64,000 nucleotides of DNA from Pedobacter xixiisoli. Its GTDB lineage: Bacteria; Bacteroidota; Bacteroidia; Sphingobacteriales; Sphingobacteriaceae. This document shows positions 1 to 64,000 of the stretch, one piece after another. Below the pieces are notes generated by a model, which did not search any database, was not told where the DNA came from, and saw nothing but the letters and a program-made list of their open reading frames with translations. The position numbers and the translations under genes are program-made. Location: the NCBI RefSeq assembly GCF_900215335.1, contig NZ_OCMT01000005.1:186001-250000 (forward strand), given 5' to 3'. Numbering within the stretch: position 1 is the stretch's first letter; every line of letters starts with the position of its first letter.

Positions 1-255
1 GCGGCAACTGGAGATGTTATTTTTGTAAAAACAATGCCTGAAGGTACCACTTCGGCACACAATAATGGTCAGCTTACAATATTCAAACCATATTTTGAAC
101 AATATTTGCTGCCTTATTTTGTGAATAGAGTATTTGTAGCAGATTGGTTGCCAGTAGGTATTACATCAACAAATCCTTTGTATAGAACATTTGCTGGATT
201 CTATGAGAAAGGTACACCGACTAACTATTTTTATGGACCTATAACCCTGAAGTAA
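1..255 (+). CDS. C-terminal part of an unrecognised protein, truncated by the window edge
   Basis: The frame is open from base 1 to a TAA at 253-255, giving 84 residues of the C-terminus of a larger protein. The visible piece is rich in Tyr, Phe and Thr and ends in a short Tyr-rich segment. I do not recognise the family. It lies three bases upstream of a DUF4302 lipoprotein gene, so the two are probably in one operon. In Bacteroidota DUF4302 genes often sit in SusC/SusD-type uptake loci, so a secreted or surface role is plausible, but this is inference from context. The internal ATG at 34 is unlikely to be the real start because the frame is open upstream of it. Confidence 0.6.
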   Translation, partial: AATGDVIFVKTMPEGTTSAHNNGQLTIFKPYFEQYLLPYFVNRVFVADWLPVGITSTNPLYRTFAGFYEKGTPTNYFYGPITLK

Positions 256-258
256 TAC

Positions 259-1608
259 ATGAAAAGGATATTAATACTAGTTGCGTTGCTGGCCATTTTA
301 GCTAGCTGCAAAAAATCGAATGTGGAAGTTTTCGATAAAAAACCTGAGGAAAGGTTGAGTATATCTGTAAGTGAAGCAAAAACTACTTTGCTCAGTGCTC
401 AGAATGGTTGGATTGCAACCTTACCCACTTCTGCTGGAGGTGGCTACGGATTTTACATGTCTTTCGATGCTGCTGAAAATGTAAAAATGTTAGGCGATTT
501 AAATGCTGCGGCTATTTCAACATCTGCAACATCTACCTACAGATTGAAAGCGGTACTAGGTACAGAACTAATTTTTGATACTTTCAACTATATCTCGCTA
601 CTGGTTGATCCTGTGCCAGGCGTATTTGGCGGTGCTGCAGGTTCCGGTTATAAAAGTGACATAGAGTTTTTATTCACGAAATCGACTGCTGACACGCTAG
701 TCTTGACCGGTAAAAAGTATGGACAGGTGATGAAAATGGTCAAAGCTACCGCCGCACAAAAAACTGCTTATGAAAATGGGGGGTATAAAACTGCGATTGA
801 CAAGTTTAAGGATTTTTTCACTGCTACAAAAAACCCTTACATAGAGTATACTGCTGGAAACACGCAGTTGAAAGTAGGTCTTTCTCTTGACTTTAATAAT
901 ACTTTAGCTACTGGTAAAAGGGTGAGTTTTGCTGGCCCTTTAGCTGATGGAAAGATATCTACAGCTGTTGGGAAATTTGGATTAACCATTAATGGAGCGG
1001 ATATCTTAGGTGCACCTTTAGTTTACCAAGGTATTACTTTTACAAAATTTGTTTGGAAAGATGCAGCGACTTTAATCTTAATTGATAGCAATGGTAAGGA
1101 ATATATTATCAAAAGCAATCCTATTCCACTAATTGAGTTTAAAACGGTTTTTGCTTATAACGGTACTTATAATGGAATAATGATAACGGGTAGCGTACTT
1201 CCGGCAGGTATTACATCTGGCTGGAACACTTTATGGTCGGCTCAAATTGCAAATTACGCATTAAATAATGTTACTATGGAGTCTATGCAATTTAGATTAA
1301 TAAATGCTACAACTGCCAAGTTAGAGGTTTGGTTCGTATCTGGTACTACCAGATATTTAGCTGATGCTTCTTATACCTACACCATTGTTGACGATGTAAT
1401 TACGCTATCCAATTATATCCCTTCGGTTTCTAATACAAACTGGAATAATGGATGGGTTACTACAGCTATAAAAAACTACTTTACAACTAGTCCTTCATTT
1501 AAAATGGATTGGGTTCCTAGTAGCGATCCTACTGTTAGTAACATAGGTGGTTTGTATAAAGTGAGTGATCCAAGCAACTTTTATTACGGAAGAATGATTA
1601 AGAACTAA
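259..1608 (+). CDS. DUF4302 family lipoprotein
   Basis: A 449-residue protein starting with a lipoprotein signal (MKRILILVALLAILASC, Cys17 as the lipidated residue), so it is predicted to be exported and membrane anchored. The segment NGWIATLPTSAGGGYGFYMS near residues 50-70, followed by a regularly beta-stranded region, matches what I know of DUF4302, a Bacteroidota family of unknown function found beside SusC/SusD transport genes. The start codon follows the previous stop by three bases, indicating co-transcription with the truncated gene at the window edge. No catalytic motif is evident. The family call is moderately firm; any role in ligand binding is inference. Confidence 0.7.
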   Translation: MKRILILVALLAILASCKKSNVEVFDKKPEERLSISVSEAKTTLLSAQNGWIATLPTSAGGGYGFYMSFDAAENVKMLGDLNAAAISTSATSTYRLKAVLGTELIFDTFNYISLLVDPVPGVFGGAAGSGYKSDIEFLFTKSTADTLVLTGKKYGQVMKMVKATAAQKTAYENGGYKTAIDKFKDFFTATKNPYIEYTAGNTQLKVGLSLDFNNTLATGKRVSFAGPLADGKISTAVGKFGLTINGADILGAPLVYQGITFTKFVWKDAATLILIDSNGKEYIIKSNPIPLIEFKTVFAYNGTYNGIMITGSVLPAGITSGWNTLWSAQIANYALNNVTMESMQFRLINATTAKLEVWFVSGTTRYLADASYTYTIVDDVITLSNYIPSVSNTNWNNGWVTTAIKNYFTTSPSFKMDWVPSSDPTVSNIGGLYKVSDPSNFYYGRMIKN

Positions 1609-1644
1609 CTGTATTACGACTATGTTTTATTAAAACTTTTCCAA

Positions 1645-1821
1645 ATGAGAAAAACTAAAAAATACAGAATAAAACTAATCTGGTTAATGGGACCGGTTTG
1701 GCTGCTCATAGGTTTATATCCTTTGTTCATAAATTCAAGCCTCCAAATTGTTAATTACTTGGAATTGACACTAGGGGTAGGTTTGTCTTTATTTCTAATA
1801 TTTGATAGGTACCAAGATTGA
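1645..1821 (+). CDS. Small two-helix membrane protein, unrecognised
   Basis: A 58-residue ORF, MRKTKKYRIKLIWLMGPVWL at the start, ending in TGA at 1819-1821. It has a strongly basic N-terminus (six Lys/Arg in the first ten residues), then two hydrophobic segments at about residues 11-29 and 38-54, and a short polar tail. This positive-inside hairpin layout is what a real small inner-membrane protein would show and is unlike the random shadows around it. A terminator-like hairpin follows at 1884. I do not recognise a family, and without a homology search it could be chance. Confidence 0.45.
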   Translation: MRKTKKYRIKLIWLMGPVWLLIGLYPLFINSSLQIVNYLELTLGVGLSLFLIFDRYQD

Positions 1822-1883
1822 GTTAGTCAGGTAGTCATACTTTAACATAAACAAGATAGTCAATAGTTAATTATACGTTCGAG

Positions 1884-1916
1884 CCCTTCAACTTCGGTTG
1901 AGGGGTTTCTTTTTTA
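1884..1916 (+). terminator. Rho-independent terminator
   Basis: A nine-base stem (CCCTTCAAC with GTTGAGGGG, one G-T pair) closes a TTCG tetraloop and is followed by TTTCTTTTTT. It would end the transcript of the DUF4302 lipoprotein and the small membrane protein. Confidence 0.85.
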
Positions 1917-1966
1917 AGAAATAGAAACTTTACTCACGTATGAAATAATTTTTTCTATTTTTCCCT

Positions 1967-1974
1967 TACCTTTA
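1967..1974 (+). promoter_or_regulatory. Candidate Bacteroidota -7 element (TACCTTTA)
   Basis: TACCTTTA resembles the TAnnTTTG -7 consensus of Bacteroidota sigma-A promoters and ends five bases before the ATG at 1979. If functional, the transcript would have almost no leader. No convincing -33 TTG is seen, so confidence is low. Confidence 0.3.
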
Positions 1975-1978
1975 CATC

Positions 1979-2224
1979 ATGAAAAAGGCACTATCCATTC
2001 TACTTTTCATCTTTGTGATGATTGCTGCACAACCAGAAGCAAAGGCACAATGTGCGATGTGTACTGCAAATGCAGAAATGGGTGTAAAGAATGGCAATAC
2101 ACAAACTAAGGGGCTAAACACCGGTGTTTTGTATTTGTTAGCGGCTCCATTTCTATTAGCTGGAGTGGTAGGAATGGTTTGGTATACTAGCTATCGTAAG
2201 AAAAGCACACCAAACGTAGCCTAA
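1979..2224 (+). CDS. Small membrane protein with CxxC motif
   Basis: An 81-residue protein with an N-terminal signal sequence (about residues 1-23, ending AKA), immediately followed by QCAMCTAN, a CxxC pair on the exported side, a short polar segment, a second hydrophobic helix at about residues 49-68 and a basic cytosolic tail (YRKKS). The topology puts the CxxC in the periplasm just outside the membrane. I believe similar proteins occur in other Bacteroidota, but no function is known to me. The CxxC could bind a metal or be a redox disulfide; that is inference. It is followed by DUF2461 and OmpA genes on the same strand. Confidence 0.75.
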   Translation: MKKALSILLFIFVMIAAQPEAKAQCAMCTANAEMGVKNGNTQTKGLNTGVLYLLAAPFLLAGVVGMVWYTSYRKKSTPNVA

Positions 2225-2307
2225 ATTCTACTGTTAAATACCTTTAAAATTTATTGAAATACCTATTAATTTCCTACATTGGCTGCAATTGCTGATGAGA
2301 TAATTTT

Positions 2308-2970
2308 ATGCTTAAGAAATCGACTTTAAACTTTTTACGCGAACTGGCGGAGAATAATAACCGAGAATGGTTTGCTAAAAATAAGCATCTGTATGAAGAT
2401 GCTAAATTAGATTTATTTGCCTTAACCGCTCCATTGATTAAAGAGCTTGCTGCAATAGATTCAGAGTTTTCTGCAGATACTGAACCCAAGAAATGTCTGC
2501 TGAGAATTTACAGAGATGTTCGGTTCAGTTTGAACAAAGATCCATATAAGAAAAACTATGGCATCGCTTTCGATGTGAAAGGTTACGGCCCAACCACTCC
2601 GAGTTATTACCTACATTTAGAGCCAAATAATTGTTTCTTTGGTGCAGGTTTTTGGATGCCAGAAAGTAAAGTGGTGAAAAGTATCCGTGAGGAAATAGAT
2701 TACAGTGGGAATGAATTTTTAGAAGCTATTAATGGCAAGGACTATAAGGCTATTTTCTCACTAAGCAAAGATGATACCTTGAAAAAAGCACCAAAAGGCT
2801 ATGAAATGGATCACCCAATGATTGAGTATCTTAGATTGAAGAGCTTCATTGCTATCTATCCTTTAAAAGAAGAAGAATTTTACAAAAATGATATTGTGGA
2901 TAAGCTGACGGATGCCTTCAAAGCCGTACAGCCGTTCATTACATTTTTACGAAAAGCTGTATCTCAATAA
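2308..2970 (+). CDS. DUF2461 (TIGR02453) family protein
   Basis: A 220-residue cytosolic protein without signal peptide. Features typical of DUF2461 are visible: LKKSTLNFLRELAENNNREWF at the N-terminus (Asn-Asn-Arg-Glu-Trp-Phe), LLRIYRDVRFSLNKDPYKKN around residues 66-86 with the conserved Arg-Asp-x-Arg-Phe, and a Tyr/Leu-rich segment around residue 100. Length agrees with the family (about 220 residues). The biochemical function of DUF2461 is unknown. It ends 22 bases upstream of the ompA-like start, so the two genes are probably co-transcribed. Confidence 0.85.
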   Translation: MLKKSTLNFLRELAENNNREWFAKNKHLYEDAKLDLFALTAPLIKELAAIDSEFSADTEPKKCLLRIYRDVRFSLNKDPYKKNYGIAFDVKGYGPTTPSYYLHLEPNNCFFGAGFWMPESKVVKSIREEIDYSGNEFLEAINGKDYKAIFSLSKDDTLKKAPKGYEMDHPMIEYLRLKSFIAIYPLKEEEFYKNDIVDKLTDAFKAVQPFITFLRKAVSQ

Positions 2971-2992
2971 TAAACCATATACATTAACACAG

Positions 2993-3835
2993 ATGAAAAA
3001 ACTGAACCTTTTTATCGCTCTTTTTCTAGTTGCCGCTACGCTTAGTTCTTGTGTAGTGCTTTCTACCAAGAAATATAAATCGCTTTTAGCCAAACAAGAT
3101 TCGTTAAATACAGGATGGAATACATCGCAGGTAAATAATGAAAGTTTGGAGCAACGACTTAAACGTTTGCAAGCAGATACTGCAGCGCTAAACAACAGAT
3201 TGGCTGCACTAAACGACAGGTACACTGATTTAGATGCAAATTACTCGAAATTAAGAACCAATAGCTCTTCTGAAATTAACAAGTTAACAGGTGATTTGGC
3301 AAAGCGTGAAAAACGTTTAAAGGAAGTAGAGGAGATATTGCGTAAACGCGATGAGGCTACCGATCAATTACGAGCAAAATTACAGCAGGCATTATTGGGC
3401 TTTACTAAAAGCGGTTTAACTGTAGAAGTGAAAAATGGAAAGGTTTATGTTTCATTAACCGATAAGTTACTGTTCCCTTCTGGTAGTATTATTATCGATG
3501 AGAAAGGTAAACAAGCATTAACGCAATTAGCAGGAGTTTTAAAACAACAGCCTGATATTAATATTGCGGTAGAAGGTCATACTGATTCGCAGAAAATAAG
3601 CAATTTGGGGCAAATTAAGGATAACTGGGATTTGAGTGTACTACGTTCTACTTCTGTGGTTCGTTTTCTTACAGAAGAACAAAAAGTAGAGAGTGTAAGA
3701 ATGACGGCTACTGGTAAAGGCCAGTTTCAACCTTTGGCAGAAAATACATCTGCCGACGGTAGAAGCAAAAATCGTAGGATTGAAATTGTGCTTTCTCCAA
3801 AATTGGATGAACTATACAATTTGATTAAACAGTAA
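2993..3835 (+). CDS. OmpA family outer-membrane lipoprotein with coiled coil
   Basis: I place the start at the ATG at 2993, which gives 280 residues and a lipoprotein signal (MKKLNLFIALFLVAATLSSC, Cys20); the frame stays open upstream, but a start at 2912 would bury the signal. Residues about 30-130 form a heptad-rich coiled coil, followed by an OmpA-like peptidoglycan-binding domain (about residues 145-270) with VEGHTDSQKI, NWDLSVLRS and the terminal RSKNRRIEIVLSP motif. The protein should tether the outer membrane to peptidoglycan. It follows DUF2461 closely and ends at a bidirectional hairpin facing rfbC. Confidence 0.9.
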   Translation: MKKLNLFIALFLVAATLSSCVVLSTKKYKSLLAKQDSLNTGWNTSQVNNESLEQRLKRLQADTAALNNRLAALNDRYTDLDANYSKLRTNSSSEINKLTGDLAKREKRLKEVEEILRKRDEATDQLRAKLQQALLGFTKSGLTVEVKNGKVYVSLTDKLLFPSGSIIIDEKGKQALTQLAGVLKQQPDINIAVEGHTDSQKISNLGQIKDNWDLSVLRSTSVVRFLTEEQKVESVRMTATGKGQFQPLAENTSADGRSKNRRIEIVLSPKLDELYNLIKQ

Positions 3836-3850
3836 CCTAGAGGCTTGAAG

Positions 3851-3892
3851 ACTTACGAAGTTTTTGAACTGTTAAATTTAAACTTCGTAAGT
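3851..3892. repeat. Dispersed palindrome, family A (ACTTACGAAGTTT)
   Basis: A 13-base arm ACTTACGAAGTTT at 3851-3863 is mirrored by AAACTTCGTAAGT at 3880-3892. The same arms recur near 13778-13860 and 24047-24079, with a diverged copy at 39863-39903. Confidence 0.85.
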
Positions 3893-3904
3893 TTATAGGA
3901 ATAA

Positions 3905-3947
3905 AAAGCCACAGCTGCACAAAGTTGATTTGTATAGCTGTGGCTTT
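3905..3947 (-). terminator. Bidirectional terminator hairpin between ompA-like gene and rfbC
   Basis: A perfect 12-base stem (AAAGCCACAGCT with AGCTGTGGCTTT). Read on the minus strand it is followed by TTTTTATT, fitting a terminator for the rfbC operon; on the plus strand the T-run is shorter but it may also end the OmpA transcript. Confidence 0.75.
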
Positions 3948-3951
3948 CATG

Positions 3952-4506
3952 TTAAAACGGCGAGTCGAAAGAAGCGAAATCAGCTAATACCAGATCTTTA
4001 TCTGATAATAAGAAATTACTAGGGTCTAAGTAAGAAGCCCAATCGATATTGATGGTTGCGTCATCCCACATAATGCCAATCTCTGAAGCTTTATCGTAGT
4101 AATTGGTTACTTTGTAGCAGAAGATAGTATTATCTTCTAAAGTTAAAAAACCGTGCAAAAATCCTGGTGGAACCCATAATTGTTTATGGTTCTCGCCACT
4201 TAGCTCAATGGCAAAATGTTGCCCATAAGTTGCAGAATCTTTTCTGATATCTACAGCAACATCTACCACACGGCCTTGTATTACCCTTACTAATTTGCCC
4301 TGCGCAAACGGATTTGCTTGTGCATGTAATCCTCTCAAAGTTCCCTTTTGAGAAAACGACTGATTATCTTGTACAAAGTTTACTGCGATGCCTGCTTGGT
4401 CAAAAACTCTCTGGCTAAAGCTTTCGTAAAAATATCCTCTACTGTCTTTCCAGATTTTAGGTTCTAATACAAAAAGGTCGTTTATTGGTGTTTCTATTAA
4501 GTTCAT
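3952..4506 (-). CDS. rfbC: dTDP-4-dehydrorhamnose 3,5-epimerase
   Basis: A 184-residue cupin-fold enzyme that epimerises C3 and C5 of dTDP-4-keto-6-deoxyglucose in dTDP-rhamnose synthesis, feeding O-antigen or capsule assembly. Family marks are ETPINDLFVLEPKIWKDSRG with FYESF near the N-terminus, FVQDNQSFSQKGTLRGLHAQ with the catalytic-base His of the RGLH motif, and VPPGFLHGFLTLED in the C-terminal half. Length matches the family. It lies three bases after DUF4286 on the same strand. The other rml genes (rfbA, rfbB, rfbD) are not in this window, so it stands alone here. Confidence 0.95.
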   Translation of the reverse strand: MNLIETPINDLFVLEPKIWKDSRGYFYESFSQRVFDQAGIAVNFVQDNQSFSQKGTLRGLHAQANPFAQGKLVRVIQGRVVDVAVDIRKDSATYGQHFAIELSGENHKQLWVPPGFLHGFLTLEDNTIFCYKVTNYYDKASEIGIMWDDATINIDWASYLDPSNFLLSDKDLVLADFASFDSPF

Positions 4507-4509
4507 AAT

Positions 4510-4812
4510 TTATGCTACAAATTCCATTAAGGTACTAAATACAACTAATTTATTGGGGTACTTTGCGTATATGTCGGCGATAAACTGTTTTTCGTGTAAA
4601 GCCAAAAAAGATTGATGTTTTTCTTCACTTTCAGCAATGAACTGGACACAATAGCTTACTCCTTCGTTTGGAGAGTCTACAATTTTCAAAAGTCTATGAG
4701 AAACAAAACTTTCTGTTTCCATTAACTGAGGGATATGGACTTCCTTCATCCATGATAACCAATCTGCTGCTGAAGCTTCTTCTACAATGACAGTAACGTT
4801 AAATAATAACAT
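4510..4812 (-). CDS. DUF4286 family protein
   Basis: A 100-residue soluble protein beginning MLLFNVTVIVEEASAADWLS, followed by WMKEVHIPQLMETESF and a C-terminal FIADIYAKYPNKLVVFST segment. These match DUF4286, a small ferredoxin-like (dimeric alpha-beta barrel type) Bacteroidota family of unknown function. It is three bases upstream of rfbC and 51 bases downstream of a TPR gene, so the three probably share a transcript. Nothing in the sequence gives a catalytic role. Confidence 0.85.
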   Translation of the reverse strand: MLLFNVTVIVEEASAADWLSWMKEVHIPQLMETESFVSHRLLKIVDSPNEGVSYCVQFIAESEEKHQSFLALHEKQFIADIYAKYPNKLVVFSTLMEFVA

Positions 4813-4863
4813 GTGGCAAAGATACTCTATAAAGGCTAAAGCGGAAAGACTAAAGTAGCTTTA

Positions 4864-6666
4864 CTAAACGGTCTCTCCACGTAGGTTCCGGTATCTTTTT
4901 CTAGCTTCGGCATTCAACATGCTTCCGGGAAAATCAGTAATGAGTTGTTGGTATAGTTTTTTCGCTTCCTCTGTGTTGTTGAGTTTGCTTTCGTACAGTT
5001 CTGCAAGGGTAAAAATGGCATCATCTATCCAAATGCTAGTCAAATGCGAAGAAATTAATTGCTTAAGATTGGTTTCTGCCTGAGAGAAATCGTTGTTTTT
5101 GATAAAGATTTTTGCTTTCGCCATCAAGATATCATCTGCCAAACTATTTTTAGGGTAGGCAATATCGATGCTGTCTAATTTTTTTAACGCTGCTGTATTA
5201 TTGTTGATAAACTGCAACATTTCTGCATCTGCATACATCATTAGCGCTAAACTGTCGTTTTTGCTCTGCAGATTGTCTGAAATCAACAGACTTAAATTTA
5301 AGGCATCATTGGCCATTAACTGAGATGTTGAGGCTTTCAATACATCGGCCTGCGATTTAGCAAATTTGAAGTTGCCTTGATAGAATGAAAGCCTTGCCGA
5401 ACGATAACGGGCATCACTAGCTACAGGTAAATTATCGTACTGTTTGGATACTTGCTCGTAAATAAGTACCGCCTCCCAAGGTTGTTTGTTCAGTACATAA
5501 ATATCGCCCAAATCTATTTTTAACTGCCCAATTTCCATGGCTGGTAAACCTTGAACTTTTAAAGCCTGCTCTAGAGTTTTTTCGGCGGCAGATAAATCGT
5601 TAAGGTAATAGGCTTGTAAGTGAGACAGTTTTTTTAGTGCAAAAACTGTTTGATTGTTGATGCCATATTGCGTAATGATTTGCGAAAACTCATTGGCCAA
5701 TGCCTTGATAGCTATTTGATCCGTTTTGCCTTGCATGGCCAGCTCATATTTTGCATTAATCAACTGAATCTTTGATGGAAGGTATAATTCATTTTCTGGG
5801 CCTTTGGTAATCAAATATTCGTAAGCTTTAATTGCGGTAGGATAAGCTTTGTTGGCCACAAAAGTATTGGCAGTGTTAAATAGCAGATTAGCTGCTGTTT
5901 TGGTACGTCTATCTTGTGCAATAAGCTGACGGAGCGCCATTTCATATTCTTGCTGCTGTATGAATTGCCAAATGAGTAATTCTGTGAAAATCTCATTATC
6001 CGGAGCTTTTTGAATCTTTTTTAGCAGGGCTGATTGTAGCGCTTGATAATCGTTGTTGCTCTCGAAAAGATTGGCAAGTATGCTTTGTGCTTGAGGCAAA
6101 AGTTGAGGATTGGCAGGTAGCGCATTTAGATATTCGTAAATTAACGCTGGCTTGTCTTTCTTAAAACGGTAGATACTCAATAACTCGAAGGCGAAAACCT
6201 GTTCATCGTTCAATACCTTTCTGCCTTGTAAAAAAGTACTCACAGCCATATCATAAGCCTCAAACCTATAGAAAGAATTAGCTAATTCCCTGAACATAAA
6301 CTCGTTTTTAGGGATGTTTTGTATAGCTATCTGATAAATTTTATCAGCTTGGGCAGTTTTGCCACTTTCCTGATAAATTCTTCCCAATGCAATTTGGTAG
6401 GTTAATTTTTGTGGCGATTGCTTAATCAATCTTTTAACTAAAGTTTCTGCCTCGTCGTATTTTTTTATTTTTAGGAGAGAAGTATAATATAAGTCGAAAT
6501 AACCGTCATTTCTAGTACCGTTAAATAGTTTTTCTAACAGCACCGCAGCTTTTTCGTAATCAGCTTGCTGGTAATATTGATAGGCTAATGCCTCGTCCGT
6601 ATTGTTTTGAGCCCATATAGTGGATGATAGGCAACAAGTAATTAGAAGGAGCAAAAAATGTTTCAT
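4864..6666 (-). CDS. Secreted tetratricopeptide-repeat protein
   Basis: A 600-residue protein with a cleavable signal peptide (MKHFLLLLITCCLSSTIWAQ) followed throughout by degenerate TPR helical pairs, for example EALAYQYYQQADYEKAAVLL near residue 25 and YESKLNNTEEAKKLYQQLIT near the C-terminus, ending in a short basic tail. It should be a periplasmic scaffold for protein interactions. It heads the minus-strand group with DUF4286 and rfbC; divergent from it across 257 bases is the S9-like gene. No specific function can be assigned. Confidence 0.85.
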   Translation of the reverse strand: MKHFLLLLITCCLSSTIWAQNNTDEALAYQYYQQADYEKAAVLLEKLFNGTRNDGYFDLYYTSLLKIKKYDEAETLVKRLIKQSPQKLTYQIALGRIYQESGKTAQADKIYQIAIQNIPKNEFMFRELANSFYRFEAYDMAVSTFLQGRKVLNDEQVFAFELLSIYRFKKDKPALIYEYLNALPANPQLLPQAQSILANLFESNNDYQALQSALLKKIQKAPDNEIFTELLIWQFIQQQEYEMALRQLIAQDRRTKTAANLLFNTANTFVANKAYPTAIKAYEYLITKGPENELYLPSKIQLINAKYELAMQGKTDQIAIKALANEFSQIITQYGINNQTVFALKKLSHLQAYYLNDLSAAEKTLEQALKVQGLPAMEIGQLKIDLGDIYVLNKQPWEAVLIYEQVSKQYDNLPVASDARYRSARLSFYQGNFKFAKSQADVLKASTSQLMANDALNLSLLISDNLQSKNDSLALMMYADAEMLQFINNNTAALKKLDSIDIAYPKNSLADDILMAKAKIFIKNNDFSQAETNLKQLISSHLTSIWIDDAIFTLAELYESKLNNTEEAKKLYQQLITDFPGSMLNAEARKRYRNLRGETV

Positions 6667-6911
6667 CTGTTTCAGAAATCAATTATTAGTGGTTAGAGAT
6701 TAGTCTAGCCAGCCATCAGCTTTGCTAAAATTAAATTTTTTAAGTCATAATTAGGTATTCAAATTAAAATAACGTTTTACAGATCACTGTATTTTAAATG
6801 TTACGCGTTGTATTTTTAACGAGTACTATTTTTTGTTTTATTTGGTATTAACTTAAAATTTGAAATAAGTAACAATGTTAATGCTTATAGCTTAACCGTA
6901 ATAGTGTTGTG

Positions 6912-6919
6912 TAATTTTG
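6912..6919 (+). promoter_or_regulatory. Candidate -7 element (TAATTTTG)
   Basis: TAATTTTG matches TAnnTTTG exactly and ends four bases before the ATG at 6924, implying a leaderless or nearly leaderless transcript for the S9-like/kinase operon. No clear -33 element is visible. Confidence 0.3.
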
Positions 6920-6923
6920 TGAT

Positions 6924-8819
6924 ATGAAGGTTGCTGTGAAAAAATATATATGGTTATTGGTGGTGGTGATGCTTTTTGCCTGCAATCAGAAGAAGGAGGT
7001 TAGGGAAATTCCTGTTAACGATTTCTTTAAAACGCAGGACAGGGCATTGTATCGTTTATCGCCCAATGGCAAATACTTATCATACCTAACGCTTAAAGAC
7101 AAGAAACAACATTTAGTTGTAGAAGATTTAGAACATGGTAAAACTACCGAAGTTTCTAAATTGGAAGAGCGCAACATTCATTTCTATTGTTGGGTAAGCA
7201 ACGATGAATTGATCTACTACAAAGAGAAAGACGACAGTAGGTTTCAAACCGATTTATACATCGTTAACAAAAATGGCACAGAAGAGCGCCTGTTAAATGC
7301 TGACGAAAAAAGCAAAGTACGCCTTTTGGATGACCAGCTGATTGAAGATAAATTCCTTCTGGTAACAAGTAATAAGAGAGATTCTACCGTTTTTGATGTT
7401 TACCGATTAAACGTGAGAAACGGACAGATGCTTGTTGCTGCGAAAAATCCAGGTAACTTTACCAATTGGCTAACCGACAGCAAAGGTAAATTACGCATGG
7501 CGATTTCTAGCGATGGTGTAAATGAATCTTTTTGGTACAGAGAGAATGAAACCAAGCCTTTCAAAAAAATCATTACCAATAATTTCAAAACAACGCTTTG
7601 GCCTGTTGCTTTTTCAGAAAATAAACCAAATATCGTTTACGCTATTTCTAATGTTAACCGTGATAAGAATGCGCTAATAGAAATAGATTGTATTAACGGT
7701 AAAGAAAAAAATGTACTGTTTGCTGATGATACGCTAAACGTAGTTGAAGCGCAATATTCCAAGCGTAGGGGTAAAATGGATTTTGTAGTGTACGAAACTT
7801 GGAAAAAGGAAAAGCACTACTTAAATGACGAAGCAAAAAAGCTGTTCGGGAATTTAGATAAGCTAATTCCGGATGCAGAATCAAGGATTGTTCATAATGA
7901 TAAAAATGAGCAACATTTCATCGTAAGAACATTTACAGACCGTAGTCCGGGAGCGTATTATTTGTATTATGCAGAAAACAATTCATTGAAGAAATTGAGC
8001 GACATTAATACTTCTATTAAAGAAGATGAAATGTGCGAAATGAAGCCAATTAGTTATGTTACAACGGATGGTTTTAAAATAGATGGTTATTTAACGTTGC
8101 CGTTAGGTGTAGACCCAGAAAATTTGCCAGTGGTGGTAATACCTCATAATGGGCCTGGGCAAAGAAATAGCTGGGGATTTAATTCTGATGTACAGTTTTT
8201 AGCTAACAGAGGTTATGCTGTGCTGCAGGTAAATTACAGAGGGTCTACGGGCTATGGTAAGGAATTTTATGCTGCAGGTTTCAAGGAGTGGGGGCAGAAA
8301 ATCCAGAAAGATGTAGACGCAGGTGTACAATGGTTAATTGACCAGAAAATTGCTGATCCGCAACGTGTGGCAATTTATGGCTATGGTTTTGGTGGTTTAG
8401 TGGCAATTAACAGTGCTGTGGCTAATCCAAAAATGTATAAATGTGCTGGCTCTAGCGCTGGTGTGCTTAATCTTTTCAGTTATTTGAAAACAATACCTCC
8501 GTTCTTGACGTCTAATTTACAGATGTTTTATGAAATGGTTGGTAATCCAGATAAAGACGCAGAATATATGAGACAAGCTTCGCCAGTTTTTCATGCCGAT
8601 AAAGTCAAAATTCCGATATTTATTACCCAAAACTCTAAAGACCCTAGAATTAACGGAAACGATGCTGTTCAATTTGTAAAAGAACTAAAGAAATTGAATT
8701 CGCCAGTAACTTATCTAGAGAAAGAAGATAATAAATCAGTATTGAATAGGGAAGAGGCTAGGAAAAAATCTTATGCAGCTTTGGAGCTTTTCTTACAAGA
8801 TAACCTTAGAAAGCGCTAA
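6924..8819 (+). CDS. S9-peptidase-like lipoprotein lacking catalytic Ser and His (probable pseudoenzyme)
   Basis: A 631-residue lipoprotein (lipobox MLFAC, Cys20) with an N-terminal beta-propeller (about residues 40-370; start LYRLSPNGKYLSYL) and a C-terminal prolyl-oligopeptidase-type alpha/beta-hydrolase domain (about 380-631; GYLTLPLG, VIPHNGPGQR, LQVNYRGSTGYG). The nucleophile elbow, normally GxSxGG, reads GYGFGG with Gly488 at the Ser position. Asp573 (SKDPRI) is kept, but the usual GHG with the catalytic His reads DNKS around residues 602-605. Two of three triad residues are therefore absent and peptidase activity is unlikely. The gene ends two bases before a histidine kinase, followed by a response regulator, suggesting a ligand-binding or kinase-modulating role. 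A diverged but active hydrolase using other residues cannot be excluded. Confidence 0.85.
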   Translation: MKVAVKKYIWLLVVVMLFACNQKKEVREIPVNDFFKTQDRALYRLSPNGKYLSYLTLKDKKQHLVVEDLEHGKTTEVSKLEERNIHFYCWVSNDELIYYKEKDDSRFQTDLYIVNKNGTEERLLNADEKSKVRLLDDQLIEDKFLLVTSNKRDSTVFDVYRLNVRNGQMLVAAKNPGNFTNWLTDSKGKLRMAISSDGVNESFWYRENETKPFKKIITNNFKTTLWPVAFSENKPNIVYAISNVNRDKNALIEIDCINGKEKNVLFADDTLNVVEAQYSKRRGKMDFVVYETWKKEKHYLNDEAKKLFGNLDKLIPDAESRIVHNDKNEQHFIVRTFTDRSPGAYYLYYAENNSLKKLSDINTSIKEDEMCEMKPISYVTTDGFKIDGYLTLPLGVDPENLPVVVIPHNGPGQRNSWGFNSDVQFLANRGYAVLQVNYRGSTGYGKEFYAAGFKEWGQKIQKDVDAGVQWLIDQKIADPQRVAIYGYGFGGLVAINSAVANPKMYKCAGSSAGVLNLFSYLKTIPPFLTSNLQMFYEMVGNPDKDAEYMRQASPVFHADKVKIPIFITQNSKDPRINGNDAVQFVKELKKLNSPVTYLEKEDNKSVLNREEARKKSYAALELFLQDNLRKR

Positions 8820-8821
8820 TT

Positions 8822-10498
8822 ATGCCTAAGGAATCTGTAAAAGAAAGTGGTTACCGCAAGAATTTCTCCCTGATTGTAACTTTCATAGGCTTAATTTCTG
8901 CACTGTTTATACTTTCACTATTCTTGGCTTTTAATTTTAGCAAGAAAAAGATAGAAGGCGACTTTGTATCGGCAAAAACAAATGTACTAGAAGAAAGTAT
9001 TAAGCCCTACAATGATTTCTTCCTAAATAAACTGCCCGAAATTTCTTACTACAACGGTTACCTAGATTCTACTACTGCAGCAAAATTTGTTGATACCATT
9101 CTATTGAAATATCCTTTCATCAAAAGAGTGGTTTTTTTCGATGCTGAGGTGCGCAATTCGAGGTACGAAGAGAACGGCTTAAACGTAGGGAACTTCTCTG
9201 CAGGAATGAAAAGTGTGTACCAATTTGGTACGTATATTTCTGCAGATTCGGTAAAGATTTTCGGTGAAAATTCAATACCTAGCAATACTACCCTAGAGAA
9301 CTTTAATGAACTAGCGCTGAAGTTATATACGTTTGTACACAAGTTAGATACTACAAGAGTGCCTACACAAGAGGATTTGTTTAGTAATTTCTCGAATATC
9401 AAACCCAATAGAATCGATTACTTCAATATCCCTAGGTTTGAAGACTTGAAGGTGTACAAGCAGATGATTGGCACTAAATTGCCAACTGAACCAGTTTATC
9501 AACAAGATATGCTTTCTTTTGAGCTAGATCCGATGAAGATCAAAATCAAGAACAATAGACCTCTGCTTTATCAATCTGTGCGCATAGAACCTGTAACTTA
9601 TGACCCCTTAGAAACTTCTTCGGAGTATGTTACCGGTGAAATTACTCTAGGAGGTCCCTTTTCTGCTTATAAATTGTATTTTATTTCAGCTAAGTCTTTC
9701 ATCAAGAAGGAAATTTTTAGCTATTTCTTCCCCATAGCAGCGCTGATTTTGATTTTTTATGGCTTGCTACTTTTGGTTGCATTTCTGATCTACAGAAACT
9801 TGAACATCAACCATAAAATGTTTAAGCTACAGTATGATTTCATTACCAATCTGACACATGAGTTTAAAACGCCAGTCAGTGTCATTAAGATTGCCGGAAA
9901 TAATATTAAAAGTGCGGCAAGCATCTCCGAGAGAGAGCAAAAACTTTATGGTAAAATATTGGATGAAGAAGCCGACAAGCTGAATGGTTTGATGAATAAG
10001 TTGCTGGCATTTACGCAAATAGAGAATAAAGCCATCAAGCTAAACGAAGATAGAGTAGATATTACCGAATTTATTGAAAGCACTATTGATGTTCATCAAT
10101 TAAAACATCCAGATTTTAAACTTACTTATGAAGTAACTGAACTTACCCATTTTACAACAGACCCTGTGCTTTTAGGAAGCTTATTCGATAATTTGTTGGA
10201 GAATGCTTACAAGTATTCGCCACCAGATAAAAAACAAATGCACATTACTGCTCGTTTAATTAAAGATAAAATTGTGTTGCGCTTTAAAGATGCAGGTATT
10301 GGCATTCCAGCTTCGGAAATAAACAATATCTTTAAAAAGTTTTATCGTGTACAAAACCAATACAACCAAGCAGGAAGTGTAGGCTTAGGTTTGGCTTTTT
10401 GTAAGGAACTTGTTAATTTTATGAAAGGTGAAATTAGTGTTCGTAGTGTTGTTGGTAAAGGAACAGAATTTAAAATAGTATTACCGTACATACAATGA
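8822..10498 (+). CDS. Sensor histidine kinase
   Basis: A 558-residue membrane sensor kinase. Helix 1 at about residues 15-38, a large periplasmic domain at about 39-295 with no recognisable fold, helix 2 at about 300-325, then HisKA with NLTHEFKTPVSVIK (phospho-accepting His346) and HATPase_c with the N box DNLLENAYKYS, KDAGIGIP, FKKFYRV and GLGLAFC. All catalytic motifs are intact. It begins two bases after the S9-like lipoprotein gene and is followed by an OmpR-type regulator after a palindromic gap, so it most likely phosphorylates that regulator. The signal is unknown. Confidence 0.95.
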   Translation: MPKESVKESGYRKNFSLIVTFIGLISALFILSLFLAFNFSKKKIEGDFVSAKTNVLEESIKPYNDFFLNKLPEISYYNGYLDSTTAAKFVDTILLKYPFIKRVVFFDAEVRNSRYEENGLNVGNFSAGMKSVYQFGTYISADSVKIFGENSIPSNTTLENFNELALKLYTFVHKLDTTRVPTQEDLFSNFSNIKPNRIDYFNIPRFEDLKVYKQMIGTKLPTEPVYQQDMLSFELDPMKIKIKNNRPLLYQSVRIEPVTYDPLETSSEYVTGEITLGGPFSAYKLYFISAKSFIKKEIFSYFFPIAALILIFYGLLLLVAFLIYRNLNINHKMFKLQYDFITNLTHEFKTPVSVIKIAGNNIKSAASISEREQKLYGKILDEEADKLNGLMNKLLAFTQIENKAIKLNEDRVDITEFIESTIDVHQLKHPDFKLTYEVTELTHFTTDPVLLGSLFDNLLENAYKYSPPDKKQMHITARLIKDKIVLRFKDAGIGIPASEINNIFKKFYRVQNQYNQAGSVGLGLAFCKELVNFMKGEISVRSVVGKGTEFKIVLPYIQ

Positions 10499-10506
10499 TT
10501 CAATTA

Positions 10507-10613
10507 GAGAATGATTGAATGATGAATTGACTAAATGATTAAATAAAAGTTAATGGAGTGAGGGGATGTTTGTTTGAGTGGTAATTCATTCATTCACTCG
10601 TTTACTCATTCAA
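10507..10613. repeat. Imperfect palindromic element between kinase and regulator genes
   Basis: Left arm GAATGATTGAATGATGAATT and right arm built on AATTCATTCATTCACTC with CTCATTC are imperfect inverted repeats separated by about 50 bases. The element fills nearly all of the gap between the kinase stop and the regulator ATG at 10626. Confidence 0.6.
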
Positions 10614-10625
10614 AATTTCAAAAAC

Positions 10626-11318
10626 ATGTCAAAAGATATCAAAATATTAATTGTTGAAGATGATGAAAACCTACGTTTCTTAGCAGCAATGCGTTTGAAA
10701 ACGGAAGGCTACCAAGTATTGGAAGAAGCTGATGGCATCAGTGCTATCCAAACCATCACCACAGAAAAACCAGATATCGTATTGTTAGACTGGATGCTTC
10801 CAGGAAAAGAAGGTTCTGAGGTTTGCGAAGAAGTTCGTAAGCAAGGTTTTGAAGGTTTGGTAATTATGATGACTGCCAAAGCACAAGACGTAGATAAAAT
10901 TGATGCTTATCAATTTGGTGCTTCTGATTATGTAACCAAGCCATTTAGCATGGACGTTTTGGTAGCGATGTTAGAAAGCAAAGTAAAGTTTTTGCTTAAT
11001 GCAGAACGCTCAGAAATCCATCGCTTCGGCAATATGGAGCATCATCCAAACGTACATACCTTATTTCGTGAGGGCAAGAAAATTGAGTTGACTATCTTAG
11101 AGAACAGGATATTGCTTTACTTCTTGCGTAACCCAAATCAGGTAATTAGTAGAGAAGATTTGATGTTGGAAGTTTGGGGTTATAACTCCGATGTAAATAC
11201 TCGTACATTAGATATGCACATCGTTCGTTTGCGTAAGAAAATTGAAGTTAATCCGGATAATCCGCAGTTATTGCAAACGGTAAGAGGTGTAGGCTATAGG
11301 TTTAATGTAGGGAGTTAA
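10626..11318 (+). CDS. OmpR/PhoB-family response regulator
   Basis: A 230-residue regulator. I choose the ATG at 10626 (MSKDIKILIVEDDENLRF) because the longer frame from 10578 translates a palindromic repeat. The receiver domain (about residues 5-118) has the acidic pair EDD, phospho-acceptor Asp55 in VLLDWMLPG, MMTAK and the Lys of YVTKPF. The C-terminal winged helix (about 135-228) has NRILLYFLRNPNQVISREDL, RTLDMHIVRLRKKI and VRGVGYRF. It is the likely partner of the upstream kinase and S9-like lipoprotein. Target genes are not evident. Confidence 0.95.
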   Translation: MSKDIKILIVEDDENLRFLAAMRLKTEGYQVLEEADGISAIQTITTEKPDIVLLDWMLPGKEGSEVCEEVRKQGFEGLVIMMTAKAQDVDKIDAYQFGASDYVTKPFSMDVLVAMLESKVKFLLNAERSEIHRFGNMEHHPNVHTLFREGKKIELTILENRILLYFLRNPNQVISREDLMLEVWGYNSDVNTRTLDMHIVRLRKKIEVNPDNPQLLQTVRGVGYRFNVGS

Positions 11319-11343
11319 TCATAGCATTGGTACCTAATAAGTT

Positions 11344-11449
11344 CGTCATTTCGGCCTCGCGGAGAATTGTAAATCAGCAAAGCTAAATCTTTGGATGTAA
11401 AACAAAGTTCAAGGATTTCTCGGCTTCACTTCGTTTCGCTCGAAATGAG
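11344..11449. repeat. Dispersed palindrome, family B (GTCATTTCGA)
   Basis: CGTCATTTCG at the left and CGAAATGAG at the right bracket a segment containing the family core AAATCTTTGGAT and AAGGATTTCTC. It fills the gap between the convergent response regulator and UbiA-like genes. Better preserved copies lie at 13869-13959 and 53842-53935. Confidence 0.75.
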
Positions 11450-11457
11450 GAGCTTGG

Positions 11458-12351
11458 TTAAGCAAGTGCAACACTCATCCAACTACACAAAACCAATATC
11501 GCATATTGCAACAACATAGTTCCATCTAGGTAAAAGAAATAGAAATACTCGTTTCTTTTAATGTTTGATTTGAAGATTAACCATCCCGTAAGAATTACAG
11601 TTAAGGTTAATCCAATTACATCAATGTTGATGCCTTTTGTAAACAACACTAAAAGTAAGAGATAAATCCCTAATAAGGCCTGGCAGAAAATCCAGGCTTT
11701 TTTTTCACCCAATACAACAGGTATGGTTTTAAGTTCGTAAAGCTTGTCTTGGAATAAATCTCTGATATCGAATGGAACGGTAATGGCACAAACAAATAAA
11801 AACCTTTTTGCCAATAATAATACAGTTTCACTTAAAGGTACCTGTATTTGATGCATACTTTCTAGTTCTACAATGGGCAGTAGCACACAGCTGCTTGCCC
11901 AAACAAAGGCGATCAGAAAAAGCTTAATTCCAGGAATATTCCGTAAACCTATTTTTTTATTATTGAGTGTGAGGAATGGTATGTTGTAAGCAATGGCTAA
12001 TAAGCCTACGAATATCATCAATAACTTCGATTCAAAGCTTAGATAGAGCAAGCCTAAAGGAATGAGACAAAGCACCGAAATTAAAGTGGTGGATATCGTT
12101 AGCCGATGATGTGCAAAAATCCACCTTACTCGCTTAAAAGGTGATTTCTGTGGTTCTTTAGGCTTAGCCAGTAATACCGCTAAGTTATAAATCAGCAAAG
12201 TAGAGAAAAACAGGAAAGCCAGCACATGTTCACTGGGTTTTGCTCCCAATAAATGATAGGTAACCAGACCTTGGGCAACGGCACAAATAGCAATAAAAAA
12301 ATTGCTGAACAGCAAAAAATCAAGAATAGATAAGCCTAGTTTTTTTAACAT
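11458..12351 (-). CDS. UbiA-like prenyltransferase family membrane protein
   Basis: A 297-residue protein with about eight transmembrane helices. The segment FDIRDLFQDKLYELKTIPVV (around residues 194-213) matches the second Asp-rich motif and following Thr-Ile-Pro of the UbiA superfamily. The first motif, normally NxxxDxxxD, is poorly kept: YNLAVLLAKPKEPQKSP carries the Asn but no Asp at the expected positions. UbiA enzymes transfer polyprenyl groups to aromatic acceptors; this one may be a divergent or inactive branch. It is separated from the downstream convergent regulator by a family B repeat and from the metallophosphoesterase by a palindromic element. Confidence 0.65.
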   Translation of the reverse strand: MLKKLGLSILDFLLFSNFFIAICAVAQGLVTYHLLGAKPSEHVLAFLFFSTLLIYNLAVLLAKPKEPQKSPFKRVRWIFAHHRLTISTTLISVLCLIPLGLLYLSFESKLLMIFVGLLAIAYNIPFLTLNNKKIGLRNIPGIKLFLIAFVWASSCVLLPIVELESMHQIQVPLSETVLLLAKRFLFVCAITVPFDIRDLFQDKLYELKTIPVVLGEKKAWIFCQALLGIYLLLLVLFTKGINIDVIGLTLTVILTGWLIFKSNIKRNEYFYFFYLDGTMLLQYAILVLCSWMSVALA

Positions 12352-12353
12352 TT

Positions 12354-12459
12354 ATGGGTTACGGGTTGGTTATGAGTTGCGAGTTACCGGTTTTGAGCTA
12401 CTAGTTATGAATCCAAACCTGTAACTTTTAACTTTCAACCTGCAACTTTTAACTTCTGC
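12354..12459. repeat. Dispersed palindrome, family D (GGGTTAYGAGTTGCGAGTTA)
   Basis: Repeated units such as GGTTATGAGTTGCGAGTTA at the left and AACCTGTAACTTTTAACTTT with CAACCTGCAACTTTTAACTT at the right form a long imperfect palindrome between two minus-strand genes. Its right end supplies the last codons and stop of the metallophosphoesterase. A sister copy sits at 47952-48022 in the ATPase operon. Confidence 0.7.
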
Positions 12460-13705
12460 TTAACGTAAATATCGTAATTTCTGGCAACATACCAACACGC
12501 CCTGGATAGCCTAAAAAGCCATAACCTACGTTCACATACAATTGCTGCTGTTGTTCTTGGTACAAACCTGCCCATTCTTTGTAGATGTATTGTACAGGGC
12601 TCCATTGGGTGTCTTTTAATCTTACGCCAAACTGCATTCCATGGGTATGACCAGCAAAGGCAACATCAATATCTTTGTACTTCTCCAAAACTTCGCCACG
12701 CCAGTGCGATGGATCGTGAGAAAGTAATAGTTTAACAGGTAAATCTTCGGTGTTTTGCATCGCCAGTTCCATTTTTCCGTATTTAGGAAAGCGACCCATG
12801 CCCCAGTTTTCAATGCCGACAATTCCAATTTCTTCACCGCCAACTTTCAGCCTGCGATTTTCGTTCATCAATAAATCCCAACCCATAATTTTATGAGAAG
12901 CTACCATGTCTTGGAGGTTCTTCACCTTTGCGGGGGATGTTTCTCTTCCGAAATGATAATCGCCATAATCGTGGTTGCCCAATACAGAATAAACACCCAA
13001 AGGTGCGGTTACCTTGCTGAAAATATCTTGATAGTCCTTAAGTTCGCTCGTTAAATTATTTACCAAATCCCCTGTAAAGAAAACGAAATCAGGTTTCTCT
13101 GCTAATAACATATCTACGCCACCTTTTACTGCAGTTTTATTGTAAAAACTTCCCGAATGGATATCTGATACTTGTGCTAAAGTGATACCATCAAAAGCTT
13201 TCGGTAGGTTAGGCAGTTTCAAATTAACCCGTCTAATTTGATAATCGTAAGCACCAGAAATGATGCCCCAACTTAAAGAACTTAAAGGTACGGCACCTGC
13301 AATCAAACCTGCTTTCACTAAAAAAGAAGAACGACTGATGGGTTCGCCTGCTATCGTTTCTTTGGCGGCTTCGGTAGGTTGTTTACGTTTTAACAATCTA
13401 AAGAACTTAATGCCAAACCTTCTTAAATCGTCTACTAGTAAAAACGGTAGCATAACTATCTTACCTGTACTAATTAAGAAAAAGGCCACTAGAATAACTG
13501 CTCTTGCACTTAAAAAGAGATTTAAAAAGATGGCTGCGAATACGCCAATAATCAATAGAGAATTAATAGTCCACCAAGTGTAGGTAAAAATTTTCTTTGT
13601 TCTTGGTTTCCAATTTTTGAAAACGCTAATGATAGCCTTATAGCAGTAAATGTCTAATAGAATAACAATTAGACACAGTATTGTTAAAAATCCTGTTCTT
13701 CCCAT
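12449..13705 (-). CDS. Membrane-anchored metallophosphoesterase
   Basis: A 418-residue protein with several N-terminal transmembrane helices (residues 1-115), a further hydrophobic segment near 130-148 and a calcineurin-like phosphoesterase domain (about 165-415). Metal-binding motifs are all present in order: QVSDIHSGS, FFTGDLVNN, VLGNHDYG, LLSHDPSHW and AFAGHTHGMQFG. The layout resembles the YkuE/YaeI-type phosphoesterases. The substrate cannot be told from sequence. Upstream lie 260 bases of repeats. Confidence 0.9.
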   Translation of the reverse strand: MGRTGFLTILCLIVILLDIYCYKAIISVFKNWKPRTKKIFTYTWWTINSLLIIGVFAAIFLNLFLSARAVILVAFFLISTGKIVMLPFLLVDDLRRFGIKFFRLLKRKQPTEAAKETIAGEPISRSSFLVKAGLIAGAVPLSSLSWGIISGAYDYQIRRVNLKLPNLPKAFDGITLAQVSDIHSGSFYNKTAVKGGVDMLLAEKPDFVFFTGDLVNNLTSELKDYQDIFSKVTAPLGVYSVLGNHDYGDYHFGRETSPAKVKNLQDMVASHKIMGWDLLMNENRRLKVGGEEIGIVGIENWGMGRFPKYGKMELAMQNTEDLPVKLLLSHDPSHWRGEVLEKYKDIDVAFAGHTHGMQFGVRLKDTQWSPVQYIYKEWAGLYQEQQQQLYVNVGYGFLGYPGRVGMLPEITIFTLSRS

Positions 13706-13777
13706 GTTTGGGTGTAAAGTTAATGTGTTTTTGTTAGATGTCTGTTTTGGGGATTTGTTTCATGGTTTACTTTTTTC

Positions 13778-13860
13778 AGACTTACGAAGTTTAACTTTGA
13801 AGTTTTGTTGTTCCTAATGGAAAAGTTGAGGGCTTCTCCGTTTGAAAATTTCGTAAGTCT
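13778..13860. repeat. Dispersed palindrome, family A
   Basis: AGACTTACGAAGTTT (13778-13792) and AAAATTTCGTAAGTCT (13845-13860) are inverted arms around a 52-base spacer. It lies next to a family B copy, so the whole 263-base gap between the phosphoesterase and the AAA+ gene is repeat-derived. Confidence 0.8.
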
Positions 13861-13868
13861 TTGCTCTG

Positions 13869-13959
13869 CCGTCATTTCGACGAGGAACGAGGAGAAATCT
13901 AGCAATTGGCTGTTTAGGAGTTAGATTTCTCTCTCGCTGCGCTGCGTTCGAAATGACGG
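13869..13959. repeat. Dispersed palindrome, family B
   Basis: CCGTCATTTCGA and TCGAAATGACGG are perfect 12-base terminal arms, with inner arms GGAGAAATCTA and TTAGATTTCTC. The element ends ten bases before the stop codon of the AAA+ gene. Confidence 0.85.
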
Positions 13960-13968
13960 GATTATTAG

Positions 13969-15447
13969 CTATCCAAAATCCTCGTCGTCATCCGTTAAAT
14001 CGGCATTGAATAAACTGTCAAACATATCCGAAAAGCCGAAACCACCATTTAGGTAATTCTTATTTAGCTGCGAAAACTCTGATAAACCATGCAACACAAA
14101 CTCCATCAATAACAACGTTTGGTTGGCGCTCAATTTAGGATGAAATTTCTTTACCAAAGCTTCCAAGCCATTTACCTTTTGCAGTTCTTTTTTATAGTTC
14201 GTTAAAGTCAGGTTATCATCCACATCAATGGTATTGCCTTCGGTAAACCATTCGGTAATTTCGGTGTATGGATTAGCGGTTTTGCTTTTCTTCGCTCTCG
14301 TAGGGTCAGGGAAATATCTTGCAAACAAATGCTTAATCGCTTTTCCAATTAACGTATGCGCTACCTTCGCCGGACCTTCTAGTTCGCCTTCGTAAACCAA
14401 CTCAATCTTCCCAGTCACAGCAGGAATAATTCCACTAAAATCAGAAATACGCACAAAGGTAGATTTTTCTCTGCTTACCAACATTCTTCGCTCTGCGTTA
14501 CTAATTAAATTCTCGAAAGCAGAAATAGTTAAACGGGCAGAAACACCAGACTTTTGGTCGATGTATTCGCTTTTACGTGCTTCGAAAGCAACTTGCTCTA
14601 CCAAATCTTTCACCAATCCATCCGCTTCTATTAAGCGTTGTTCTTCCGTTAGTTTTGCTTCTTGGAAAGTGATTTTCCTAGAAATTTCGATTGTTTTAGG
14701 GTAGTGCGTTAAAATCTGACTTTCGATACGGTCTTTTAACGGAGTTACAATACTACCACGGTTGGTGTAATCTTCGGGGTTTGCGGTAAATACAAACTGG
14801 ATATCCAAAGGTAAACGTAACTTGAAACCTCTAATTTGGATGTCTTTTTCCTGCAACATGTTAAACAAAGCCACCTGAATACGAGCCTGTAAATCTGGTA
14901 ATTCGTTAATTACAAAAATGCTGCGGTGCGCCCTTGGTATTAAACCAAAGTGGATCACACGTTCATCGTTGTAAGTCAGTTTTAGGTTTGCTGCTTTAAT
15001 CGGGTCAACATCACCAATTAAATCTGCCACGGTTACATCTGGCGTAGCCAGTTTTTCAGTATAACGTTCGCTGCGGTGTAGCCAAGCAATAGGTGTTTTA
15101 TCGCCTTTGGTTTCAATTTCATTTCTACCGAACCACGAAATCGGGTTCAATGGGTCGTCAAAAATTTCGCTTCCAGCAATGTAGGGAATGTACTCGTCTA
15201 GCAAGTTTACCATTAAACGGGCAATACGGGTTTTCGCTTGTCCACGTAAGCCTAACAACAGCACATTGTGACGAGCCAATATCGCTGTCTGCAATTCAGG
15301 AATTACCGTATCATCGTAACCTAAAATTCCTTCGAAACCCGCTTCCTTATTTTGTAGTTGTTTAATTAAATTCTTCCTCAGCTCGTCTTTAACGCTTAAA
15401 GATTGGTATGATGTTGCTTTTAATTCGCCTAGTGTTTTTGCCTGCAT
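13969..15447 (-). CDS. ChlI/MoxR-type AAA+ ATPase
   Basis: A 492-residue AAA+ protein resembling the magnesium-chelatase ChlI subunit and MoxR-like ATPases. Walker A is LLLGLRGQAKTRIARL (about residue 72); the Walker B position reads IFVINELPDLQ, with Asn where Asp is usual but the catalytic Glu kept; sensor 1 is FTANPED and the Arg-finger region LKDRIESQI. The C-terminal third is helical and acidic at its end. The next gene upstream encodes a VWA protein, the usual partner of such ATPases in metal-insertion or protein-remodelling complexes. No other tetrapyrrole chelatase genes are near, so a chelatase label would be unsafe. Confidence 0.85.
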   Translation of the reverse strand: MQAKTLGELKATSYQSLSVKDELRKNLIKQLQNKEAGFEGILGYDDTVIPELQTAILARHNVLLLGLRGQAKTRIARLMVNLLDEYIPYIAGSEIFDDPLNPISWFGRNEIETKGDKTPIAWLHRSERYTEKLATPDVTVADLIGDVDPIKAANLKLTYNDERVIHFGLIPRAHRSIFVINELPDLQARIQVALFNMLQEKDIQIRGFKLRLPLDIQFVFTANPEDYTNRGSIVTPLKDRIESQILTHYPKTIEISRKITFQEAKLTEEQRLIEADGLVKDLVEQVAFEARKSEYIDQKSGVSARLTISAFENLISNAERRMLVSREKSTFVRISDFSGIIPAVTGKIELVYEGELEGPAKVAHTLIGKAIKHLFARYFPDPTRAKKSKTANPYTEITEWFTEGNTIDVDDNLTLTNYKKELQKVNGLEALVKKFHPKLSANQTLLLMEFVLHGLSEFSQLNKNYLNGGFGFSDMFDSLFNADLTDDDEDFG

Positions 15448-15458
15448 ATGTTTTATTT

Positions 15459-15545
15459 AGTCGGGAAGTCTGTAAAGTCAGTGAAGTCCGTAAGTTTAAA
15501 GCGTAATATCTTTTCCGTCTTTCGGACTATCAGCTTTACTGACTA
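15459..15545. repeat. Imperfect palindrome between VWA and AAA+ genes
   Basis: TCTGTAAAGTCAGTGAAGTCCG on the left pairs imperfectly with CGGACTATCAGCTTTACTGA on the right. The right arm continues into the VWA gene, supplying its last codons and TAG stop. Confidence 0.65.
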
Positions 15546-16634
15546 CCTCACTGTTTTTCTTCTATTCTTAATATAATCTTCAAATATGTATTCGCCCAAG
15601 CCATTAAGTGAGCTGTAAAATGCCCTTCCACCGTTTACTTCGGTGAACTGCCTCACAAATTGTTGCAAGTAAGGGTCTTTGGCAATCATAAACGTAGTGA
15701 TGGGGATGTTTAATCTTTTGCACTGGGCCGCCATATTTAGTGTTTTGCCAATCACTTTTCTATCTAAACCAACACTGTTTTTGTAATATCTGCCGTTTTC
15801 TTTCAAGCAAGTCGGCTTGCCATCCGTAATCATGAAGATTTGTTTGTTATGCGTTTTTCTTCTGCGCAACAAATCAGTAGCTAATTCTAAGCCAGCAAAA
15901 GTATTGGTGTGGTACGGTCCAACCTGCAGATAAGGCAAATCTTTAATGGTGATGGGCCAAGCATCGTTACCAAAAACCACAATATCTAAAGTGTCTTTTG
16001 GGTATTTTGTTTTAATCAGCTCTGCTAAAGCCATTGCCGTTTTCTTGGCAGGCGTAATCCTATCCTCACCGTATAAAATCATGGAGTGCGAAATGTCAAT
16101 CATCAGCACGGTAGAAGTTAAAGTTTTGTAATCTTTTTCTTCTACTTCCAAATCTCGTTCGGTAAGTGTAAAGTTGCCAATGCCATGGTTAATTTGCGCA
16201 TTATGGATAGAAGCCGTCATATCGATCTGGTCAAGGCTGTCGCCAAAACTGAACTCGCGTCTGTCTGCATTCTTTTCTTCACCAATGCCCGAAGTATTAC
16301 TGTTGTGATTGCCTTTTCCAGCCTTCTTTAACTTGCCAAAAATCTCTTCCAAGGCAGATTTACGAATAGTCTGTTCCGTCTTTGCAGTAATTTTCGTTTC
16401 GCCATTTTCTTCGTTAATGTAACCTTTTTCCTTCAGGTCCTCAATGAAATCGCCCATGCCGTAATCTTTGTTGGTAAACTTGTACTGCTTGTCCAGTTCG
16501 TTCATCCAGGCCAAGGCTTCGCCGGCATCGCCCGCGGTGTAGTTCAGCAGTTGCGTAAATAACTTCAGTAACTCGTCAAAACCGCCTTTGGGCAATTCGT
16601 TGGGTAAAAATTTAGAAAACTGATAACCTTTCAT
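15543..16634 (-). CDS. VWA-domain protein, partner of the ChlI-type ATPase
   Basis: A 363-residue cytosolic protein. The N-terminal part (1-150) is helical with an acidic and Gly/Asn linker; the C-terminal half (about 165-355) is a von Willebrand A domain with an intact MIDAS, LMIDISHSMILYG (Asp-x-Ser-x-Ser), a downstream Thr region HTNTFAGLELA and FMITDGKPT. VWA proteins of this type work with MoxR/ChlI ATPases, with the MIDAS metal docking onto the ATPase ring or a client. It lies 95 bases upstream of the ATPase gene, the gap being a palindromic repeat. Confidence 0.85.
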   Translation of the reverse strand: MKGYQFSKFLPNELPKGGFDELLKLFTQLLNYTAGDAGEALAWMNELDKQYKFTNKDYGMGDFIEDLKEKGYINEENGETKITAKTEQTIRKSALEEIFGKLKKAGKGNHNSNTSGIGEEKNADRREFSFGDSLDQIDMTASIHNAQINHGIGNFTLTERDLEVEEKDYKTLTSTVLMIDISHSMILYGEDRITPAKKTAMALAELIKTKYPKDTLDIVVFGNDAWPITIKDLPYLQVGPYHTNTFAGLELATDLLRRRKTHNKQIFMITDGKPTCLKENGRYYKNSVGLDRKVIGKTLNMAAQCKRLNIPITTFMIAKDPYLQQFVRQFTEVNGGRAFYSSLNGLGEYIFEDYIKNRRKTVR

Positions 16635-16829
16635 ATCTCTCGCAGCTCAAATTACTTTTTTAACATAACAACTAAGGTAAAGGTTTAACGATGGACTATT
16701 TTAAGACGTGTGTCATTTTTGAGCCGAAAGGAATAAAGAGTAAAGAGCAAGGATGCAAGACTTAAATCTGCAAGGCAGGAAACATTTTATAACGAAATTA
16801 AGATTTTGCTTTGCAGTGACGAAAAGTGC

Positions 16830-18851
16830 TTACCTGTCTCCCTTATGAATTTCTCCTTGAGAATTATAAGTATTACCGTTGTAGTTATAGTAAGTGAGGT
16901 TATCAGCATCTTTCTTTACCGAATAGCTTCTGAAGCCGTCATCAAACTTCTTAATCACGTTGTTGTTGTGATCTATCAGTTGGTAGCCCTTATTGGTTTG
17001 TACCATGGCACTGATTTTTGAGAAATTCTTAGCTTCGTTATACATAAACGGAATTACTAAAACATTCTTGCTATTGATGTAACCCCAGTTTCCTTCTGCA
17101 TTTTTAACAGGAGCTAGTCCACTAGAAAAAGGTCTTACATCTTTATACTTCGAGCCATCTATCACCACATCGCCTTTGGTATTAATGAATAGTTTTTTGC
17201 CTAATTTATTCTTCACTAACAGCAGGCTATCTATTCCAAAAAAGTCGAAAGTTTCTATAACATAATCTTCCTTGTTTATCTTTTTGCCTTCGGCATTGTA
17301 AATGTCATCTATATTGCTGAGCACAGAGTAGTCTGCAAATTTTTCTTTAGAGGTATAAGGCTTGCTTATGAATATAAAATCATCGTTTATTTTGTAGTTG
17401 TAACCCTCTACGGTTAGCACCTTTTTTAAATCTTTATTGATAATGGTATTGGTCTCGTTGTGATCTCTCAGCACAATGTAGTTCCCTTTTACCACAATGT
17501 TATTCAACGTTGGCTCAATTAACACTTTGTTGGTTTTGATGTCGATTAAGCCTTTAGGGCCGTTTATGCCATCTTCTATCGCATAATATTTATCGAATAT
17601 AGATTCGTCACGATAAAAACGATAGTTGAAAGGCACCAATTTGCGGTTTGCTTTATCGAGCCAAAGCACAGTGCGGTAACCATCATCTGCTACCTCGCCC
17701 ATAAAATAATTGCCTTTGTAATGAGATAACCTATCGTGGACTGGCTGTACTATCCATTTGCCATCTTTATCTAAAATGCCCGCTAGCTCGTTTTTGTTAT
17801 AAGCTACACCAAAACCATCAGGATATTTGATGCTGTTTTGCAATACAAACCTGTAGTTATTTATGGCACTTTGCTCTGGTTTTAGGAATACGTTGATTTG
17901 TGTAATGTTTCCTCTAAAATTGTAGGTAGCATTTACCAAATTTTCAGGTTTGTTCTTATCCTCTTTCGGAATTTTTGAGTACAAATCTTCTGTAAGTTCA
18001 TCTACATCTTTATAAGCCGATTTGTCGATTTTTTCGATGACACTTTTTCCTGCTTCGTAATATTGCGCTAAAAATTCTACCGAGAAATTAGACGAATTAC
18101 TGGAAGATGAAGAACCATATTGCTCTATCGATTTGCCAGCTGAGTTGATACCTTCCACCTTCATTATTTTTTCTTTTACTGCTGGCGATACTTTCAAATT
18201 GGCTTTGCCATCATTAACAGAAATTAACTGAATTTTGCCATCTGTAAATTGCTGTAGGGGTTTTTCTGGACTTAAAGTAATCACTGGCATAGCTTCTGGA
18301 TAATGATAGCTTGCTTCTAGTTCAATGCTATCAATCCACTTGGTGCCTTTAATTTCATCTGTAGTTTTATCATTTCTTCCGTGTATCTCTTTATCAAAAT
18401 TAGAAGTTTTTCCATCTTGGAAATATACTTTTTTTAGCTTTAAAACTGGTTCTGGGAATTTGTAATCATCGTAATCTTTGGCACTATAAACTAAGCTTCC
18501 TGCACTATAGTTAATGTTTAAATCGGTATTTGGGTATACTACCTGCGGACTAAAATATAGCCTATCGAGTGTTTTGTTGAATTGTTTGATGATTTGCTCT
18601 TTAGGGGAGTTATCGAATTTTTCTGTAGTTTTTACTTCTTTCAAATCAACATCTCCAGGTGTTATTTTTAAGGAAGTTGAGGATAGTCTAATCAACTTTT
18701 CAATTTCTTTATTTTGCCTTTCTAAATATTCTTTTACTTCAGTTAACGATTTGTTTTTAAACTGATTTTTGATATCGTTTTTAGTGGTTTGAGCCATAAC
18801 AGAGGAACTAATAAACAGTAGGAGAGTAGCAAAGGATAGGAAAGGTTTCAT
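16830..18851 (-). CDS. Secreted WG-repeat protein
   Basis: A 673-residue protein with a signal peptide (MKPFLSFATLLLFISSSVMA, cleaved near TTK). Residues about 330-650 contain WG-type repeats: AGILDKDGKWIVQPVHDRLS, GLIDIKTNKVLIEPTLNN and NWGYINSKNVLVIPFMYNEA. The N-terminal part is Lys/Ser-rich and unrecognised. WG repeats form beta-rich binding modules in secreted bacterial proteins of largely unknown role. Its ATG overlaps the TGA of the preceding small membrane gene (ATGA), so it is the last gene of a five-gene operon with SUFU and CbrC genes. Confidence 0.85.
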   Translation of the reverse strand: MKPFLSFATLLLFISSSVMAQTTKNDIKNQFKNKSLTEVKEYLERQNKEIEKLIRLSSTSLKITPGDVDLKEVKTTEKFDNSPKEQIIKQFNKTLDRLYFSPQVVYPNTDLNINYSAGSLVYSAKDYDDYKFPEPVLKLKKVYFQDGKTSNFDKEIHGRNDKTTDEIKGTKWIDSIELEASYHYPEAMPVITLSPEKPLQQFTDGKIQLISVNDGKANLKVSPAVKEKIMKVEGINSAGKSIEQYGSSSSSNSSNFSVEFLAQYYEAGKSVIEKIDKSAYKDVDELTEDLYSKIPKEDKNKPENLVNATYNFRGNITQINVFLKPEQSAINNYRFVLQNSIKYPDGFGVAYNKNELAGILDKDGKWIVQPVHDRLSHYKGNYFMGEVADDGYRTVLWLDKANRKLVPFNYRFYRDESIFDKYYAIEDGINGPKGLIDIKTNKVLIEPTLNNIVVKGNYIVLRDHNETNTIINKDLKKVLTVEGYNYKINDDFIFISKPYTSKEKFADYSVLSNIDDIYNAEGKKINKEDYVIETFDFFGIDSLLLVKNKLGKKLFINTKGDVVIDGSKYKDVRPFSSGLAPVKNAEGNWGYINSKNVLVIPFMYNEAKNFSKISAMVQTNKGYQLIDHNNNVIKKFDDGFRSYSVKKDADNLTYYNYNGNTYNSQGEIHKGDR

Positions 18852-19135
18852 TTAGATCGGATTTTTTTTGCGTTGAATTTATTGGTTAATTTAAGGATGA
18901 GCCAACTGGTAAGAAAAGCCAAAGCAATATCGCCAATGAGCGCTAAGGGGCTAAAATCTGTACTTGTATTTCCTTGTTTTGTAATTAAACTATAACCACT
19001 CACTTTGGTGTAAAAGTTAAAAGGAAAACCGTACTCATCGGCTCCATCGGCATCATAATGCAAACTCGATGTTGCCAATGTGATGATACCAAAAAGAGCC
19101 AGACCTCCTAACAAAATTTTATAACTGCTTTTCAT
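18848..19135 (-). CDS. Small two-helix membrane protein
   Basis: A 95-residue protein with an N-terminal hydrophobic helix (MKSSYKILLGGLALFGIITL), an exported loop containing Tyr-Gly-Phe-Pro-Phe-Asn, a second helix at about residues 65-84 (LIGDIALAFLTSWLILKLTN) and a basic tail. I do not recognise a family. Translational coupling (ATGA) to the WG-repeat gene and a six-base gap from the CbrC-like gene place it firmly in the operon, which supports it being a real gene. Confidence 0.75.
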   Translation of the reverse strand: MKSSYKILLGGLALFGIITLATSSLHYDADGADEYGFPFNFYTKVSGYSLITKQGNTSTDFSPLALIGDIALAFLTSWLILKLTNKFNAKKIRSK

Positions 19136-19141
19136 AATTGT

Positions 19142-20694
<1,553 letters not shown>

Positions 20695-20711
<17 letters not shown>

Positions 20712-21111
20712 TGGAGGCGGTTTTGCGTTTTATAGAATATGTTTCTATCAAAACAACAATAGTTATTCCAATTGTGTAGGCCATGATATCTTCCCAAGCA
20801 AAAGAGTTTCCAATTACAATGTTGGCGAACTTGTTATCTCCTAATCCTATCAGTTTTACGATGTGAAAATATTGTAATGTTTCTATCAGATAGGAGAACA
20901 AAAGTGTAGCAATGGCTAAAGGCCAAACCCCAATGTGTACAAAAGCCTTTACAAAATAGTAAATGAGTATCACCACCAAAACATCGCCAACGTAAGGACG
21001 AATAAAGTTGTCGGTAATGTACAGTGCAATTAAAACTTCGATGATAAATATAGCTGCAGCAATAAGGAAGCTCTTTTTATCGAACCTAAAAGCGTTTTCT
21101 TTTTTCTCCAT
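20695..21111 (-). CDS. DUF2809 membrane protein
   Basis: A 138-residue protein with four predicted transmembrane helices (about residues 14-30, 36-54, 57-74 and 107-127). The segment FSYLIETLQYFHIVKLIGLG and SFAWEDIMAYTIG, with a Glu-Thr-Leu-Gln and a Trp-Glu-Asp-Ile-Met signature, matches DUF2809 and is reminiscent of VanZ-like proteins. The function is unknown. It is the first gene of the minus-strand five-gene operon and overlaps the SUFU gene by 17 bases. Confidence 0.8.
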
Positions 21112-21168
21112 TTGGTGAGATAGTATTAAAAACCTAATTTAATCTAGATTTTGAATTAAACGAAGCTG

Positions 21169-21594
21169 ATGAGAAAAATTATATTATTACTATTAGTTAT
21201 TTGCGCAAATACTTTGATGGCTCAAACCACCCAAGATAAAGCTGCCATTTTAAAGGTGTTAGAAAATCAACGCCAAGGTTGGAATAAAGGTGATATGGAA
21301 AACTATATGCAAGGTTACTGGAAAAGTGATAGCCTTTTGTTTGTCGGCAAAAACGGTCCAACTTACGGCTGGCAAAAAACTTTGGATAATTATAAAAAAG
21401 GCTATCCAGATAAGAGTGCCATGGGCTTTTTAACTTTCGGGATTAAGAAAGTGGAATTTTTAGCGAAAGACAAAGCCTTCGTTTTGGGTAGTTGGAATTT
21501 GAAAAGAGAAAAAGATGAGCCGAAAGGTTATTTTACTTTGCTGTTGAGAAAGATTGGTGGGGAGTGGAAGGTTGTGGTAGACCATAGTTCTTAG
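21169..21594 (+). CDS. Secreted NTF2-like (SnoaL/DUF4440-type) protein
   Basis: A 141-residue protein with a signal peptide (MRKIILLLLVICANTLMAQ) and a single NTF2-like domain: AILKVLENQRQGWNKGDMEN, MQGYWKSDSLLFVGKNGPTY, GWQKTLDNYKKGYP and a C-terminal FTLLLRKIGGEWKVVVDHSS. The cone-shaped fold binds small ligands or acts as a hydrolase or isomerase in various families; nothing here indicates which. It is divergent from the SUFU operon across 57 bases and is followed by a hairpin array. Confidence 0.85.
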   Translation: MRKIILLLLVICANTLMAQTTQDKAAILKVLENQRQGWNKGDMENYMQGYWKSDSLLFVGKNGPTYGWQKTLDNYKKGYPDKSAMGFLTFGIKKVEFLAKDKAFVLGSWNLKREKDEPKGYFTLLLRKIGGEWKVVVDHSS

Positions 21595-21922
21595 CATTAG
21601 AATGTAGAGCGGTATGGTGGTAAAACTAAAAGTAGAATAGAGCGTGCTTTAAGATTGCTTGGTGAACTACCAATGACGCATGTATTCACGTCTTTTGAGG
21701 AGAAACGAAGAAGCAATCTCTTTTCTATAGTACCCTGTTTTCCTGGTTTTCGCTAGTCGGGATTTGTAATCCCGATTTGATTAACATTGGATTTTTAATC
21801 CAAAATTAGCTAGCTAGTTATATTCTTTTCTCGCTGTTCGACATTTGTAATGTCGAACCCACGCTGGCGCACGCCTGTAGGGTGTGCCTTTAAAGTAAAT
21901 CCCAAAGAGCAATTAATACCCT
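21595..21922. other. Gene-free region holding a hairpin array
   Basis: No coding frame is supported in these 328 bases. The left part (21595-21756) shows no clear structure; the right part holds four consecutive short palindromes at 21757-21888. Confidence 0.7.
21757..21888. repeat. Array of four hairpins with TTTGTAA-type loops
   Basis: Four palindromes follow one another: TCGGGATTTGTAATCCCGA (21757-21775), TTGGATTTTTAATCCAA (21787-21803), a 23-base one centred on CGACATTTGTAATGTCG (21836-21858), and GGCGCACGCCTGTAGGGTGT with GCC (21866-21888). The loops share the pattern TTTGTAA or a variant while the stems differ. The layout resembles REP-type elements mobilised by REP-associated tyrosine transposases; no such transposase is in the window. 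Confidence 0.8.
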
Positions 21923-23188
21923 TTAATTTTCAATCATCTTCCTATACTTCCTAGAAAAGTAATACAGCGAATAAAAAGTAAGTACTACACCAACTACCGA
22001 TAAAATCATCACACTGCTCGAAAAGAAAGGCACCCAATTCAGTTTCACTTTAAAAATCTCTTTGCTTAGTAAAACACCAATACTGCCTATGTAACCAAAA
22101 GCATCGGCAATGTAAATGAGGAAACCTACGTTGCTTGCGTATTTGAAGGTAGAAATCAGTCGATCGAAAAAGATGGCGTTAAAAGGAATGTAAACCATGT
22201 ATAAGCCCAGACCAACTAAAGTCATCCAAGCAATTGGACTAATATGATTGAATTTGAAAACTAAGGTGGAAGCTCCCGCTATCACAAAACCAATGACAAT
22301 AAACCAATGTGCAGTTTTTAAGGCAACAAAGTTATTTTTGATCATGACCATGCTGCCAATAAGAACTAGCACTATAATGGTAATTGGCGTTTCTGTTTTT
22401 GAGAATATTGCTGGTTGGTTAAAAAAGCCCATTTCCTTCCACATTTCGGCGCTAAAATTATCCCTGAGATCTCGAAAGATGGTAGCGAAGCAATAAATCA
22501 CAATACAGGCAATAATTCCACCTAAGAACTCCTTGACGAACTTCTTCCTGTCGTCGGAAGTCATGGCTACACGTTCGGTTCTAAATTTAATGTCTTCCTC
22601 GTCAGGTTGTGGAATTTTCTCCATCAGAAATACAAATACCGCTAGAGGAATACAAAAAACTAGGCCCGTATAAAAAGGCATCCAAAACTCGGAAATACCA
22701 AAGTTAGACATTAACCAAGCCCCTACAGATTTTACAAAACCAGAAGCAAAAATGAAACTCACCGCCAAGGTTGCACCAATAAAATCCGTACTTCTCCTAC
22801 CTTCTACATAAGAAAATACCACGCCCCAAAGCATACCCAGCGGGAAACCGTTTATAAATAGAAATACAATATTATAAGGCATTGGAACTACGGCAAAAAA
22901 CAACCAACTCAACCAAGAAATGCCTGTCAGTATCAGAATAATTTTTCCTCTGCCCGTTCGCTTTAGTTCAGAAATATATTTGATGCCGTAGAACTTAGCC
23001 AATAAGTAACCCAACATTTGGCTAATTACCAAAACCGTTTTGTAGCTATAACCTGCAATGGTTAAACCATCAAAAGTGGCTACGGTGAAAGTTTTTCTAA
23101 AACCAAAAATCATGGTGTAGGCTAAGAAAACCACTACGGCGGCATATAGTCCAGTTTTGATGGATTTGCTAGAATTGGTTTGGTGCAT
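21923..23188 (-). CDS. DUF5690 family multi-pass membrane protein (MFS-like)
   Basis: A 421-residue protein with about twelve hydrophobic segments and an MFS-like two-half arrangement split by a charged loop (about residues 192-220, PQPDEEDIKFRTERV). The N-terminal FLAYTMIFGFRKTFTVATFDG and the following YSYKTVLVISQMLGYLLAKF resemble DUF5690 and related glycerol-3-phosphate-type transporters, which have Arg-Lys in the same region. The substrate is unknown. The gene stands alone, with repeats downstream. Confidence 0.8.
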   Translation of the reverse strand: MHQTNSSKSIKTGLYAAVVVFLAYTMIFGFRKTFTVATFDGLTIAGYSYKTVLVISQMLGYLLAKFYGIKYISELKRTGRGKIILILTGISWLSWLFFAVVPMPYNIVFLFINGFPLGMLWGVVFSYVEGRRSTDFIGATLAVSFIFASGFVKSVGAWLMSNFGISEFWMPFYTGLVFCIPLAVFVFLMEKIPQPDEEDIKFRTERVAMTSDDRKKFVKEFLGGIIACIVIYCFATIFRDLRDNFSAEMWKEMGFFNQPAIFSKTETPITIIVLVLIGSMVMIKNNFVALKTAHWFIVIGFVIAGASTLVFKFNHISPIAWMTLVGLGLYMVYIPFNAIFFDRLISTFKYASNVGFLIYIADAFGYIGSIGVLLSKEIFKVKLNWVPFFSSSVMILSVVGVVLTFYSLYYFSRKYRKMIEN

Positions 23189-23240
23189 AAAAGGTTAATC
23201 TTAAAATGAAGATAACCTAATTATGTTAGAAGTCAAAGAT

Positions 23241-24032
23241 TTAAGCCTGAAGTGAAACTGTAGTTTCGCTTAGCCGTTCAATTTCTAGAAGTGCTGCATC
23301 CCACAAGTTAATTCGTTGCTGTAGCGCTTCTTTTACCACGTCTGAGGCTTCGTTCCAAGCTTTATCTTCGGTGCCGCACAACTCGCTAGTCATGGTTAAG
23401 GCTAAATGACTGTGATGGTCGCCATCTACTTCGATGTGTCTGTCTAGGTAATATTTGAAAATAGTTACCTGAGCGGGATGTTTACTATTCAAATCGTTTA
23501 CCATGGTGTGGAACATATTAGGAATCAAATCTTCCCTGCCGAAAGTAAACGCGGCTGCGGTAGCATGGTTTTTACCAGCGTTAATTACCGCAAAAGTGCT
23601 GTCCATAAATTTTTGCGCAGCTGATGGAACCTGTGCTTTTGCATAAGCTTCTTGAAAAGTAGCTCCTTTTTGTAAAGTATCTATGAACGTTGAAATGGGT
23701 TTTGTATTTGCACCAACTTGCTCCATGGCATCTAAGTAAAGTTCAAAATGACTTTTAATACCGCCATCTGCATCTAAATCCGATTCTTCGCCTGCTACAA
23801 TTTCATTAATTAGCTGACGAGTTTTGGAATTGCCTACTGGAAACCAAGGCAACGTAGTGCAGGTAAGATTAATTTGCAATGCTTTCAAAAGTGACATGAA
23901 ATCCCAAACGGCGTAGATATGATGCTCCATGAAGATACGAAGTGCAGGTAAATCACTAATTTGAGCGTATACTTTGTGATTAACAATTTGAGATTTTAGA
24001 TGAGCAGCTTCTTGGTTTATTTTTTCTATCAT
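23241..24032 (-). CDS. DUF3050 family protein (heme-oxygenase-like fold)
   Basis: A 263-residue soluble helical protein. LRIFMEHHIYAVWDFMSLLK, TLPWFPVGNSKTRQLINEIV, AGEESD and YYLDRHIEVDGDHHSHLALT are characteristic of DUF3050. The conserved His and Glu residues (MEHH, GEES, DRHIEVDGDHH) are spaced as in heme-oxygenase-like di-iron enzymes, so a metal site is likely; the reaction is unknown. It ends with a repeat-bearing gap before the sugar acetyltransferase gene on the same strand. Confidence 0.8.
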   Translation of the reverse strand: MIEKINQEAAHLKSQIVNHKVYAQISDLPALRIFMEHHIYAVWDFMSLLKALQINLTCTTLPWFPVGNSKTRQLINEIVAGEESDLDADGGIKSHFELYLDAMEQVGANTKPISTFIDTLQKGATFQEAYAKAQVPSAAQKFMDSTFAVINAGKNHATAAAFTFGREDLIPNMFHTMVNDLNSKHPAQVTIFKYYLDRHIEVDGDHHSHLALTMTSELCGTEDKAWNEASDVVKEALQQRINLWDAALLEIERLSETTVSLQA

Positions 24033-24046
24033 GCTGGTATTTTGAG

Positions 24047-24079
24047 AGACTTACGAAGTTTCATCAACTTCGTAAGTCT
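24047..24079. repeat. Dispersed palindrome, family A
   Basis: A perfect 14-base stem, AGACTTACGAAGTT with AACTTCGTAAGTCT, encloses a five-base loop. On the plus strand it is followed by TATTTTTAT. It lies between the acetyltransferase stop and the DUF3050 start and may act as a terminator. Confidence 0.85.
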
Positions 24080-24101
24080 TATTTTTATGATGTAAGTTTT
24101 G

Positions 24102-24713
24102 TTATTCGCCTAGTTTGAAATTCTTGTAATAAAAGTCTTTGTCTGCATCGGTAATTTCTCTAATTACTTTACATGGATTTCCTGCCGCAAATACATTATC
24201 GGGTATATCCTTTGTTACAACACTTCCAGAGCCGATAACCACATTGCTGCCAATAGTAACACCTGGATTAATTACCACATTTCCACCCAACCAAACGCTA
24301 TCGCCAATAGTAATCGGTTGCGCCCATTCATGTTCTTGGTCGCGTAAATGTTGGTGTAAAGGATGACCAGCAGTGTAAATAGACACATTTGGTCCAATAA
24401 AAGCGTGGCTGCCGATGGAAACTTTAGCGCAGTCTAAAATGGTGAGATTGAAATTACTATAGAAATGGTCACCAACTTCGATGTTATATCCATAATCACA
24501 GCGAAACGGTGGTTCTACGTAAAACATGGTTTCAGTTTTGCCGAACAGTTTTTTGATGAGCTGCTTGCGCTGTTTAATTTGTTTTGGAGGCAGATTGTTG
24601 AATTCGAAAACAATTTCACGTGCATTTAGCCTGTCGTTAGCTAATTCATTGTCGCCAGCTTGATATGCTTTGCCAGCCAACATTTTTTCTTTCTCGGTAA
24701 GTTGCTTTTCCAT
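24102..24713 (-). CDS. Sugar O-acetyltransferase (maltose/galactoside acetyltransferase family)
   Basis: A 203-residue left-handed beta-helix acetyltransferase. The N-terminal MEKQLTEKEKMLAGKAYQAG segment matches the maltose acetyltransferase N-domain; hexapeptide repeats follow with CAKVSIGSHAFIGPNVSIYT, the catalytic-His motif AGHPLH, and the acetyl-CoA region SVWLGGNVVINPGVTIGSNV with GSVVTKDIPDNVFAAGNPCK. I prefer the ATG at 24713; an upstream in-frame TTG at 24722 adds three residues. It would transfer acetyl from acetyl-CoA to sugars. Specificity cannot be fixed from sequence. Confidence 0.9.
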   Translation of the reverse strand: MEKQLTEKEKMLAGKAYQAGDNELANDRLNAREIVFEFNNLPPKQIKQRKQLIKKLFGKTETMFYVEPPFRCDYGYNIEVGDHFYSNFNLTILDCAKVSIGSHAFIGPNVSIYTAGHPLHQHLRDQEHEWAQPITIGDSVWLGGNVVINPGVTIGSNVVIGSGSVVTKDIPDNVFAAGNPCKVIREITDADKDFYYKNFKLGE

Positions 24714-24980
24714 TAACCGCAAAATTAGCTAAAGGCTTTTCGAAGTACGAAAATATTTGAATTTATGAGATTTGGGTGTTTTTATAGGTTTTTGTGATAA
24801 GTCTAATTGCTGGGAAGGAAAACTTTTGAAGAAATCAGTCTTTGCATTCTTTACGGAAACTTCCAAAACCTTTGCGGTTCAATTTTAACGCAAAGTAAAG
24901 AAGAGCTACTCCAAGAATGCGAAGTTTTGCGTAAGCTTTGGTTTAATAAACCCGATTGAACGATTATACTTTTTTGATGC

Positions 24981-25049
24981 TTGTCATCCTGAGCTTGTCG
25001 AAGGATTTGTTTGTTACTTGCAAGCACTTCGATAAACTCAGTGTGACAC
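24981..25049. repeat. Dispersed palindrome, family C (TTGTCATCCTGAGCTTGTCG)
   Basis: TTGTCATCCTGAGCTTGTCG continuing AAGGA (24981-25005) is mirrored imperfectly by CACTTCGATAAACTCAGTGT continuing GACAC (25025-25049). A half copy occurs at 48671-48695 and an interrupted one at 51369-51413. Confidence 0.85.
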
Positions 25050-25084
25050 AAGATAGAGGTAATGTCAACAAAAAAGATAAAAGT

Positions 25085-25112
25085 GAAAGCGGGGCTATCG
25101 TAACCGATGCCC
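25085..25112 (-). terminator. Terminator of the JmjC-like cupin gene
   Basis: AGCGGGGC and GCCCCGCT form an eight-base GC-rich stem extended by an ATCG/CGAT inner pair. T-rich sequence follows on both strands. It lies just beyond the stop of the minus-strand gene at 25140. Confidence 0.8.
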
Positions 25113-25139
25113 CGCTGTATTTGCTTTTTCTACAATATT

Positions 25140-26018
25140 TTAAAGTTTGCCTTTTGCATAAGCATTCTCTGCCCTTTTTACGGCTTTCTTCTCTCTCCAA
25201 TGTGCATATTTTTCTTTAAATGCCATTTTGATTAAGCTATCTACTGCGCCGTGTCTAAACAAACTCCAAACACTAGCGGCTTTACGACTGATGGATTGGT
25301 CCCAAGCTCTTAAACTTAACGAGAACGAACCGTCAACGTATTTCATCCAGTGCCACATACCGGTTGGCATAAATAAAGTATCACCGTGCTCTAAGAAAAC
25401 CTCGTAACCTTCAATGCCATTTAAAGAAGGGAATTTTTCAAAATCTGGATTGTCTACTTTGTAATCTTCCAAAGCGTAAGTGGCATTTGGTAAGCAATAA
25501 AGACGTTTTTTCCATTTATAATCGAATAAGATAATGTGCTTGCGACCACCAAAATGGGTATGGAAAATATGAGGTAAATCGATATCGTAATGTAAGAAAG
25601 TTACTGAGTTTGAACCACCAAAAAACATGGCTGGCATACTTTCTATAAAACCACCCATCAAATCTTTAGGGATTTTGATGTCGTTAATTAAGCTTGGTAC
25701 TTTCTTGAATAAGTTGAAGAAAAATATCCTTAATTCGGTAGGCTCACGCTTAATTAAATCTAGGTATTCGCCAAATTTCATGTGTGCCGTAGCCGCATTA
25801 ATGGGCTTGCTTGGGTCTGCTTTCGAGTTGTCGTAAAGTGGAACTTCAAGTTCGCCACCAATTTCCTTAAGGTATTCGGTAGTCCATTTTTCTCTTGCTG
25901 GCCAATCTTTGGTAAGTCCTTTAATTACCAAAGGACGTTTTTTCTTCAAATAATTCTTTTTGAAGTCCTCTGGAGTGATAGATTCTACGGTATCTACGGG
26001 TTTTAAGTTAAAGCTCAT
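25140..26018 (-). CDS. JmjC-like cupin (Cupin_8) protein
   Basis: A 292-residue cytosolic protein of the Cupin_8/JmjC-like dioxygenase group. N-terminal KNYLKKKRPLVIKGLTKDWP is the usual entry motif. The iron site can be read: FLHYDID gives His143 and Asp145 (HxD), and TGMWHWMKYV gives the distal His223; GRKHIILFDYKW is the expected strand between them. Enzymes of this group hydroxylate proteins or small molecules using 2-oxoglutarate and Fe(II). The target is unknown. The gene is monocistronic with its own terminator. Confidence 0.85.
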   Translation of the reverse strand: MSFNLKPVDTVESITPEDFKKNYLKKKRPLVIKGLTKDWPAREKWTTEYLKEIGGELEVPLYDNSKADPSKPINAATAHMKFGEYLDLIKREPTELRIFFFNLFKKVPSLINDIKIPKDLMGGFIESMPAMFFGGSNSVTFLHYDIDLPHIFHTHFGGRKHIILFDYKWKKRLYCLPNATYALEDYKVDNPDFEKFPSLNGIEGYEVFLEHGDTLFMPTGMWHWMKYVDGSFSLSLRAWDQSISRKAASVWSLFRHGAVDSLIKMAFKEKYAHWREKKAVKRAENAYAKGKL

Positions 26019-26149
26019 TTGGTGTGATTTATAAACTTTCGGTTAACTTACTGCTAAATTAAACTGTACAAAGTTGTGATAAAAAACGTTAAGATGTATG
26101 ACTATTATATAAAAGTTGCGAATAAAATGATTTAAATCACTTTCTTTTG

Positions 26150-26216
26150 GCCACAGATGTACGGATACAAATCTTAAAATTTCTTTTTACAATTTCACAT
26201 GTAAATAATCTGTGGC
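26150..26216. repeat. Inverted repeat GCCACAGAT / ATCTGTGGC
   Basis: Nine-base arms at 26150-26158 and 26208-26216 flank an A/T-rich middle, in the gap between the SDR gene stop and the cupin gene start. A related GCCACAG arm is seen in the rfbC terminator at 3905-3947, which may be coincidence. Confidence 0.55.
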
Positions 26217-26231
26217 TAATACTTATAAAAC

Positions 26232-27017
26232 CTAGGTAACTTTTGCTTTTTTAATGATTTTAGCAAAATAAGAAGGGAATAAACGTTTCAACAAAACGCC
26301 TTTCACTTCTTTGCCACCTATATAAACTTCGTCTTTTTTCTTTTCGATAGCCCGGATGATTTGCTTGGCACATTCTTCGGCTGGCATGCCATTTTCTTGT
26401 GCTTCATCCATTGTGCCTTGCTTGCTTCCATCTTCAGTTAAGGCATTAATGGTTACTTTGGTCTTAATAAAGCCTGGACAAGCTAGCAAAATGTGGATGT
26501 TAGGGTTGTCTAGTTCTATTCTTAAAGATTCGAAATAACCATGTAATGCATGTTTCGAAGCTGAATAAGCCGAACGCAACCTAGTACCAAATTTACCAAC
26601 TAAGCTGCTCACGCATACAATAGAACCCGTGTTTCGTTTTATCATTTGAGGAAGTACCGCCTTGCTTAAAATTACGGTACCCCAAAAATTGATATCCATG
26701 AAACGTTTTTCAGTTGCAAAATCAGTTTCTAAAGCTAGTGCCCGCTGACTGATACCACCGCTGTTAATCAAAATATCGATATGACCATAAATGCGAATTG
26801 CTTCTTGTGCTTTTGTGGTCAAGTTTTCGCTATCCTCCAAATCCAAAGAGAGTACATGTAAGTCAATTTGGTTTTTGCAGTTCTGTTTTACTCGAAAAAG
26901 TTCATCTCGGTTGCGTGAAGAAATGATCAGCTTTGCGCCGGCAGCACTTAATTCATAAACCAATGCCTCACCAATTCCTGAAGAAGCTCCTGTAATCCAA
27001 ACAACTTTATTTTTCAT
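26232..27017 (-). CDS. Short-chain dehydrogenase/reductase
   Basis: I start at the ATG at 27017 (MKNKVVWITGASSGIG), giving 261 residues, since the upstream in-frame ATG at 27038 lies deeper inside the preceding gene. The Rossmann NAD(P) motif TGASSGIG is at residues 9-16; INSGGIS replaces the usual NNAG; Ser in CVSSLVGKFG and YSASK supply the catalytic Ser-Tyr-Lys. The C-terminus KRLFPSYFAKIIKKAKV is basic and hydrophobic, as in membrane-associated SDRs. It overlaps the sterol-desaturase-like gene by 11 bases, suggesting joint action on a lipid substrate. Confidence 0.9.
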   Translation of the reverse strand: MKNKVVWITGASSGIGEALVYELSAAGAKLIISSRNRDELFRVKQNCKNQIDLHVLSLDLEDSENLTTKAQEAIRIYGHIDILINSGGISQRALALETDFATEKRFMDINFWGTVILSKAVLPQMIKRNTGSIVCVSSLVGKFGTRLRSAYSASKHALHGYFESLRIELDNPNIHILLACPGFIKTKVTINALTEDGSKQGTMDEAQENGMPAEECAKQIIRAIEKKKDEVYIGGKEVKGVLLKRLFPSYFAKIIKKAKVT

Positions 27018-27822
27018 GGGCAACAATAGTTTCAACAAGTTCTTGTTCTACAACAGTATCGGCCTCTGGTGCTTTTATTACTCTACTTTCAAACTTCTCG
27101 TCGTAATTAGCTCTCAAAGTTCCCATCCATCTGTCCCAAAAAAGAAAATACAAGCCATAATTGCCCGTAAAAAACTGATGGTGTTGGTTATGTGCTACAG
27201 AGGTATTTACCCACTTGCCAATTTTTGTTTTGTGTAAGCCTGCCGGATAAAGTTCGTAGCCTAAATGCCCATATACATTGTAAACAAACATCAGAAAGAA
27301 GAAAACAGACAAATGCGCCACGTGTACAGGCATGCAGAAAATGAAAATAATGAAGATTCCACTTTCAACCAATGCTTCTAATGGATGGAAAGCATAGGCA
27401 GTCCAAGGTGAAGGATTAGTAGTTTTATGATGGATTAAGTGAAACCACTTGAACAGTTTTGGATGGTGCATTATTCTGTGCGTCCAATAAAAATAAGTGT
27501 CGTGAACGAAGAACATGATTGGAAAAGCCAAGAAGAAATACACCCAGCCGTACTGTGAAATATCAGTGTATAAGGTGGTGTAAGGTCTTATTGCATCGTT
27601 TTCTAAAAATATAACTGGCTGCGCACCAAAAATTAGAATGGCAATAATAGAGTAAAAAATGTCTCTCTTGTAATCAGAAACTTTTTGTTTTTTGCTTTGT
27701 ATTTTCCTTCCACCAAGTTTTTTGCTGAACAGTACATAGAAAATTAAGAAAGCAAGGCCTGCAATTACGAAATATCTAATGGCCACCTCCAAAGAGAAAC
27801 TAATGAGCTTTTCCCAAGTCAT
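27007..27822 (-). CDS. Sterol desaturase / fatty acid hydroxylase family membrane enzyme
   Basis: A 271-residue integral membrane di-iron enzyme with about five hydrophobic segments. The eight-histidine signature is complete: HDTYFYWTHRIMHHP, FHLIHHKTTNPSPW, and HNQHHQFFTGNYG, plus an HP after WTAYAF. Enzymes of this superfamily hydroxylate or desaturate lipids, sterols or alkylglycerols using O2. It is the upstream gene of a two-gene unit with the SDR, with 11 bases of overlap. The lipid substrate is not predictable; a hopanoid, carotenoid or sphingolipid role would be speculation. Confidence 0.9.
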   Translation of the reverse strand: MTWEKLISFSLEVAIRYFVIAGLAFLIFYVLFSKKLGGRKIQSKKQKVSDYKRDIFYSIIAILIFGAQPVIFLENDAIRPYTTLYTDISQYGWVYFFLAFPIMFFVHDTYFYWTHRIMHHPKLFKWFHLIHHKTTNPSPWTAYAFHPLEALVESGIFIIFIFCMPVHVAHLSVFFFLMFVYNVYGHLGYELYPAGLHKTKIGKWVNTSVAHNQHHQFFTGNYGLYFLFWDRWMGTLRANYDEKFESRVIKAPEADTVVEQELVETIVAHEK

Positions 27823-27868
27823 AAAAGAATAATTTGTACAAAAGTACGCAAAAAACTACTAAAACATT

Positions 27869-29002
27869 TTATTCGTTTTCTGCAAAAAGCTCTGCTGCAA
27901 TGCCGTCTGCAAATAATTTTCCTTTATTAGTGAGTTTGATAATGTCGTCTTCTTTAAATAATTTCCCGTTGAAAATGAATGGTTTAGCTAATTTTTTAGT
28001 CTGTTCTGCATAGCTTCTGCCAAAATCTTTTTCTACTTTTTCTAGGTTTAAGCCCCACATGGTTCTTAGGGAAGTCATCACATACTCGTTAAACTTATCA
28101 GTTGTACTCAACTGTTCCAACGTTTCGGGCAACTGGCCTTTTGCAAGGCTTTCCATGTATTTTGCATTGTTGGCAACGTTGATATATCTATCGTATCCGT
28201 CAAAGCCGTGTGCCGAAGGACCAATTCCTAAATAGGGTACGCCTTTCCAATAATTAGTGTTGTGAACTGCATATTTTTGGGGCAAGCTGTAATTTGAAAT
28301 TTCGTAGTGCTCAAAACCATTTGACGTAACTGTATCAATCAGCATCATAAATTGATCAGCGCTTTGGTCGTCGCTCACATCTGGCTGTTTGCCTTTTTCA
28401 ATGGCGTGGGCTAAAGCTGTTCTCGGTTCTACAGTAAGCGAGTAAGCAGATAAATGTGGTATCTGGAGTTCGATAGCTGTTTGTATGTTGGTTTTCCACT
28501 TTTCGTTGGTGAGCAGGGGATAGCCGTAAATCAAATCAATAGTCAAGTTTTCAAAGCCTGCATCCTGACTTCTTTTGATGCAATCCGAAGCTTCTTGCGA
28601 GTTGTGCGCTCTGTTCATCCACACCAAATCCTCATTAAAAAAAGATTGCGTGCCAATGCTGAAACGATTCACGGGTAGTTTTCTAATTTGGCTAATTTTC
28701 AAAGCTGTTAAATCGTCGGGATTGGTTTCTATCGTGATTTCTGCATCAGAAGAAATAGAGAAATGCTTTTCTATGGTTGCCAAAATTTGCTGCAACGCTG
28801 CCGTTGGTAAAACTGAAGGTGTGCCACCGCCAAAATAGATGCTGCCAATTTGTTGGTGCTCTAATCTGTTTTTCTTAAGGATGATTTCCCTGCAAATTGC
28901 TTCCACCATCTCGTTCATATATTTTGTAGAGGTGGTAAAATGAAAATCGCAATAAGTACAAGCCTTTTTGCAAAAAGGAATATGGATATAGATGCCAGCC
29001 AT
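27869..29002 (-). CDS. hemW: Radical SAM heme chaperone HemW
   Basis: A 377-residue protein beginning MAGIYIHIPFCKKACTYCDF, the HemW radical-SAM cluster motif (CxxxCxxC followed by Asp-Phe). FGGGTPSVL, ETNPDDL, RFSIGTQSF, DLIYGYPL and the C-terminal LSTTDKFNEYVMTSLRTMWG complete the family pattern, with a winged-helix C-terminus (TNKGKLFADGIAAELF). HemW inserts heme into respiratory enzymes; older annotation calls it coproporphyrinogen III oxidase-like. I use the ATG at 29002 rather than a GTG two codons upstream. HemD is encoded 3 kb away on the other strand. Confidence 0.93.
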   Translation of the reverse strand: MAGIYIHIPFCKKACTYCDFHFTTSTKYMNEMVEAICREIILKKNRLEHQQIGSIYFGGGTPSVLPTAALQQILATIEKHFSISSDAEITIETNPDDLTALKISQIRKLPVNRFSIGTQSFFNEDLVWMNRAHNSQEASDCIKRSQDAGFENLTIDLIYGYPLLTNEKWKTNIQTAIELQIPHLSAYSLTVEPRTALAHAIEKGKQPDVSDDQSADQFMMLIDTVTSNGFEHYEISNYSLPQKYAVHNTNYWKGVPYLGIGPSAHGFDGYDRYINVANNAKYMESLAKGQLPETLEQLSTTDKFNEYVMTSLRTMWGLNLEKVEKDFGRSYAEQTKKLAKPFIFNGKLFKEDDIIKLTNKGKLFADGIAAELFAENE

Positions 29003-29079
29003 TGCCACAAAGGTAGGGTTAATGGGCTAAATTTTCTGGTAAGTAGAATTTTTATGCGCAATGTTGCTATTTTAGCAAT

Positions 29080-29358
29080 ATGATAACTGTAAACGAATAT
29101 TTTGACGGAGCCGTAAAGTCTCTAGGTTACGAAAACAATGGAAAATCTACCGTAGGCGTAATTGATGCCGGCGAATACGAATTTGGAACTTCTACCCACG
29201 AAACCATGATTATTGTAGAAGGTACAATGCAAGTTTTATTAGATGGGCAAACTGACTGGAAAAACTTTAATGCAGGAGAAAAATTTGAGGTAGACGCAAA
29301 TTCTTCTTTTAAAGTAAAAGTGGTAGGGCAGGTTTCTTACCTATGTAAATACAATTAG
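29080..29358 (+). CDS. ppnP: Pyrimidine/purine nucleoside phosphorylase PpnP
   Basis: A 92-residue single-domain cupin. VNEYFDGAVKSLGYEN at the start, KSTVGVIDAGEYEFGTSTHE, MIIVEGTMQVLLDG and GEKFEVDANSSFKVKV with SYLCKY at the end match the PpnP (formerly DUF1255/YaiE) family in sequence and length. It splits nucleosides by phosphorolysis in salvage. It starts about 78 bases from the divergent hemW and precedes the BamA-like gene by 45 bases. Confidence 0.93.
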   Translation: MITVNEYFDGAVKSLGYENNGKSTVGVIDAGEYEFGTSTHETMIIVEGTMQVLLDGQTDWKNFNAGEKFEVDANSSFKVKVVGQVSYLCKYN

Positions 29359-29403
29359 TATTTGCGTTAAACCTAATGCTTTTATTTACTTTTGAGAAAG
29401 TAT

Positions 29404-31134
29404 ATGAGGTTTATCATTTGGCTTATATTTTGTTTCTGCGGCGGAAGTATTTTTGCCCAACAAGGCTATAGGCTAAAGATTTCATTGCCAGATAATTTTA
29501 AGTCCCTATCGAAGGATTTTGAATTGCCGAAAGAAATTAAGGATAGTCTAGAAGTCTACAAAGAAGCGGATAAATTACTCTCTCAGTTGCAGTTTAAAGG
29601 GTACTTGTTGGCAGAGATTACTGCTTTAGATTTTCAAGGGAAAGAAGTTTCGCTAGCGATTAGGCCAAACCAGTTATACCAATGGGTTAAACTCTCTAGC
29701 GGAAATTTACCTTCTGCAGTTAAGCAGAGTGTGGGTTTTCGTGAAAGAAATTACGAAAGGGTAAATTTTGATGTTGAAGGTTTAACACAGCTATTTAAAA
29801 TACTATTAACGCATTACGAAAATAACGGATATCCATTCGCTAGTGTAAGCTTGCAACAAATTGAGATTGATACTGGCGCTATCTCAGCAAGAATTGAAGT
29901 AAAACCCAATCAAAAAATTCTATTTGATACATTACAGGTAGTAGGTACTGCTCAAATTGCACAAAAATATCTTCAGTCTTACCTCAATACCAAAAGCGGG
30001 ATGCTTTATTCTGAAAAAGCAATCTCTCAAATAGAAAATAGATTACGGGAATTGCCATTTTTAGAAGTTGTAAAGCCAACCGAAATAGTTTTCTCTACAG
30101 AAAAAGCTTCGGCTCGAATATTTATAAATAAAAAGAATGCAAACCAATTTGACGGTATTCTAGGACTACAGCAAAATGGAAGTTCTGGTAAAACGCAATT
30201 GGTGGGTAACTTAAAGCTTCATTTGCAAAATGCCTTTAAAAGGGGAGAGCAATTGAATTTTAATTATCAAGGTTTGGCACAACAGAGCCAATTGTTGGAT
30301 ATTAAAGCCGCTTTTCCTCATGTGCTCAATACAGATTTTGGTTTAAGTCCAAGCTTATACCTGTACAAGCAAGATTCGTCTTTTTTAAATGTAGATACTA
30401 AGTTAGGCTTCAATTACTTGCTAAAAGGAAACAATACTTTTCAGTTTTTTATAGAAAATCGCTCTACAAGCCTTTCTTCGGTAGAAGCTTACGAAAATGC
30501 AACAATACTGCCTGCAATTTTAGATGCTAGCACTACTTTTTACGGCTTAGGGTTAAATATCGAAAATCTAGATTACAGGTACAATCCGCAAAAAGGTTAC
30601 AGTATTTCATTTGATGCTGCGGTTGGAAGTAAGAAGATTAAACGTAATGCGGCCATTCCAGAGAATTTATACCAAGGGATACCGCTAAGTAGCACATCTT
30701 ATCGATGGTTCAGTCAAATCAACTATTATGTGCCCTTGGCTAAGCAGCTGGTTTTTACTGCATCCAATCAAACAGCTTTCCTTAGTGGTAAGTATTTGTT
30801 AGATAATGAGGTTTTTCGCATCGGCGGACAAAGAAGCCTTCGGGGTTTTAACGAACTATCCATATTGGCAACAGGTTACACCATCGGTAATGCCGAGATA
30901 AGATATTTGTTAGAGCAAAATTCATTTTTATTCGCATTTTACAACCAAGCTTATCTTCAACATAAAACCGCTAAACTAGATTATGCTGATTTTCCTTTGG
31001 GTTTTGGGGCTGGCGTTAACTTCGAAACTAACCTCGGAATTCTTTCTGTGAGTTATGCTTTAGGGAAACAAAAAAATAATCCATTAAATTTGCGCCAAGG
31101 AAAAATACACTTCGGTATAACCGCACTATTTTAA
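29404..31134 (+). CDS. BamA/TamA-family outer-membrane protein
   Basis: A 576-residue protein (ATG at 29404; an upstream in-frame TTG exists) with a signal peptide ending near FAQQGY, POTRA-like repeats over about residues 20-250 (LLTHYENNGYPFASVSLQQI, VVGTAQIAQKYLQSYLNTKS) and a C-terminal beta-barrel of the Omp85 type ending in a terminal aromatic (GITALF). FRIGGQRSLRGFNE is the Omp85 barrel Arg-Gly-Phe motif of loop 6. Being shorter than BamA, it is more like TamA or a Bacteroidota-specific Omp85. It abuts DUF4271 with one base between. Confidence 0.88.
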   Translation: MRFIIWLIFCFCGGSIFAQQGYRLKISLPDNFKSLSKDFELPKEIKDSLEVYKEADKLLSQLQFKGYLLAEITALDFQGKEVSLAIRPNQLYQWVKLSSGNLPSAVKQSVGFRERNYERVNFDVEGLTQLFKILLTHYENNGYPFASVSLQQIEIDTGAISARIEVKPNQKILFDTLQVVGTAQIAQKYLQSYLNTKSGMLYSEKAISQIENRLRELPFLEVVKPTEIVFSTEKASARIFINKKNANQFDGILGLQQNGSSGKTQLVGNLKLHLQNAFKRGEQLNFNYQGLAQQSQLLDIKAAFPHVLNTDFGLSPSLYLYKQDSSFLNVDTKLGFNYLLKGNNTFQFFIENRSTSLSSVEAYENATILPAILDASTTFYGLGLNIENLDYRYNPQKGYSISFDAAVGSKKIKRNAAIPENLYQGIPLSSTSYRWFSQINYYVPLAKQLVFTASNQTAFLSGKYLLDNEVFRIGGQRSLRGFNELSILATGYTIGNAEIRYLLEQNSFLFAFYNQAYLQHKTAKLDYADFPLGFGAGVNFETNLGILSVSYALGKQKNNPLNLRQGKIHFGITALF

Positions 31135-31135
31135 A

Positions 31136-32098
31136 ATGGCTAAGAAAAACTTATTGTTTCTTGTTTTTACAGTATTGATGGTCGCTGCTCAGGCGCAGGT
31201 AACAACAAAGGTCGATACCCTAAACAATGCCATTCCTTTACAAGATAGTTTAACCATTATAGACACTGCTAATGTGGTAGCTATAGATACGCTAACGCCA
31301 GATATTCTGAAGATTAGAGATTCGTTAACCAATGCAAAATGGCTCGATAGTTTAAATGCTGGTTATGGTTTCGAAGTTTTCTCATTAAAAAAATGGATTG
31401 AATTGGCAGGCAACTCCCAGGAAAAAGTAGTGTATCAGCATGGAGATTTGTTGCCAAAAGGCGATGTCTGGGTGTTAGGTATCATCGGTTTTTTGTTGGT
31501 GCTTTTTGCAATTCTAAAAAATACTTTTGGTAAGCAACTCAGTGCAGTGGTACAATCTTTTTATAGCAATAGGGCGCTCATTAATCTTAATAAGGAAGAT
31601 AATTTGGTTACTTCCTGGTCGTTTTTATTGTTATTTATCCAGTTCGGCTTTACCATAGGGATGTTCTTTTATCTTGCTGCGCAATATCGGGGCTTGCCGC
31701 AGGTTCATCAAGGTGGGTTTACATTTTTCGTCACCATATCGGTAATCGTGATTTTATTATATCTACTAAAAATAGTTTGTTTACGATTTATCGGATTTGT
31801 GTTTGATGTGCAGCGGGCACTCCACCAATATGTGTCAATATTATATTTAAGTTATTTTAATACTTCTTTATTGTTTGTCCCAATTATCATTGCTTTTGCG
31901 CTTTCTGCGAAAGAATATGGCTCTGGTTATATCTTCTTGGGTGTATCTGCACTAATTCTAATCTTTGTTTTTCAGTTTATAAGGGCGGCAATAAATATTT
32001 TATCACAATATAGGTTTCCTAAATTGTATTTATTTTTGTACTTTTGCACCCTCGAAATTTGCCCTATATTGATATTAATCAAGGCAATAGGGTTATAA
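31136..32098 (+). CDS. DUF4271 membrane protein
   Basis: A 320-residue protein with a signal-like N-terminus, an Asp/Thr-rich exported segment (residues 22-110) and about six transmembrane helices from residue 115 onward. The membrane domain features LINLNKEDNLVTSWSFLLLF, GFVFDVQRALHQYVSILYLS and the C-terminal FLYFCTLEICPILILIKAIG, with conserved Glu and Cys, as in DUF4271. The family is commonly the neighbour of hemD in Bacteroidota, as here, where the hemD frame begins directly after the stop. Function unknown. Confidence 0.85.
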   Translation: MAKKNLLFLVFTVLMVAAQAQVTTKVDTLNNAIPLQDSLTIIDTANVVAIDTLTPDILKIRDSLTNAKWLDSLNAGYGFEVFSLKKWIELAGNSQEKVVYQHGDLLPKGDVWVLGIIGFLLVLFAILKNTFGKQLSAVVQSFYSNRALINLNKEDNLVTSWSFLLLFIQFGFTIGMFFYLAAQYRGLPQVHQGGFTFFVTISVIVILLYLLKIVCLRFIGFVFDVQRALHQYVSILYLSYFNTSLLFVPIIIAFALSAKEYGSGYIFLGVSALILIFVFQFIRAAINILSQYRFPKLYLFLYFCTLEICPILILIKAIGL

Positions 32099-32113
32099 GT
32101 GCTAATTAGGAAA

Positions 32114-32881
32114 ATGCAAGAAAACAACGAAAGACTACGCAAGGTAAAAAGCATATTGGTAACCCTGCCTAAGCCAGAAACTGAAAAGTCCCCATATTTT
32201 GATTTAGCAAAGAAGTATAATCTAAAGATAGATTTCCGCTCTTTTATTCACGTAGAAGGCGTTCCTGCTAAAGATTTTAGAAAAGAAAAAATTAACCTAG
32301 CTGATTTTACTGCTGTAGTTTTTACAAGTAGAAACGCCGTGGATCATTTCTTCAGGATTTGTGAGGAGATGAGGTTTGAGGTTTCCGTTAATTTGAAGTA
32401 CTTCTGTATCTCAGAATCTACTGCACTATACTTGCAAAAGTATATTCAATATAGAAAGCGTAAAATATTCTTCGGTAAGCAAACTGCTGCCGATTTAGCA
32501 GAGGTGCTGAAAAAACATGCTACTGAAAAATTCTTGTACCCTTGTTCGGATGTGGCTACAGAGGATACCATGAATTTCCTTCAAAAGAACGGTTACGATG
32601 TAACCCCTGCTGTATTGTTCAGAACAGTAGTAAGTGATTTGTCAGACCTTGCTGATGTATTTTATGATGTGTTGGCATTCTTCAGTCCTTCGAGTATTCA
32701 GTCGCTGTATACAAATTTCCCCAAATTTCTACAAAACAATACAAGGATAGCAACTTTTGGTTTAAATACTCAAAAAGCAGTAGCTGATAATGGGCTAATT
32801 GTTGATATCGCAGCTCCAAATCCTGAGGCTCCATCTATGATTATGGCTTTAGAGAATTACATCAAGAAGTCTAACAAGTAA
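32114..32881 (+). CDS. hemD: Uroporphyrinogen-III synthase
   Basis: A 255-residue enzyme that cyclises hydroxymethylbilane with inversion of ring D in heme synthesis. ILVTLPKPE at the start, FTAVVFTSRNAVDHFF, FCISESTALYLQ, FLYPCSDVATEDTMNFLQKN and VLAFFSPSSIQSLYTNFP with IATFGLNTQKAVADNG match HemD, a poorly conserved family recognised by these spaced motifs. I choose the ATG at 32114, preceded by AGGAAA; a GTG at 32099 directly after the DUF4271 stop is an alternative. Confidence 0.9.
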   Translation: MQENNERLRKVKSILVTLPKPETEKSPYFDLAKKYNLKIDFRSFIHVEGVPAKDFRKEKINLADFTAVVFTSRNAVDHFFRICEEMRFEVSVNLKYFCISESTALYLQKYIQYRKRKIFFGKQTAADLAEVLKKHATEKFLYPCSDVATEDTMNFLQKNGYDVTPAVLFRTVVSDLSDLADVFYDVLAFFSPSSIQSLYTNFPKFLQNNTRIATFGLNTQKAVADNGLIVDIAAPNPEAPSMIMALENYIKKSNK

Positions 32882-33234
32882 TTCTATAAAAATACCCATC
32901 TATAGGTGTTGATAAGCAATCTGTTATCTGGTAAGGCGTTATAAATGATTGATGTTTTTGCTTTATTCACAATAAAGTAAGGTTTGTAACGTTAATCTGT
33001 ACTGATTATCAGGTAACGGGTATATAAAGTCGTTTTATTTGATGATTAGCGTAGGTTTGTTGGTCAAGTAATAAAGCCGGTTTTTCGTGTTTTGGCTTTT
33101 AAAACCTTCAGTTTTGAGATTAACGAAATGTTAATAAAAAAAATCACTCTTAAAAAGTGTGGATTTTTTTGTGCGAATAGTTGTTAATATCAATGTTAAT
33201 TAATAAAATTGCTGTAAAATTGCTTAGACGAAAT
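32882..33234. other. Gene-free region upstream of gldK
   Basis: About 353 A/T-rich bases with no supported gene. A terminator-like imperfect hairpin lies at 33136-33170; the part beyond it should hold the gldKLMN promoter. A TAAAATTG sequence at 33215-33222, 13 bases before the gldK ATG, loosely resembles a -7 element. No riboswitch-like structure was recognised. Confidence 0.5.
33136..33170 (+). terminator. Possible terminator after hemD
   Basis: AAAAAAATCACTCTT and AAGTGTGGATTTTTTT form an A/T-rich imperfect stem ending in a T-run, between hemD and gldK. Confidence 0.4.
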
Positions 33235-34554
33235 ATGAAGAAACTATACTTTCTTGCCGTTACCCTGCTTTCTTTAATGCTTTCGAGCTGTGGAAAAGGC
33301 GGTCAAGGGGAATTGGTCGGTGCCTATAACAGAAAATTCAAAAATACGGCAATCCCTTTGGGAATGGTTTATGTTCCTGGTGGTCGAAACCTTTTGGGAA
33401 TGACTGATGAAGATATTACGTTTTATCAGGGCAAACAAAGTAAGATGGTTTCTATGAGCCCTTTCTTTATGGACCAAACCGAAATTACAAATGCGGAATA
33501 TAGACAATTTGTAAATTGGGTGAGAGATTCGGTAGCAATCACCAAAGGCAATATTGATGATTATTTCATTAAGCCAAAAGCAAATGCAGCCGCTGGTCCA
33601 GCCAAATTCAAAAATATTGATTGGAAAAAGGTCGGAAATGGTTCTAATCTATGGCGTAATAAAAAACCTGACGTACAAACAAAATTAAAAACGATGTACG
33701 TTAATGACAATTTATCTAGTTTTACTCAAGGTAAAAATGATAAAGATCTTGATATCAAATTACTGAGATACGCTTTTGTAGAAAAAAACCTAGATAGAGC
33801 AGTTGAAAATGCTGGTGTAGCAGAAAGACAGCGTATCGATGATTACGATATCTATACGGATAGTCCAACACCAGGAAAAATTAATGAATTCCCTTCTATC
33901 ATGGTTTATCCAGATACCTTGGTTTGGAGAAAAGATTATACCTACGATTATAATGATCCTATGGTTGAGGGTTATTTTAACCACCCTTCTTATGATAAAT
34001 ATCCTGTAGTTGGTGTAACTTGGGATCAATCTAGAGCTTTTAGCAATTGGCGTACACAGTTCTACGAAAATGTAGCACGTCAAAGAAAACTTCCTGCCAA
34101 TTCAAGGTTGAAATACGATTTGCCAACAGAATCCGAATTTGAATATGCAGCACGTGGTGGCAGAACACAAACCAAGTATCCTTGGGGTGGTCCATACATT
34201 ATGAATGCGAAAGGTTGCTTGCAAGCTAACTTTAAAGTTGGTAGAGGTAACTATGCTGATGATGGTGCGCTTTATACTGTGGAGGCTAAAGCTTATTTGC
34301 CTAACGATTACGGTTTATATAACATGGCTGGAAACGTAGCAGAATGGACTTTAAACTCTTATAATACTTCTTTGCCAGAAGACAGAAACCCAATTTTTAG
34401 AAAAGGAACCCGTAAAACAGTTAAAGGCGGTTCTTGGAAAGATATAGGCTTTTTCCTTCAAAATTCTGTAGCACAGTACGAGTATCAGAATGTGCCAAGA
34501 TCTTACATTGGTTTCAGATGTGTATCTCACTATCCTGGAAACAGATTAATGTAG
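33235..34554 (+). CDS. gldK: T9SS/gliding lipoprotein GldK (PorK)
   Basis: I start at the ATG at 33235, giving 439 residues and a lipoprotein signal (MKKLYFLAVTLLSLMLSSC, Cys19). The body is a formylglycine-generating-enzyme-like (sulfatase-modifying factor) domain: MVYVPGGRNLLGM, FFMDQTEITNAEYRQFVNWV, PVVGVTWDQSRAFSNW, LPTESEFEYAARGG, MAGNVAEWT, VKGGSWKD and IGFRCVSHYPG. GldK forms periplasmic outer-membrane rings with GldN in the type IX secretion system. It heads the gldKLMN cluster, in the standard order. Confidence 0.95.
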   Translation: MKKLYFLAVTLLSLMLSSCGKGGQGELVGAYNRKFKNTAIPLGMVYVPGGRNLLGMTDEDITFYQGKQSKMVSMSPFFMDQTEITNAEYRQFVNWVRDSVAITKGNIDDYFIKPKANAAAGPAKFKNIDWKKVGNGSNLWRNKKPDVQTKLKTMYVNDNLSSFTQGKNDKDLDIKLLRYAFVEKNLDRAVENAGVAERQRIDDYDIYTDSPTPGKINEFPSIMVYPDTLVWRKDYTYDYNDPMVEGYFNHPSYDKYPVVGVTWDQSRAFSNWRTQFYENVARQRKLPANSRLKYDLPTESEFEYAARGGRTQTKYPWGGPYIMNAKGCLQANFKVGRGNYADDGALYTVEAKAYLPNDYGLYNMAGNVAEWTLNSYNTSLPEDRNPIFRKGTRKTVKGGSWKDIGFFLQNSVAQYEYQNVPRSYIGFRCVSHYPGNRLM

Positions 34555-34613
34555 CTTTTTCCAAAAAAAATATAATATAAAAACCAAAAAACTAAAATTA
34601 ACTATTAAGAACT

Positions 34614-35420
34614 ATGGCCGGAAAATTTGCCACTCAAGAAGCTAAATTACACCTTGCAACCTCTGTGGGTGCAGCTATCGTAATTGTTGGTGCATTATTT
34701 AAAATCCTTCACTTGGGAGGTATTTGGGGAAGTATTATGATTGGTGTGGGACTAGGTGTAGAAGCATTTCTATTCTTATTAGGAGGTTTCTTTCCACCAC
34801 ACGCAGATGTAGAATGGGATAAAGTTTATCCGCAATTGCGTAAAGATGGTAAGCCTACACCTCAAGATGCAATTCCGCAGGCTGCTCCAGTTAATGTTGG
34901 TGCAACAGGTGCTTTGGATAAATTGGTTAATGAAAAAATTGGTCCAGAATTGATAGAAAGCTTAGGTAACGGTTTACGTACCTTCGGAGATAAAGTTGCA
35001 AATATTTCTAAGGTAGCAGATGCTTCTATTGCTACTACGGAGTTTACAGATAAAGTAAAAGGTGCTAGTGATAGCCTTGGAAACATGAATAATGCCTTTG
35101 GCAAAGCTACAGAGCAATTGGCTGCATTAGGAGCTAGTCATGCTGATTCTAAAGCTTACCATGAGCAAGTAAATAACTTGGCTAAAAACTTATCGGCATT
35201 AAATGCAGTATATGAGTTAGAGCTACAAGATTCTAGCGCTCACTTAAAATCAATGAATAAATTTTACCAAAACTTGGCTTTAACCATGAACAACTTCAAC
35301 GATTCTATGGAAGATTCGAAGCAGTTCAAAGAAGAAGTTGGTAAACTAGCTAAAAACTTATCGTCGTTAAATGCTATTTATGGCAACATGTTAACGGCAA
35401 TGAATCAACCACGTGCATAA
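34614..35420 (+). CDS. gldL: T9SS/gliding motor protein GldL (PorL)
   Basis: A 268-residue inner-membrane protein with two N-terminal helices (about residues 15-34 and 37-58): AIVIVGALFKILHLGG and GVGLGVEAFLFLLGGFFPP. The intramembrane Glu50 corresponds to the Glu that is implicated in proton-driven motor function in other GldL proteins. The cytosolic remainder is an Ala/Asn/Lys-rich coiled region containing a near-repeat, VNNLAKNLSALNAVYELEL and VGKLAKNLSSLNAIYGNML. GldL with GldM forms the rotary motor that powers secretion and gliding. Confidence 0.95.
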   Translation: MAGKFATQEAKLHLATSVGAAIVIVGALFKILHLGGIWGSIMIGVGLGVEAFLFLLGGFFPPHADVEWDKVYPQLRKDGKPTPQDAIPQAAPVNVGATGALDKLVNEKIGPELIESLGNGLRTFGDKVANISKVADASIATTEFTDKVKGASDSLGNMNNAFGKATEQLAALGASHADSKAYHEQVNNLAKNLSALNAVYELELQDSSAHLKSMNKFYQNLALTMNNFNDSMEDSKQFKEEVGKLAKNLSSLNAIYGNMLTAMNQPRA

Positions 35421-35456
35421 TCAGTCATATTATTAACTATTAAATATTGAGATAAT

Positions 35457-36980
35457 ATGGCAGGAGGTAAGGAAACAGCAAGGCAGAAGATGATAGGTAT
35501 CATGTATTTGGTACTATTAGCTATGCTTGCCCTTAACGTTTCGGATTTGGTGTTAAAAGCTTTCAAGAATATTAATGATAGCTTAAACACATCTAAAAAT
35601 AACGTTGAAAGTAATATTTCTCAACTGTTGAGAAATTACGAAAATACAAAAGCTAAAGAAGGCGGGGATAACCTGCTAAAGCTAAATAGAGCTAAAGAGG
35701 CGCAAAAGGTAGGTGAAGATTTAATCAAATATATTGATAAGCTTCAAGCTAAAATTGCTGCTGATGGTTTAGACGAAGATGGCGATTTAGTGCAAAAGAA
35801 CAACCTAGATATTGGTCAAAATATCATGGGTAACGATGCTTCTTCTAAAGAAGGTAAGAAGTTGCAAGAGGAAATTAATAAAACAGGGAAAAAATTAGCT
35901 TCACTTTTACAAGAAGATGAAGGTAAACCAACGTTTGTTTTGCAGGCTTTAGACCCTGCCAAACCTAAAGCTGGAGAACCTAAAACATGGACTGGTTCTA
36001 TGTTCGGTGAGGGTGTTCCCTTGGCCGCTTTTAGAACTATCTTAACCATGCTTCAAAACGATGCTAAGAATATGGAAGCTGATATCATCAACAAGATCTT
36101 AGCTGATAAGCCTATCGTAGTATTGGATCAATTTGAGGCTGTGGCAGTAGCTCCTTCTTCTTATGTAATTCAAGGACAGCCATACAAAGCAGAAATTTAC
36201 CTAACGGCAAGTGATTCTAAATCTTCGCCAGATGTGAGTGTAAATGGAAATAAAGTCCCAACTGATAATGGCAAAGGTGTTTATACCGGCGGTACAGGAA
36301 GTGTAGGTACTTTTACTTGGAAAGGTACAATTAGAGTTAAAGAGAGAAACGGAAATATTAAAACTTACGAGACCAAACCTCAAACTTATCAAGTAGCTGC
36401 GCCATCGGCAACAGTTTCTTCTGATAAGTTGAATGTAATCTACGCAGGTATTCCAAATCCGTTTACTATTTCTGCAGCAGGTTTCCCTAGTATCAATGCA
36501 TCTATCACTGGTGGTTCTTTAACTGGCGGTAATGGTAAATACATGATCAACGTACCTGGTTCGATGGTAGGCAAAGAGGTTTCTATCAGTGTAAGCGGTG
36601 TTAACAATGGAAAAACGGTAAACTTGGGAGCTCCTAAGTTTAGGGTTAAAGCTATTCCTGCTCCAATTGCAAAAGTTGGTGGTTACGGAGGCGGAGATAT
36701 TGCTTCGGTACAATTAAAGAGCGAATCTGAAATTGAAGCTGATTTGGATGATTTCCCTTTTGATGTGAAATTTAGAATTATTCGTTTCGAATTGACAGTG
36801 ATTAAGCCACGCTCTGACGCAATAACCATATCTGGACAAGGCGGTAACTTTGTAGGAGCAGTAAGAAGTGCAATTAATGCGGTGTCTCCTGGAACAAGGG
36901 TTATCTTTAGCGATATTGTATCTCAGGGCCCTGATGGTAGACAAAAGGTGTTGCCGGCATTGGTGTTTAATGTAAAATAA
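35457..36980 (+). CDS. gldM: T9SS/gliding motor protein GldM (PorM)
   Basis: A 507-residue protein with a short cytosolic N-terminus, one transmembrane helix (KMIGIMYLVLLAMLALNVSD, about residues 11-30) and a long periplasmic part made of a helical domain (about 35-220) and beta-rich domains (about 225-507) with VSGVNNGKTVNLGAPKFRVK and FPFDVKFRIIRFELTV. This is the architecture of GldM, whose dimer spans the periplasm from the GldL ring to the GldK-GldN ring. The next frame (gldN) begins immediately after its stop. Confidence 0.95.
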   Translation: MAGGKETARQKMIGIMYLVLLAMLALNVSDLVLKAFKNINDSLNTSKNNVESNISQLLRNYENTKAKEGGDNLLKLNRAKEAQKVGEDLIKYIDKLQAKIAADGLDEDGDLVQKNNLDIGQNIMGNDASSKEGKKLQEEINKTGKKLASLLQEDEGKPTFVLQALDPAKPKAGEPKTWTGSMFGEGVPLAAFRTILTMLQNDAKNMEADIINKILADKPIVVLDQFEAVAVAPSSYVIQGQPYKAEIYLTASDSKSSPDVSVNGNKVPTDNGKGVYTGGTGSVGTFTWKGTIRVKERNGNIKTYETKPQTYQVAAPSATVSSDKLNVIYAGIPNPFTISAAGFPSINASITGGSLTGGNGKYMINVPGSMVGKEVSISVSGVNNGKTVNLGAPKFRVKAIPAPIAKVGGYGGGDIASVQLKSESEIEADLDDFPFDVKFRIIRFELTVIKPRSDAITISGQGGNFVGAVRSAINAVSPGTRVIFSDIVSQGPDGRQKVLPALVFNVK

Positions 36981-36986
36981 TTGAAG

Positions 36987-37913
36987 ATGAAAAAGATTGC
37001 GTTGTCGTTTGTATGTATGATGTTGGTTGTTGCGGTAAGTTTTGCTCAAAAAAGCAATACTAGAAAAACCAATGCAAAGAAACCGACTACTTCGACTGCC
37101 GTTGCGGAAACTCCAAAAGTAGATACTACTAAAACGGTAGCTAAAAAGAAAATCAGGGTGAAGCCGAAAGATGGCTATGCGATGGAAAAGGAGCTTAGAG
37201 ACACGGCTTCGGAAAAAGCATTTCTACCTGTAATTAAGGATGAAGATGTGGTTTATACCAAGCGTGTTTGGAGAGATATAGACTTGCGTGATACCATTAA
37301 TGGTGTGCTTAACTATCCTAAATCGAGATTGATTGATGTGCTGTTAACTCATGTGAGAAACGAAGAGCTTACAGCTTATAATCCAAAGAATCCAACTACT
37401 TTGGATGATGATGATTCTTTCAATTTTCCTTTAGATACAACAGAGGCTATAAGATTGGCAAACGGCGTTGTAAACGTAACCAACAACAAAACAGGTACAG
37501 TTACTCAAGTAGCTGGAGAATTTAACCCAGCATTGTTTTTAAAATACAGAGTTAAAGAAGATTGGGTTTTTGATGGAAAGAGAGGTGTTTTCGAACCTCG
37601 TATCGTTGCTTTGGCACCTTTGAAATTTAACGATCAAAGTAAAGATTGGCAGCCAGTTTTTTGGATTGCCTACGAAGAAGCAAGAGATATTCTCTCTACG
37701 AAAAGACTTTTCAATCCTTTAAATGATTCTTCTCCTCTAAGTTTGGACGATTTCTTCATTCATAGATTGTTTTCTAGTCATGTAGTTAAACAAACAAATG
37801 CTGGAGATTATAAAGTGAAAGATTTAGTTGGTGATCCGAGACAACGTTTGTTAGAAAGCGAACGTATCAAAAAGAAAATGGCTGATATGGAACAAGGTCT
37901 CTGGGAATATTAA
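36987..37913 (+). CDS. gldN: T9SS/gliding protein GldN (PorN)
   Basis: A 308-residue periplasmic protein; ATG at 36987, six bases after the gldM stop. Signal peptide MKKIALSFVCMMLVVAVSFA, then a Lys/Thr-rich linker (residues 20-70) and the GldN domain: VVYTKRVWRDIDLRDTINGV, YRVKEDWVFDGKRGVFEPRI, FWIAYEEARDILSTKRLFNP and DDFFIHRLFSSHVVKQTN. GldN binds GldK in the outer ring complex of T9SS. A strong terminator follows, so gldKLMN is one unit. Confidence 0.95.
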   Translation: MKKIALSFVCMMLVVAVSFAQKSNTRKTNAKKPTTSTAVAETPKVDTTKTVAKKKIRVKPKDGYAMEKELRDTASEKAFLPVIKDEDVVYTKRVWRDIDLRDTINGVLNYPKSRLIDVLLTHVRNEELTAYNPKNPTTLDDDDSFNFPLDTTEAIRLANGVVNVTNNKTGTVTQVAGEFNPALFLKYRVKEDWVFDGKRGVFEPRIVALAPLKFNDQSKDWQPVFWIAYEEARDILSTKRLFNPLNDSSPLSLDDFFIHRLFSSHVVKQTNAGDYKVKDLVGDPRQRLLESERIKKKMADMEQGLWEY

Positions 37914-37931
37914 TTCAAAAAAAAATTTATA

Positions 37932-37968
37932 AAAAAGTCCTGACGTTATTTCATCGGGACTTTTTTTG
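37932..37968 (+). terminator. Rho-independent terminator of gldKLMN
   Basis: AAAAAGTCCTGA and TCGGGACTTTTTTT form the stem, ending in seven T residues, 18 bases after the gldN stop. Confidence 0.9.
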
Positions 37969-38029
37969 TTGATAGCATATGCTTTTTATATGTTCATCAT
38001 TATATAAATTGTAAAAATGAACGTTTTGT

Positions 38030-39838
38030 TTAATTTCCTTCAAGTTTGTTGAAGTAATTGACAAGCGTAGTCAATTGTTTTTTATTCAGGAGTTTAGCTA
38101 ATTCTTCAGTACTGGCCTCCTTGATTTTCTTCACGGATTTAAAATGCTGAAGTAGTTTGTCAGCTGTGCTTTTGCCAATGCCTTCTATTTCTTCCAACTC
38201 AGTTTTTAATGTTCCTTGATCACGTTTTTTACGGTGGAAGGTAATTCCGAATCGGTGGGCTTCGTCTCTTAAATGTTGAATGATCTTTAAGGTCTCCGAT
38301 TTCTTGTCCAAATAAAGTGGCAAACTGTCGTTAGGATAATAAAGTTCTTCTAATCTTTTGGCAATGCCAATAACGGTAACCTTCTTATTAATGCCGAGCT
38401 TCTTTAAACTGCTTACAGCCGATGACAATTGTCCTTTTCCTCCATCAATAATGATCAACTGAGGTAATGGCTGATTTTCATCTAACATGCGCTTATATCG
38501 TCTGTAAACGGCTTCCTGCATTGTTGCAAAATCGTTAGGCCCTTCTACGGTTTTCACATTGAAATGGCGATAATCTTTTTTGCTAGGTTTGGCGTCCTTA
38601 AATACCACAATGGCAGACACTGGATATTTTCCTTGAAAATTGGAGTTATCGAAACATTCGATATGATATGGCAATTGCGTTAACCTCAAATCGTTTTTCA
38701 TCTGCGTTAACACACGGTCTGTCTTTAATTCCGGATTTAACTTCTCGTATTGGTTTAGCTTTTCTTTTTTGAAGAACAGTACGTTTTTTTGGGAAAGTTC
38801 TAACAAAGCTTTTTTCTCGCCTAACTTAGGCAAGGTAAGTTTAAGATTGGTGTCTTCTAATGGAATTTCAAAGGGAACAACAATCTCTCTTGAAGTGCTT
38901 TTAAATCTGCTCCGAAACTCTGCAATAGCGATAGAGAGTAGTTCTTCATCGCTTTCATCCAAACGTTTTTTAATTTCTATAGTTTGGGTTTGGATAATGG
39001 CGCCATTCATAACCTTTAGATAGTTGACAAAAGCGTATCGTTCATCGCTTGCAATACTTACCACATCAATATTGGTAATGGCGCTGCTCACTACCGTAGA
39101 TTTACTTTGATATTTTTCTAGTACGCTGAGTTTTTTCTGGTAATTGTGTGCTAGTTCGAAGTTGAGCTCCTCGGCAGCGGTTTTAACTACTTGTTTTACT
39201 TCTTTAATTACATTACCGATTTTGCCATTTAAAATGTCTTTAATTTCGGCAATATTGTTTTCGTAATCATCTTTAGATTGGTAATTCTGACAAGGTCCTT
39301 TGCAATTACCAATCTGATACTCTAGGCATACTTTGAACTTGTTCGCATTGATGTTTTCTTGGGTTAATGCCAAATTACAAGTGCGCAAAGTATAAGTTTC
39401 CTTGATAAGGTCTAAAATCGTATGCATCATACCCACAGAAGCGTAAGGACCTAAGTAGGTTGATCCGTCTTTAATCATTCTTCGAGTAGAGAAAACCCTG
39501 GGGAATGGTTCTTTTTTGATGACAATCCATGGGTAAGTCTTGTCATCTTTAAGCATAATGTTGTAGCGAGGCTGATGTTTTTTAATTAAGCTATTTTCGA
39601 GTAGCCAGGCATCAATCTCTGTATCAACAATGGTGAATTGGATGCGCCTAATTTTAGAAACCAGTACCCTAGTTTTTCCGTTGAGCTGTTTATCCTGTAC
39701 AAAATACGAACTCACGCGGTTACGCAAATCCTTTGCCTTGCCAATATAAATGAGCTTGTCATCCACATCAAAATATTGGTAAACACCTGGTCTGTGAGGA
39801 ATATCCTTTAATGCTTTTTTATAATCGAAACTGCTCAT
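38030..39838 (-). CDS. uvrC: Excinuclease ABC subunit C
   Basis: A 602-residue nucleotide-excision-repair nuclease. GIY-YIG domain at the N-terminus (RPGVYQYFDVDDKLIYIGKA, KDLRNRVSSYF), Cys cluster CNLALTQ with CLEYQIGNCKGPCQ, UVR region (NFELAHNYQKKLSVLEKYQ), an RNase-H-like nuclease domain (IECFDNSNFQGKYPVSAIVV, IIDGGKGQLSSA, RDEAHRFGITFHR) and C-terminal helix-hairpin-helix (IEGIGKSTADKLLQHF). All catalytic parts are present and the length is standard. It lies downstream of PBP1a on the same strand, separated by a hairpin. Confidence 0.97.
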   Translation of the reverse strand: MSSFDYKKALKDIPHRPGVYQYFDVDDKLIYIGKAKDLRNRVSSYFVQDKQLNGKTRVLVSKIRRIQFTIVDTEIDAWLLENSLIKKHQPRYNIMLKDDKTYPWIVIKKEPFPRVFSTRRMIKDGSTYLGPYASVGMMHTILDLIKETYTLRTCNLALTQENINANKFKVCLEYQIGNCKGPCQNYQSKDDYENNIAEIKDILNGKIGNVIKEVKQVVKTAAEELNFELAHNYQKKLSVLEKYQSKSTVVSSAITNIDVVSIASDERYAFVNYLKVMNGAIIQTQTIEIKKRLDESDEELLSIAIAEFRSRFKSTSREIVVPFEIPLEDTNLKLTLPKLGEKKALLELSQKNVLFFKKEKLNQYEKLNPELKTDRVLTQMKNDLRLTQLPYHIECFDNSNFQGKYPVSAIVVFKDAKPSKKDYRHFNVKTVEGPNDFATMQEAVYRRYKRMLDENQPLPQLIIIDGGKGQLSSAVSSLKKLGINKKVTVIGIAKRLEELYYPNDSLPLYLDKKSETLKIIQHLRDEAHRFGITFHRKKRDQGTLKTELEEIEGIGKSTADKLLQHFKSVKKIKEASTEELAKLLNKKQLTTLVNYFNKLEGN

Positions 39839-39862
39839 TGGGGCTACAAATTTACACTAAAA

Positions 39863-39903
39863 AATTAGACCTCGTAAGTTTTCGAAACTTACGAGGTCTA
39901 ATT
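39863..39903. terminator. Perfect 19-base-stem hairpin between pbp1a and uvrC
   Basis: AATTAGACCTCGTAAGTTT at 39863-39881 pairs perfectly with AAACTTACGAGGTCTAATT at 39885-39903 around a three-base loop. Its inner part CGTAAGTTT resembles the family A repeat arms. It probably ends the sprE-pbp1a transcript. Confidence 0.7.
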
Positions 39904-39920
39904 AATAATGATTTGGAGAA

Positions 39921-42167
39921 TTAAAATCCTAATTTCTTATCAAGTTCTGAAGTGGTCTCTTCTTGTGGCTGATATTGATTGCAATCATACACAATATTCA
40001 CACCGCCAGTAGGAGCTTCAAAGTCGTTCTTGCTCATTTTTAAGTTGGGATTGGCATAAACTCTCTTCATGAAACCCGCATATATTGGTAGCGCCGAATT
40101 AGCACCTTCGCCATCTCGTGTGCTTGTAAAGTGGAAGGCACGGTCTTCGCAGCCTGTCCAAACGCCAGCAACCAAATCTGGGCTAATTGCCATAAACCAA
40201 CCATCGGAGTTGTTTTGCGTGGTACCTGTTTTACCGCCAATTGGGCCATTAACTTTGTATTTGTAACTTAAACGAGATCCTGTTCCCCCTGTAACAACAC
40301 CCCGCAACATTCGAGTCATCACATAAGCTACTTCCTCATTCATGGCTACTTTGATAATCGGTCTACTTTCATAAAGTACCACTCCGTTTTTATCTTCTAT
40401 TTTAGTAATGAAGTTAGGTTGTGTCCACGCACCTTTGTTGGCGAAAACACCATAAGCACCTACCATATCGTACACGGAAGCATCAAAAGTGCCCAAGCTA
40501 ATAGAAGGTACAGCAGGCACCTCGCTGGTAATACCCATTTTCTTGATCTCATTCATTACTGCTGTAGGTCCAACCTGTTTCATCAAGTAGGCAACAATAT
40601 AGTTTTGAGAATAAGCTAAGCCTTTTTGTAAAGTTATTTTTCCAGGAAGTGGTGTGCCAGAATTTCTTGGTGTCCAATCTGGGCTACCAGGACTAGAAAT
40701 AGTTACCGGTTCGTTCAAAACCTCGTAGCAAGGCGAATATCCATTTTCTATAGCAACAGCATAGGTGAAAGGTTTAGCTGTAGAGCCAACCTGTCTTTTA
40801 CCCATTTTAACCTGATCGTACTTGAAATGCTCGAAATTAATTCCACCTACCCAAGCTTTGATATTTCCAGTCTTCGGATCCATGGCCATCATCGCATTAC
40901 GCAATAGCAATTTGTAATATTTAACTGAATCAATAGGTTTCATCAAGGTGTCGATGTTTCCTTTCCAAGTAAAAATGGTTAACCTCGCAGGAGTGTTAAA
41001 GTCGGTAGTAATTTCGTCATCCGATTTGCCTTCCGATTTTAATGCCTTATATCTGTCTGATCTTTTTATACCTTGGTCAATCAATTTTTCCATCCCTCTA
41101 AAAGGATTTCGTCCTTTCCAGCTTTTGGTGAATTGCGCCTGCAGTGTTTTCATGTATTCTTTCTGCGCTTCTTCGGCGTAAACCTGCATGTCATAATTGA
41201 TCGTCGAATAAATCTTCAATCCATCTCTATCTAGGTCGTAAGGAGTACCGTCTGCTTTGTTGATTGAGCGTTCTTCTAAAATCTTCTTAACCTCTGTTTT
41301 TAATACAGCTCTAAAGTAAGGTGCAATACCATCATTATTTGTAGCAGCATTGAAATGTAAGTTTAAAGGTTTTTCTCTCTCTCCTGCAAACTGGTCTTCA
41401 GTAATATATCCTTCCTTAACCATCAAAGCCATAACGGTATTTCTTCTGTCTAAAGAACGTTCTGGATTTTTGGTAGGCGAGTAACGAGTGATACCCTTTT
41501 GTAGGCCAATAAGTACTGCTGCTTGTGGTACCGTTAATTTTTCTGGCGTAGTGTTAAAATATACTCTAGCGGCAGATTTGATTCCATAGGCATTATTTCC
41601 AAAATCAACTGTATTTAAATACATCGTGATGATTTCTTCCTTGGTATAATTGCGTTCTAATTTGATGGCAATAACCCATTCCTGAAATTTCTGGATAATT
41701 CGTTTAGAAAAATTCTTTGCTCTTCCTTCCTCAGAAAATAAATTTAACGCCAGTTGTTGTGTAATGGTACTTCCACCTTGTTTCTTGCCAATTAGAGCAT
41801 AAAGGAAAATAGTAAAAGTACGCCTAAAATCTATACCGGAGTGAGAACGGAAACGTATATCCTCGGTAGCGATTAAAGCGTTGATTACGTTAGGCGAAAT
41901 CTCGCTATAGTTAACGTTTGATCTATTTTTTACGAAGTAGGTACCCAACACCTTACCTTCTTCAGAAATTACTTCTGTGGCCTCGTTACTTTTAGGATGC
42001 TCTATGGCTCTAAACGAAGGTATTTCTCCGAAAATGCCAAAACTGATCATGACAATGAATATGGCAAAAGCGATAATGCCCGCAATAAGTACTTTCCAAA
42101 TGCGCCAGTTATATTTTTTAATCAGTTCTGAAGGTAGTGAATTGGTGTTTTTATTTCTATAGTTCAT
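39921..42167 (-). CDS. Class A penicillin-binding protein (PBP1a type)
   Basis: A 748-residue bifunctional peptidoglycan synthase. Transmembrane anchor at about residues 27-48; GT51 glycosyltransferase with ATEDIRFRSHSGIDFRRT, GGSTITQQLALNLF and IAIKLERNYTKEEIITMYLN; transpeptidase with SxxK in GSTAKPFTYA, SxN in YSQNYIVAY and KTG in GGKTGTTQNNSDGWF. All active-site motifs are intact. It polymerises and cross-links peptidoglycan in the periplasm. Its start overlaps the stop of the upstream sprE/porW gene by 11 bases, implying translational coupling with a secretion-system lipoprotein. Confidence 0.95.
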   Translation of the reverse strand: MNYRNKNTNSLPSELIKKYNWRIWKVLIAGIIAFAIFIVMISFGIFGEIPSFRAIEHPKSNEATEVISEEGKVLGTYFVKNRSNVNYSEISPNVINALIATEDIRFRSHSGIDFRRTFTIFLYALIGKKQGGSTITQQLALNLFSEEGRAKNFSKRIIQKFQEWVIAIKLERNYTKEEIITMYLNTVDFGNNAYGIKSAARVYFNTTPEKLTVPQAAVLIGLQKGITRYSPTKNPERSLDRRNTVMALMVKEGYITEDQFAGEREKPLNLHFNAATNNDGIAPYFRAVLKTEVKKILEERSINKADGTPYDLDRDGLKIYSTINYDMQVYAEEAQKEYMKTLQAQFTKSWKGRNPFRGMEKLIDQGIKRSDRYKALKSEGKSDDEITTDFNTPARLTIFTWKGNIDTLMKPIDSVKYYKLLLRNAMMAMDPKTGNIKAWVGGINFEHFKYDQVKMGKRQVGSTAKPFTYAVAIENGYSPCYEVLNEPVTISSPGSPDWTPRNSGTPLPGKITLQKGLAYSQNYIVAYLMKQVGPTAVMNEIKKMGITSEVPAVPSISLGTFDASVYDMVGAYGVFANKGAWTQPNFITKIEDKNGVVLYESRPIIKVAMNEEVAYVMTRMLRGVVTGGTGSRLSYKYKVNGPIGGKTGTTQNNSDGWFMAISPDLVAGVWTGCEDRAFHFTSTRDGEGANSALPIYAGFMKRVYANPNLKMSKNDFEAPTGGVNIVYDCNQYQPQEETTSELDKKLGF

Positions 42168-45100
42168 TGTTGCTGATATATCTAATATACCTCTCTAAAG
42201 TGTCACGGTTAGTGATTTTTTCGAGGTTCTCTTTGCTTATTGCAAAAGTAGTATAATTAGCGGCAGGTATTTTGATAATTCTGCCTAATTGTGATTTTAT
42301 ATTTTGCTGGTACTCCTTCACATCAGACACGCTTCCAAAATCTCCAACTAGTATCAGCTGGTCTTGGTCTAGTTCTTTAAGCTGGTGGCGGAGGTTTGTG
42401 CCGGCATAAGTTGCTCTGTTAAACTGTCCGATACCAAAACGAGAAGTACTTACGCTTAAAGAGGCGTCATTAACGGCAACTACATAGTAATAATTGCTAG
42501 ACGAAGCCGGATTAAACAAGGTCTCTTTTACAGGTTCAGGTTTGGCGATTGGCTTAGCTACTGTATCTATAGGTTTGCTGATAACTATCGGATTAGCAAT
42601 TGTGTCTTTCTTGACAATAGGAGGAATGATAACCGAATCCTTTTTTGCAATGATAGGAGGTGTAACAACAGTATCTTTTTTAGGCTCAACTGTTGGTGTT
42701 TTAGCAATTACGGTGTCTTTCTTGATTTCTTTAACAACAGGTTTCTCTTCAGGTTTTTTAACGATAGGCTTTTCAATTGGTTTTTCAACAGGCTTTTCTA
42801 CAACAGGTTGTTTAACCGGTGGTGGAGCTGGTTGCGTAAATTTTTTCTTGCCTGTTGGGTCAATAACGTTAGCAATTATTGGCTCGTTCAGTCTTATTCC
42901 AGTTTTGTTTTCTGCAAATGGAAGCTCGTTAGGGTCGTAACTGATTAGAGCAATTTTTCTCTTTTTAAATTCCGCTAAGTGAGCATTGATATATAACAAA
43001 TGTTGGTCTACCAAGGGCTTAATTAATCGGTCGGTTTTGTGTTTTTCAGTAATTTCTTTAAAAGCAGTTATTAGGTAATCTACATTTTGCGTTCTACCAA
43101 CAGCAATAGCTTTCAGGTAATCGTATTGAGGTTCCATGTTGTGTCCAGGGAAACGCTGACCAATGCTTGTCGCATCAGCAATTACGGATTTGAAATCTTT
43201 ATCCTGTAATTTATTAAATATGCTTTCGTATTCTCTGTTTAAAGTAGCTTCTAGCTCATTTTGCTTTGCAGAGAAATTAGGGTCTAAAATAGTTTTTGCA
43301 AAAACAGAATTCGGAAAATTGCTTAATACCAGGTTTTTATACTCGTTAGCTTTGGTGTTATCTGTGCCACGATAAGCTAAGTATAAGCTGTAATAAACCA
43401 TATCTAGTTTTCCGTTGTTAGGAAATCTTTTTAATAAGGTTTGATACGTCTTTATCGCCTCTGGCTTATCATTTAACACTTGTTGATAAAAACTACCCAT
43501 GTCTAAATATGCACCAATAATTTTTTGGTTTGATGCTTCTAGCTGTGCAGGAGTTAATGGAATCGAATCTAGATAAGCTGTAGCTTTATTAGAGGCTTTC
43601 GGGGCAGTAGCCGCAACTTCATCTGGGTTAGAAGGCAAAGCTCCAGGTCCGGCATCTGTTGGACTGGTCATGTCTGGCTGATTTTGTTGCGATTTCGTGC
43701 TTTGTCGCCAGTTTGGAGCTAATTTTCTATTACCCCAGCGTCTTTTGAATTCATTAAAACCTCTGCTAATGGCATTTGAATTAGCGAAATAGAAACTACT
43801 ACCGGTTTGAGATTGGTAATTCACATTTGCTCGGCCAGTAGTGCCTGCATCAGTGCTTGCATTAGTGTTGGTAACTGTTTTACTTTCTAGCGCAGCAAAA
43901 TAGTTGTTTAAAGCAATTGGTCTATCAGTGGATGACAGAAGTGCTATTTTCTGTAACGTATCTTGCAAATTAATCGTCTCGTATCTTTCTTGAAGATAAG
44001 CCAAGTTTTGCGCTTTATTGACAATAGAATTGTACAGCGGGTTTGTTTTAGGAAGGGTCAAGGCAGTGCTATCATAGTAAAGTTTTGCAGTTACATAATC
44101 ACTATAGTGCTTAAAATTTAAGTCAGCAATTTTTAGATATGACAAGGCTTTTTGAGTATTGTTTACAGTACTGTTTTTTACAGACAAGTTGTAAAATTCT
44201 TCTGCCTTTCCGTAATCGTTTCCAGCATAATAGTCCTCGGCTATTTCGTAATAAATCTGGTCTTTGAAGTCCGCATTTTTATCATCTTTTAGCAATTTGT
44301 TGAGTGCTAATTTTCTATCGAATTCCTTGCCATTTAAATTTTCGGTTATTCTGATTCTACTCAATTTGGCATTAAAATACATATCAAAAGCAGCATTGCT
44401 TTTTTCTATTTTTCGATAAGCCGCTAAACTTTTTTCGTATTCCTTTTCACTTTCATAGAGCTGGGCCAGAGTGTAGGTCCATCTTAGTTTATTTAAAGAT
44501 GTAGGGCCAGCTTTTAATGCCTTCTCTAAATACTCGATGGCTAGCTTGTCATTTTCTTGAAGGATATTAATTTGTGCCAAAGTCGCTAAAGGCTCTGATT
44601 TTTGTCGTTTTACAGAATCCAATTCCATGATTACTGTATCTAGAACTTTTTCAGCATTTTCTAAATCATCTAATTCTATGAAACTTCGAGCTTTCCAGTT
44701 TAGCGCATTTAAATAGACTTTGTGATTTTTTTGGTAAGCGCTTGCCACGTAGTCGAAATAAGCTTGTGCGTTATAATATTTTCCTTGAAAAAAGTTGGTT
44801 TTACCTAAAAGGATGTAGGCGTCATCTATATAATTACTTACGTTTTTTTCAGCAATTATAGTTCTGGCCTTTTGGTCTACTTCGTCTAGTTCCTTGATCT
44901 TCGTTCCAGCTGTGGTGGCAGCGTCAGCAATTGCAGGCGCATGGTAAAGTGGTAGAAAATTGTCGAAATTATCTTTCCTGCTTTGATTCACACCCTCTAA
45001 ATATTCATCCAATAAAACATTAGAATTATAAATTAGGTTATATCTTGCAGACAGATTTTGCAGCTTTCTGTTTACAGCAGTGTCTTTTTGAGAAGAGCAG

Positions 45101-45168
45101 CCTAAAATTAATGCAAGCAACAGGCTGCATAGAGTGGCGCTGGTTAGATGTTTTCTGTAGGTGTTCAA
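42157..45168 (-). CDS. sprE: SprE/PorW-like T9SS TPR lipoprotein
   Basis: A 1003-residue lipoprotein (ALILGC lipobox) whose N-terminus, KDTAVNRKLQNLSARYNLIY then NSNVLLDEYLEGVNQSRKDN, has the pattern I recall for SprE/PorW, an accessory lipoprotein required for type IX secretion and gliding. Residues about 110-400 and 510-720 are TPR arrays (YILLGKTNFFQGKYYNAQAY, YYEIAEDYYAGNDYGKAEEF). Residues about 773-883 are a Pro/Lys/Val-rich linker with repeated KKDTV and KPVEKPI units. The last 115 residues form a compact domain ending TNRDTLERYIRYISNNEL. Overlap with the PBP1a gene and nearness of gldKLMN fit an envelope secretion role. Confidence 0.85.
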   Translation of the reverse strand: MNTYRKHLTSATLCSLLLALILGCSSQKDTAVNRKLQNLSARYNLIYNSNVLLDEYLEGVNQSRKDNFDNFLPLYHAPAIADAATTAGTKIKELDEVDQKARTIIAEKNVSNYIDDAYILLGKTNFFQGKYYNAQAYFDYVASAYQKNHKVYLNALNWKARSFIELDDLENAEKVLDTVIMELDSVKRQKSEPLATLAQINILQENDKLAIEYLEKALKAGPTSLNKLRWTYTLAQLYESEKEYEKSLAAYRKIEKSNAAFDMYFNAKLSRIRITENLNGKEFDRKLALNKLLKDDKNADFKDQIYYEIAEDYYAGNDYGKAEEFYNLSVKNSTVNNTQKALSYLKIADLNFKHYSDYVTAKLYYDSTALTLPKTNPLYNSIVNKAQNLAYLQERYETINLQDTLQKIALLSSTDRPIALNNYFAALESKTVTNTNASTDAGTTGRANVNYQSQTGSSFYFANSNAISRGFNEFKRRWGNRKLAPNWRQSTKSQQNQPDMTSPTDAGPGALPSNPDEVAATAPKASNKATAYLDSIPLTPAQLEASNQKIIGAYLDMGSFYQQVLNDKPEAIKTYQTLLKRFPNNGKLDMVYYSLYLAYRGTDNTKANEYKNLVLSNFPNSVFAKTILDPNFSAKQNELEATLNREYESIFNKLQDKDFKSVIADATSIGQRFPGHNMEPQYDYLKAIAVGRTQNVDYLITAFKEITEKHKTDRLIKPLVDQHLLYINAHLAEFKKRKIALISYDPNELPFAENKTGIRLNEPIIANVIDPTGKKKFTQPAPPPVKQPVVEKPVEKPIEKPIVKKPEEKPVVKEIKKDTVIAKTPTVEPKKDTVVTPPIIAKKDSVIIPPIVKKDTIANPIVISKPIDTVAKPIAKPEPVKETLFNPASSSNYYYVVAVNDASLSVSTSRFGIGQFNRATYAGTNLRHQLKELDQDQLILVGDFGSVSDVKEYQQNIKSQLGRIIKIPAANYTTFAISKENLEKITNRDTLERYIRYISNNEL
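42530..42850 (-). repeat. Low-complexity coding repeat in sprE (Pro/Lys/Val linker)
   Basis: The coding sequence here contains many imperfect short units encoding KKDTV, KPVEKP and IAKP variants. It gives an extended, charged linker that could span the periplasm. A 148-codon frame on the opposite strand is a by-product of this composition. Confidence 0.8.
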
Positions 45169-45272
45169 TGAATTTTAAATTATTTATACTATAACAATAT
45201 ATATGCAAAAATATTTTATTCGCTCATATATTCTTAATATTTGATTGCAATTTACTAAAACTATTAGGTATA

Positions 45273-45488
45273 ATGATTGACCCTAAGAATAAACCTACGC
45301 CTAATTATATTAAATATAGTGGCATCGCATTTCAAATGTTGGCTACTATTGGAGTCTTCGTGTTTGTAGGTTACAAGCTAGATGAGCACCAACATATCGA
45401 TAATTCTCTATTTACTGCTGTTTTTGGTATTGTGGGCGTAGCTGCTTCACTTTATCAGGTGATTCGTTCCCTAAATAAGGAGAAGTAA
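45273..45488 (+). CDS. AtpZ/AtpI-family small membrane protein
   Basis: A 71-residue protein with two transmembrane helices: YIKYSGIAFQMLATIGVFVF with VGYKLDEH, then TAVFGIVGVAASLYQVIR with a basic tail. The GYKLDEH turn between helices is typical of AtpZ/AtpI-like proteins encoded at the start of ATP synthase operons, proposed to help c-ring assembly or cation transport. It starts the ATPase cluster, divergent from sprE across 104 bases. Confidence 0.88.
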   Translation: MIDPKNKPTPNYIKYSGIAFQMLATIGVFVFVGYKLDEHQHIDNSLFTAVFGIVGVAASLYQVIRSLNKEK

Positions 45489-45511
45489 TCACCGGGTTTA
45501 TATGTATTGAT

Positions 45512-45519
45512 TACCTTTG
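45512..45519 (+). promoter_or_regulatory. Candidate -7 element (TACCTTTG)
   Basis: TACCTTTG fits TAnnTTTG exactly and lies 17 bases before the GTG start at 45537, giving a short leader. It may be a second promoter inside the ATPase cluster. No clear -33 box is visible. Confidence 0.4.
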
Positions 45520-45536
45520 CATAAAATTTAAACATT

Positions 45537-45917
45537 GTGGTTTTAAGAAAATTTATTCCCGCTTATTTGCTGTATTCAGTTTTGCTGGCAGGTCTTGCTA
45601 TGCTCCTAAGGTATTTTTTTCCTCAGGCAATTGCTGCTCAGTTTTGGTTGATTTTTGGCTTTTTGTGCGGTCTAACGTTAATCGCTTATTTGTTGGCCTA
45701 TTTTGGTATCCAGAAAAAACCAGAGATTGGGGTTTTTGCTATTTTGGGGGCGATAATTATTAAGATGTTATTCGCTATGTCTTTTGTGCTGATTTACAGC
45801 TTGAAACAGACTAAAGGGGATATGGCATTTGCCCTGAATTTTTTTTCTTTATATTTATTGTTTACCCTCTTTGAAATATTAGGTTTGTTACGTAACTTGC
45901 GCCACCAAAATAAATAG
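45537..45917 (+). CDS. AtpI-like four-helix membrane protein
   Basis: A 126-residue protein with a GTG start and four hydrophobic helices (about residues 8-25, 32-52, 60-80 and 96-116), containing AILGAIIIKMLFAMSFVLIY. Position between the AtpZ-like gene and atpB is that of the atpI-type accessory gene in Bacteroidota. Sequence conservation in this family is weak, so the call rests on topology and context. Confidence 0.75.
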   Translation: MVLRKFIPAYLLYSVLLAGLAMLLRYFFPQAIAAQFWLIFGFLCGLTLIAYLLAYFGIQKKPEIGVFAILGAIIIKMLFAMSFVLIYSLKQTKGDMAFALNFFSLYLLFTLFEILGLLRNLRHQNK

Positions 45918-45934
45918 TAAAAATCTGCGAGTAA

Positions 45935-47113
45935 ATGGATTATAACCGAGTTTTTGTGTCAAAAGTTAGAAGGCTAATTGTTGTTTTTGCGCTTTTTTCT
46001 GCGTTTTTAGGATTTACGACTGGTGCTTTTGCGCAAACAGATAGCGTAGCAGCGGCTGGTCATGAAGTTGTTGCTCCGGTAACACATGGCGAAGAGCATG
46101 GAAAAGAAGAAAAAGGATTTGATATTACATCATTTATTTTTCATCACATTAGCGATAGTCATTTCTTCACTTTGTTTGGTCATGGTGATCACGGTGTAAC
46201 TTTACACTTGCCAATTATTTTATGGACTGACAACGGTTTGGTTACTTTCAGCTCTTCTGCTTTCCAGTTTGATGATGCTGGTAAAGTTGTGGTAGAGAAA
46301 AACGGACAACGTTTTGCTATTGCTCATAATAAAATCTATTACGCTAACGCAACTGCAGATGCGCACGGTTCTTACGTTTCGCATGTAACTAACGAAAAAG
46401 GTGAGGAAACGGTAACTAACGTTCGTCCTTTAGATTTTTCAATTACTAAAAACGTATTCAGTATGTTGTTGTCGATTATCATTTTGGTAATTGTATTTAC
46501 TACTGTTGCTGCTGGTTATAAGAAGAGAGCTGGGAAAGCGCCAAAAGGTGTTCAGTCTTTCTTAGAGCCAATCATTCTATTTGTTCGTGACGATATTGCT
46601 AGACCAAACCTAGGTCATAAATATGCTGCTTTCATGCCTTATTTGTTATCTGTGTTTTTCTTTATCTGGTTAAACAATATGTTAGGTTTGGTTCCTTTCT
46701 TTCCGGGAGGTGCTAACGTAACTGGTAACATTGCTTTAACTGTTGTTTTGGCAGCTGCTACTTTCTTGATTACTACTTTTAAAGCAAATAAATATTACTG
46801 GGGACACATTTTAAACCCTCCAGTGCCTTGGTGGTTAAAACCATTGATGATTCCTGTGGAGATTTTCGGTATGTTTACTAAACCTATCGCTCTAGCTATT
46901 CGTTTGTTCGCAAACATTACAGCGGGTCACATCTTGGTAATGTCACTATTGTGCTTGATCTTTATCTTTAACTCTTACGCGGTTGCGCCTGCTTCGATCT
47001 TCTTTGCAGTGTTCATTGGTCTAATTGAGTTTTTGGTAGCGTTTATTCAAGCATTTATATTCACTATTCTATCGGCCTTGTTTATTGGTATGGCGGTAGA
47101 GGAGCACCATTAA
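45935..47113 (+). CDS. atpB: F-type ATP synthase subunit a
   Basis: A 392-residue integral membrane protein of the proton channel. The C-terminal 220 residues carry the subunit-a signature: FFFIWLNNMLGLVPFFPGGA, and AIRLFANITAGHILVMSLL with the essential Arg of AIRLFANITAGH, then GLIEFLVAFIQAFIFTILSA. It has a long N-terminal extension with a signal-like helix (residues 11-33) and a His-rich exported region (HGEEHGKEEKGF, HGDHGVTLHLPI), as is usual in Bacteroidota subunit a proteins. It lies directly upstream of atpE. Confidence 0.95.
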   Translation: MDYNRVFVSKVRRLIVVFALFSAFLGFTTGAFAQTDSVAAAGHEVVAPVTHGEEHGKEEKGFDITSFIFHHISDSHFFTLFGHGDHGVTLHLPIILWTDNGLVTFSSSAFQFDDAGKVVVEKNGQRFAIAHNKIYYANATADAHGSYVSHVTNEKGEETVTNVRPLDFSITKNVFSMLLSIIILVIVFTTVAAGYKKRAGKAPKGVQSFLEPIILFVRDDIARPNLGHKYAAFMPYLLSVFFFIWLNNMLGLVPFFPGGANVTGNIALTVVLAAATFLITTFKANKYYWGHILNPPVPWWLKPLMIPVEIFGMFTKPIALAIRLFANITAGHILVMSLLCLIFIFNSYAVAPASIFFAVFIGLIEFLVAFIQAFIFTILSALFIGMAVEEHH

Positions 47114-47145
47114 TTAGAACATAATTGTTAAACAATAATAAATAA

Positions 47146-47361
<216 letters not shown>

Positions 47362-47380
47362 TCAAAGAAGAGTTTTAAGA

Positions 47381-47415
47381 TAAGCACCTTTTCGGGGTTG
47401 CCGTTAAGGTGCTTA
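47381..47415 (+). terminator. Hairpin between atpE and atpF
   Basis: TAAGCACCTT and AAGGTGCTTA form a perfect 10-base stem with an inner CGG/CCG pair. It lies 19 bases after the atpE stop with only TTT following, so it may be an attenuator or an mRNA 3'-end stabiliser rather than a full terminator. Confidence 0.65.
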
Positions 47416-47456
47416 TTTAAAGAAAGTTTAACATTAAAAGATATTAATTATATAAG

Positions 47457-47951
47457 ATGGATTTATTAATTCCTGAAGTTGGTCTGTTAGTTTGGAATAC
47501 TATTGCGTTTTTAGTATTAGTGTTTTTATTGGGCAAGTTCGCTTGGAAACCAATTATGAAAGGTATCCACGATCGTGAGCAAAGCATTGATGAGGCTTTA
47601 AACAAAGCTGAATTGGCTAGACAAGAAATGGCTCGTTTAAGTTCTCAGAACGAAGAGTTGATGAAACAAGCTCGTGAAGAACGCGATCAAATCTTGAAAG
47701 AAGCGAAGGCTTTAAAAGATGGTATCGTTAACGAAGCTAAAACTCAAGCGCAAGCTGAAGGAGCTAAATTGATTGAAAAAGCTCGTATCGAAATCGAAAA
47801 CCAAAAGAAAGCTGCTTTGGCTGAATTAAAAGGTCAGGTTTCTGCTTTGTCTTTAGATATTGCTGAACGTGTTTTACGTACGCAATTAGACGATAAAGCT
47901 AAGCAACAAGAGTTGGTTAACAATTTGTTAAAAGACGTTGAATTAAACTAA
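47457..47951 (+). CDS. atpF: F-type ATP synthase subunit b
   Basis: A 164-residue stator protein: N-terminal membrane helix (LLVWNTIAFLVLVFLLGKFA) followed by WKPIMKGIHDREQSIDEALN and a long, charged alpha-helical coiled coil to the C-terminus. This is the standard b-subunit layout. It anchors the delta and alpha subunits to the membrane. Hairpin upstream, family D palindrome downstream. Confidence 0.96.
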   Translation: MDLLIPEVGLLVWNTIAFLVLVFLLGKFAWKPIMKGIHDREQSIDEALNKAELARQEMARLSSQNEELMKQAREERDQILKEAKALKDGIVNEAKTQAQAEGAKLIEKARIEIENQKKAALAELKGQVSALSLDIAERVLRTQLDDKAKQQELVNNLLKDVELN

Positions 47952-48022
47952 AATAGTTATGGGTTGCGAGTTATGGGTTATGAGTACCCGCAACTGGCAA
48001 CTGTTAACTCGTAACACAAAGA
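47952..48022. repeat. Palindromic element, family D, between atpF and atpH
   Basis: ATGGGTTGCGAGTTATGGGT with TATGAGTA on the left and CAACTGGCAACTGTTAACTC with GTAACAC on the right make an imperfect palindrome that fills the whole gap. Its units match the element at 12354-12459. Confidence 0.75.
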
Positions 48023-48023
48023 T

Positions 48024-48560
48024 ATGTCAAGTAAAGCAGGAGCTAGGTACGCAAAATCATTGTTAGATCTTTCTAAAGAGCAAAACGCAGTAGAAGAAGT
48101 GAAAAATGATATGGTGTTTTTTGAGAAGGTAGTAGACGATCATTCTGAGTTAGAAGCTATCCTTAAAAACCCAATTGTGCCTTTGGATAAAAAGCAAGGT
48201 ATTTTGCAAGGGATTTTTGGAGGTAAAGTACACGCCATTACCGCTAGTTTCTTTAAACTGGTAGTAAGCAAAGGTCGTAGTTCTATCTTATATGATACAT
48301 CGGAGCAATTTATTGCGCAATACAATGCTATTAAAGGTATTGTTACTGCAGAAGTAACTTCGGCAAGCGAACTAACCGAAGCTAACAAAGCAGAAGTGGT
48401 TGCCTTAGTTAAAAAGGAATTAAATGCTAGTGAAGTTGTACTGAAAGAGAAAGTAAATCCTGCTTTAATTGGTGGTTTTATCTTGAAAGTTGGTGATAAG
48501 CAATTTGATGCCAGCATTGCAAGTGGCTTAACAAAGTTGAAAAAGGAATTTGCTAATTAG
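48024..48560 (+). CDS. atpH: F-type ATP synthase subunit delta
   Basis: A 178-residue protein. AGARYAKSLLDLSKEQNAVE at the start, then an N-terminal helical bundle, and the C-terminal NPALIGGFILKVGDKQFDAS with GLTKLKKEF, which is the family hallmark. It joins F1 to the b-subunit stator. It is followed by a 224-base gap made of two repeat elements before atpA. Confidence 0.96.
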   Translation: MSSKAGARYAKSLLDLSKEQNAVEEVKNDMVFFEKVVDDHSELEAILKNPIVPLDKKQGILQGIFGGKVHAITASFFKLVVSKGRSSILYDTSEQFIAQYNAIKGIVTAEVTSASELTEANKAEVVALVKKELNASEVVLKEKVNPALIGGFILKVGDKQFDASIASGLTKLKKEFAN

Positions 48561-48595
48561 TATCTAGATTTGAGTATCGAGTATCAAGATATGAA
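48561..48595. repeat. Partial element, family E (GTATCGAGTATCAAG)
   Basis: TATCTAGATTTGAGTATCGA continuing GTATCAAGATATG shares units with the fuller copy at 50361-50443, here without the second arm. Confidence 0.65.
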
Positions 48596-48670
48596 TTTTG
48601 AGGGGTACTGGAACTTTAAGAAGAACTATAGCAATAAGTAATATAAACCCGATTGAAGCGAAAATCCTGT

Positions 48671-48695
48671 TTGTCATCCTGAGCTTGTCGAAGGA
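48671..48695. repeat. Half copy of repeat family C
   Basis: TTGTCATCCTGAGCTTGTCG continuing AAGGA is identical to 24981-25005. Both copies are preceded by TAAACCCGATTGAA and followed at a distance by AGCGGG, so a longer unit is shared. Confidence 0.8.
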
Positions 48696-48784
48696 GTAAA
48701 ACAGATTGAAGTGTAAAGCGGGACTGAAATAACAAAAGAGTAAGAGATTACATTTACAAAAAGATATCAAAATAACATAAAATT

Positions 48785-50359
48785 ATGGTAGAGGTAAGAC
48801 CAGACGAAGTTTCGGCAATTATCAGACAGCAATTGGCCGGCTTCAAATCAGAAGCTGAACTTGAAGAAGTTGGTACTGTATTGCAAGTGGGCGATGGTAT
48901 TGCTCGTGTTTACGGCTTAACTAAAGTTCAAAGTGGTGAGCTTGTTGAGTTTGCAAACGGTTTGCAAGGAATTGTATTAAACCTTGAAGAAGATAACGTG
49001 GGTGTGGTATTATTAGGCCCATCTGACGAAATCAAAGAAGGTGATACGATTAAACGTACTAAAAAAATTGCTTCGATTAAAGTTGGCGAAGGCATGCTTG
49101 GTCGTGTGGTAAACACATTAGGCGAGCCAATTGATGGTAAAGGACCTATCGCTGGTGCAACTTACGAAATGCCTTTAGAGCGTAAAGCTCCAGGGGTAAT
49201 CTATCGTCAGCCGGTAAACGAACCATTACAAACTGGTATCAAAGCTATCGATGCAATGATTCCAATTGGTCGTGGTCAACGTGAGTTGGTTATTGGTGAC
49301 CGTCAAATTGGTAAAACTGCGGTTTGTATCGATACGATCATCAACCAAAAAGAATTTTATGAAGCTGGTCAGCCAGTTTTCTGTATCTATGTAGCTTGTG
49401 GTCAAAAAGCAAGTACAGTAGCAAACGTTGTACGTACTTTAGAAGAAAACGGTGCAATGGCTTATACTGTTGTTGTTGCTGCATCTGCTGCTGAGCCTGC
49501 TCCTTTGCAGTTCTATGCTCCATTTGCTGGTGCTGCTATTGGTGAGTTCTTCCGTGACACAGGTCGTCCGGCATTAATTGTTTATGATGATTTGTCTAAA
49601 CAAGCTGTGGCTTACCGTGAGGTTTCATTATTATTGAAACGTCCTCCAGGTCGTGAGGCTTATCCAGGTGACGTGTTCTATTTACACAGTCGTTTGTTAG
49701 AAAGAGCTGCGAAAATCAACGCTAACGATGATATCGCTAGAAACATGAACGATTTGCCTGAGTCTATCAAAGGTATCGTTAAAGGTGGTGGTTCGTTAAC
49801 TGCATTGCCAATTATCGAAACTCAAGCTGGTGACGTTTCTGCATATATCCCTACTAACGTAATTTCGATTACTGATGGTCAGATTTTCTTAGAGTCTAAC
49901 TTGTTTAACTCTGGTATCCGTCCGGCTATTAACGTAGGTATCTCGGTATCTCGTGTAGGTGGTAACGCACAAATTAAATCAATGAAGAAAGTTGCTGGTA
50001 CTTTAAAGTTAGACCAAGCACAATACCGTGAGCTAGAGGCTTTCTCTAAATTCGGTTCTGATTTAGATGCGGCTACAAAATCTGTATTAGATAAAGGTGC
50101 TCGTAACGTTGAGTTTTTGAAACAAGCGCAGTTTACTCCGTTTAAAGTAGAAAATCAAGTTGCTATGGTTTACGCTGGTACTAAAAACTTAATGCGTAGC
50201 GTACCTGTAAACAAGGTTAGAGAATTTGAAGCTGATTATTTGCAAGCATTAGAATTGCGTCATCCAGAAACTTTAGCAGCGTTAAAAGCTGGTAAATTTG
50301 ATGACACGATTACAGGTGTGTTGGAAACTGTAGCAAAAGAAATTTCAAGTAAATACTAA
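48785..50359 (+). CDS. atpA: F-type ATP synthase subunit alpha
   Basis: A 524-residue F1 subunit. Walker [10 protein letters not shown], with the alpha-type [44 protein letters not shown] with [20 protein letters not shown]; and the arginine-finger region [15 protein letters not shown] are all present. Length and order are standard. It carries the non-catalytic nucleotide sites. Repeats occupy the gaps on both sides. Confidence 0.98.
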
Positions 50360-50360
50360 T

Positions 50361-50443
50361 AAGTATCGAGTAGTAAGTATCAAGTATCGAGACTAGACAT
50401 GATCTAAATCTTGATACTTGATACTCAAATCTTGATACTCACT
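50361..50443. repeat. Palindromic element, family E, between atpA and atpG
   Basis: AAGTATCGAGTAGTAAGTAT with CAAGTATCGAGA on the left is mirrored by TCTTGATACTTGATACTC in the form AATCTTGATACTTGATACTC and a further CTTGATACTC on the right. It almost fills the gap. Confidence 0.8.
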
Positions 50444-50452
50444 GAATAACAA

Positions 50453-51337
50453 ATGGCCAATTTAAAAGAAGTAAGAAATCGTATTGCCTCTGTGCAGTCA
50501 ACTCAGCAGATTACCAAAGCAATGAAAATGGTATCGGCAGCGAAGTTGAAGCGTGCTACTAATGCAATCATTCAATTACGTCCTTACGCAACCAAGTTGA
50601 AAGAGATTTTAGGAAATCTTTCGGCAAGTTTAGAAGGTTCCACCTCTCCGTTTACTGACGAGAGAGTGCCTAATAAAGTGTTGATCGTTACTGTATCTTC
50701 GAACAGAGGATTAGCTGGTGCTTTTAACATGAACGTGATTAAGGCCACAAATAATTTAATTGCCGAAAAATATAGCGAGCAGCTTAAAAATGGTAATGTA
50801 AGTATCGTTTCTATTGGTAAAAAGACACAAGATTTTTACGAGAAACGTAGTTACAAAGTTATTGGTAATAACAATGATGTTTACCAAGCGCTTACTTTCG
50901 AAAACGTAACTAAAATTACCGATGCTATTATGGCTGGTTTCGAAAAAGGTGAGTTTGATAAGGTGGAGTTGGTGTACAATCAGTTTAAAAATGCTGCCGT
51001 ACAAATTATTACTACAGAGCAGTTATTACCTTTGCCTAAAGCAGATGCGGTAGTTGAAGTTAAAGGTGCTGCTAATGTTGATTATATTTTGGAGCCAAAT
51101 CAAGAAGAGATTGTTTCTCAGTTGATTCCTAAATCAATCAAAATTCAGTTGTACAAAGCGGTGTTAGATTCTCATGCTTCTGAACATGGTGCTCGTATGA
51201 CATCAATGGATAAAGCAACTGAAAATGCTGGAGATTTATTGAAAGCATTGAAATTGTCTTATAACCAAGCACGTCAGGCGGCTATTACAACTGAGTTAAC
51301 TGAGATTGTAAGTGGTGCAGCTGCATTGAATGGATAA
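50453..51337 (+). CDS. atpG: F-type ATP synthase subunit gamma
   Basis: A 294-residue central-stalk protein. N-terminal LKEVRNRIASVQSTQQITKA with MKMVSAAKLKRA, middle VSSNRGLAGAFNMNVIK and C-terminal HGARMTSMDKATENAGDLLK with YNQARQAAITTELTEIVSGA are diagnostic. It rotates within the alpha-beta hexamer. It is the last ATPase gene here; beta (atpD) and epsilon (atpC) are not in the window, consistent with the split arrangement common in Bacteroidota. Confidence 0.98.
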   Translation: MANLKEVRNRIASVQSTQQITKAMKMVSAAKLKRATNAIIQLRPYATKLKEILGNLSASLEGSTSPFTDERVPNKVLIVTVSSNRGLAGAFNMNVIKATNNLIAEKYSEQLKNGNVSIVSIGKKTQDFYEKRSYKVIGNNNDVYQALTFENVTKITDAIMAGFEKGEFDKVELVYNQFKNAAVQIITTEQLLPLPKADAVVEVKGAANVDYILEPNQEEIVSQLIPKSIKIQLYKAVLDSHASEHGARMTSMDKATENAGDLLKALKLSYNQARQAAITTELTEIVSGAAALNG

Positions 51338-51368
51338 TTAGTTCATTTGTTCAATAGTTCATTGCGCT

Positions 51369-51413
51369 TTGTCTTCCTGAGCTTCCCGAATACTCGGGAC
51401 AAGTTGTCGAAGG
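51369..51413. repeat. Repeat family C copy interrupted by a short palindrome
   Basis: TTGTCTTCCTGAGCTT and GTTGTCGAAGGA are the two halves of the family C arm; between them lies CCCGAATACTCGGGACAA, containing the palindrome CCCGA/TCGGG, absent from the other copies. Confidence 0.7.
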
Positions 51414-51429
51414 ATAATAAAAAAATACT

Positions 51430-51460
51430 AACCCTCATCGTTTTTCGGTGAGGGTTTTTT
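51430..51460 (+). terminator. Rho-independent terminator after atpG
   Basis: AACCCTCATCG and CGGTGAGGGTT form a stem with one G-T pair around a TTTTT loop, followed by TTTT. It closes the ATPase operon. Confidence 0.9.
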
Positions 51461-51489
51461 ATTGGAACTTGAATCTGCCTTCGTTTCTT

Positions 51490-51525
51490 CGTCATTTCGA
51501 GCGCAGCCGAGAATTCTTTGGAGTT
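51490..51525. repeat. Partial repeat, family B
   Basis: CGTCATTTCGAGCGCAGCCG continuing AGAATTCTTTGG matches the left half of the family B elements; the right half is missing. Confidence 0.65.
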
Positions 51526-51594
51526 GCATATCTACAAGAAGTAAGAATGTTTAGTTTAAATTTCAATCGGTAAATCCAAAATGATTATGTTTTT

Positions 51595-51602
51595 TATCTT
51601 TG
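51595..51602 (+). promoter_or_regulatory. Candidate -7 element (TATCTTTG)
   Basis: TATCTTTGCATC fits the TAnnTTTG consensus and its usual GCA extension, 17 bases before the phosphatase ATG. The -33 region is not clear. Confidence 0.45.
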
Positions 51603-51619
51603 CATCATACTATTGAAAT

Positions 51620-52393
51620 ATGAGATTTAAACTTTTAATAATTGCTCTGTTGGCTTTTCCAGTAATTGCTTCGGCTCAAAAAGCAGGGCCGGAAAGAGAT
51701 TGGACAAATGCGGTGTTGTGGCAGCAACATAGTGGCGAGTATAGAGCTTTGGCTTTTCAAGCGTACAACTTTGCTAGGCTGTCTTTAAAAGAGGCTTTGT
51801 GGGAAAATCAAAATGGTAAACCTAACTGCATTATTGTGGATGCTGATGAAACGATCATAGACAATTCTCGTTTTCAAGGATATGAAATTCAGCATGGTGT
51901 GAGTTATGTGCCCGCAGATTGGGCCGCTTGGACCGCAAAAGCCATGGCTGATACTGTACCAGGAGCTTTGTCATTCTTAAAATTTGCAGAGAGCAAGAAT
52001 GTAGAAACTTTTTATGTTACTAATCGTGATGAGGCAGATAGAAAAGGTACCATTGAAAACTTGAAGAAATTGGGATTTCCTTACGTAGATGAGGCGCATG
52101 TGCTTACCAAAAGTACCACTTCTGATAAGCAGGAACGTAGGGATAAAATACTAGCTAAGTACAATGTATTACTGCTTTGTGGAGATAATTTAAGCGATTT
52201 TTCTAACGTTTTTTATCGTGAAGGAAAAGACACTAAAGAGCAAGTAGATGCCAATCAACACTTGTTCGGAACAAAATTTATTGTGTTGCCTAACCCAATG
52301 TATGGCGATTGGGAAAAATTGCTCTACAAAGAAGGAAAGTTTACCGAACAAGAGAAAGCTAAACAACGTTTGCAAAAGCTTAAAAGTTATTAA
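51620..52393 (+). CDS. Secreted HAD acid phosphatase, e(P4)/class B-C type
   Basis: A 257-residue protein with a cleavable signal (MRFKLLIIALLAFPVIASAQ) and no lipobox Cys, unlike the e(P4) lipoproteins it otherwise resembles. HAD motif I IIVDADETIIDNS (nucleophile Asp and acid Asp), motif II FYVTNRDEADRKGTIENLKK, motif III/IV LLLCGDNLSDFSN. AWTAKAMADTVPGALSFLKF is a family segment. It should hydrolyse nucleotides or other phosphomonoesters in the periplasm. The gene has its own promoter-like box and follows the ATPase terminator. Confidence 0.9.
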   Translation: MRFKLLIIALLAFPVIASAQKAGPERDWTNAVLWQQHSGEYRALAFQAYNFARLSLKEALWENQNGKPNCIIVDADETIIDNSRFQGYEIQHGVSYVPADWAAWTAKAMADTVPGALSFLKFAESKNVETFYVTNRDEADRKGTIENLKKLGFPYVDEAHVLTKSTTSDKQERRDKILAKYNVLLLCGDNLSDFSNVFYREGKDTKEQVDANQHLFGTKFIVLPNPMYGDWEKLLYKEGKFTEQEKAKQRLQKLKSY

Positions 52394-52421
52394 TTTATCG
52401 TGCTTTTTATAGAAGAAATGT

Positions 52422-52429
52422 TATTTTTG
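52422..52429 (+). promoter_or_regulatory. Candidate -7 element (TATTTTTG)
   Basis: TATTTTTG matches TAnnTTTG 28 bases upstream of the ATG of the small membrane protein. Confidence 0.4.
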
Positions 52430-52457
52430 CGCTAAACAAAATTAAAACGAATAAATC

Positions 52458-52676
52458 ATGGATGCTAAAGAAAGAGAAAACAGCATTGATACGGCAAATC
52501 AGCCATCTATCTATATGACAATTTTAGTTGGTGTAGTAATCTGCGTGGTAGGTACTTTCTTACGTTTCGCTTTTGATGCACTTTGGTTATCACTTTTATC
52601 TTGGGCAATTTTGGCTGTTGGAACAGTAATTTGTTGCAAAGGTGTTTTTAGAATTTTAGGTTCAAGTAAGTCGTAA
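52458..52676 (+). CDS. Small two-helix membrane protein
   Basis: A 72-residue protein with a polar acidic N-terminus (MDAKERENSIDTANQPSIYM) and two helices (about residues 20-37 and 43-60), SIYMTILVGVVICVVGTFLR and LSLLSWAILAVGTVICCKGV. It has a promoter-like box upstream and a strong terminator downstream, which supports it as an independent gene. The family is not recognised; it looks like short Bacteroidota membrane proteins of unknown function. Confidence 0.75.
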   Translation: MDAKERENSIDTANQPSIYMTILVGVVICVVGTFLRFAFDALWLSLLSWAILAVGTVICCKGVFRILGSSKS

Positions 52677-52750
52677 TATTCAAATTTGAATTGAAAAAGC
52701 AAGTGTATCAATCTTGATGGCTTAGCTTCAAAAAAATATTTAGATAAATA

Positions 52751-52788
52751 AAAAATCCCCTTATGGTTGGTCCAGAGGGGATTTTTTC
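52751..52788 (+). terminator. Rho-independent terminator
   Basis: AAAAATCCCCTT and AGGGGATTTTTT form the stem of a hairpin ending in six T residues, 75 bases after the small membrane gene. Confidence 0.9.
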
Positions 52789-52954
52789 GTTATTGCCAAA
52801 AATGAGAAACTAGCAAGTGAAAACTGAAATGGGTTACCTTAATCAGTTTTTAGCATTAAGCATAAAACCTCTATACAAATTGTCTTCCTTAAGGAATTAG
52901 CATGCTTAAGACAATTTTGTTAAAAGGATGAGTATTACTTAAAACTTTAACAAG

Positions 52955-53833
52955 ATGAAAAGACATTTTGCCATTATCGCTATGGCTGCAATTGTATTTG
53001 CAGGGTGTAGTTCCGAACATAAAGCTGAAACAGCTGATTACGCTGCCGCAGATACCATTGCTGCCGAATCAATTGCAAACGGAGAGCTAGTCGAAAAAAT
53101 GACTAAAACTGCAGATATGCGGTTTAGGGTTAAAGATGTGCAACGAACCAAAGAAGATTTGAGTAACGTCATTAAAAAACAAGGAGGCTTGGTGATGGAA
53201 TTTTCTGTAAACAGCTCTATTCAAAATACAGAAAAGGTCCGATTCAGTGCAGATTCACTTAAGGAAATCACTTCTTACAGGACAGAAGGCTATTTAGTCG
53301 CTAGAGTTCCTTCTGAGAAATTGGATGATTTTACCAATCAAATTGCTGGTATTGCAGTTTTTGTTGATAACCAATCGTTAAAGATGGAAGATAAAAGCTT
53401 GTCCTATTTATCGAATAAGCTAAAGGTCGAAAATAGAAAAGAGGCTGTAGAGCAAATCAATAAAATAGCAACAAAAAAAGGCGCTAATGTAGAAAGCTCA
53501 TTAGATATCAAAGATGATTATATAGAAAAGAAAATCGAGAATTTGAGTATAGATAAACAAGTAAGATATAGCACTATCACTTTGAGCTTTTATCAACCAA
53601 ATACCATTAAAACAATGATTGTAGCTAATGATAATATCTACGATTATAAACCAGATTTCTTTAGAAGACTGGGTTTGAACTTGGTTGATGGTTGGATGTA
53701 TTTCAAAGAGTTTATTTTGTTCTTGTCTCAGTTGTGGCTGTTTGTTGTAGCTGGTGTGATTGCCTTCTTTGTGATTAGGTATTACACAAGGAAACAAGCT
53801 AGCAAGACTTTTTTGCCTCCTCCAAGTAATTAG
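52955..53833 (+). CDS. DUF4349 lipoprotein
   Basis: A 292-residue lipoprotein (MKRHFAIIAMAAIVFAGC, Cys18). The central part is DUF4349: KMTKTADMRFRVKDVQRTKE, DLSNVIKKQGGLVMEFSVNS, EGYLVARVPSEKLDDFTNQI, a helical coiled region and a final RYSTITLSFYQPN strand. A C-terminal transmembrane helix follows (LWLFVVAGVIAFFVIRYY) with a basic tail. Family function is unknown; it has been noted as an envelope protein with a sensor-like fold. A family B repeat follows it. Confidence 0.88.
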   Translation: MKRHFAIIAMAAIVFAGCSSEHKAETADYAAADTIAAESIANGELVEKMTKTADMRFRVKDVQRTKEDLSNVIKKQGGLVMEFSVNSSIQNTEKVRFSADSLKEITSYRTEGYLVARVPSEKLDDFTNQIAGIAVFVDNQSLKMEDKSLSYLSNKLKVENRKEAVEQINKIATKKGANVESSLDIKDDYIEKKIENLSIDKQVRYSTITLSFYQPNTIKTMIVANDNIYDYKPDFFRRLGLNLVDGWMYFKEFILFLSQLWLFVVAGVIAFFVIRYYTRKQASKTFLPPPSN

Positions 53834-53841
53834 GCAGGTGC

Positions 53842-53935
53842 TCGTCATTTCGAGCGAAACGTAGTGAAGTCGAGAAATCTTTGGATTTAAGTTCAAAGAT
53901 TTCTCCATTTCGTTTTACTCCAGTCGAAATGACGA
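53842..53935. repeat. Dispersed palindrome, family B (complete copy)
   Basis: Terminal arms TCGTCATTTCGA and TCGAAATGACGA are perfect inverted repeats; inner arms GAGAAATCTTTGGATTTAAG and TTCAAAGATTTCTC continue the palindrome. This is the best-preserved copy in the window and shows the full 94-base unit. Confidence 0.9.
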
Positions 53936-54031
53936 CCTATTTACGAGCAAAATGAATGTAAAATTTAAATGATAAAATATGTTTACGCGGTTAAAATGCT
54001 AACTTCAATCTAGCTAAACTATAACGATTAC

Positions 54032-55486
54032 ATGAAGAAAATCATCCTTTTTACTGGTCTTGCTGCTTTAATGTTTAATGCCAAAGCCCAAGACAATTTT
54101 TCTAACGCATTCAAACAGATTAACACCGAAGTTCAAAGTAATTCGGAGGCTTATCAGAACTTAAAAAATGCTACGGAGAAAATCGGGCATCGTTTAACGG
54201 GTTCTGCTAATGGTGCAAAAGCAGAGGAACTTGCATACAATCTCTTCAAGTCTTACGGTTTTGACGTGAAATATCAACCATTTGAAGTAGAAAGCTGGGA
54301 TAGAAAAACATTGACGGTTAAAGTTGGTGGAGATAAAGGTAATTTATCAGCAGTTAAAGCAGTGACTTTGGCCCATTCTCCGGTTAAGGCAAATGTAACT
54401 GGCGAGCTTATAGATGTTGGCAATGGCTTAGAAGCCGATTATCAACCATTGAAAGATAAAGTGAAAGGGAAGATTGCCTTGATTTATATAGGAGTATTGC
54501 CTGGTTCACCAGCTGGTACTGCATCTTTACATCGCTCAGAAAAAACATCCATCGCAACTAAATATGGAGCCATTGGTGTGGTTATCATTAACAAAGTGGA
54601 AAACGGCGTTTTACTTACAGGTACGGCTTCGGTGACTGGTAAATTAATTCCAATTCCGGCGGTTTGCATTGGTTTAGAAGATGGTATGGCGTTGAAAGCA
54701 AAACTTAAAACTGCACCTCAATTTGCGCAAATAGAGATGACCAATTTCTCGGGAATGATTAAAGCCAGAAATGTAATTGCTACTTTAAAAGGAACCGAAT
54801 TCCCTAACGAAAAAATTGTAGTAGGCGGTCACCTAGATAGTTGGGATTTGGCTACTGGCGCTATTGATAATGGCATCGGTTCTTTCTCAATTATCGATAT
54901 GGCTAGAACCTTCAAGAAATTGAAATTGCAAACCAAACGCACGGTAGAATTTGTGATGTTTATGGGCGAGGAGCAAGGTCTATTAGGCTCTAAGGCTTAT
55001 GTGGCACAAGGATCAAAAGATAAAACTTTAAACCAAGTTCGTTTCATGTTGAATTACGATATGACCAACGATCCAAAAGGATTTTCGACTACTAGAAAAG
55101 AAATGGAACCGCTATTTAAAAGCTGGGGAGCAGAAGTAGTGAAGATTGATACAGGTTTTAAAAACTTATTTCACGCAGGGGCAGGTTTACATAGCGACCA
55201 TCAACCATTTATGCTAGAAGGCGTGCCAACTGGTGGTGGTGCAGGAGGAAAACTACCGAACAATTCTGGACCGTTTTATCACTCAGATGGCGATGGTTTT
55301 CACTTGGTAGATGCGCAAGGAATGAAAAACACGGTACGTTATTCTGCTATGCTTACTTATGCTTTGGCAAATACCGCAAAAATTCCTGTGAACAGGTTTT
55401 CAGATGCTGATTTGAAAGCATTTTTAGAAAGTCAGAAATTAAAAGAACCGCTAAAAATAGCTGGCGAATGGAAATGGGGAGATTAG
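54032..55486 (+). CDS. Secreted M28-family zinc aminopeptidase
   Basis: A 484-residue protein with a signal peptide (MKKIILFTGLAALMFNAKAQ). Residues about 120-235 look like a PA-type insert; the M28 catalytic domain follows. Zinc ligands and catalytic residues are readable: GGHLDSWD, GAIDNGIGS, FMGEEQGLLGSKAYV, LNYDMTNDPKGF and the late His in GPFYHSDGDGFHLV. All are intact, so it should be an active di-zinc exopeptidase in the periplasm or outside. Neighbours give no further hint. Confidence 0.93.
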   Translation: MKKIILFTGLAALMFNAKAQDNFSNAFKQINTEVQSNSEAYQNLKNATEKIGHRLTGSANGAKAEELAYNLFKSYGFDVKYQPFEVESWDRKTLTVKVGGDKGNLSAVKAVTLAHSPVKANVTGELIDVGNGLEADYQPLKDKVKGKIALIYIGVLPGSPAGTASLHRSEKTSIATKYGAIGVVIINKVENGVLLTGTASVTGKLIPIPAVCIGLEDGMALKAKLKTAPQFAQIEMTNFSGMIKARNVIATLKGTEFPNEKIVVGGHLDSWDLATGAIDNGIGSFSIIDMARTFKKLKLQTKRTVEFVMFMGEEQGLLGSKAYVAQGSKDKTLNQVRFMLNYDMTNDPKGFSTTRKEMEPLFKSWGAEVVKIDTGFKNLFHAGAGLHSDHQPFMLEGVPTGGGAGGKLPNNSGPFYHSDGDGFHLVDAQGMKNTVRYSAMLTYALANTAKIPVNRFSDADLKAFLESQKLKEPLKIAGEWKWGD

Positions 55487-55497
55487 TCTCCCTATTT

Positions 55498-56091
55498 TTA
55501 TATGAGGCTTGTCAGTAGTGCAAATGTAAAAGCTGCTGAAGTAATATTCAGGTTTGAGTTCCTGATATGCTTTAAAGCAGTGGTAATTTGATTTTCTACA
55601 GACCGTTTAGATATCCCGAACTTCTCAGCAATTTCATCATTAGAAAGATTTTCTATCCTGCTCAGCCAAAAAATCTCTCTACATCTTTTAGGGAGAGGAG
55701 ATAGAAAACTACCCACTTGATTTTCGAAATCTTTGTAATTTAGTTTAAGCTCACCCAAATTGGTTGTAGTTCCTCCTTCATAAGCTTGATAGTCGTCTAC
55801 GTAGCTTACCAAAGATTTCTTTTTTGCTTTTAATTCCTTAAAAACGTGGTATCTAGCCGTTACATGAATATAATTGGCGAATTTCTCTATTTTTAGATGC
55901 TCTCTTCTTTTCCATAATACCACAAATACATCTTGCACTATATGTTCCGCCGTTTCAGGGTCGTTAATATAGTGTAAAACAGTAGAATGTAGCTTCTTCC
56001 AATAACGATTGAATAAAGTATGAAATGCTTTATAGTCATTATTTTGAGTCGCTATCCATAAAGCTTCATCACTTGTTTGGTATTCGGACAT
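55498..56091 (-). CDS. ECF sigma factor (SusC/FecR-linked)
   Basis: A 197-residue sigma-70 family protein. Region 2: ALWIATQNNDYKAFHTLFNR, then DPETAEHIVQDVFVVLWKRR; region 4: LPKRCREIFWLSRIENLSND with EIAEKFGISKRSVENQITTA as the helix-turn-helix. It ends in a short hydrophobic tail (SAAFTFALLTSLI), often seen in Bacteroidota ECF factors next to FecR genes. It is divergent from a FecR anti-sigma gene and most likely drives the downstream SusC/SusD operon. Confidence 0.93.
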   Translation of the reverse strand: MSEYQTSDEALWIATQNNDYKAFHTLFNRYWKKLHSTVLHYINDPETAEHIVQDVFVVLWKRREHLKIEKFANYIHVTARYHVFKELKAKKKSLVSYVDDYQAYEGGTTTNLGELKLNYKDFENQVGSFLSPLPKRCREIFWLSRIENLSNDEIAEKFGISKRSVENQITTALKHIRNSNLNITSAAFTFALLTSLI

Positions 56092-56170
56092 TCTCCAAGG
56101 TATTATATCAGGTTTGATATGATAAAAGTAATTATTTGTAGACGATAATCAAATAAACCTGTTGTTTCTG

Positions 56171-56178
56171 CAAAATTA
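56171..56178 (-). promoter_or_regulatory. Candidate -7 element for the sigma factor gene
   Basis: On the minus strand the sequence reads TAATTTTGCA, matching TAnnTTTG with the GCA extension, about 80 bases upstream of the ATG. The -33 region is not convincing. Confidence 0.4.
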
Positions 56179-56301
56179 TTCATGTGATGTTAAGTAGCTG
56201 TAAACTAAAAGTGAACTTGTGGCTGCAGAAAAAAAAAATATTCTTTTTATGTGTGTTGAGATTCTATTTATACCTCTATAAAGATAAATACCAATTTATA
56301 A

Positions 56302-57453
56302 ATGACTTCAGAGGAATATATTAAGCTATATCAAAAATATATAGACGGTAAATGCAATACAGAAGAAGTAAAGCAATTATTTGATTATGAAGACAGTTTT
56401 CAGTTGATTGACGCTCAAGAAACAACAGAAGATTTCGCACTTAAAACTAGAATAAGCAATCGTATAGAAAAAGAAATAGATACAAAACGCAGCTTTAAAT
56501 TATGGTACAGATACGTCGCCGCCGCCGTTGTAATTGTATCTATAGGTGTGTTTTTAACCCTTAAGCAAAATAAAGAAATATCAATTGAAAAACCTAAGCT
56601 AGCTAATCGAGTTAATAAACCTGTCGCTAAAAAAATAGATACAACGGTAACGGTACTTACCTTGGCTGACGGCACTATGGTTCCACTAGATGAGATAAAG
56701 AGTGGAGTATTGTCGGAAGATGATGGATTAGAAATTAGGAAGGTGAAGAATGGAGAACTATCTTACCATACTTCTGGTCAATTAATAGGAAATAACAAGT
56801 CACTAAATAAAATCTCTATTCCTAAAGGTGCTACTTATAAACTAACCTTAGCCGATGGTACTAAAGTTTGGTTGAACGCCGCTTCTTCACTTAGCTATCC
56901 ATCTCACTTTAGTGGAGATGAACGGTTAGTTGAGTTAACCGGTGAGGCTTATTTTGAAGTGGCTAAAAACGAAAGGATGCCGTTCAAAGTAAAAGTAAGA
57001 AACACAGAGGTGCGTGTTTTAGGAACTCACTTTAATGTTTCTTCTTATGCGGAAGACGGGCCAGTTCGTACCGTGTTATTAGAAGGTTCTGTTCAGTTAG
57101 CCTATCTAGGCAATCAAAAATTGTTGAAGCCCGGTTATCAGGCAGTGACGGAAGGAAATTCAAGCAATATCATTCTACAAAAGGCAAATACATTGCAAGC
57201 TCTTTCATGGAAAAACGGATATTTTCTTTTCAAAGAGAATTCTATCGTAGAAGTGATGAATCAAATAGCGAGGTGGTATAAGGTAAGAGTGGTTTACGAA
57301 GATGGGATAGAAGGTAAATTATTTGGAGGTATTTACGATAAATCGAAAAATTTAGAAGAATTACTAAAAGGATTGGAGCTTACTGGGCTCGTTAAATTTA
57401 AAATAGAAGAGGGCGTTTCGTCTGAAGAAAGGAGGGTAATCGTTATGGACTAG
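56302..57453 (+). CDS. FecR-family anti-sigma factor
   Basis: A 383-residue protein with an acidic cytosolic N-domain (residues 1-70), one transmembrane helix (YRYVAAAVVIVSIGVFLTL, about 72-90), and a periplasmic FecR domain: ISIPKGATYKLTLADGTKVW, LNAASSLSYPSHF, RLVELTGEAYFEVAKN and VLGTHFNVSSY. A C-terminal DUF4974-type domain (about 310-383) follows with NSIVEVMNQIARWYKVRVVY. It should hold the divergent ECF factor inactive and receive a signal from the STN domain of the SusC receptor encoded next. Confidence 0.95.
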   Translation: MTSEEYIKLYQKYIDGKCNTEEVKQLFDYEDSFQLIDAQETTEDFALKTRISNRIEKEIDTKRSFKLWYRYVAAAVVIVSIGVFLTLKQNKEISIEKPKLANRVNKPVAKKIDTTVTVLTLADGTMVPLDEIKSGVLSEDDGLEIRKVKNGELSYHTSGQLIGNNKSLNKISIPKGATYKLTLADGTKVWLNAASSLSYPSHFSGDERLVELTGEAYFEVAKNERMPFKVKVRNTEVRVLGTHFNVSSYAEDGPVRTVLLEGSVQLAYLGNQKLLKPGYQAVTEGNSSNIILQKANTLQALSWKNGYFLFKENSIVEVMNQIARWYKVRVVYEDGIEGKLFGGIYDKSKNLEELLKGLELTGLVKFKIEEGVSSEERRVIVMD

Positions 57454-57482
57454 CTCTACTAATGATAGCCTGAAAATAAAAA

Positions 57483-57511
57483 CCCTGGAGACGTTCGCAC
57501 CGTATCCAGGG
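57483..57511 (+). promoter_or_regulatory. Hairpin in the fecR-susC gap
   Basis: CCCTGGA and TCCAGGG form a seven-base stem around a 15-base loop, with no T-run after it; a further CAGGGTTAAT follows. It may be a leader structure or an mRNA-end stabiliser for the SusC transcript. Confidence 0.4.
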
Positions 57512-57572
57512 ATTATGTCAGGGTTAATTGAACCGATATAGCAATCAATAGATATTTAAACCTAACATTCAA

Positions 57573-60500
57573 ATGTATAAAAAAAATACTGCATTTAATT
57601 GCAGCAGGTACTCTTGCATTTACCCGAAATTTTATCGTACCATGAAATTAATAATGGTGTTTGTCTTTGCTGCAATCTTACAAGTAAGCGCAGCAACTTA
57701 TGCGCAACAAATTAGCTTGCAAACCGATGCTGAAGCCATAGAAAGCGTATTTATAAATATTAAACGACAAAGTGGATACGATTTTCTCTACAGTGCAGAT
57801 TTATTAAAAAAGATTAAGCCTGTTTCTATCCGAATTAAAAATGCCTCTATTACACAGGTAATGGATAGGTTATTAGTTAATCAACCTCTTACCTACATCA
57901 TTAATGGGAAAACAATTACACTTAAAGCAAAACTTAACCAAGATATTGATGTAAAAGGTAAGGTTGTAGATAAAGATGGAAATGGTATACAGGGTGTAAA
58001 TATTAGAGTTAAGGATAGATTGGTAGGTGGAGTGATTTCGGGTGTAGATGGTGATTTTATCATTAAGGCATCTGGCCCTAAAAGTATATTGACATTTTCA
58101 TTTTTGGGGTTTATCACGCAAGAAGTTGTGGTAGGAACAAAAAATAACCTAACTGTAGTTTTACAAGAGCAACAGAACGACCTCAGTGAAGTAGTGGTAA
58201 CTGCTTTAGGGATAAAAAGGGAAGAGAAATCACTAGGTTATGCCATTACTAAAATTGAAGGTGATGACATAGCTCAAACGGCGCCTACTAACTGGGTAAA
58301 TGCACTCTCAGGTAAGGTTCCTGGTCTTAACATTTCTAGGGCAGGGGCTGGACCAGGAGGTTCCGTACGTATTACTTTAAGAGGGCAGAATTCTCTAGAT
58401 TTAGATAAAGGCGAGCCATTGTTAGTGATTGACGGTGTACCAGTAACTTCTGGAATGATCAGTAATAATGGGCAAAGTTATGGTGCCGCAGGAAATTCGG
58501 AAACGCCTGTAGACTACGGAAATGCACTAGGCGATATCAATCCAGATGACATTAAAGAAGTTTCGATATTAAGAGGCCCTTCTGCAGCAGCTTTATACGG
58601 ATCGAGGGCAGCTTCGGGTGCTATTTTAATTACAACCAAATCTAACGAAGAAAAAAACGAACGCTTTACTGTTGGCCTTAACTCTGGAGTTACGATAGAT
58701 AAAATTCTGAGATTTCCAGATTACCAAATGGAATACGGAGATGGCGCACCAGGAAAGCAAGACTATTACTCTTTTGCTACTAGCCCAGATGGAGCGGCTA
58801 CACACTCATCTCACAGTTGGGGCCCAAAATTTAACGGACAGTTGTATTATCAGTATGACCCAGTAACTCAAACTATGGCTACTGAGCGCACACCTTGGGT
58901 AGCTGATAAAAATTTTTTGAAAGATGCCTTCAGAACGGGGGTAACGTATAACAATACAGTATCGCTAGCTGGAGGCGATAGTAGAAATGCGGTGAGGTTT
59001 TCATACAACGATCAACGCAACGAATATATCGTTCCAAATACTGGTTTTACTTACAATAGACTCTCGTTTTCTAGCAATAGTAAGCTTAATAAATTTCAGG
59101 TTAATACTAGATTTAACTACTATCACAAGGGTAGCGACAATTTGCCTCTGGCAGGGTACAACTCCAACACCTACATGTATGCCTTGATGTTTACCCATCC
59201 GAGTGTGCCTTTTAGTTGGTACGAAAATTATTGGAAGCCAGGCCAAGAAGGTATAGCGCAAAATAACAGATTGCTTACTTCTATAGACAACCCATATTTT
59301 ACGACTTATGAAAATTTGAATACCGTAAACTATGATCGCCTTTTTGGGAATATCACGGCATCGTATATCATTAGTAAGAAAATGGATATCCAATTACGAG
59401 GCGGTTTAGACAAGAGCACTTCCTTTCGTACTTTTAGAAGACCTTTCAGCTCTATTCGCTTTACTAACGGTAGATACCAAGAACAAAATGTAGGGATGAA
59501 AGAGCAGAACATCGATTTCTTGTATAAGTACAATGAAAAATTATCTAAGAATGTAGGAATGTTGTTTACTGCAGGTGGTAGCTCTACCAGACAAGAATCA
59601 CAAAATAATAACACTATTGCAGAGCGATTAAGCTACCCCGCCCTTTACACTCTAGCAAACTCAAAAGATCGCCCTTTAATAGATAATACCAGATATACAA
59701 AGGTGGTGAACAGTTTATATGGCTTGGCTCAGTTCAATTATAAAACTTATCTCTTCTTAGATATTTCTGGTCGTAACGATGTTTCGAGTGCACTACCTAA
59801 AGCTAATAGATCTTATTTTTACTACTCCGCATCGGGGAGTGCCATATTTACCGAGATGTTCGACATGTCGGCAATTAAAGCGCTGTCCTATCTGAAGCTA
59901 AAAGCATCTTCTGCACAGGTAGGTAACGATACCGAACCTTATCGTGTTGGACGATATTTTTCTAACACAGGTTTTGGAGGAAGTTACAGCAGTCCTACTA
60001 CTCGCCCAGGCGGAGAAGATTTAAAACCAGAGATCATTACTAACCGTGAATTGGGTTTAGATATCCGATTTTTCAAGAACAGGTTAAGTCTAGACCTTAC
60101 TTACTACAATTCAAATAGCCGAAACCAAATTTTAGAAGTGCCTAATGATCCCAGTACAGGTTATACACATAGAATATTCAATGCAGGTTTAATCAATAAT
60201 ATAGGTTGGGAAGCTGCTATGGGTATCAGTCCCTTGAGTAATAGAAGTAAATTGAAATGGAAAAGCACCATTACTTGGTCTACCAATAAGAGTTTAATTA
60301 GAGAACTTGCGCCAGGTGTAGAGTCTATTATTATGGCTACCGGACCTAGAGGATATATTGAAGCAAGAGTAGGCGGGGCCGTTGGTGATATTTATGGGTC
60401 AGGATATTTGAGATCTCCGGATGGACAAATTGTGCATGACGCAAGCGGGTATCCGATCATAGATACAGAGACAATTAAATACATTGGCTCGGCAGTGCCA

Positions 60501-61034
60501 GATTGGAAAGCGGGCATCCAAAACAAATTTAATTATAAGAATTGGAGCTTTAGTTTTCTTGTGGATGGCCAAAAAGGCGGAAAAATATATTCCTTCTCAC
60601 ACTCAGTTCTTGGGGGATTCGGCAAGCTGAAATCAACTTTGCCCGGTAGGTACGAAGGTATTGTAGGCGAAGGAGTAGTGCGAAATGCAGACGGTAGCTA
60701 TCGTCCTAATGATATTGTTGCAGATGCTCCAAATTACTACATCGCAAAATATTTCAGAGATAACGTAGAAGGAAATACTTTCGATGCTTCATTTATCAAG
60801 CTGCGTGAAGTAAGTGTAGAATATAAGTTTAGTCAAAAATTGCTGAGTAAAATAAAAGCTTTTAAGTCGGCATCATTTAGTCTGTACGGACGCGACTTGT
60901 TATTGTTTACAAGTTTCCCATTATACGATCCTGAAATAGCAACCTTAAATAGAAATAGAATAGAACCAGGCTTCGAAACAGCGCAATTCCCTTCTACTAG
61001 AAGCATGGGCGCAGTTCTTAAAGTAACTTTTTAA
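57573..61034 (+). CDS. SusC/RagA-family TonB-linked outer-membrane transporter with STN domain
   Basis: A 1153-residue receptor. The start at 57573 gives a 23-residue lead before the signal peptide MKLIMVFVFAAILQVSA, as is usual in Pedobacter-type SusC; an internal ATG at 57642 would be the short alternative. Order: STN domain (about residues 50-120, ESVFINIKRQSGYDFLYSAD), CarboxypepD_reg domain (about 125-205, VKGKVVDKDGNGIQGVNIRV), plug (VPGLNISRAGAGPGGSVRIT, LRGQNSLDL, ILRGPSAAALYGSRAASGAI) and a 22-strand-type barrel to the C-terminus. It imports ligand delivered by the SusD partner and may signal through the FecR protein. Confidence 0.95.
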   Translation: MYKKNTAFNCSRYSCIYPKFYRTMKLIMVFVFAAILQVSAATYAQQISLQTDAEAIESVFINIKRQSGYDFLYSADLLKKIKPVSIRIKNASITQVMDRLLVNQPLTYIINGKTITLKAKLNQDIDVKGKVVDKDGNGIQGVNIRVKDRLVGGVISGVDGDFIIKASGPKSILTFSFLGFITQEVVVGTKNNLTVVLQEQQNDLSEVVVTALGIKREEKSLGYAITKIEGDDIAQTAPTNWVNALSGKVPGLNISRAGAGPGGSVRITLRGQNSLDLDKGEPLLVIDGVPVTSGMISNNGQSYGAAGNSETPVDYGNALGDINPDDIKEVSILRGPSAAALYGSRAASGAILITTKSNEEKNERFTVGLNSGVTIDKILRFPDYQMEYGDGAPGKQDYYSFATSPDGAATHSSHSWGPKFNGQLYYQYDPVTQTMATERTPWVADKNFLKDAFRTGVTYNNTVSLAGGDSRNAVRFSYNDQRNEYIVPNTGFTYNRLSFSSNSKLNKFQVNTRFNYYHKGSDNLPLAGYNSNTYMYALMFTHPSVPFSWYENYWKPGQEGIAQNNRLLTSIDNPYFTTYENLNTVNYDRLFGNITASYIISKKMDIQLRGGLDKSTSFRTFRRPFSSIRFTNGRYQEQNVGMKEQNIDFLYKYNEKLSKNVGMLFTAGGSSTRQESQNNNTIAERLSYPALYTLANSKDRPLIDNTRYTKVVNSLYGLAQFNYKTYLFLDISGRNDVSSALPKANRSYFYYSASGSAIFTEMFDMSAIKALSYLKLKASSAQVGNDTEPYRVGRYFSNTGFGGSYSSPTTRPGGEDLKPEIITNRELGLDIRFFKNRLSLDLTYYNSNSRNQILEVPNDPSTGYTHRIFNAGLINNIGWEAAMGISPLSNRSKLKWKSTITWSTNKSLIRELAPGVESIIMATGPRGYIEARVGGAVGDIYGSGYLRSPDGQIVHDASGYPIIDTETIKYIGSAVPDWKAGIQNKFNYKNWSFSFLVDGQKGGKIYSFSHSVLGGFGKLKSTLPGRYEGIVGEGVVRNADGSYRPNDIVADAPNYYIAKYFRDNVEGNTFDASFIKLREVSVEYKFSQKLLSKIKAFKSASFSLYGRDLLLFTSFPLYDPEIATLNRNRIEPGFETAQFPSTRSMGAVLKVTF

Positions 61035-61045
61035 AATATCATTGT

Positions 61046-62500
61046 ATGAAAATTATTAGCAAGATGAAGCTGATCATGGTAGTGTTGATTATTGGAGCCT
61101 TAGTTTCTTGTTCCAAAGATTTCGACAATTTAAACAATGATCCCAACCGTTTGGAAAACGTAGCTCCAGGAACATTGTTAGCACCAGCTCAATATTACGG
61201 ACACTGGGCCATCACCTTAAGAGCACATCGTATTCATAACGAATTAATGCAGTATACGGTAGAAACGGGCACCTTAAATGATTTCGCCCGCTACATATTT
61301 AGAGAAAACGAACCTGATTACTTGTGGACAAACCTTTACAGACGAGCTTACGACATGCAAGAAATGTATCAGTTGGCAGAGAAGATAAAGGATAGTAACA
61401 ATATGGGGGCAGCCTTGGTGATGAAAGCTTGGTTGGTATCAAACCTTACGGACATATTTGGAGATATTCCTTACACCGAAGCATTTAAAGGAGATGATGA
61501 ATTGTACTATCCAAAATTTGATACCCAAAAGAGTATTTATGAGAGCTTACTAGCCGATTTAAAGAGAGCTAATGATTTGTTTAAAGAAAATCTAGCATTT
61601 GAAGGTACAGATCTGATTTACAATAATGATGTGATCAAGTGGAAGAAATTTACGAATGCGCTACGATTACGTTTGTTATTGAGATTATCTGATAGGCCGG
61701 AGATGAACAGCAGAGCGGAAATTGCAGAAATGCTAGGTAATCCAACAAAGTACCCATTGTTTGAGAGAAATGAGGATGAAGCGATGATGAAAAACACTGG
61801 TATTAGTCCATTTATCAATACTTTTTCAACCTGGAGAGATGCAGAGTTTAGTGGTAACAGACGTTTAGGTAAACCACTGATGGATCTGATGAATACTACT
61901 GTTGATGGTAGACGGTTCAGATATGCAACTAAAAACAGGGACGGCGGTTACAACGGCATTCCTAGCGGATATACACAAACACAAGCTGCTGAATTTGCGG
62001 TGAATGGCGGTGTTGGGGCATCTACGTACGCTGCTACGCTACAATTGCAGGATTATCCATATCCATTGTTGACCTATTCGGAAGTAATGTTCAATTTGTC
62101 TGAAGCAGCTTTAAAAGGATGGATAAGCGGAAGTGCAGAAACTTATTATAATAAAGGTATCGAGGCATCATGGAGGCAATGGAATTGCACTTGGGATGGC
62201 GGTGCCGGAACAACCTATTTGGCCAGAAGTACGGTAAAGTTTAACAACACCATGGAGCGTTTAATGAACCAAAAATACATTGCGCTTTTCTTTTCAGGTT
62301 TCGAGGCATGGAATGACTACCGCCGTACGGGCTATCCAAACTTGCCTATTGGTCCAGCAGTGGGTAATGACGGAATTTTACCTCGTAGATTAGAATATCC
62401 ATTGATTGTTAAGGCAACCAATAAAGAAAATTACAGAGAAGTAGCGGCAAGAATTGGTGGCGATAATTTAAAAACAAGGGTATGGTGGGACAACAACTAA
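61046..62500 (+). CDS. SusD/RagB-family lipoprotein (SusD-like_2 type)
   Basis: A 484-residue surface lipoprotein with lipobox LVSC (MKIISKMKLIMVVLIIGALV then SC). DFDNLNNDPNRLENVAPGTL at the mature N-terminus, LVSNLTDIFGDIPYTEAFKG, TLQLQDYPYPLLTYSEVMFN with LSEAAL, and MNQKYIALFFSGFEAWNDYR with RTGYP match the SusD-like_2 group. It lies 11 bases after SusC and caps that barrel as the substrate-binding lid. The following phosphodiesterase gene overlaps its end by 19 bases. Confidence 0.95.
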   Translation: MKIISKMKLIMVVLIIGALVSCSKDFDNLNNDPNRLENVAPGTLLAPAQYYGHWAITLRAHRIHNELMQYTVETGTLNDFARYIFRENEPDYLWTNLYRRAYDMQEMYQLAEKIKDSNNMGAALVMKAWLVSNLTDIFGDIPYTEAFKGDDELYYPKFDTQKSIYESLLADLKRANDLFKENLAFEGTDLIYNNDVIKWKKFTNALRLRLLLRLSDRPEMNSRAEIAEMLGNPTKYPLFERNEDEAMMKNTGISPFINTFSTWRDAEFSGNRRLGKPLMDLMNTTVDGRRFRYATKNRDGGYNGIPSGYTQTQAAEFAVNGGVGASTYAATLQLQDYPYPLLTYSEVMFNLSEAALKGWISGSAETYYNKGIEASWRQWNCTWDGGAGTTYLARSTVKFNNTMERLMNQKYIALFFSGFEAWNDYRRTGYPNLPIGPAVGNDGILPRRLEYPLIVKATNKENYREVAARIGGDNLKTRVWWDNN

Positions 62501-63375
62501 GGAAATGTTATTTCGTTAAAGTAGCTTGTTTTTTACTAGTGGCGTTAACCGTACTTGCTTGTAAGAAAAAAGGAGAACCTGCTAGTACTGAGTACGAGCC
62601 TATAAAAGTGCTTTCTTATAATATTTATGAAGGATTTAGAGGCGATGAAACGACTATTACCAACTTTAAGAAATGGGCAGATACCTTAAAAGCCGACGTA
62701 ATTGCTTTTCAGGAAATGAAATATTTTACCAAAGCAAGCCTGAAGACTTTTGCTGCAGAAATTGGTTATCCGTATACGGTAATGTTTCATGAATCTGGCT
62801 TGCCGGTAGCTTTGGTGTCGCGTTATCCTATCACCAATATCAAAACTGTGCCTTCAGATCTGCATCTCATAGAAGCTCAAATTCTAGGCTATCACTTTTT
62901 TGTAGTGCATTTAAACGCTGCTACTTACGAAAAAAGGCAGCAAGAAATGAGCATCATTATGGATCGTGTGAATAAGGTTAGCGATAAAGAGAAGATACTG
63001 ATGATGGGCGATTTCAATAACATGTCGCCTCAAGATGCTAAAGATTATGACAATACTGCTAAAATGAATTTGGTAGCGCAGAGTGAAATCAATAATCCAG
63101 GGACTAAAATCCTGAATAATGGGAAGATAGATTACACAGTAATACAGACATTGTTGGATAATGGCTTTTATGACACTTGGAAAATGTTCAGAACAGGCTA
63201 CGAAAAAAGTGCTCCCACTAAGTTAAGAACGCATAATAACTACACTCGGATAGACTACATTTTTGTGAACAAAGCACTTTCGAACGACTTTGCCAAATCT
63301 TACATGATAAAAGACGAGTTCACAGATTACGCTTCAGATCATTATCCAATGGTGTTTATTTATAAAAAGCGATAA
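62482..63375 (+). CDS. Secreted endonuclease/exonuclease/phosphatase-fold phosphodiesterase lipoprotein
   Basis: A 297-residue lipoprotein (LTVLAC lipobox after a hydrophobic helix). The EEP catalytic set is complete: VLSYNIYEGFRGDE, VIAFQEMKYF, FFVVHLNAATYEKRQ, ILMMGDFNNMSP, RIDYIFVN and the final ASDHYPMVF. The enzyme should cleave phosphodiester or phosphomonoester bonds using a divalent metal; substrates in this fold include nucleic acids, sphingomyelin and inositol phosphates. Its start overlaps SusD by 19 bases, tying it to the uptake operon and hinting that the imported nutrient is a phosphorylated compound or that phosphate is released from it. Confidence 0.9.
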   Translation: MVGQQLRKCYFVKVACFLLVALTVLACKKKGEPASTEYEPIKVLSYNIYEGFRGDETTITNFKKWADTLKADVIAFQEMKYFTKASLKTFAAEIGYPYTVMFHESGLPVALVSRYPITNIKTVPSDLHLIEAQILGYHFFVVHLNAATYEKRQQEMSIIMDRVNKVSDKEKILMMGDFNNMSPQDAKDYDNTAKMNLVAQSEINNPGTKILNNGKIDYTVIQTLLDNGFYDTWKMFRTGYEKSAPTKLRTHNNYTRIDYIFVNKALSNDFAKSYMIKDEFTDYASDHYPMVFIYKKR

Positions 63376-63416
63376 CTCATCTCAAAACTTAAAATCAGGA
63401 ACTATTTCAATCAAAA

Positions 63417-64000
63417 ATGATGAAAAAGATACTATTACTATGCGCTCTTTATAGTGTGTTAATTGCTAAGGTAAGCGCACAAAAAAAATGGGAGTACGGG
63501 TTTGGCTCTTTAAATGGAGTGGTTAACGATACTAAAAATACAAGTGTAACCATATCAAGAAACGAAACGAATGAATTGCTTCCTATTCCTGCCGAATCTC
63601 AAGTTATTAGTTTAAGAGTAGGAAACAATAAAGAAAATAATGGGGGCTTCAATGTGTCTGATTCTGGGACTGAATTTGGAACAGGGGCGAAATTGGTGAT
63701 GACTGCTCCGCAAGGTTCCTCCACTAATAAATTCTCTATCACCCGTATCAATGGAACACCGTTGTTCGCCGTTAGCTTCCACGTAAAATTTGACTCAGGA
63801 AGCAAGGGGAACTATAAGTTTGCCATTGGGAAAGATGTAGATGGTAAGACACCTTTTTCAAATGCCTATAATTTTAGTGCTACGGCGGCACTACCTACAT
63901 TTCTAATTCTGCAATGGGATATTTCTAAAACTGGTTATCGATTATCCGTACAGCAAAAAGATAAAAGTTTGTCTGGGATAGATGCATCATTGAATCCAGC
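63417..64000 (+). CDS. Secreted protein linked to the SusC/SusD operon, truncated by the window edge
   Basis: An open frame runs from the ATG at 63417 to the window end (194 complete codons plus two bases), so the C-terminus is missing. It starts with MMKKILLLCALYSVLIAKVS and a signal cleavage near AQKKW, then continues as a beta-rich, Thr/Ser/Gly-rich extracellular-type sequence (GSLNGVVNDTKNTSVTISRN, FAVSFHVKFDSGSKGNYKFA). I do not recognise the family; it may be a surface or T9SS-exported carbohydrate-binding or hydrolytic protein. It follows the phosphodiesterase by 41 bases and is probably in the same operon. Confidence 0.75.
   Translation, partial: MMKKILLLCALYSVLIAKVSAQKKWEYGFGSLNGVVNDTKNTSVTISRNETNELLPIPAESQVISLRVGNNKENNGGFNVSDSGTEFGTGAKLVMTAPQGSSTNKFSITRINGTPLFAVSFHVKFDSGSKGNYKFAIGKDVDGKTPFSNAYNFSATAALPTFLILQWDISKTGYRLSVQQKDKSLSGIDASLNP

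Follow-up and report, generated by a model that had tools for sequence, protein, structure and literature searches.

A kinase-linked S9-fold lipoprotein of Sphingobacteriaceae lacking catalytic Ser and His as a candidate third component of a two-component system

The DNA analysed here, called the window, is a stretch of 64,000 nucleotides of Pedobacter xixiisoli (NZ_OCMT01000005.1). It encodes a lipoprotein with the fold of S9 peptidases that lacks two of the three catalytic residues and lies directly upstream of a histidine kinase and a response regulator. In most lineages of the family the cutting residues of this protein beside the kinase are gone, apparently through many separate losses, which suggests a role in signalling and no longer in catalysis. 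From comparisons of sequences we consider it fairly probable that the S9 lipoprotein is a catalysis-independent third component, that is, an accessory or ligand-sensing subunit acting on the neighbouring kinase. In this three-component signalling unit of Sphingobacteriaceae (S9 lipoprotein, histidine kinase, regulator), the lipid-anchored protein, probably on the periplasmic side, would serve the kinase, whose sensor region would lie outside the cytoplasm and whose signal would reach the OmpR/PhoB-type regulator. At its origin the unit probably cleaved peptides, an activity that would be dispensable for signalling, so that the triad could disappear repeatedly from a protein that kept its fold and some of its pocket. 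We infer the contact of the S9 protein with the kinase, the direction of the effect, the binding of a ligand and the absence of activity.

The S9 lipoprotein gene and its neighbours

The features of the unit are collected in Table 1. By its fold, the window protein is a member of the S9 (prolyl oligopeptidase) family. The Peptidase_S9 domain (PF00326, Pfam) was found with 131.4 bits over a cut-off of 22.6, and the predicted model (pLDDT 79.7, pTM 0.78) had 5l8s as its best Foldseek match (TM 0.70/0.72), the further matches also being S9 structures; the propeller-hydrolase architecture proposed in the initial annotation is thus supported. The Dpp5 dipeptidyl-peptidase model NF053518 gave 83.4 bits, under its curated cut-off of 900. 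On reading of the sequence, the N-terminus has the look of a signal peptide with the lipobox LFAC (Cys20), in line with the annotation as a lipoprotein.

Table 1: Features of the S9-kinase-regulator unit in the window.
Feature	Position	Strand	Basis
S9-type pseudo-peptidase lipoprotein gene	6924..8819	+	ORF, 631 aa
Signal peptide and lipobox, Cys20	6924..6983	+	Read from sequence
Beta-propeller domain, about residues 40-370	7041..8033	+	Strands 51-360 in predicted model
Alpha/beta-hydrolase domain, about residues 372-628	8037..8807	+	PF00326 at 417-630; predicted model
Codon 488, Gly where catalytic Ser expected	8385..8387	+	Alignment with intact homologues
Codon 573, retained triad Asp	8640..8642	+	Asp in 180/184 kinase-linked proteins
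Codon 605, Ser where catalytic His expected	8736..8738	+	Aligned with the EGHGF His of intact homologues
Sensor histidine kinase, 558 aa	8822..10498	+	HisKA and HATPase_c (Pfam)
Kinase extracytoplasmic sensor region, about residues 39-296	8936..9709	+	Limits read from sequence
OmpR/PhoB-type response regulator	10626..11318	+	Response_reg and Trans_reg_C (frame translated from 10620); ATG at 10626

The spacing of two bases reported between the first two genes was reproduced (last base of the S9 stop codon at 8819, kinase ATG at 8822). The two reading frames of 6924-10498 were delimited correctly, and the regulator at 10626-11318, omitted at that time, belongs to the same conserved arrangement. 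Kinase and regulator form an orthodox two-component pair, with HisKA, including its H-box His, and HATPase_c in the kinase and a receiver and a winged-helix domain in the regulator; His346 of the kinase is shared by all 21 kinases that were aligned. No Pfam family exceeded its cut-off in the kinase sensor region. Relatives of kinase residues 1-321 (E<=1e-6) were found in 11 of 395 genomes of the phylum, all of them Sphingobacteriaceae, and the S9 protein is more widely distributed (101/395). The predicted model of the kinase was of low confidence (pLDDT 69, pTM 0.42), and its structure matches cover the kinase core, except for a WalK-YycH model, which superposed with a very large rmsd.

A relative was present in 298 of the 300 sampled genomes. 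Within the family, a kinase adjoins the S9 gene in 167 of 170 loci, covering all 17 sampled genus codes, and the three loci without one are second copies; the kinase coupling noted in the window is therefore family-wide. The order S9-kinase-regulator was kept in 33 of 34 named loci, the remaining one (L033) stopping within the S9 gene, and the S9-to-kinase spacing is mostly some tens of bases. Shared transcription alone could account for this adjacency. Five distant S9 paralogues of the window's own genome (L036-L040, 22-27% identity) were excluded from all counts. In three genomes (G103, G186, G245) the S9 match crosses one stop codon, and these loci were not flagged as short. In a search of plasmids, S9 relatives came up in 65 records, at identities under 60%.

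Loss of the catalytic triad and its history

By alignment with intact homologues, the nucleophile elbow of the window protein reads YGYGFGG, with Gly488 instead of the Ser of GxSxGG, and the His column falls on Ser605 (LEKEDNKSVL). Of the residues expected in an active S9 peptidase, Ser and His are thus absent and Asp is present. This agrees with the initial reading of Gly488, a DNKS loop without His and Asp573 as the only residue left.

The same loss is common among homologues linked to a kinase. Ser and His are both absent in 157 of 184 distinct kinase-linked proteins, each of these spanning at least 500 aligned query residues; Gly occupies the nucleophile column in 157 of the 184, and Asp is kept in 180. 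The loss is not universal, since 20 of the 184 keep the full triad. All three residues were present in every one of 63 kinase-free relatives, composed of a first set of 23 and 40 further proteins, 26 of which come from Sphingobacteriaceae; for 18 of these 26 free copies, the aligned kinase-linked copy of the same genome lacks Ser and His. In the inactive forms examined, the elbow showed no conserved Ser, Thr or Cys, and a wide variety of residues occurs in the His column. One locus of the Pedobacter clade (L056) has Ser, with Phe in the His column, and is placed among the Gly proteins; single triad residues may revert, as the sequence at this locus would allow.

By the initial annotation's own standard, its proposal would be refuted if close homologues in this operon had an intact triad, as a sign of recent decay or sequencing error. 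This happens in part: intact forms do occur there, but they belong to other genera and are only 37-49% identical to the window protein, and the 50 proteins read from the genus code of the window include none with a complete triad. Against four close relatives, the window protein gave dN of 0.029-0.066 and dS of 1.5-2.1, hence dN/dS of 0.02-0.04, which indicates strong constraint on an S9 protein without Ser and His. Taking into account these values, the low identity of the intact forms, their absence among these 50 proteins and the 157 proteins of 184 without both residues, recent decay or a sequencing error was ruled out, and a pseudogene was rejected for the window protein.

The order of events was approached with trees. 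One branch parts kinase-linked from kinase-free proteins with a support of 99, both with 131 rows and with 68 rows under a mixture model. The intact state requires 12 changes on the S9 tree, or 10-13 when weak branches are collapsed or losses are treated as irreversible, 11-12 on a kinase tree and 8 on the 68-row tree. The states of the kinase-linked ancestor were obtained from the outgroup-rooted tree: with equal costs, parsimony gave 12 steps for an intact ancestor versus 12 for one not intact, 13 versus 13 for Ser and 10 versus 11 for His, and when regain was costed twice as much as loss, the intact ancestor was cheaper (12 versus 15). General regain of the triad is compatible with equal-cost parsimony; it was rejected as the origin of the intact forms because both residues would be needed and the intact kinase-linked proteins have flanking residues in common with the kinase-free enzymes. 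Judging from the sequences, the changes of state would be losses, a direction that is favoured although not proven. Considering that 20 of the 184 kinase-linked proteins have the full triad, the partnership with the kinase is not limited to inactive forms and is probably earlier than the loss. The likeliest course is that an active peptidase joined the kinase and that catalysis was then lost repeatedly, usually by change of Ser to Gly. The original proposal that a dead peptidase has become a sensor holds as regards a strongly constrained S9 lipoprotein without Ser and His that is coupled to a kinase throughout the family; its dead-first wording is not supported.

The Cys20 column was kept in 95% of the 20 intact and 100% of the 157 inactive kinase-linked proteins, in 35% of the 23 kinase-free proteins of the first set, in 7 of another 14 kinase-free proteins, these belonging to other families, and in none of the 26 further free copies of the family. 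Since the lipid anchor also exists outside the kinase-linked group, in those other families, lipidation was rejected as a mark of kinase coupling. The strict lipobox pattern matched 137 of the 184 kinase-linked proteins and 5 of the 23 kinase-free ones, several of the misses showing the Cys by eye. Residues H408, G410, R414, W417 and Y505 were conserved at 90% or more in intact, inactive and kinase-free groups alike, and these pocket residues may have a structural role; mean conservation of the hydrolase domain was lower in the inactive forms (0.67 versus 0.74). In a mirror-tree analysis of 61 loci, the partial distance correlations were 0.51 for S9-sensor, 0.385 for S9-TPR and 0.24 for sensor-TPR, a small difference in the expected direction that is no test of contact.

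Proposed role and alternative explanations

It is conceivable that the regulator controls its own operon and that the S9 lipoprotein, as an output or a bystander, works elsewhere in the envelope, where it would be a scaffold or chaperone and leave the kinase unaffected. At three loci (L107, L130, L197) the S9 frame is broken or short beside an open kinase, so that, barring sequencing errors, a kinase may be retained where the S9 protein is incomplete. A divergent TPR gene likewise adjoins the unit, without evident functional link, at no fewer than 70 of the 109 tree loci. We nevertheless judge this explanation rather unlikely, considering that the kinase adjoins in every genus code, mostly within tens of bases of the S9 frame, that one of the 300 genomes (G074) is without both S9 and kinase at the thresholds used, and that S9 distances correlate a little more closely with those of the kinase sensor than with those of the neighbouring TPR gene. 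It is less probable still that the intact hydrolases make or remove a molecule or peptide sensed by the kinase, as RsbQ might, and that the triad-less proteins are remnants. The 20 proteins that keep the triad and its surroundings would fit, as would the triad required by RsbQ (PMC3183031); but the 157 proteins without Ser and His still align over at least 500 residues, and the strong constraint on the window's lineage is unlike that of a remnant. Continued enzymatic activity through another catalytic centre appears very improbable: Asp573 is kept almost throughout (180/184) and the fold is intact in the predicted model, whereas the examined inactive elbows offer no conserved Ser, Thr or Cys and the His column is variable.

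As for the catalysis-independent subunit, a more specific form of it can be put forward tentatively, and we would sooner doubt it than rely on it. The inactivated pocket would bind a peptide or small molecule and inform the dedicated kinase, as a bacterial counterpart of hydrolase-derived hormone receptors. In the gibberellin receptor GID1, a soluble plant protein without propeller that binds the hormone and a repressor protein, a hydrolase fold lost a catalytic residue and came to serve as a receptor. If the receptor reading were true, one family would contain active stages, fully inactive ones and, between them, half-inactivated ones that have lost Ser but still have His, and the change from enzyme to receptor would have been reached about ten times in parallel.

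Relation to known systems

A literature search for S9 or inactive peptidases with a histidine kinase named no such system, and no study of this near-universal family operon was found; most subscription papers were outside its scope. DPP6/DPP10, LpqB-MtrB and RsbQ-RsbP are near precedents, and the earlier statement that no system of this kind has been described was too strong. The shift from enzyme to non-enzyme seemingly occurred many times from one ancestor, so that active and inactive relatives can be compared on the same kinase. It becomes testable here why signalling partners often derive from enzymes and which property is kept, binding rather than turnover. To our knowledge, LpqB is not an S9 protein, and RsbQ has neither propeller nor lipid anchor.

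DPP6 and DPP10 are inactive mammalian S9B peptidases serving Kv4 channels, with Ser replaced by Asp in DPP6 and by Gly in DPP10 (elbow GKGYGG), and fly DPP10 is a channel subunit and an active peptidase at once (PMC4350108, PMC4873792), which fits a partnership before loss. They resemble the window protein in having propeller and hydrolase fold, a lost Ser and a membrane-anchored partnership with a signalling membrane protein; their partner is an ion channel and their anchor a transmembrane helix, whereas here the presumed partner is a kinase and the anchor a lipid, and DPP10 keeps His and Asp where the window protein has lost His too. Unlike in DPP6/DPP10, the state of the kinase-linked S9 proteins changed many times within one bacterial family.

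In the MtrAB-LpqB system of actinobacteria, a lipoprotein encoded beside kinase and regulator is thought to modulate the kinase from outside (PMC12338722). The window unit shares the lipobox and the gene position, and modulation of the kinase would follow by analogy; its regulator differs, reaching 206.2 bits on the MtrA model, below the cut-off of 300. RsbQ is an alpha/beta-hydrolase whose gene lies beside that of a signalling protein, which in some bacteria is a histidine kinase, and the two make up a two-part sensor; RsbQ pairs with the PAS domain of RsbP and needs its catalytic triad (PMC3183031). The window protein is without the triad, and 20 of the 184 kinase-linked homologues have it.

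The S9-kinase-regulator unit

By alignment with intact relatives, the S9 protein of the window carries Gly488 in the nucleophile column and Ser605 in the His column, and Asp573 is retained. The initial annotation had described a triad without Ser and His, with only Asp573 left, and a kinase starting two bases after the S9 stop; the triad reading proved correct and the whole observation was confirmed. The Peptidase_S9 assignment of this protein reached 131.4 bits against a cut-off of 22.6 (Pfam). The top solved structure by sequence was 5l8s (E 3.3e-34), a cold-adapted acylaminoacyl peptidase, which also ranked first by fold with the predicted S9 model (TM 0.70/0.72).

Features of the S9-kinase-regulator unit
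Feature	Position	Strand	Basis or content
S9 gene	6924-8819	+	ORF, 631 residues
Signal peptide and lipobox LFAC (Cys20)	S9 N-terminus	+	sequence reading
Propeller of S9	strands at residues 51-360	+	predicted model
Alpha/beta-hydrolase domain of S9	after propeller	+	predicted model
Kinase gene	begins two bases past S9 stop	+	
Regulator gene	10626-11318	+	receiver and winged-helix domains

Cys20 was present in 95% of the intact and 100% of the inactive kinase-linked proteins (those with a window-like kinase adjoining). It is not unique to them, being found among kinase-free proteins in 35% of a first set of 23 and in 7 of 14 added from other families, and in 0 of 26 added family copies. A strict lipobox was seen in 137 kinase-linked proteins; with 18 of them net acidic over the five residues past the Cys, a periplasmic face of the lipoprotein is more likely, acidic residues at this place marking surface export in Bacteroidota.

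Distribution and gene order

We sampled 300 genomes of the order, which the tool's codes all place in the window's family (Sphingobacteriaceae), and found an S9 match at E<=1e-60 in 298. Of the two remaining, one (G249) has an S9 fragment and a kinase that begins at the contig edge, and the other (G074, 2.3 Mb) gave no S9 at E<=1e-20 and no kinase at E<=1e-60. Across 395 genomes of the phylum, S9 relatives (E<=1e-40) occurred in 101, whereas relatives of kinase residues 1-321 (E<=1e-6) were confined to 11 genomes, each belonging to the window's family; S9 is thus wider spread than the kinase beside it.

Of the 34 named loci, 33 had the order S9, kinase, regulator, and the remaining one (L033) stops within the S9 gene. 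We then added 160 regions (140 from the family, 20 from other families) and counted a kinase as adjoining when it was window-like, on the same strand and -400 to +700 bases from the S9 frame. Leaving out five distant paralogues (L036-L040), it adjoined S9 in 167 of the 170 family loci judged; the three exceptions (L092, L103, L170) are second copies in genomes that also have a kinase-linked one. The regulator was found in 100 of 109 kinase-linked tree loci, not always being in view because some loci have short flanks. None of the 20 other-family regions had a window-like kinase adjoining S9; in L129 a kinase of weak similarity lies 3.6 kb off, and in L120 (82-858) a weakly regulator-like gene lies immediately upstream of the kinase-free S9.

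Beside the window unit lies a divergent TPR-repeat gene (4864-6666, minus strand), seen in at least 70 of the 109 tree loci, whose flank lengths differ. In L107 (5949-7936), L197 (3003-4900) and L130 (5933-7633) an open kinase frame accompanies a split or short kinase-linked S9 frame, through either real loss or sequencing error. The S9, kinase and regulator of L002 share 90-97% identity with those of the window under the record title Flavobacteriaceae bacterium PS02338; this title looks wrong, the window unit otherwise matching Pedobacter records.

Catalytic triad states and their probable loss

Once identical copies and fragments were removed, 228 S9 hits left 207 distinct proteins for alignment, each spanning 500 or more residues of the query; 184 were kinase-linked. 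The initial annotation had proposed examining whether triad loss is conserved in homologues beside kinases: Ser and His were both missing in 157 of the 184, but 20 kept the whole triad. His without Ser was seen in six (L077, L082, L083, L131, L151, L154), that of L131 being a possible alignment accident, and Ser without His in one, L056. The Ser column held Gly 157, Ser 21, Arg 5 and Asn 1 times, and the Asp column Asp 180, Asn 2, Ser 1 and a gap once. Intact kinase-linked forms came from 8 of 17 genus codes (g4, g5, g9, g10, g11, g13, g15, g16), and none was among those read from g1 (the window's genus, n=50), g2 (n=46) or g3 (n=20). L056 (genome G033) is a Pedobacter-clade protein placed among Gly proteins, and its Ser is possibly a reversion.

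The triad was complete in all 23 kinase-free proteins of the first set. As the family contributed just two of these, we added 40 more genes: 26 were second copies in family genomes and 14 came from other families. Ser, Asp and His were present in 40/40 and no window-like kinase lay beside any, L277 having a weakly kinase-like gene on the opposite strand. In 18 cases among the 26 second copies, the genome's kinase-linked copy was aligned as well and had neither Ser nor His. These 26 mostly form a group with longer open frames (755-800 aa) that is distant from the kinase-linked proteins (32-35% identity with the window S9), and therefore serve as a control for loss within the same genomes, not as close relatives. 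L111 (5910-9820) holds a tandem pair of kinase-free copies, both intact. The kinase-free copy of L092 (5664-8993) is divided into two frames, the C-terminal piece retaining Ser, Asp and His.

In a 131-row S9 tree built without the triad columns, one branch (support 99) parted kinase-linked from kinase-free proteins, and the same split appeared on a 68-row tree under a mixture model. The intact state required 12 changes on the 131-row tree (12-13 after collapsing weak branches, 10-12 with losses irreversible), 11-12 on the kinase tree and 8 on the 68-row tree; Ser alone required 13-14 on the 131-row tree. At the base of the kinase-linked clade, equal costs left the whole triad tied (12 vs 12) and Ser tied (13 vs 13), and slightly favoured the presence of His (10 vs 11). 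When a regain was priced at two losses, an intact base was favoured, 12 vs 15, and Tyr527, Pro530, Gly570, Arg575 and Glu603 are among the flanking residues common to intact kinase-linked and kinase-free proteins and lost by inactive ones. On these two grounds, one coupling to the kinase followed by repeated triad loss is the likeliest order. Of the initial proposal that a dead peptidase became a sensor for the kinase, a constrained S9 protein without Ser and His beside a kinase stands, but the order of events was probably the reverse. The value of the kinase-linked family lies in its being a natural experiment run several times over. Each of the 21 Ser codons in kinase-linked proteins is AGT or AGC, a single transition from Gly, and Gly may also be suited to the strained elbow.

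Constraint and possible role

Against four close relatives, the window S9 gave dN 0.029-0.066, dS 1.5-2.1, near saturation, and dN/dS 0.02-0.04. Ranking by dN was TPR neighbour > S9 > kinase in 7/7 comparisons, of which the four close pairs, and not the three more distant ones, have dS values. Hydrolase-domain conservation was 0.67 in inactive (n=157) and 0.74 in intact kinase-linked proteins (n=20), groups of unequal size. The biggest drops from intact to inactive were in the Asp loop (0.80 to 0.52) and the His loop (0.61 to 0.47), while the HGGP loop (0.70 to 0.72) and the NRGY-GSTGYG region (0.88 to 0.89) were steady. A pocket kept with its chemistry lost is the pattern expected of a binding protein, and structure alone could also explain it.

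The S9 protein would be a third component of the two-component system, acting on the extracytoplasmic region of the kinase (the sensor), and peptide cleavage would not be needed in most lineages. Contact with the kinase, the ligand and the sign of the effect are parts of this scheme that we infer. Controlling for kinase core and regulator, partial distance correlations over 61 loci were 0.51 for S9-sensor, 0.385 for S9-TPR and 0.24 for sensor-TPR, which weakly favours such an action.

Among the papers listed in our literature search, none named a system joining an S9 pseudo-peptidase to a kinase. The lipoprotein LpqB is associated with the MtrB kinase (PMC12338722), and RsbQ is an alpha/beta-hydrolase that partners PAS signalling proteins, including histidine kinases, and requires its triad (PMC3183031). 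DPP10 has the S9 fold and the replacement of Ser by Gly in common with the window protein, but it serves a channel (PMC4350108). The window system has parts in common with each of these and is assigned to none of them. Fly DPP10 is channel subunit and peptidase at once (PMC4873792), which matches the order of events proposed here, but in animals.
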